A stretch of 19,378 bases of DNA from Myxococcales bacterium (GTDB lineage Bacteria; Myxococcota; Myxococcia; Myxococcales; Myxococcaceae). A program made the translations under genes and the position numbers. Of the stretch, positions 1-19,378 are shown piece after piece. The stretch lies in assembly GCA_003153055.1 (NCBI GenBank), contig PMBV01000071.1, positions 169 through 19,546 on the forward strand, read 5' to 3'. The notes beneath the pieces were generated by a model. It was given only the letters and a program-made list of their open reading frames with translations. It made no database searches and was not told the origin of the DNA. Every line of letters begins with the position of its first letter. The first letter of the stretch is position 1.

Positions 1-2
1 AG

Positions 3-269
3 CTGTACGAGATGAACAAGGTCATCAGCGACACGGCCGAGTATGGATGTTACCTGTTCAGCCACGCCGCGGTGCCCCTGCTCAAGGACTTTATGGCCAC
101 CGTGAAGACCGACGTCATTGGCAAGCCGTACGCTCCCGGGAGCCAGCAGGTCGACAACCGGAGGCTGCTCGCGGTGAACACCGCCATCGAGTCGCACCCC
201 GTCGAGCGCATCGGCAAGACGCTGCGCGGCTACATGACAGCGATGAAGCAGGTCTCCGTCGCCGGCTGA
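3..269 (+). CDS. ilvC: Ketol-acid reductoisomerase, C-terminal part (5' end outside window)
   Basis: This is the last 88 codons of acetohydroxy-acid (ketol-acid) isomeroreductase, the NADPH- and Mg-dependent enzyme of valine, leucine and isoleucine synthesis. The visible peptide contains [20 protein letters not shown] and ends in [15 protein letters not shown]. Both match the tail of the long, class II (E. coli-type) enzyme, whose C-terminus reads LRGYMTDMKRIAVAG. The reading frame is open from the first base, so the gene simply runs off the left edge and is not truncated. It ends in TGA at 267-269. It converges with the kinase gene on the other strand across a 46-bp gap in which I see no clear terminator. 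The class assignment is sure because class I enzymes lack this repeated C-terminal domain. Confidence 0.93.
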
Positions 270-315
270 GCGACTCCCAAGACGCGCGGCGGCCGCTCCC
301 ACCAGCGCCTGCCGC

Positions 316-1866
316 TCACCACTGCATCGACGAGGCCGACGGGTACACGGCTTCGCAGTCGCGCCGGGCGCTGCGTACCAGACTGGGCGAAGCGACCCGC
401 TTGAGCTCCTCGATGGCCGTGCCGAGCAAGACATTCGACGCCCGATGGCACATGCCGAGGACCACGAGCGACATGGCGCGCGCCCGCGCGGTCCGTGAGT
501 CGAGGCCGCGCACGCTGGAGCGCTGGGCCTCGAGGTACTCCCAGTCGCCTCGGTCACGCGCCGCGGTCAGCTCCGTAAGCCGGGCCTGGTCCTTCGGGCT
601 CGGGGTGTCGGCGGCCACCTCGACGACGTGGGTCGGCGGAGTGGCCGGTCTGATCCCCGCATCGATGACCAGGACCACGCCCGCGTCGAGCTGGCCCGGC
701 TCGGTGCCCGCGTCGGCGGTCGTGGCCGGCGGCTCAGCGGAGGTGACAGGCACGACCACGCCAGCGTCGGCAGGCATGATGCTCACGAGGTACTTGCGCC
801 AGCTGATCATCCCGCCCGAGAGGAGCACCACTCCACCCAGGAGCCCCACCAACAGCTTGGTACCAGAGGTGCGGCGCGCGGCGGCGATCGGCCCAGGCGT
901 TGCCAACGCACGCTCGGGCGACGGGTTCACCGTCTTGCCCGACATGAGCGACTCGGACACCGACATGCCCGGTGCGATGACACCCGAGCTGGTGGAAGGC
1001 GTGGGAATGGCGAGGGGCTCTCCGGTGAGCTCCAGCACGAAGGTGTCGATGTCGGCGGTGCGCCGGCTCCGTTCCTTCTCGAGCGCGTGCTCCACCGCGG
1101 CCACCACCGACGCGGGGAGGTCGGCGCGGGCCTGCCCCAGCGGCACGTGCTTCTCGTAGGCGATGCGGAACACCACCCGCGCCACGCTCTCGGCCGAGAA
1201 CGGTGGCTCACCGGTCAACAGCTCGTAGCAGATGGACCCCATCGAGAAGAGGTCGCTCTGGGCGGTGACGTCGCGGTTGTTGCCCAGGGCCTGCTCGGGC
1301 GACATGTACAAGGGCGTGCCGATCAACACCGCGTCGGTCGTCATCACCGTCTGCGAGTCGGCCAGCTTCGAGATGCCGAAGTCGAGCACCTTGACCTGGT
1401 CGCCCAGTGAGGTGGGCACCAGGAAGATGTTCTCGGGCTTCAGGTCGCGGTGCACCACGCCGGCCCGATGGGCGGCCTGGAGCGCGGCGCCCACTTGACG
1501 GACGACCTGCTGCACCGCGGGCAACGCCAGCCTTCCGCCGGTGAGGCGCTGGGCCAGGCTCTCGCCCTTGAGCAGCTCCATCACCAGGAACGGCTCACCG
1601 GAGGGCAGGGTGTTGAAGTCGAGCACCTGCACGATGTTGGGGTGCTCGAAGCGCACGGCGATCTCCGCCTCGCGTCGAAAGCGCGCCAGTGCCTCCTTCG
1701 AGACCGTGCCCTCGAGGCGGAGCACCTTGATGGCCACCTGCTTGCCGGCGAGCCTCCGGTGTTTGGCGAGCCAGACCTCTCCCATGCCTCCGCGGCCGAG
1801 GAGGCGATCGATCTCGTAGGTGTCCGCGACAATCAGGCCAGGGGTGAGGAGGGCGGTCTCCGCCAT
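316..1866 (-). CDS. Membrane-anchored Ser/Thr protein kinase (PknB/Hanks type)
   Basis: 516-aa eukaryotic-like Ser/Thr kinase, presumably a membrane signalling kinase. Visible kinase elements in order are the glycine loop GRGGMGEV (residues 24-31), Lys47 in VAIKVL, catalytic HRDLKPEN (139-146, Asp141), DFG (162-164) and SPE (189-191) closing the activation segment. The kinase domain ends near residue 280. A low-complexity juxtamembrane stretch and one membrane span follow (about 337-355, LLVGLLGGVVLLSGG). The outer part of about 160 residues begins rich in Ala, Pro and Asp-Ala-Gly and ends in a helical segment with two Cys (CHRAS, RRDCEA). No PASTA repeats are seen, and the ligand domain is not recognised. 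The ATG at 1866 directly precedes the glycine-loop region and lacks a good Shine-Dalgarno. It lies 64 bp downstream of the flavin oxidoreductase gene on the same strand, so read-through is possible. Confidence 0.93.
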   Translation of the reverse strand: MAETALLTPGLIVADTYEIDRLLGRGGMGEVWLAKHRRLAGKQVAIKVLRLEGTVSKEALARFRREAEIAVRFEHPNIVQVLDFNTLPSGEPFLVMELLKGESLAQRLTGGRLALPAVQQVVRQVGAALQAAHRAGVVHRDLKPENIFLVPTSLGDQVKVLDFGISKLADSQTVMTTDAVLIGTPLYMSPEQALGNNRDVTAQSDLFSMGSICYELLTGEPPFSAESVARVVFRIAYEKHVPLGQARADLPASVVAAVEHALEKERSRRTADIDTFVLELTGEPLAIPTPSTSSGVIAPGMSVSESLMSGKTVNPSPERALATPGPIAAARRTSGTKLLVGLLGGVVLLSGGMISWRKYLVSIMPADAGVVVPVTSAEPPATTADAGTEPGQLDAGVVLVIDAGIRPATPPTHVVEVAADTPSPKDQARLTELTAARDRGDWEYLEAQRSSVRGLDSRTARARAMSLVVLGMCHRASNVLLGTAIEELKRVASPSLVRSARRDCEAVYPSASSMQW

Positions 1867-1930
1867 AGAGCATCGAACTACACTGCCTGGGGAGAAGAGT
1901 CACGGATCCACGGGCCAGCGGCGCTCCGGC

Positions 1931-2923
1931 CTACGCCGCGGCCACCTGACCCATCACGATCGCCAGCAACTCCACCGAGCACAGTCGGTCGGCGATGGCC
2001 GGCGACGGGTGCACGGTGATGAGCTCATCGGCCTGGGCACGCACCACGAAGCGCTCCAACCACGCGCGAACCTCCGCCCCGGTGCCCACCGCGGAGCATG
2101 ACACCATCTCCTCCAGCTGCATCCCGGCGGGCGAGGCGAGCAGCACGTCGGCCTCCTCGTCGCTGAAGCGGCGTCCCTTGCCGAGGAAGGTGCTCACCCG
2201 GGCGCGCTTCACCGCGCGGAACTGCGTCTGCGCCGACGCCGACGTCTCGGCGGCGATGACGTTCACGCCCGCGATGACCCAGGGCCGCTCCAGCTGCCGC
2301 GAGGGGCGGAACTCGCGGCGGTAGACGGCGACCGCCTCCTCCAGCGCGGCCGGCGCGAAGTGCGAGGCGAAGCCGTACGGCAGCCCGAGCGCCGCGGCGA
2401 GGTGGGCGCCGAACAGCGAGCTGCCCAGGAGGTAGAGCGGCACCTTCAAGCCCTTGCCCGGCGTGGCCTCGACCCCGGGAATGAGCGACTCCCCCGAGAA
2501 GAAGGCCTGCAGCTCGAGCACGTCTTCGGGGAAGCGGTCGGCGGCGAGTGGCTCGCGCCGCAGCGCGCGCAGCGTCTTCTGGTCGGTGCCTGGCGCCCGG
2601 CCCAGCCCCAGGTCGATGCGACCGGGGTGGAGGCTCTCTAGCGTGCCGAACTGCTCGGCGATGACCAGCGGCGAGTGGTTGGGCAGCATGATGCCCCCCG
2701 CGCCGAGGCGGATGCTGTTCGTCTGCGAGGCGATGTGCGCGATGAGCACCGCCGTCGCTGAGGAGGAGATGGCCGAGATGTTGTGATGCTCGGCGTACCA
2801 GATGCGCCGGTACCCCCAGCGCTCCGCCAACTGGGCCAGGGCGACACTGGCAGCGAAGCTCTCGCGAGCGGTTTGTCCGGGGCCGGTCAGGGCTAGGTCG
2901 AGGATGGAAAGCGGAATGGGCAT
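1931..2923 (-). CDS. LLM-class (luciferase-like) flavin-dependent oxidoreductase, YhbW-like
   Basis: 330-aa single-domain TIM-barrel oxidoreductase of the bacterial luciferase-like superfamily, predicted to use reduced FMN or F420. The substrate is unknown. Diagnostic stretches are [20 protein letters not shown] at the N-terminus, [34 protein letters not shown] and [18 protein letters not shown]. These are close to E. coli YhbW ([35 protein letters not shown]). The start was set at 2923 (MPIPLS) because family members begin just before the PLS(I/L)LDLA strand. An ATG four codons upstream (2935) is an alternative. A longer open frame continues to 3898, but it overlaps the reductase gene and is a shadow. 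The gene is 94 bp downstream of the nitrite/sulfite reductase on the same strand, probably as one transcript. Confidence 0.9.
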
Positions 2924-2944
2924 CGCGGCTCTCATTAACGGCCG

Positions 2945-2961
2945 GGGGCACGGGCTGCCCC
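2945..2961 (-). other. Short GC hairpin between reductase and oxidoreductase genes
   Basis: GGGGCA and TGCCCC form a 6-bp perfect stem around a 5-nt loop in the 94-bp gap between the two minus-strand genes. No T-run follows, so this does not look like a strong intrinsic terminator. It could be a processing or partial-termination hairpin, or chance in GC-rich DNA. Confidence 0.25.
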
Positions 2962-3017
2962 GCTGAAGGGTCGCCAGAGGGTTGCAACGCCGGTTCGTTG
3001 AAGGCAGGAAACAGAGC

Positions 3018-4856
3018 TCAGGTGGCGCAATCCCCATCGAGGGTCTGGGGCCGAAACGCTTCGCTGGCCCCCAGTTCGACGAAGTCCTCGGCCCGTGCGT
3101 CTTCGAGGTCGAGCGTCTCGAGGGGCGCGAGGAGCGCCTTGGCCTGGTCGAAGGCCCTCGCGAAGAACGGGCCGGCAGCCTCCCCTGGTCGTCGCTCCGC
3201 GAGGTAGAGCGAGACCAGCCGGTCGACCGCTTCGGCGGCGCGTCGCGCGGGAACCTTGGCCGCCAGCCGCCCGAAGGTGGCCGTGCCCGGGGCCGAGCTG
3301 CCTCCGAGGAGCACGAAGTACTGGGGCACCGAACGGCCGCCGAGCTTGCGAGCGCTGCCCTGGAGCCCGATGGCCGAGATGTGGTGCTGGGAGCAGCCGT
3401 TGGGGCAGCCCGACACGTGCACCGAGACCTCGGCGCCGAGGGCCGCCGGACCCAGGCTGCGAATGCGCTCGTCGATGGCCCGGGCCACCTCGCGGGTGCG
3501 GGTGACGGCGAGCCGGCAGACCTCGGCGCCTGGGCACGCGACGACGTCGGCTGCCGAGCCCACGCCGTCGCGGGCGAGGCCAGCCGCGGCCAGCCGGGCG
3601 TGGAGCGAGGGCACGTCGCGCTCTCGCACCCAGCGGAGGAGCAGGTGGCCGGAGCTCCCCAGGCGAACCGAGCCGTCTCCGTAGGAAAGCGAGAGGTCGG
3701 CGAGGGTCTCGAGCTGGGCCGAGGTGAGGTCGCCTCGGGGTGTCGCGATGGTGACCACGCGGTAGCCGTCTTGCCGCTGAGCCCTCGAGTTGGAGCGGAG
3801 GAACGCCGTGAGCGACGCGGGCGAAGGCTCGAGGTCCACCTCGACGGGAGGGATGGCGCCGGGGCCCTTGAGCGTGGCGGCTCGCGCGCGCTCAGCAATG
3901 GCTTCGACCGACGGGGCTGGGGGCCGCGCGTGGAGGGGCGCCTCCTCGATGGCCGGGTGCTGGGGGTCGAAGGGGAGCCGTGGGGCGCCCTCGCTCTTCA
4001 CCGCCGAAAGTGACTCCTCCACCAGGGCTCGGATCGCCTCGAAGCCGAGCTCCTTGACCAGGAACTTGAGCCGGTTTCGTTGTCGGTTCTTGCGATCACC
4101 TCGGGCGTGGAAGACGCGGATGATGGCTTCACCCAGCGCCAGGACGTCGGCGACAGGCAGGAACGGGAAGAGCAGGGTGCCGGAGGTGCAGGCGGAGGAG
4201 GTGCCTCCCGCGATGGTCACCGTGAACCCGCGTCGGTCGACGCCGCCTTCCTGGCGAATCACTGCGCGAAGGCCGAGGTCTTGAATGGCCGTTCCGGCGT
4301 GGTCCACCGAAGCGCAGCCCTCGAAGGCTAGTTTGAACTTCCGCGGCAACGACGACGCCAGCGGGTGCCGAAGGAAGTGGCGCGTCATCGCCTCGGCGTA
4401 GGGGGTCGGGTCGAAGACCTCATCGGGTGAGACGCCCGCGAAAGGGCAGGTGACCACGTTGCGCACGGTGCTGCCTCCGGCGCCCGAGGTGGTGATGCCG
4501 GTGTCGGCCAGTCGGCGTAGCGCGGGCACCAGGTCGGCCGGCCGGAGGAAGTGGGCCTGGAAGTTCTGCCGCGTGGTGATGTGCCCGAAGCCCCGGGAGT
4601 AGAGAGCCGTGACGTCGGCGAGGGCCCGGAGCTGCTCGGCGGTGGCGATGCCCTGGGGCATCTTCACCCGGAGCATGTGCACTCCGTCCTGCCGCTGCGA
4701 GTAGGCGCCTTGGGCCACGCGGTAGGTGCGCCAGGCCTCGGTGTCGATCTCCCCTCGCTCGTAGCGGCCGAGCGTCGCGACGAAGTCGTCGATCTCGGTT
4801 GGGTCGGCGAACGATGCACGGTCACGGCCAGGGGGCACGGGGGCGAGGACGGACAT
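3018..4856 (-). CDS. Ferredoxin-type nitrite/sulfite reductase (siroheme, 4Fe-4S)
   Basis: 612-aa siroheme-dependent reductase catalysing a six-electron reduction (nitrite to ammonia, or sulfite to sulfide) in the cytoplasm. The protein is the pseudo-duplicated family fold. The first half carries the ferredoxin-like part ([16 protein letters not shown]) and [13 protein letters not shown], the conserved anion/siroheme-binding Arg region. The second half carries the cluster ligands Cys441-x5-Cys447 (CPGAEVC) and Cys484-x3-Cys488 (SGCPNGC) that bind the 4Fe-4S centre bridged to siroheme. The length matches NirA/Sir proteins. The start at 4856 is supported by AAAGGAG at good distance. The open frame continuing to 5435 crosses the repeat-rich intergenic DNA and is not coding. 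Nitrite versus sulfite specificity cannot be settled here; no assimilation partner gene is adjacent. Confidence 0.92.
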
Positions 4857-4878
4857 GGAAGCTCCTTTGTGGGGCGAA

Positions 4879-4907
4879 TCCTTAATAACGGACAAACGTC
4901 CTGTCAA
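4879..4907 (-). promoter_or_regulatory. Candidate reductase promoter with GGAC-N4-GTCC dyad in its spacer
   Basis: On the minus strand a perfect -35 hexamer TTGACA (4907-4902) is followed by the dyad GGACGTTTGTCC (4901-4890) and an AT-rich TTATTAAGGAT that could hold a weak -10. The start codon of the reductase is at 4856. A dyad inside the promoter spacer is a common repressor position. Rrf2-family sulfur, nitrite or iron regulators would be reasonable candidates, but that assignment is inference. Confidence 0.45.
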
Positions 4908-5226
4908 GCGGACGGTCGACCTCGGCGAAGGGTGAAGAAGTTCTGCGTGCGGGCAGGATGGTGAGCATGCCTTGACGTGCGAGGGTGGGGTTGGTGCCCA
5001 CCGACCGAGGCGGTCTGACCAGCGCCTCGGCCCGAGATCGCAGTGAGCACACGTGTGGGGCACGAGCCGGGCCTTCACTAATCGCCCGCCGGCCGTGGGC
5101 GCCTGCTGCTCGCCGAGCGGGTGAGGCGAGTGGCGGCCAGCAGGAACAGGGTTGCGTTGCCGACGGAGGAGCCAAAGGCCCGGCGATAGACAAGCCGAGA
5201 AATGGAGCGGCCGAGCGCTTGGGCGC

Positions 5227-5342
5227 TGGGCAGACATCTCCGTCGAGCTCCGCACCGCCTCGGCTGGCCCAGGCTCCCACGACCTGTCATCGCGGTGTAC
5301 AGATTTGTACACCCTGATGACGCGCTTTGAAACCCAAGGCGA
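5227..5342 (+). repeat. 116-bp direct repeat, copy 1
   Basis: Begins TGGGCAGACATCTCCGTCG and ends ACCCAAGGCGA. By direct alignment it matches copy 2 (offset 293 bp) at 110 of 116 positions, and the first 50 bases are identical. Inside are a CTGGGC...GCCCAG stem pairing across about 38 nt and a 36-bp interrupted palindrome (5286-5321). Flanks of the two copies are unrelated, so the ends are well defined. Confidence 0.95.
5286..5321. promoter_or_regulatory. 36-bp interrupted palindrome in repeat copy 1
   Basis: GTCATC-N2-GGTGTACAGATTTGTACACC-N2-GATGAC. The outer 6-bp arms pair perfectly. The inner 20-mer is a palindrome with one mismatch at the centre. The shape suits a dimeric or double-dimer DNA-binding protein, or a cruciform. 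No gene starts within 300 bp, so a promoter-operator role is not supported by context. Confidence 0.55.
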
Positions 5343-5407
5343 GCGCGACGCCACTCCACGATCAGACCAGCCCCGCTGCACGGCAGGTCCCCGACTGAAG
5401 GACTGAG

Positions 5408-5499
5408 GGGCCAGGGTCGCCAGCAACGGCACCAATGGTTACATCTGTCGCGAGGCCCGCGAATGGTACCATTGGTGACGTTGCCGGGGACCCTCGCCC
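5408..5499. repeat. Long imperfect inverted repeat between the direct repeats
   Basis: Left arm 5408-5439 and right arm 5468-5499 are 32 nt each and pair at 28 positions. Both arms contain ACC(A/T)(A/T)TGGT next to the loop. The 28-nt loop holds a further small stem, TCGCG-AGGCC-CGCGA. The whole could fold as a long hairpin on either strand. It sits midway between the two 116-bp repeats. No poly-T follows either arm, so it is not a typical intrinsic terminator. Confidence 0.8.
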
Positions 5500-5519
5500 A
5501 TGAGGACGGGTCAGCGACC

Positions 5520-5635
5520 TGGGCAGACATCTCCGTCGAGCTCCGCACCGCCTCGGCTGGCCCAGGCTCTCACTACCTGTCATCGCGGTGTACAAATTTG
5601 TACACCCTGATGACGCGCTCGGAGACCCAAGGCGA
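5520..5635 (+). repeat. 116-bp direct repeat, copy 2
   Basis: Second copy of the element at 5227-5342, with six substitutions, three of them clustered near the right end. The internal stem is one pair longer here (CCTGGGC...GCCCAGG), and the central palindrome is perfect. Retention, and improvement, of the paired positions despite substitutions suggests that the structure matters. Confidence 0.95.
5579..5614. promoter_or_regulatory. 36-bp interrupted palindrome in repeat copy 2
   Basis: GTCATC-N2-GGTGTACAAATTTGTACACC-N2-GATGAC. The inner 20-mer is a perfect palindrome and the outer arms pair perfectly. It is the cleaner version of the site at 5286-5321. The binding protein is unknown; TetR-type regulators recognise comparable AT-centred dyads, but nothing here proves one. 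Confidence 0.6.
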
Positions 5636-5870
5636 CCGGACGCCCCTCGAGCCGTGATCGCGCAACGTCCGTGACGCGTGGCAGGTGAAGAGCCACGGCC
5701 ATGCACCAGTCGACCGACCGGCCGAGGGGCTCGTCGTGCTCGCCCGGAGCCCCCGAGCCCCGCGCCATCGGCCCACGCCTCGGGCCGCTGACGAGCCGGC
5801 AGCCGTCAGTACCGGTTCATCTCGTATACAGGACGCCTCGCCTCCTCGCGCGCATAGCCCCATCACCGGC

Positions 5871-5901
5871 TCACCACACCCGCTCGCGTTCCTTCGGCTC
5901 G
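5871..5901 (-). pseudogene. Fragment matching the 3' end of the M13 peptidase gene
   Basis: Thirty-one bases match 14651-14681 at 28 positions in the same orientation. On the minus strand they read EPKERERVW followed by TGA. The intact M13 peptidase ends EPKERVRVW plus TGA. Upstream in the same frame there is a stop only 17 codons before the match, and the codons between do not resemble an M13 protein, so only the extreme 3' end is present. The flanks on both sides are unlike those at 14651. It may be a displaced gene end left by island insertion or a decayed paralogue. It lies 53 bp beyond the stop codon of the ABC permease. Confidence 0.6.
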
Positions 5902-5954
5902 TGTCGGGGTCCCCGGCGATGGCCAGGCACAGCCCCGCCGGAGCGAGCATCCTT

Positions 5955-8345
5955 TCAGGCACGCACTCGCACGGCTTCGGCCAACGACGCCCGCGACACA
6001 CGTCTGAGCGCGGGCCATTGAGCGAGTATCGCCACCAGGAAGACACCTGCAAGTGTCCCCGCCACGGTTCCCGCCTCGACGACGAACGGAAACGAGAAGA
6101 GGTCCCCTGAGAACGTGGCCAGAATCGCCCGCCCGCCGACCATCGCCAAGGGAAGCCCCAGCGTCAGACCAAGCAGGACCAGGATTCCGTGCTGCATCGT
6201 CACGAGCGCCGTCACCTCTCGCATGCGCAACCCCAGGGCCCTCAACGTGGCGAATTCGCGCTGTCGCTCCAACACGAGCAGCGTGGCTGTGTTGAAGAGG
6301 ATTGCCCCAGCCAGGACACCCCCGAAGGCCAGCATCACGGCGATCATCACCCAGCCCAGGCCCATGATCGCGTCGAACTGCACCCGCGTCGCCGCGGCGT
6401 CCTCGACCCGGAGGGCCCCGGGAAACGCGGCGACGAGGCCCTCCCGCACCGAGGAGGCTGCGTCCCCGGGCGCGCGCGCGACGACGGACGTCGCGAGCCC
6501 CGAGAGTGCCCACCGCTCGTCGACATCGGCTCGACGCGCCGACGCAGTGCTGCCCATCGTCGCGTCCGCGAAGCCAGTGAGGCGCAGCGGGATGTCCATC
6601 CCACCCAGCAGTGGAGCGACCTGCACCGTATCGCCGACACGGACGTGGAGCTTCCTCGCGGCGTTTCTTGTCATCACCAGCCCGCCGGCCTCCATCGGCA
6701 CCAGGGCGCCGTCAGCATCGGCCGCCCGCACCAGCCGGGCGTCGTCATCGAGGGCCTGCAGTTGAACGTCGACGGCGGCTCCGCCCGCCTCGAGGCGCGC
6801 GGGGACCACGAGGAGCGCCTCGACGGCGCCCACCCCATGAACACCACGCGCCACGGCCAGCGCCTCAGCCTTCGGAACAGGGGCGCCGAAGTCCACCCGC
6901 ACGTCGTAGGCACGCGCGCGGGTGAAGAGGGAGCTGAACGTCGCGCGCATGGAGTCCATGAGGAGGCCGGTGGACAAGACCAGGACGACCGCCGCAGCCA
7001 CTCCGAGCGAAGTCCCCAGGCTCCGCAATGGGCGGTCGAGGATGTCGCGGAGGGCCAGTTGCACCGAAAGCGGACCTGGCACGCTCCTCAGGAGACGGGC
7101 GGGCTTGGACAGGGATGGCGGCGCTGGCCGCATCGCGTCGGCCGGTGGCAAGCGCATCGCGCGAAACGCAGGCAAGAGCCCCGCGACCGTGGAGACCGCC
7201 CCCCCCATCGCCAGACCAACCAGAAGCAGGTCGGAGTGAAAGCTGGCCACGACGAAGGGAATGTTGAGCTCCGATGCGTAGGCGCGAGTCACCTCGGGGG
7301 AAACGAGTGCTCCCAGGAGGACGCCGAGGAGGGCGCCTCCCCCTCCCAGCACCAGCGCATACGAGAGGTAGTGCCCGAGCACCGCGCCCCGGGACACTCC
7401 CAGGGCAAGCAAGGTCCCGACGAGGGGGCGTTGCGCGTCGACCAGCCGCGCGAGCGCCGAGCCCATGATGAAGGCCCCGACGCCGAGAAAGAAGAACGGA
7501 AAGAAGGCGGCCATGCCCTGGTACCCGTCCACGTCCATCTGGAGGAGCTTCACGCCAACCAACTCGCTGCTCGGTGTCGCCCGCAGGACCCGCGCCGGGC
7601 CGAGCGTCGCCGTGATGGCTTGACCAAGGGTGGAGATGGCAGTGCCGGGGCTCGGCTCGACAAGAAGCTGGGTGCCGACCGCGTCGCTTGCGGCGGCGAG
7701 GAGGTCCGGGGCGCGCAGGCTCGAGGTCAGCGTCTGCGCTACGCGACGCAGCTCAGCCCGTTGCATCCAGCCGACGCCGAACTCCTCGGCGCTCGGCATG
7801 AAGTCATTCTCATCTCGCGCGACCCAAAGGTATTCGGCGCTCACTCCGACGCCACTCACGCGAAGGGGCTGACCACCCGGCCCCACCGGCAGCGAAGCAC
7901 CGACCCCGAGGCCGTGGTACCTGGCGAAGTGCTTCTCGAGCAGGACCTCGCCGACGCCCGGAGCCCTGCCATCGAGGACGAGGACCCGATCGAGCCTCGA
8001 GGCGCCTCCGTCGGGGAGGGAGAGCACGCGAAGGGCGATGCGGCGCATCTGGCCGTGGGGCGGAGCAACCGGAATCTCAGCCACCACCCGCGCTTCGGCG
8101 ACGGCGACACCGGGGAGCGCCGCGATTCGCGCCACGTCGGGTTCGGTCAGTGGCGTCGCTACGTCTACGTGAAGCCCGGCGAGGCCGAGCCGGGCACGGG
8201 TCGCCGAGTAGCTATCGCGCAGATCTCGGTACGCCCCCGCCGAGGAAACGAAGAGCATCACTCCAAGGGCCATGACAATGCCCACGGCGATCGAGGAGCC
8301 GAGCTGGCCCCAGAGGTCACGCCGGAGCTTCTGGAGGAGCAGCAT
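5955..8345 (-). CDS. ABC transporter permease, two FtsX/MacB-like domains
   Basis: 796-aa inner-membrane permease of the MacB/FtsX exporter class (LolCDE-related fold family). A first span lies at about residues 17-37 (SSIAVGIVMALGVMLFVSSAG), then a periplasmic domain to about 270, then three spans (about 278-300, 308-348, 372-395). A second unit follows, with a span near 444-466, another periplasmic domain, and a C-terminal FtsX domain containing LERQREFATLRALGLR. That motif is the cytoplasmic coupling segment next to the ATPase. Fused double-unit permeases of about 800 aa are typical of this class. The ATG (8345-8343) overlaps the ATPase stop by one base, so translation is coupled. No membrane-fusion or outer-membrane partner is adjacent. 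The exported substrate is unknown; lipids, lipoproteins or peptides are possible. Confidence 0.9.
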   Translation of the reverse strand: MLLLQKLRRDLWGQLGSSIAVGIVMALGVMLFVSSAGAYRDLRDSYSATRARLGLAGLHVDVATPLTEPDVARIAALPGVAVAEARVVAEIPVAPPHGQMRRIALRVLSLPDGGASRLDRVLVLDGRAPGVGEVLLEKHFARYHGLGVGASLPVGPGGQPLRVSGVGVSAEYLWVARDENDFMPSAEEFGVGWMQRAELRRVAQTLTSSLRAPDLLAAASDAVGTQLLVEPSPGTAISTLGQAITATLGPARVLRATPSSELVGVKLLQMDVDGYQGMAAFFPFFFLGVGAFIMGSALARLVDAQRPLVGTLLALGVSRGAVLGHYLSYALVLGGGGALLGVLLGALVSPEVTRAYASELNIPFVVASFHSDLLLVGLAMGGAVSTVAGLLPAFRAMRLPPADAMRPAPPSLSKPARLLRSVPGPLSVQLALRDILDRPLRSLGTSLGVAAAVVLVLSTGLLMDSMRATFSSLFTRARAYDVRVDFGAPVPKAEALAVARGVHGVGAVEALLVVPARLEAGGAAVDVQLQALDDDARLVRAADADGALVPMEAGGLVMTRNAARKLHVRVGDTVQVAPLLGGMDIPLRLTGFADATMGSTASARRADVDERWALSGLATSVVARAPGDAASSVREGLVAAFPGALRVEDAAATRVQFDAIMGLGWVMIAVMLAFGGVLAGAILFNTATLLVLERQREFATLRALGLRMREVTALVTMQHGILVLLGLTLGLPLAMVGGRAILATFSGDLFSFPFVVEAGTVAGTLAGVFLVAILAQWPALRRVSRASLAEAVRVRA

Positions 8346-9031
8346 CAGGAGGCCTCCTCGCGCAGCCGCGAGCGCGTGTCGGAGACCACCTCGCCATCGC
8401 GTAAGCGGATCACCCGGTCCGACGCGCCCACGAGGCCCTCGTCATGGGTCACCACGACAACCGTGCAGCCGGACTTCGCCGCCTCTCGCAACAGGCGCAT
8501 GACCTGACCACCAGTCTCGTGGTCGAGTGCCCCTGTGGGCTCGTCAGCGAGGAGGAGCCGCGGCTTCTTCGCGAGCGCGCGGGCAATGGAGACTCGCTGC
8601 TGCTCACCGCCCGAGAGCTCGGACGGAAAGCGGTCCGCCTTCTCGGCGAGACCGACCTCGGCCAGGCAGACGCGGGCCTCGGCGGAGGAGCCACCGACGA
8701 GCTCGGCGGCGAGGCGCACATTCTCGAGCGCCGTCAGCGTCGGCACGAGGTTGAAGAACTGAAAAACGAAGCCGACTGTCTGGCGCCGAAAGAGCGTGAG
8801 CGCGTCGAGGCTCAGGCTCGAGAGCTGGTGACCTTCAACCTCGACCGAGCCTCGCGTCGGGCGATCGAGGCCACCCAAGAGATTGAGCAGCGTCGTCTTG
8901 CCGGATCCGCTCGGGCCAAGGAGGAAGGCGAACTCTCCTCTGGCAACGGTGAGGCTCGTCGGCGAAAGCGCCAGTGTCCTGACTACGGTCCCGTATTCCT
9001 TGGTCGCTTGAATGAGACGCCCACCGGTCAT
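8345..9031 (-). CDS. ABC transporter ATP-binding protein (MacB/LolD type)
   Basis: 228-aa ATPase that energises the adjacent FtsX-type permease. Seen in order are Walker [10 protein letters not shown] (residues 39-47), the Q-loop Gln91 in [14 protein letters not shown], the signature LSGGEQQR (139-146), Walker [13 protein letters not shown] (159-170) and the H-loop His196 in VVVVTHD. FQFFNL after the Q-loop and ADEPTGALD are typical of the LolD/MacB branch. The start at 9031 has GAGGAG 8 nt upstream. The longer open frame to 9403 runs through the divergent promoter region and is not used. The stop overlaps the permease start (one shared base). The candidate MarR operator at 9124-9135 lies about 95 bp upstream of the start. 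Confidence 0.94.
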
Positions 9032-9123
9032 GGCTCCATCTCCTCTCGCAGAGAAATCGATTCGCTGCCTCCCCCATCGGCAATGAAGCACTTGCAGGCG
9101 GGGGCTCCATCTGCTCCACTTAG

Positions 9124-9135
9124 GTGGATATCCAA
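9124..9135. promoter_or_regulatory. Candidate MarR operator, site 1 (ABC operon / zinc-ribbon gene)
   Basis: GTGGATATCCAA contains the perfect 10-bp palindrome TGGATATCCA. It lies in the 159-bp gap between the divergent ATPase (-) and zinc-ribbon (+) genes, beside an A-rich stretch that is unusual for this GC-rich DNA. On the minus strand, TTGTCT followed 17 nt later by TATCCA would place the dyad over the -10. Control of either or both directions is possible. Confidence 0.6.
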
Positions 9136-9190
9136 CAATCAAAGAAAAGACAATGCGCCCTCCCCTTTGGGCCCTTCGCGGTAGACCAGG

Positions 9191-9610
9191 ATGCGCCCCA
9201 CCATGACGCAGCAGCTCGTGACACCCTCCGCAAACCACCCCATCCAAGTGACGCTGGCAATTCTCGACTCGGCCCGCCCCCCGACGGTTGCGGACCTCGC
9301 CGTCGTGGTGCTGACGAAGTCCGCCCGCCTCAAGCGAGCCCTTCGGCACCTCGCGGCCGTGTGGGGTGGGGCGGCACTCGCAATCGCCGTACCGCTGCTC
9401 CACTTCATCCTGGTCCCGCTGTTGTTTCTCGCAGGCCCGGTCGTCGCGGTGCGTGCCTTCCGCGCGCGCGTCCGTGCAGACGCGAAGACCAGCATCGGCT
9501 GCCCAAAGTGCGCCGCCCTGGTCTCTCTCGAAAGCCCTCGCTACGGGTGGCCTCTTCGCTTCGACTGTCGCGAATGCGGAGTCGGGTTCACTGCCAGCCC
9601 CCGAAGCTGA
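9191..9610 (+). CDS. Small membrane protein with C-terminal zinc ribbon, function unknown
   Basis: 139-aa protein I cannot assign to a named family. The N-terminal 55 residues look soluble. A long hydrophobic hairpin follows (about 56-88, GGAALAIAVPLLHFILVPLL and LAGPVVAVRAF), then a basic loop (RARVRADAKT). A four-Cys ribbon ends the protein: Cys104-x2-Cys107 (CPKC) and Cys126-x2-Cys129 (CREC). The spacing fits a rubredoxin-like zinc knuckle, presumably cytoplasmic. Two starts compete: ATG 9191 has no Shine-Dalgarno, while ATG 9203 (MTQQ) has AGGA about 11 nt upstream, giving 135 aa. Codon third positions are strongly G/C, supporting translation. It is divergent from the ABC operon across operator site 1 and converges with the ClC gene, leaving only 10 bp between the stops. 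Confidence 0.72.
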   Translation: MRPTMTQQLVTPSANHPIQVTLAILDSARPPTVADLAVVVLTKSARLKRALRHLAAVWGGAALAIAVPLLHFILVPLLFLAGPVVAVRAFRARVRADAKTSIGCPKCAALVSLESPRYGWPLRFDCRECGVGFTASPRS

Positions 9611-9620
9611 TGGACCTCCC

Positions 9621-11870
9621 TCAGGCCCGAGAGGATCGCGCGTACCACTCGACCAGCAAAGACCCGAGGGCGGAACGGGTGACGACGCCTTCCTCGGCCG
9701 CGCCGGGCGAGCCCCGGATCAGCAAGGCGGGCGCGTCGGAAGAGACGCACTGAGCGACGAGCTGTGAGAGCGTCGCGTTCGCCTCAGCCTGGGGCGCTGG
9801 CCTCATGAGGTCCGCTGCGACCAGCATCCGTTGAAGCTGCTCGTCGCCGAGGAAGTCGCGCACATGCTCCAGCAGCACGACCCCTAAGGCGTGCCCATCG
9901 CTCGCCCGCACCACGATGGCGCCGCTGCTCGAATCGCAGAAGCGGTCGAGCAGCTCCTCGAGGGGCACATTGGCCGCTACGGAAGGAGCCGGCTTTGCGA
10001 GGTCTTGGGCCAGCACCTCTCCCAGCCCGTCCAACGCGAGGCGCTCCAACTTCGGCGTCGGTCCCGCGCCAGCGGCTCGTGCATGGGCGCGAACCAAATC
10101 GGTGATCGTCAGGATGCCCACGACCCGAGAGGCGCTCTTCTCGTCGAGCACCACGAGCGCGCGCACCGAGCGGTCATTCATACGAACGACGGCGCGGGTC
10201 AACGGAACATCGGCGAGGATCGTCTCGACGCGCTGCACGAGCTGCCGGAGCGGTGTATCGGGAGGGGCTTGGCGAAGCTTCGCGAGGGGAACCGCGCCCT
10301 GGAAGGTCCCGTCCGCATCAAGCGCCGGTGCCATCTCGAAGGTCCTCCCCGAGAAGTCAGGCCGCACCTCGCCCACGGTCCCCGTCGTCTTCACCGACAC
10401 GACGGCGGCCGTCATCGCCTCACCGACCGTCAGCCGCTCGAGCGCATGCCCACGAGGTGAAGCATGGGGAAGGGCGATGCCATCTTGGGCGAGGAGCGCC
10501 TCGTAGATGGGGGTCGGCCGAAGGCGGCGCGCGAGCACATAGGACGTCATGTTGGCGAGCATGAGCGGGAGGACGAGCCCATAGCCGCCCGTCATCTCGA
10601 AGATGATGAGGACCGAGGTGATGGGCGCCCGGATGACTCCTGCGAACACCGCCCCCATCCCGACGAGGGCGAAGGCGCCGAGTTGCCGTTCCTCGTGGTG
10701 AAAGGCGGCGACATCGAGGTAGCCGACGGCACCGCCCAACATCGCTCCCACGAAGAGTGACGGAGCAAAGATGCCACCTGCTCCACCGCTCGAGTACGAG
10801 AAGACGGTCGCCGCGATCTTCACTGCGCAGAGCGCCAACAGGACGCCCAGCCCCAGCTGCCCTGCCAGCGCCTTTCCCAGCGTCTCGTAGCCACCACCGG
10901 TGACACCCGTCGTGCCGAGGAGCTTCATCATCGCCACCGCCAGGACACCAGTCACGAGTCCCCCGACCGCCGGCTGCGACCACCGAGGAATCGCCTCGAG
11001 GTCTCGAAAGCCCTTCCTGAGTCCAAGCAGCCCGTCCGTGAAGACCACCGACACCAGGCCGCCGGCAATGCCCAAGAGCGCATAGAAGGCCAGCGAAGAA
11101 GGGTGGTCGAGCCCATAGGACTGCTGGACTTCGATGACTGGGTGGACCCCGAGGACTCCGCGCTCGATCACCGCAGCCAGGGCCGCGGCGACGACGACTC
11201 CCGAGAGCACGGCGTGGTCCAGCGAACCGACGATCTCCTCGATGGTGAAGGTCACCGCGGCGATGGGCGCGTTGAACGCGGCGGCGATCCCAGCCGCCAC
11301 GCCCACTGGGAGAAGGCGACGCATGTTCTTCGCGGGCAGCGCCGTGAGGCGGGCCAAGAGGCTCGTCGCGCCAGCACAAATCTGAACGGTGGGCCCCTCT
11401 CTGCCCAGCGAGGCCCCGGAGCCAATCTGTAAGATGCCGATCCAGAACTTCCCGAAGGCGTCCCGGAAGCGCACGCGACCGCCCTCGATCGCGAAAGACG
11501 CCTTCACCTGCGGAATGCCCGAACCGCGCGCCCCTGGAACGACGAACGTCAGGAGGGCGCCTGCGACGAGGCCTCCCACCGTCGGCGACACGATGGTCCA
11601 CGCCATCCAGCTGTCTCCTGGAGCATGGAGGGCTCGGTCGATCAGTAGGGATTCGGCCCCCTTGATGCCGAGATGAAAGGCGACCGCGACGAGCCCGCAG
11701 ACGACGCCGACGCCGATGGTGAGCGCGAACAAGTGCTGGGACTCGAAGGGAAAGTGGCGGCGGAGGAGCGCGCTGACCCGCTCCCGTGCCCGAGAGCCTC
11801 TGACGCGGGCCCGCTGCACCAACGCGTTGGCTCTGTCCATCAGCCCCGAGTGCTCGACTTCACGCCCCAT
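9621..11870 (-). CDS. ClC-family chloride channel / Cl-/H+ exchanger with four CBS motifs
   Basis: 749-aa inner-membrane ClC protein. Signature positions are GSGIPQ (residues 116-121, chloride-coordinating Ser), GREGP (156-160, with gating Glu158) and FNAPIAAVTFTIEEI. The Glu-Glu pair in the last (211-212) aligns with the internal proton-transfer Glu203 of E. coli ClC-ec1, so exchange rather than pure channel activity is likely. A GGAGGIFAPSLFVGA segment also matches the family. The cytoplasmic tail of about 280 residues holds two consecutive CBS pairs: VGEAMTAAVVSV and the segment ending VVGILTITDLV, then the segments ending ALGVVLLEHV and starting AADLMRP. Many bacterial ClCs have no CBS domain or one pair. 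The start is uncertain: ATG 11870 is preferred, with ATG 11840 and GTG 11969 as alternatives. Operator site 2 lies 131 bp upstream, shared with marR. Confidence 0.92.
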   Translation of the reverse strand: MGREVEHSGLMDRANALVQRARVRGSRARERVSALLRRHFPFESQHLFALTIGVGVVCGLVAVAFHLGIKGAESLLIDRALHAPGDSWMAWTIVSPTVGGLVAGALLTFVVPGARGSGIPQVKASFAIEGGRVRFRDAFGKFWIGILQIGSGASLGREGPTVQICAGATSLLARLTALPAKNMRRLLPVGVAAGIAAAFNAPIAAVTFTIEEIVGSLDHAVLSGVVVAAALAAVIERGVLGVHPVIEVQQSYGLDHPSSLAFYALLGIAGGLVSVVFTDGLLGLRKGFRDLEAIPRWSQPAVGGLVTGVLAVAMMKLLGTTGVTGGGYETLGKALAGQLGLGVLLALCAVKIAATVFSYSSGGAGGIFAPSLFVGAMLGGAVGYLDVAAFHHEERQLGAFALVGMGAVFAGVIRAPITSVLIIFEMTGGYGLVLPLMLANMTSYVLARRLRPTPIYEALLAQDGIALPHASPRGHALERLTVGEAMTAAVVSVKTTGTVGEVRPDFSGRTFEMAPALDADGTFQGAVPLAKLRQAPPDTPLRQLVQRVETILADVPLTRAVVRMNDRSVRALVVLDEKSASRVVGILTITDLVRAHARAAGAGPTPKLERLALDGLGEVLAQDLAKPAPSVAANVPLEELLDRFCDSSSGAIVVRASDGHALGVVLLEHVRDFLGDEQLQRMLVAADLMRPAPQAEANATLSQLVAQCVSSDAPALLIRGSPGAAEEGVVTRSALGSLLVEWYARSSRA

Positions 11871-12000
11871 GGCTCTCGCGACGCCCCGCGAAAAACTCCG
11901 AGCCCCCCGACAACGTACCGGCCATGCAGCGGAGGACGACTGTTTCCCGGTTACCCCCGGGCGCCTCACGAGTCATTCGTTCAATCTACCATGCGTTCGA

Positions 12001-12012
12001 TTGGATATCCAA
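12001..12012. promoter_or_regulatory. Candidate MarR operator, site 2 (marR / ClC divergent promoter)
   Basis: TTGGATATCCAA is a perfect 12-bp palindrome in the gap between the divergent ClC gene and the small-ORF/marR unit, 12 bp before the ATG at 12025. On the plus strand a weak -10, TACCAT, ends at 11992, which would put the transcription start inside or beside the dyad. MarR proteins commonly bind palindromes of this size in their own promoter. This is the most complete copy in the window. Confidence 0.75.
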
Positions 12013-12024
12013 CTTGTTGGTGCT

Positions 12025-12183
12025 ATGAGCACCAGTACACCGAGGTCAACGCGAGAAGAAGTCGGGCTGCGCGCCGCATCACTGAGGTCGCCAGCGTCGG
12101 CTGCCGAGTATTTCCTTCACGACCAAACCGAAATTGATGGTCTGCTCCGACGGCTCATCAGCTTCCGGGAGTCCATGACATGA
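12025..12183 (+). CDS. 52-aa small protein coupled to the MarR gene
   Basis: Short ORF beginning MSTSTPRSTREEVGLRAA and ending TEIDGLLRRLISFRESMT, with a polar N-terminus and a predicted amphipathic C-terminal helix. I recognise no family. Support comes from position: it starts 12 bp after operator site 2, and its TGA overlaps the MarR ATG in an ATGA arrangement, typical of translational coupling. Against it are the lack of a clear Shine-Dalgarno (leader AACTTGTTGGTGCT) and only moderate G/C at third positions. The open frame extends upstream over the operator and into ClC antisense, but the promoter position makes 12025 the sensible start. It could be a leader peptide whose translation sets MarR level, or a small partner of MarR. 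Confidence 0.45.
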   Translation: MSTSTPRSTREEVGLRAASLRSPASAAEYFLHDQTEIDGLLRRLISFRESMT

Positions 12184-12665
12184 AGGCCACATTGCCGGCG
12201 GAGTTTCCTCTCGAGGCGCCCCTCGACTTCCTTCAGCACCTCTGGCACCTGAACCACGCTCTCGAGCGCATGTCGCAGCAGATGAAGCGCACGCTCGGCG
12301 TGACGGCGCAGCAACGCCTCTTCATTCGGTGCATCGGGAAGTACCCCGGCATGACAGGAAGTCAACTGGCCACGGTCCTTCACCTGGATCCTGGCACCGT
12401 CTCCGTGGCCCTCACCAGACTGGCCAAGCTGGGCCTCATCACCAGGCGCCGCGACTCGCGCGACAATCGCAGGGTCTCCCTCGGGTTGACGGCTCAAGGT
12501 CGAGCGCTGGACAGGCCGAACCGCGCGACGGTTGAACATGCCGTCGAGGGAATGCTCGCCAAGGCCGGACGCGCAGACGTCGAGAGGGTCAAGGACGTCC
12601 TTCGGATTCTCGCCGAGGATCTCTCGGAGAAGGTACGGGGCGGAGGCCGCACCACCACGCGGTGA
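12180..12665 (+). CDS. MarR-family transcriptional regulator
   Basis: 161-aa winged-helix dimeric regulator. Helix 1 region LDFLQHLWHLNHALERM is part of the dimer interface. The helix-turn-helix MTGSQLATVLHLDPGTVSVALTRLAKLGLI is unmistakable (given here in parts: MTGSQLATVLHL, then DPGTVSVALTRLAKLGLI, residues about 58-87). The wing TRRRDSRDNRRVSLGLTAQG (89-108) carries the family DxRxxR pattern (DSRDNRR), with Asp and Arg in place. A single Cys51 lies before the HTH, so a two-Cys OhrR-type switch is not evident. Members usually repress their own operon and nearby transport or stress genes, and release DNA on binding phenolic or other small ligands. The upstream dyad and its repeats at neighbouring promoters make autoregulation and local control likely. 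Its ATG overlaps the stop of the 52-aa ORF. Confidence 0.93.
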   Translation: MKATLPAEFPLEAPLDFLQHLWHLNHALERMSQQMKRTLGVTAQQRLFIRCIGKYPGMTGSQLATVLHLDPGTVSVALTRLAKLGLITRRRDSRDNRRVSLGLTAQGRALDRPNRATVEHAVEGMLAKAGRADVERVKDVLRILAEDLSEKVRGGGRTTTR

Positions 12666-12726
12666 GCTCCGGCGAGGAGCCCTCACTGTCGTCACCAGGC
12701 GGCCGCCCTGCGCGAGCCAATTCGCC

Positions 12727-12746
12727 TATACTATTGGTGCTCCAAT
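12727..12746 (+). promoter_or_regulatory. Promoter -10 abutting dyad, site 4 (SGNH hydrolase)
   Basis: TATACT (12727-12732, five of six consensus bases) is followed at once by ATTGGTGCTCCAAT (12733-12746), a dyad with perfect 5-bp arms and a 4-nt centre. It matches the relaxed form TTGG-N4-CCAA of the TTGGATATCCAA sites. The dyad reaches into the start codon at 12745. The position directly after the -10 is the same as at site 3. No good -35 is seen. Confidence 0.5.
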
Positions 12747-13626
12747 GATTGGGTGTTCACTCTCGAGCTCGAGGCGGAGAGCGCCGGATACAGCGCCGTC
12801 CGTGCATTCGTACCCCGTGGCCATCTTGGCCGCGCTTCTGGTGGCTCATGGCGCGCACGCCGCCCCGTCTCCCGGGGCGGCTTCGGGCGGTGAGCGCTGT
12901 CCAAACCTGAGGCCCCTCGGTCGCCTCGACGCGCCGCTCCCTCACACGGCAGAGAGGTTGCGTCGCGGCGGAGTGCTCCAGGTCGTCGCGCTCGGCTCCT
13001 CCTCGACCGCCGGGGTCGGCGCGACTGCTCCGGCCAACGCGTATCCGAACGAGCTCCAGCTGGAGCTGGCCGCGCACTTCGGGCACTCCTCGATTCGCGT
13101 GCTGAATAGAGGGGTCCCTGGTGACACATACCGCCAGATGCTGGATCGCCTGGATCGCGATGTCCTCGCATTTCACCCCGACCTCGTCATTTGGCAGGTG
13201 GGAACGAACGCAGTCATCAACGAGAACGGCGTCGCAAAGGACGGGCCGCCAATCCGAAAGGGCGTAGAGCGGCTCAAGGCCGCAGGTGCAGACGTCATCC
13301 TCATGAACCCGCAGTACTCGCCGCTCCTCCTGCACGATCCAGATTGCCCGGTGATGCTCGATCTGATCGACGAAATCGGTCGGGACGAGCACGTGCCGGT
13401 GTTTCACCGCTTCGCGGTGATGCACGAATGGCTGGTTTCGGGCACGACGACGTTCGCCACCATCTTGGCCCCCGACGGTCTCCACATGAACGACCTCAGC
13501 CACCGTTGCATCGGTGACTTGCTTGCCGACGCGATCGCCGAGGTCGCAGATCACGACTCGGAGGCCGCAGGGTCGGAGCATGCTCCACACCTCGTCCCCC
13601 CACTGCGTCGCGGAACCTGGCGTTGA
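12745..13626 (+). CDS. Secreted SGNH/GDSL-type hydrolase
   Basis: 293-aa esterase-fold hydrolase, probably exported. The N-terminus has a basic region and a hydrophobic core, VAILAALLVAHGAHA, with likely cleavage after AHA (residue 39). SGNH blocks are visible: block I VVALGSSSTAGVG (nucleophile Ser86 where GDSL proteins have GDS), block II RGVPGDT (oxyanion Gly), block III WQVGTN (Asn155) and block V APDGLHMND (Asp244 and His247, the DxxH of the catalytic triad). Substrates in this family range from acyl esters to O-acetylated glycans, and none can be chosen here. ATG 12745 is favoured because it gives a full signal peptide, but it leaves almost no leader after the TATACT -10. The open frame upstream to 12532 overlaps marR and is discarded. 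It converges with the gene ending at 13649. Confidence 0.88.
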   Translation: MIGCSLSSSRRRAPDTAPSVHSYPVAILAALLVAHGAHAAPSPGAASGGERCPNLRPLGRLDAPLPHTAERLRRGGVLQVVALGSSSTAGVGATAPANAYPNELQLELAAHFGHSSIRVLNRGVPGDTYRQMLDRLDRDVLAFHPDLVIWQVGTNAVINENGVAKDGPPIRKGVERLKAAGADVILMNPQYSPLLLHDPDCPVMLDLIDEIGRDEHVPVFHRFAVMHEWLVSGTTTFATILAPDGLHMNDLSHRCIGDLLADAIAEVADHDSEAAGSEHAPHLVPPLRRGTWR

Positions 13627-13634
13627 AGCTGCTC

Positions 13635-13648
13635 GGCCGTCATCGGCC
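13635..13648. terminator. Weak hairpin between convergent stops
   Basis: GGCCG-TCAT-CGGCC is a perfect 5-bp stem with a 4-nt loop, occupying most of the 22-bp gap between the convergent stops at 13626 and 13649. No T-run is present on either side, so termination strength is doubtful. Confidence 0.3.
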
Positions 13649-13960
13649 TCACCGTCGGGCTGAAACATCATCGCGCTCGACCGCTGGGGAAGCCGCAGCG
13701 CGCGGCGAGAGTTCGGCGACCAGCTCCCATGCTCCGTCCGCCACTGACGCCTGGCGTAGAAGGCAGACTCGTAGGTCGATGATCGCTCCGCCGTTGAGCT
13801 CAAGCGCCAGGGGTGTCCCTAACTCCACGGGGCGCCGAAAGCGAAACGCGATGACCGACGCTACCGAGGCTGGCTCCTCCGAATCCCAAAGGTCCCCCGG
13901 CCCGATGAACGACGTCACCGGGCACCAGCGAGCCCCGCGCACGACCAGCCAGGTGGTCAC
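13649..13960 (-). CDS. Hypothetical 103-aa protein, possible PilZ-like fold
   Basis: 103-aa protein with no family I can name confidently. The middle section (FRFRRPVELGTPLALEL, IDLRVCLLRQ, GAWELVAELSP) has the alternating strand pattern of PilZ-like small barrels. The c-di-GMP-binding RxxxR and (D/N)xSxxG motifs are not convincingly present, so binding is not claimed. The C-terminus is polar and probably disordered. The start is GTG 13960, well supported by AGAGGAGGG just upstream. It lies 17 bp downstream of the Pal-like gene on the same strand, so the two form an operon behind operator site 3. Its stop faces that of the SGNH hydrolase. No signal peptide is seen, suggesting a cytoplasmic protein. 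Confidence 0.62.
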   Translation of the reverse strand: MTTWLVVRGARWCPVTSFIGPGDLWDSEEPASVASVIAFRFRRPVELGTPLALELNGGAIIDLRVCLLRQASVADGAWELVAELSPRAAASPAVERDDVSARR

Positions 13961-13977
13961 CGCGCTCCCTCCTCTGG

Positions 13978-14487
13978 CTACCTGGACGCGTGAAGCTCAT
14001 CCCGCCGGTTCTGGGTCCACGCCTCCTCGGTGTGCGCGGGATTGACGGGCCGGAGCGCACCGTAGCTGACCGTGGCGAGTTGCGACGGATCCACCCCGAG
14101 GTCGAGCAGATACTTTCGCGCGGCTTCTGCGCGGCGCTGCCCGAGCATGAGGTTGTACTCCTCGGTGCCACGCTCGTCGCAGTTGCCCTCGATGTCCACG
14201 ACGCGTGGGTGCTTTCGCAGGACCACGGCGACGCGCCGCAGTGCCTCCATGCCTTCCGGTTTGAGCTGCACCTGGTCAAAATCAAAGAAGACCGTCGCGC
14301 TCTTGATCGCGGCCTGTATCTCGGCCATCGGGTCTCCCTCAGCAACTGGCTGGGCAGTGAGCTGCGGCTTCGCGGCTGGCGACTCAGCCTGAGGAGGAAG
14401 AACGGCCGTTTCTTTGGGGGCTGCCGTGTGCGCGCAAGCAGCGAAGACCAAGGCACCAAGGACTGCTGACATCGGGACAAGTCGCAT
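13978..14487 (-). CDS. pal: Pal-like OmpA-family peptidoglycan-associated lipoprotein
   Basis: 169-aa outer-membrane lipoprotein predicted to bind peptidoglycan. The signal peptide MRLVPMSAVLGALVFAAC ends in a lipobox (FAAC, Cys18; Phe at -3 is less usual). A Pro/Ala-rich linker follows to about residue 55, then the OmpA C-terminal domain (63-168) with ATVFFDFDQVQLKPEG, EGNCDERGTEEYN (Asp104) and LGQRRAEAARKYL (Arg119, diaminopimelate-binding pattern), ending SYGALRP and NRRDELHASR. The layout and length match Pal of Tol-Pal, but no tol or ybgF gene is adjacent, so it may be a paralogue. ATG 14487 is chosen because GGAGG sits 7 nt upstream. Operator site 3 and a -10 lie just ahead. The small gene at 13649-13960 follows in the same operon. 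Confidence 0.9.
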   Translation of the reverse strand: MRLVPMSAVLGALVFAACAHTAAPKETAVLPPQAESPAAKPQLTAQPVAEGDPMAEIQAAIKSATVFFDFDQVQLKPEGMEALRRVAVVLRKHPRVVDIEGNCDERGTEEYNLMLGQRRAEAARKYLLDLGVDPSQLATVSYGALRPVNPAHTEEAWTQNRRDELHASR

Positions 14488-14504
14488 TGTTGGACCTCCA
14501 CTCA

Positions 14505-14545
14505 TTGGATATCCACTTAATACGCAGACCAAACCCTCGCCGCAA
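14505..14545 (-). promoter_or_regulatory. Promoter and candidate MarR operator, site 3 (pal operon)
   Basis: Reading the minus strand: -35 TTGCGG (14545-14540), 17-bp spacer, -10 TATTAA (14522-14517), then immediately GTGGATATCCAA (14516-14505), which contains the same perfect palindrome TGGATATCCA as sites 1 and 2. The Shine-Dalgarno and the ATG of the Pal-like gene follow within 20 bp. A protein on the dyad would cover the transcription start, so repression is the natural prediction. Confidence 0.65.
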
Positions 14546-14650
14546 CTGGGCGGGCTACTGGTATTGGGCCCGGCCCCCATGGAGCTGGGGAGAAACGCCA
14601 CAGGTCTTCCGCGTCGTTGTGGGATTCCCCGTGCGCCGTAGCTCAATCCC

Positions 14651-14681
14651 TCACCACACGCGAACGCGTTCCTTCGGCTCG
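14651..14681 (-). repeat. Direct-repeat partner of 5871-5901 (3' end of M13 peptidase gene)
   Basis: The terminal 31 bp of the peptidase coding sequence match 5871-5901 at 28 of 31 positions in the same orientation. The differing bases are at 14660, 14663 and 14664. With its partner it brackets the whole block from the ABC permease to the pal promoter. Confidence 0.7.
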
Positions 14682-16705
14682 AGGAACAGCTTCTCGCCGG
14701 GCTTTACGTCGAAGGCGGTGTACCAGGCGTCGACGTTCCGCACGGTGGCCGCGCGGTACGGGTCGGGCGCGTGGCCGTCGACGATGATTTGCTGTCGCAG
14801 AGACTTCTCTCGGGACTTCTCTCTCCACGACTGGGCATAGGCCACGAAGAACTGCTGCTCGGGAGTGAAGCCCTGCTCGGCGAGGGCCGGCTCCGCGCCC
14901 CGCGAGTGAACCCATGCGTCATGGGTGGCCGCGAGCCCCGCCAGGTCGGCGATGTTCTCGCTGAGGGTCAGCTTCCCGTTCACGTGGAGGTCGGGGAAGG
15001 GCTCGTAGGCGTTGTACTGAGCTACGAGCTGGGCCCCCGACGCCTCGAAGTGTGCCGCGTCTTCCTTGGTCCACCAGTTGGCCAGCCGACCGCTGGAGTC
15101 GAACAGCGCCCCTTGGTCATCGAAGCTGTGGGAGATCTCGTGCCCGATGGTAGCGCCCAGAGAGCCGTAGTTGGCCGCCGCAGTTGCCGCGGGGTCGAAG
15201 AAGGGCGGCTGGAGGATCGCCGCGGGGAAGTTGAGGGCGTTCTGCACCGGGAGGTTCACCGCGTTCACCGTCTGCGGCGTCATGCACCACTCCATCCGGT
15301 CCACCGGCTTGCCCAGCTTGGCGACCTGCCTCCGGTACTCGAACAGCCCGGCCCGCTCGAGGTTCCCCAAGGCGTCGCCCGGCGTCACCACGAGGCCTTC
15401 GTAGCTCACCCACTTCTCCGGGTAGCCGATGCCCACGTAGAGCGTCGCCAGCTTCTGCTTGGCCTGGGCCTTCGTCTTGGGGGCCATCCACTCCAGGGCG
15501 TCGATGCGCGCCTGGAAGGCAGCCACGAGGTTCTTCACCATGACTTGAATGCGGGCCTTCGACTCGGCCGGGAAATAGCGCGCGACCCACAGGTGGCCCA
15601 CGGCGTCGCCCAGGGCCTCGTTGGTCCTCGACACGCTGCGCTTCCAGCGGGCCCTCAGCTCCGGCGTGCCCGAGAGCGCTCGCCCGTAGAGGTCGAAGGA
15701 CGCATCCACGAAGGCCTTGGGCAGTGCTGGGCTCGCGCGGTCGATGGTGTGAAAGACGAGCCACTCCTTCCAGGTCGACAGGGGCTCGCTCTGGACCAGC
15801 GCCGAGAGCGCCGTGGTGGCCTTGGGGTGCCAGACGATGAAGCGCTGTTGCTGAGAGAGCCCGGCGCCGTCGAAGAAGGCCCCCCAATCGAGCCCCGGAG
15901 CCTTGGTGCCGAAGTCGGCCCGCTTCCACGGGTTGTTGGCCTTGAGCACGTCGGCCGACACCTCGCGGCTGGCGTGGCCCTGGGCCATCTTCGTCTCGAG
16001 GGCGAGCACCCGCGCGGCTTTCGCCTTCTCATCGGCGACGCCCGCCAGGTGGAGCACGAGCGCGATGTGCTCCTCGTACGTGGTGCGGAGCTCCTTCATG
16101 CGCGGTGACTCGTCGAGGTAGTAGTCGCGGTCAGGCAGCCCCAGGCCTCCTTGCAGCAGGTACGCCGTGTACCGCTGGGGCGCGTCGAGCGCCGGCGACA
16201 CCCAGAGGCCGAACAGGCGATCCGTGGCGAAGTTGGTGGAGTTGAGCGGGTCGACGTCGGCGCGGAGCTCTTGGCCCAGCAGCTTGGCCAGCGCCTTCTT
16301 GTCGGCGAGCTTCTCGATGCGCTCGAGGGCTGGCGCGAGGGGAGTGACGCCGCGGGCCTCGATGGTCGCCTCGTCGAGGAAGGTGGCGTAGTAGTCACCC
16401 GCCTTGCGCGCCTCGGTGCCTGCCGGAGCCTTGGTCGCAGCCTCGAGGAGCTCGCGGACCCGCTCGTCGGCCTGGGCGGCGATGGCCGAGAAGACGCCCC
16501 ACCTCGGGCGATCCGCGGGAATCTCGGTGCTCCGCTCCCAGGCTCCGTTGGCGTAGCGGAAGAAGTCGTCGCCGGGCTTCACCGTTCGATCCATTCCTCC
16601 GAGGTCGATGGACGGCGTGGTCGCCGCGCCGCCGTCGGGAGCACCGAGGGCAGTGGCGGAGACCAGGCTCGAGAGGGCCGCGGTCAGCACGAGGTTGATT
16701 CTCAT
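14651..16705 (-). CDS. M13-family (neprilysin/PepO-like) zinc metalloendopeptidase
   Basis: 684-aa exported zinc peptidase of family M13. A Sec signal peptide (MRINLVLTAALSSLVSATAL) ends near ALG-AP. The mature N-terminus has the family motif DDFFRYANGAWERST. Downstream, NALNFPAAILQPPFF precedes the zinc site GHEISHSFDDQG (HExxH His522, Glu523, His526) and ENIADLAG (third ligand Glu583, with Asp587). The C-terminus EPKERVRVW matches the usual M13 ending, with Val where many members have Cys. Length is normal and all catalytic residues are present. ATG 16705 is chosen; a TTG six codons earlier is an alternative, and neither has a strong Shine-Dalgarno. It is probably periplasmic or secreted and degrades peptides. 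It is divergent from the MCP-like gene. Its last 31 bp recur at 5871-5901. Confidence 0.93.
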   Translation of the reverse strand: MRINLVLTAALSSLVSATALGAPDGGAATTPSIDLGGMDRTVKPGDDFFRYANGAWERSTEIPADRPRWGVFSAIAAQADERVRELLEAATKAPAGTEARKAGDYYATFLDEATIEARGVTPLAPALERIEKLADKKALAKLLGQELRADVDPLNSTNFATDRLFGLWVSPALDAPQRYTAYLLQGGLGLPDRDYYLDESPRMKELRTTYEEHIALVLHLAGVADEKAKAARVLALETKMAQGHASREVSADVLKANNPWKRADFGTKAPGLDWGAFFDGAGLSQQQRFIVWHPKATTALSALVQSEPLSTWKEWLVFHTIDRASPALPKAFVDASFDLYGRALSGTPELRARWKRSVSRTNEALGDAVGHLWVARYFPAESKARIQVMVKNLVAAFQARIDALEWMAPKTKAQAKQKLATLYVGIGYPEKWVSYEGLVVTPGDALGNLERAGLFEYRRQVAKLGKPVDRMEWCMTPQTVNAVNLPVQNALNFPAAILQPPFFDPAATAAANYGSLGATIGHEISHSFDDQGALFDSSGRLANWWTKEDAAHFEASGAQLVAQYNAYEPFPDLHVNGKLTLSENIADLAGLAATHDAWVHSRGAEPALAEQGFTPEQQFFVAYAQSWREKSREKSLRQQIIVDGHAPDPYRAATVRNVDAWYTAFDVKPGEKLFLEPKERVRVW

Positions 16706-16949
16706 GACGGGGGGATGGTCCAAATGGCCGTCGGTTTCAAGTGCCGGCTCTGACGCCCAGCCCCAAAGGCTTGCTCCAGCCTGCCCATGTCAAACACCCT
16801 CACGGTCGTGGATGTCTTGGGAGACCTCCTGGGCCTGGGCTGACCCACGCACTCGCGGGCTTCCTCAGAGGTTGCGCTGGCTCGGGAGTTGCTCGACGTG
16901 GGGCCAAGAGGCTCGTGTGCGTGCTGTTCTTGGACAATGGATTGGGGCG

Positions 16950-18086
16950 ATGCCACGAGCTCAGGGGCGCTGCGCGGTCACCATGCAGGTGATGGGCAAT
17001 GGTGGAGTCTGGGAGGTGAGCTGGCGCCAGCTGGGAGCGGCACCCGCGGGCGAAAGTGAAGCGCGGCGGCTGGGCACCGCGATGGTCGAGCTCGCCGAAG
17101 GAGCTGGGCTGCGCGTCTCGCTCGAGCCCACGCTCGTCTTGGGCGGCACGGTGGTCGACGTGGGCCCGGTCGAGCGCCTGCCTGCGTGGGATGGGGCCGA
17201 GCTCACCTGGCGCGGCCGCTCGGTGGAGGGCGGCGTCGACGCGGGCCGAGCGTTGGAGGCGGCGCGCGACCTCTCGGAGCGCTCGGTGCTCGAGCTCAAC
17301 CGTGGGCTCGAGGAGGTCCTCTCCCTGTCGCAGCAACAGTGCACCGAGGTCGAGGGGCTGGCTCGAACCTTCGACACGACCGGAGGTCTCGGCGTCGCGC
17401 TCACGGCGCTCGAGGGGGAGCTCTCGACGGTGGGCCAGCGGCTCTCGGGGGTGCTCTCGGGGCATCTGGTGGAGGTCGGGAGCGCGGCTGCGTCGGCACA
17501 CGACATCGTCAAGCTCGCCGCCGCGGTTGGGCAGATCGCCCAGTCGGCGCGGATGCTGACCTTCAATGCCAAAGTCGAGTCGGCGCGGCTGGGCGCCGAG
17601 GGCAAGGGCTTCGTCGTCATCGCAGGTGCCATCAGCGAGCTCGCCAACGACGTGCGCACCTCGAACGACCTGGTCACTGGCATGGCCGAGGAGCTGGTGG
17701 CGAAGCTCCCCAAGCTGCGTGAGGCCACCGCCGAGCTGGCCTCGGCGACGGATGCGCAGTTGGCGAGCTTGAAGGGGCGTCTGGGGTCGTTGCGCGAGAC
17801 GTTCCAGACGGCGAGGGATCAGGCGGTGACTGAGCTAGGCAAGGCCCAAGGCGCTGCCGAGGCGGTGAAGGCCCGCAGCCATGAAGTCATTCGTCACCTC
17901 CAGTTTCAGGACCGAACCAGCCAGCTGCTCATGCGAGTCAAGGCGCACGTGGAAAGCATGGAGGCCGCGCTCGGCGTAAAGGAGGCCGCGGCGAGCCCGG
18001 ATCTCCTCGCCCGGGTCGGCACGCTCGGCCGAAAGCTGGAGGACCAGACCATCGGCATGAACGCCGGCGAGGTGACGCTGTTCTGA
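16950..18086 (+). CDS. Soluble methyl-accepting chemotaxis protein-like signalling protein
   Basis: 378-aa cytoplasmic protein with a chemoreceptor signalling hairpin and no membrane span. The tip region reads IAQSARMLTFNAKVESARLG followed by EGKGFVVIAGAISELANDV. It clearly corresponds to the MCP consensus (IA.QTNLLALNAAIEAARAGE.GRGFAVVA.E.R.LA) but deviates at several positions, so coupling to CheA/CheW may be altered. The N-terminal 90 residues are a small mixed domain of unknown kind (GGVWEVSWRQLG, RVSLEPTLVLGG). Long coiled-coil helices follow. The tail has RHLQFQDRTSQLLMRV, seen in short soluble MCPs. The start is uncertain: ATG 16950 and ATG 16983 are both in frame with weak Shine-Dalgarno sequences, and the open frame extends further upstream with non-coding character. 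No che genes are adjacent. It ends 12 bp before the facing methyltransferase gene. Confidence 0.85.
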   Translation: MPRAQGRCAVTMQVMGNGGVWEVSWRQLGAAPAGESEARRLGTAMVELAEGAGLRVSLEPTLVLGGTVVDVGPVERLPAWDGAELTWRGRSVEGGVDAGRALEAARDLSERSVLELNRGLEEVLSLSQQQCTEVEGLARTFDTTGGLGVALTALEGELSTVGQRLSGVLSGHLVEVGSAAASAHDIVKLAAAVGQIAQSARMLTFNAKVESARLGAEGKGFVVIAGAISELANDVRTSNDLVTGMAEELVAKLPKLREATAELASATDAQLASLKGRLGSLRETFQTARDQAVTELGKAQGAAEAVKARSHEVIRHLQFQDRTSQLLMRVKAHVESMEAALGVKEAAASPDLLARVGTLGRKLEDQTIGMNAGEVTLF

Positions 18087-18098
18087 AGCGCCGCGTGG

Positions 18099-18764
18099 TC
18101 AGTTCTCGTAGACGGCGACGTTCATACGCTTGAAGACGCCCACGCCGAGGCGCCGGCGGAGTTTGAGCCACTGGCACTGGGCGAAGAGGTTCGGTTGATC
18201 GTCGGCGTGGGCGTACAGAACACGGAGGCGTCGTGAGCGCCGCCGCAGCGAGGCCTCCACCTGGGCCTGGGTCGAGGCCATCACCGTCCCCACGAAGGGG
18301 TTGAAGAGGAAGACGATGCTCACGTCGTCGGGGACCTCGTAGGTCGCGGCGTCGGCCACGACGACTTCCACCGGGCTGTGGAGTCGCGGCTTCGCGGCGC
18401 GCACGTTCTCCCGGGCAATCTCAGCCAGCGGAGCGAGGAGCTCGACGCCCACCACGCGCTCGAGCTGGCGGCGCGCGACCATGAGCAGCACGCGCCCCAT
18501 GCCAGCGCCGTAGTCGAGAAACACGTCCGCTCTCGTCACCGGCAACGCGTCCATCGACTGGCGCAACAGGAACCAGGGCAGCGGCTCGTAGGGAACGCTC
18601 TCGGCCTTGTCTGCGTAGGCACTGCCATCGAACGGGCGTCGCGTGTCGGCGCTGAAGTACCGGTCCCAGGCGGCCCCTTCGGCACGGACGCACGCCCACC
18701 GGGCCAGCTCGATCGGCCCGACCTCACCCAGACGCTTCTTCAACCGGCGGAGACCCTCGAGCAT
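18099..18764 (-). CDS. Class I SAM-dependent methyltransferase, substrate unknown
   Basis: 221-aa Rossmann-fold methyltransferase. Motif I is DVFLDYGAGMGRVLLMVA (residues about 80-97, with Gly86, Gly88 and Gly90). The acidic end of strand 2 is in VVGVELLAPLAEIA, and VADAATYEVPDDVSIVFLFN gives strands 4-5 and the NPF motif. The N-terminal helix is basic (LRRLKKRLGE), and a YFSADTRRPFDGS segment precedes the core. FNPF is reminiscent of N-methyltransferases but is not enough for a substrate call. The start is doubtful: ATG 18764 gives the protein described, while TTG 18800 extends it by 12 residues, and neither has a spaced Shine-Dalgarno. It converges with the MCP-like gene. Nothing beside it suggests a biosynthetic pathway. 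Confidence 0.86.
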   Translation of the reverse strand: MLEGLRRLKKRLGEVGPIELARWACVRAEGAAWDRYFSADTRRPFDGSAYADKAESVPYEPLPWFLLRQSMDALPVTRADVFLDYGAGMGRVLLMVARRQLERVVGVELLAPLAEIARENVRAAKPRLHSPVEVVVADAATYEVPDDVSIVFLFNPFVGTVMASTQAQVEASLRRRSRRLRVLYAHADDQPNLFAQCQWLKLRRRLGVGVFKRMNVAVYEN

Positions 18765-18952
18765 GCGAAACGCGAGTGCAAGAGGTCGCGCAGTGGCCAA
18801 CGCCTCGACTCGATTGCCCTTGGTCCTTCTGGAGCGGCTGGGAGGTGTCGTTCTGAGGGGCGGAGGCCTTCATCTTGATGGAGTGGTGACCTCGCGCTCA
18901 CGAGCCGGTCGTCACCAGGCAACGCGGGCTTCATCTTGCACCGCGCGCCCCC

Positions 18953-19285
18953 ATGCCCTCGAGTCAAACCCAGGCCAACGCCGCGAAAGAAACCCTTCTC
19001 CAGCATCGCGCGAGCATCCTTCGTCTGCGTGGCGGCAACGATGCGGGAGTGAGCTCGCTGGCCGGAGAGCGGCGGGTCGACGAGCTGGCCGAGAACGAGG
19101 AGATCTCCGGCGTGCTCGTGCTCCTGTCAGAGCGGGAGACCCGCGAGCTCCGAGAGGTCGACGCCGCGCTCGCGAGGATCGAGCGCGGCACCTGGGGCCT
19201 CTGCGAGACCTGTCACCGGCCCATGGACGGGAAGCGACTGAAGGCCCTCCCGGAAGCGCGCACCTGTACGACGTGTGAGGTTTAG
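18953..19285 (+). CDS. DksA/TraR-family C4 zinc-finger protein
   Basis: 110-aa protein with an N-terminal coiled-coil-like helix region and a C-terminal four-Cys zinc finger: Cys84-x2-Cys87 (CETC) and Cys105-x2-Cys108 (CTTC) around the typical GTWGLCE and P-x-x-R. DksA family members bind the RNA polymerase secondary channel and tune transcription, often with ppGpp. This one is shorter than E. coli DksA (151 aa), and the acidic coiled-coil tip (DxxDxA) is not evident; the comparable segment reads RREVDELAENE-like with NEEISG. A non-canonical DksA/TraR-type protein is therefore the safest call. ATG 18953 has no visible Shine-Dalgarno. The stop (TAG, 19283-19285) directly abuts the stop of the gapA gene on the other strand. 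The 150-bp upstream gap shows no clear promoter to me. Confidence 0.82.
   Translation: MPSSQTQANAAKETLLQHRASILRLRGGNDAGVSSLAGERRVDELAENEEISGVLVLLSERETRELREVDAALARIERGTWGLCETCHRPMDGKRLKALPEARTCTTCEV

Positions 19286-19378
<93 letters not shown>

What the first reader, a model, noticed from the sequence alone, without database searches (positions are those of the whole stretch)
5871..14681. An 8.8-kb block bracketed by direct repeats of a peptidase gene's 3' end
The last 31 bp of the M13 peptidase gene (14651-14681) recur at 5871-5901, same orientation, 28/31 identical, and both encode EPKER-x-RVW plus TGA. The interval between them holds exactly the ABC pair, zinc-ribbon protein, ClC, small ORF/MarR, SGNH hydrolase and pal pair. 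Integration at a gene's 3' end, with the element restoring that end and displacing the original one, is the classic island signature. If so, 5871-5901 is the displaced end. Caveats: no integrase or transposase is visible inside, and base composition is not obviously foreign. Alternatives are a decayed paralogue or a recombination scar.
Basis: partly seen in the sequence, partly recalled or inferred. Interest (0 to 1): 0.82.

Follow-up and report, generated by a model that had tools for sequence, protein, structure and literature searches.

The report
Gene block bracketed by gene-tail repeat
A seven-gene block in the genome of an uncultured relative of myxobacteria is bracketed by two copies of a neighbouring peptidase gene's last 31 letters and has its own codon habits, so it was probably inserted there, but nothing that could have moved it is left and the event is not proven.

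Summary
The repeat is real: 5870-5901 matches 14650-14681 at 29 of 32 bases, with abrupt edges. Chance is unlikely: the 31-base tail with up to 3 mismatches occurs in 0 of 195 Myxococcota genomes, and it is the only one of 597 gene tails with a 28/31 second copy in its own locus.

At synonymous sites the block differs: the seven bracketed genes are the best contiguous codon-usage run and rank first of 1,716 seven-gene subsets; a free breakpoint fit puts the edges at the repeats. Contrasts as strong occur in 5 of 39 control loci, so the coincidence of edges matters, not the size.

ClC, MarR and Pal homologues were in 0 of 93 M13 loci; MarR was in 5 and Pal in 2 of 6 ClC loci, none with M13.

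Against: no recombinase found, no relative close enough to show an empty site, three mismatches, and no comparable repeat at 88 other M13 gene ends except one M13 tandem pair.

Best reading: an old integrase-less insertion, CIME-like in architecture, about 0.45. Known in kind, unproven.

The parts
5870..5901 (-). Second copy of the M13 gene's last 31 bases plus one base after the stop; the displaced end under the insertion reading
   Evidence: 29 of 32 identical to 14650-14681; reads EPKERERVW-stop; its E stands where 120 of 120 listed homologues have V or I
14650..14681 (-). 3' end of the intact M13 peptidase gene, the other copy of the repeat
   Evidence: tail fits the family pattern
14651..16705 (-). 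M13 peptidase gene (start at 16705 is my estimate), flank-like codon usage
   Evidence: Pfam PF05649 and PF01431; GC3 0.904
5955..8345 (-). Block gene 1: FtsX/MacB-type ABC permease, 796 aa
   Evidence: Pfam PF02687, PF12704; nearest relative in 195 Myxococcota genomes 52%
8345..9028 (-). Block gene 2: ABC ATPase (start estimated)
   Evidence: Pfam PF00005 on the longer frame 8345-9403; below the cut-offs of FtsE, LolD and YbbA
9191..9610 (+). Block gene 3: small protein, 139 aa, with CxxC...CxxC and a hydrophobic stretch (by eye)
   Evidence: no Pfam, NCBIfam or PHROGs family
9621..11837 (-). Block gene 4: ClC chloride channel/exchanger with CBS domain (start estimated)
   Evidence: Pfam PF00654, PF00571; 73% relative in G078
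12180..12665 (+). Block gene 5: MarR-type regulator, divergent from ClC
   Evidence: Pfam PF01047; MarR homologue in 5 of 6 ClC-orthologue loci
12700..13626 (+). Block gene 6: SGNH/GDSL-type hydrolase (frame opens at 12532; start estimated)
   Evidence: Pfam PF25182, PF13472
13978..14490 (-). Block gene 7: Pal-like OmpA-domain lipoprotein (start estimated)
   Evidence: Pfam PF00691; NCBIfam Pal_lipo 117.4 bits, cut-off 125.35 not reached
5902..14681 (.). The putative inserted segment: seven genes plus the M13-side copy of the repeat
   Evidence: best contiguous codon-usage run; free GC3 edges 4677-6000 and 14482-15188

Best explanation
A block of about 8.75 kb with seven envelope-related genes was inserted at the 3' end of an M13 peptidase gene. 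The incoming DNA carried, or the insertion copied, the last 31 bases of that gene, so M13 stayed intact (14651-14681) and its former end was pushed to the far edge (5871-5901), where it no longer codes and has drifted. Shown: the repeat, its sharp edges, the intact M13 gene, the block's own codon usage with edges at the repeats. Inferred: one insertion event, and its direction. Not shown: the enzyme; a recombinase was lost or acted in trans. The architecture is that of a cis-mobilizable element (CIME), a decayed integrative element.
For: Repeat 29/32 with sharp edges, absent with up to 3 mismatches from 195 Myxococcota genomes, unique among 597 gene tails. Codon usage: best contiguous run is exactly permease to Pal, rank 1 of 1,716 seven-gene subsets; with automatic gene calls that skip the first 15% of codons the best run is again 5955-14646, with 0 of 462 better subsets. 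Free GC3 edges coincide with the repeats. Tetranucleotide distance of block to rest is exceeded or equalled by 3% of circular shifts. ClC, MarR and Pal in 0 of 93 M13 loci, but MarR in 5 and Pal in 2 of 6 ClC loci, so the pal|M13 edge is also a neighbourhood edge.
Against: No recombinase or transposase among the frames scanned and no tRNA. Three mismatches in the repeat. Of 88 other M13 gene ends, none has a second copy above 24/31 except the tandem M13 pair of L007 (27/31), so the site is not shown to be used elsewhere. No empty site available. Control loci: 5 of 39 exceed the window in codon contrast and 3 of 39 in GC3 gain, with cruder gene starts, the window's best GC3 run also took in the reductase frame (3017-14646). 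The left GC3 step is weak (0.871 against 0.819) and the right flank's MCP gene (0.839) is close to the block. Relatives of block and flank genes are all from mixed Myxococcota groups. The test was chosen after trying GC, tetranucleotides and GC3.
Confidence: 0.45

Rival explanations
1. A bare duplication: 31 bases of the M13 gene end were copied 8.8 kb away by an illegitimate event (template switch or repair), independently of the genes between. The block is then simply a stretch of neighbouring genes with its own codon history.
For: Isolated 28/31 pairs occur in 7 of 49 other GC-rich loci; codon contrasts as strong occur in 5 of 39 control loci; nothing mobile was found.
Against: It leaves unexplained why both edges of the codon-usage run fall at the two copies (one of 66 pairs of internal gene boundaries) and why the copy ends at the stop codon.
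Confidence: 0.27
2. Relic of a lost duplicate M13 gene: M13 was once duplicated and the second copy was deleted down to its last 31 bases.
For: Neighbouring M13 pairs occur in 5 of the loci examined (L007, L018, L033, L051, L115; 106 locus rows with an M13 hit); the L007 pair, 56% identical in protein, shares 27/31 at its ends. Similarity ending at the stop is expected. The fragment has lost a residue conserved in 120 of 120 homologues.
Against: No other M13 remnant in the gap. No end in 195 Myxococcota genomes, 148 of which have an M13 match, is within 3 bases of this tail, so the copy would have to come from a recent duplicate of this very gene. Does not explain the codon-usage edges.
Confidence: 0.17
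3. Coincidence: the two 31-mers are unrelated.
For: A first-stage reader may have looked through many windows; about 0.006 such pairs per window are expected by extrapolation.
Against: 0 of 195 genomes hold the tail within 3 mismatches; the M13 tail reached at most 22/31 in 1.08 Mb of reversed DNA.
Confidence: 0.04
4. Scar of a DDE-type transposon, the repeat being its target-site duplication.
For: Direct repeats bracket a gene block.
Against: No transposase among the frames scanned; best inverted match across the two edges only 16 of 25; 31 bases is far longer than the 8-bp duplication quoted for a DDE-type IME (PMC5704250, passage).
Confidence: 0.03

Closest known systems
CIME (cis-mobilizable element, decayed ICE/IME), described in streptococci: PMC7563491 and PMC5704250 (passages read)
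   Same: Cargo genes without recombination or transfer genes; size within 1.2-13 kb; flanked by direct repeats within the 8-60 bp range; sits at the 3' end of a protein-coding gene, whose end is part of one repeat and so is not disrupted.
   Different: Descent from an ICE or IME and recognition by a recombinase are unknown; no tandem ICE or IME in the window; the target is an M13 peptidase gene, not one of the genes named in those passages (rpmG, rpsI, fda, rplL, tRNA-Lys); the repeat has 3 mismatches.
Classical genomic island with its own integrase at a gene end, e.g. the 10-kb island of Riemerella with 53-bp att sites in a tRNA-Arg gene (PMC6764341, outline and abstract only)
   Same: Direct repeats at the edges, similar size, one repeat within a host gene.
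   Different: No integrase found here, no excision shown, protein gene instead of tRNA gene.
YbbAP-TesA neighbourhood of E. coli (recalled, not from a call), for the cargo only
   Same: An ABC ATPase, a large FtsX-type permease and an SGNH hydrolase within one block.
   Different: NCBIfam YbbA (180.3 bits, cut-off 336) and TesA (24.7 bits, cut-off 270) are not met; ClC and MarR genes lie between.

Membership tests
CIME / decayed integrative element | Direct repeats flank the element | tested here: met
   29/32, same orientation
[quoted passage not shown]
   M13 frame whole, both Pfam halves; tail fits the family
CIME / decayed integrative element | No recombination or transfer genes | tested here: met
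   none among the frames scanned; largest unassigned stretch in the block 351 bases (13627-13977) with my gene starts
CIME / decayed integrative element | The repeats are att sites recognised by a recombinase | not testable with these tools
   needs an excision or integration assay; 3 mismatches speak against present activity
CIME / decayed integrative element | Derived from an ICE or IME | not testable with these tools
   no remnant of conjugation or integration genes seen
Genomic island | Empty site in close relatives | tested here: inconclusive
   no genome held for the window; nearest held M13 61-63% identical; in the 13 nearest M13 loci fetched with about 15-20 kb no left-flank gene was found except one kinase match in L119
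Genomic island | Composition differs from the flanks | tested here: met
   contrast of this size in 5 of 39 control loci
Genomic island | Same cargo at another place | tested here: inconclusive
   parts recur (ClC with MarR 5 of 6, Pal 2 of 6; ABC pair with another ClC 2 of 3), the whole block was not found
DDE transposon | Terminal inverted repeats and transposase | tested here: not met
   best inverted match across the edges 16 of 25; no transposase among frames scanned

The most novel reading that the evidence does not exclude
Myxococcota carry integrase-less gene blocks that move through a recombinase supplied in trans and insert at the 3' ends of protein genes such as M13 peptidases; this window holds one, carrying a ClC-MarR-Pal envelope set together with an ABC exporter.
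Probability: 0.12. Interest if true: 0.55.

Novelty: new member of a known kind. Interest (0 to 1): 0.33.

Why it matters
If the insertion reading is right, this is a clean example of an old island that has lost its integrase and can still be recognised, by a duplicated gene tail and a codon-usage step at the same two points; the pair of tests could be run on any genome. It would also make M13 peptidase 3' ends a new kind of protein-gene insertion site: in my search for pepO with attB, integrase and genomic island, none of the 8 papers listed (of 239) mentions pepO, and a search on Myxococcota with ICE and attachment site listed 4 papers, titles and abstract starts seen only. If it is wrong, it is a small recombination scar.

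Tried and rejected
Empty-site test: no genome is held for the window, and the nearest M13 genes in held genomes are 61-63% identical. The closest protein listed apart from the window's own is 80% identical, on a contig of 6.3 kb, which no tool here gives.

Ancient M13 paralogue as source of the fragment: weakened. Transposon: no terminal inverted repeats. Rfam: 0 matches in the window at gathering scores. Consensus terminators and sigma-70-type promoters at 4800-6100 and 13600-14800: none (other promoter types are not covered). Xer/dif integration (recalled idea): not pursued with a tool; the repeat is GC-rich and lies in a gene. SGNH homologues in Myxococcota: 0 of 195 at E 1e-30, and the tool warns that an empty answer without a positive control shows nothing; in the large protein set the few named relatives are alphaproteobacterial (Stellaceae, Dongiaceae). 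Solved structures: 0 for the permease, 8 distant SGNH chains for the hydrolase. Taxonomic contrast between block and flank genes: mixed on both sides, no decision.

Errors of mine: the reductase and luciferase-like queries were out of frame, and the MCP gene was out of frame; searches use corrected frames. Automatic gene calls in the controls have rough starts; this made the window's best GC3 run include the reductase frame.
Full report
WHAT WAS CLAIMED. The last 31 bases of an M13 peptidase gene (14651-14681) recur at 5871-5901 and bracket an 8.8-kb block, read as an island inserted at the gene's 3' end.

THE OBSERVATION. It is correct: 28/31, or 29/32 counting one base after the stop codon. 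Similarity falls to background at once on both sides. The M13 gene is whole (both Pfam halves). The second copy lies in a 1.1-kb gap between the ABC permease stop (5955) and the estimated start of a nitrite/sulphite reductase-like gene (about 4856), and no other M13 trace was found in that gap. The fragment reads EPKERERVW; where it has E, 116 of 120 listed homologues (the window's own among them) have V and 4 have I, so it is no longer a normal M13 end.

IS IT CHANCE? Simulated windows: best pair 23-26 in 100 runs, never 28. Window 31-mers against 1.08 Mb of reversed real DNA, scaled to one window: 1.7 pairs at 25, 0.14 at 26 (2 raw hits), none higher; I extrapolate to roughly 0.006 at 28. 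The exact tail with up to 3 mismatches in 195 Myxococcota genomes (about 1.36 Gb by my sum of the listed sizes): none on either strand. Tails of 597 genes in GC-rich loci, window included: this one alone reaches 28; five others reach 25-27, of which I checked only those that come from neighbouring M13 copies, L007 and L115. On the other side, 22 of 53 real loci of at least 16 kb hold some direct pair of 28/31 or better, and 7 of 49 other GC-rich loci an isolated one; those I read out look to my eye like intergenic palindromic repeats or shared coding motifs (not tested further). A short repeat is therefore not rare in itself; one at a gene's end is.

IS THE BLOCK A UNIT? Total GC hardly differs. 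At synonymous sites it does. GC3 is 0.906, 0.928 and 0.871 in the three left-flank genes; 0.819, 0.814, 0.793, 0.814, 0.800, 0.753 and 0.738 in the seven block genes; 0.904, 0.839 and 0.857 in the three right-flank genes. A two-breakpoint fit that did not know of the repeats placed the edges at 4788 (4677-6000 within two log units) and 14687 (14482-15188). With full synonymous codon usage, permease-to-Pal is the best contiguous run (gain 89.8, next 75.5) and ranks first among all 1,716 seven-gene subsets. Block against rest in tetranucleotides: 3% of circular shifts do as well.

CONTROLS AGAINST THAT. With automatic gene calls on 40 loci the window ranks 6th in contrast per 1,000 codons; its best run there is again 5955-14646, with 0 of 462 better subsets. 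A best run with no better subset is found in 4 of 40 loci (window, L058, L038, L110); in the other three it is three genes long. In the GC3 version with cruder starts the window ranks 4th of 40 and its best run is 3017-14646, taking in the reductase frame. So the strength of contrast is not special; the agreement of both edges with the repeats is (one of 66 pairs of internal gene boundaries). I chose codon usage after trying GC, tetranucleotides and GC3. The left step is weak, the right step sharp.

NEIGHBOURHOODS. Among 93 M13 loci (1.64 Mb; 80 from the pattern scan of many phyla, 13 of the nearest Myxococcota), ClC, MarR, SGNH, Pal, the small protein, luciferase-like, MCP and methyltransferase homologues are in none; permease and reductase homologues in 1 each, ATPases in 11, kinases in 7. 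In 6 loci with a ClC orthologue (51-73%; three of them contigs of only 8-9 kb), MarR is in 5 (38-69%) and Pal in 2; M13, SGNH and the ABC pair in none. In 3 loci with the ABC pair, a different ClC gene (32-34%) is near it in 2 and a MarR (64%) about 8 kb away in 1. So ClC, MarR and perhaps Pal belong together by neighbourhood, and M13 does not belong with them. The whole block was not found elsewhere. In G047 the reductase and M13 homologues lie on one contig about 528 kb apart, so the window's order does not hold there.

LINEAGE. The relatives found are mostly Myxococcota, with mixed affinities on both sides of the edges: reductase nearest to a group that includes Anaeromyxobacter (68%), luciferase-like gene to G161, G159, G158 and G153 (62-64%), methyltransferase to G077 (60%), M13 to G113 (61%), ClC to G078 (73%), permease to G066 (52%). 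This does not decide between native and foreign.

MECHANISM. The geometry fits insertion at a gene's 3' end: the copy next to the M13 body would come with the element, the displaced end would lie at the far edge. No recombinase, transposase or phage protein appeared among the frames scanned, no tRNA, and the largest unassigned stretch within the block is 351 bases with my gene starts. Integrase-less elements of this build are known as CIMEs: 1.2-13 kb with cargo, att sites kept, recombination and transfer genes lost (PMC7563491, passages); [quoted passage not shown] I also read passages of PMC9345347 and the outline and abstract of PMC6764341; all other papers were seen only in search listings. 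Against a working attachment site: 3 mismatches, and among 88 other M13 gene ends in loci of at least 9 kb none has a second copy above 24/31 except the tandem pair of L007 (27/31; the tandem pair of L115 has 23).

RIVALS. A bare 31-base duplication (0.27), the relic of a lost duplicate M13 gene (0.17), coincidence (0.04) and a transposon scar (0.03). Five neighbouring M13 pairs among the loci examined keep the second alive; argues that the source would have to be a recent duplicate of this very gene. Only a close relative can separate the first three readings, and none is held.

FUNCTION (inference). The block looks like an envelope-stress set: an FtsX/MacB-type ABC pair, a ClC protein with CBS domain beside a divergent MarR regulator, an SGNH hydrolase and a Pal-like lipoprotein. 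No function was tested.

VERDICT. Observation confirmed; interpretation partly supported, and strengthened by codon usage. Insertion of an integrase-less block is the best single reading at 0.45. New member of a known kind; modest interest.

Noticed in passing
window 5226-5648: A direct repeat of about 130 bases (5226-5356 and 5519-5648, 93%) whose copies are imperfect palindromes, so that 5257-5643 as a whole matches its own reverse complement (63%); the cores are GTGTACAAATTTGTACAC and GTGTACAAATCTGTACAC. As RNA it folds far better than shuffles (z -7.2). Short matches in 2 of 195 Myxococcota genomes. It may be a MITE-like element or operator pair just left of the fragment.
   Followed up: partly
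window 9621-12665; L131, L133, L134, L135, L136: ClC genes of this subfamily lie near a MarR regulator in 5 of 6 loci, about 0.3 to 5 kb apart, and near a Pal gene in 2 of 6; absent from 93 M13 loci.
   Followed up: partly
L109 (G066), e.g. 3519, 6695, 9019, 17492, 19009: A dispersed intergenic-looking repeat built from CGATCGGACCGATCGG units, at least six copies in both orientations within 20 kb.
   Followed up: no
L115 (G005) 7933-12097; L007 7702-11935: Tandem M13 peptidase genes, 69% and 56% identical in protein within each pair, less than 300 bases apart.
   Followed up: partly
window 6189-8507 (+): A 772-aa open frame antisense to the permease with no Pfam match; probably a shadow frame of GC-rich coding DNA.
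   Followed up: no
window 8345-13626: ABC ATPase, large FtsX permease and SGNH hydrolase in one block recall the E. coli ybbA-ybbP-tesA neighbourhood (recalled); the NCBIfam cut-offs for YbbA and TesA are not met.
   Followed up: partly
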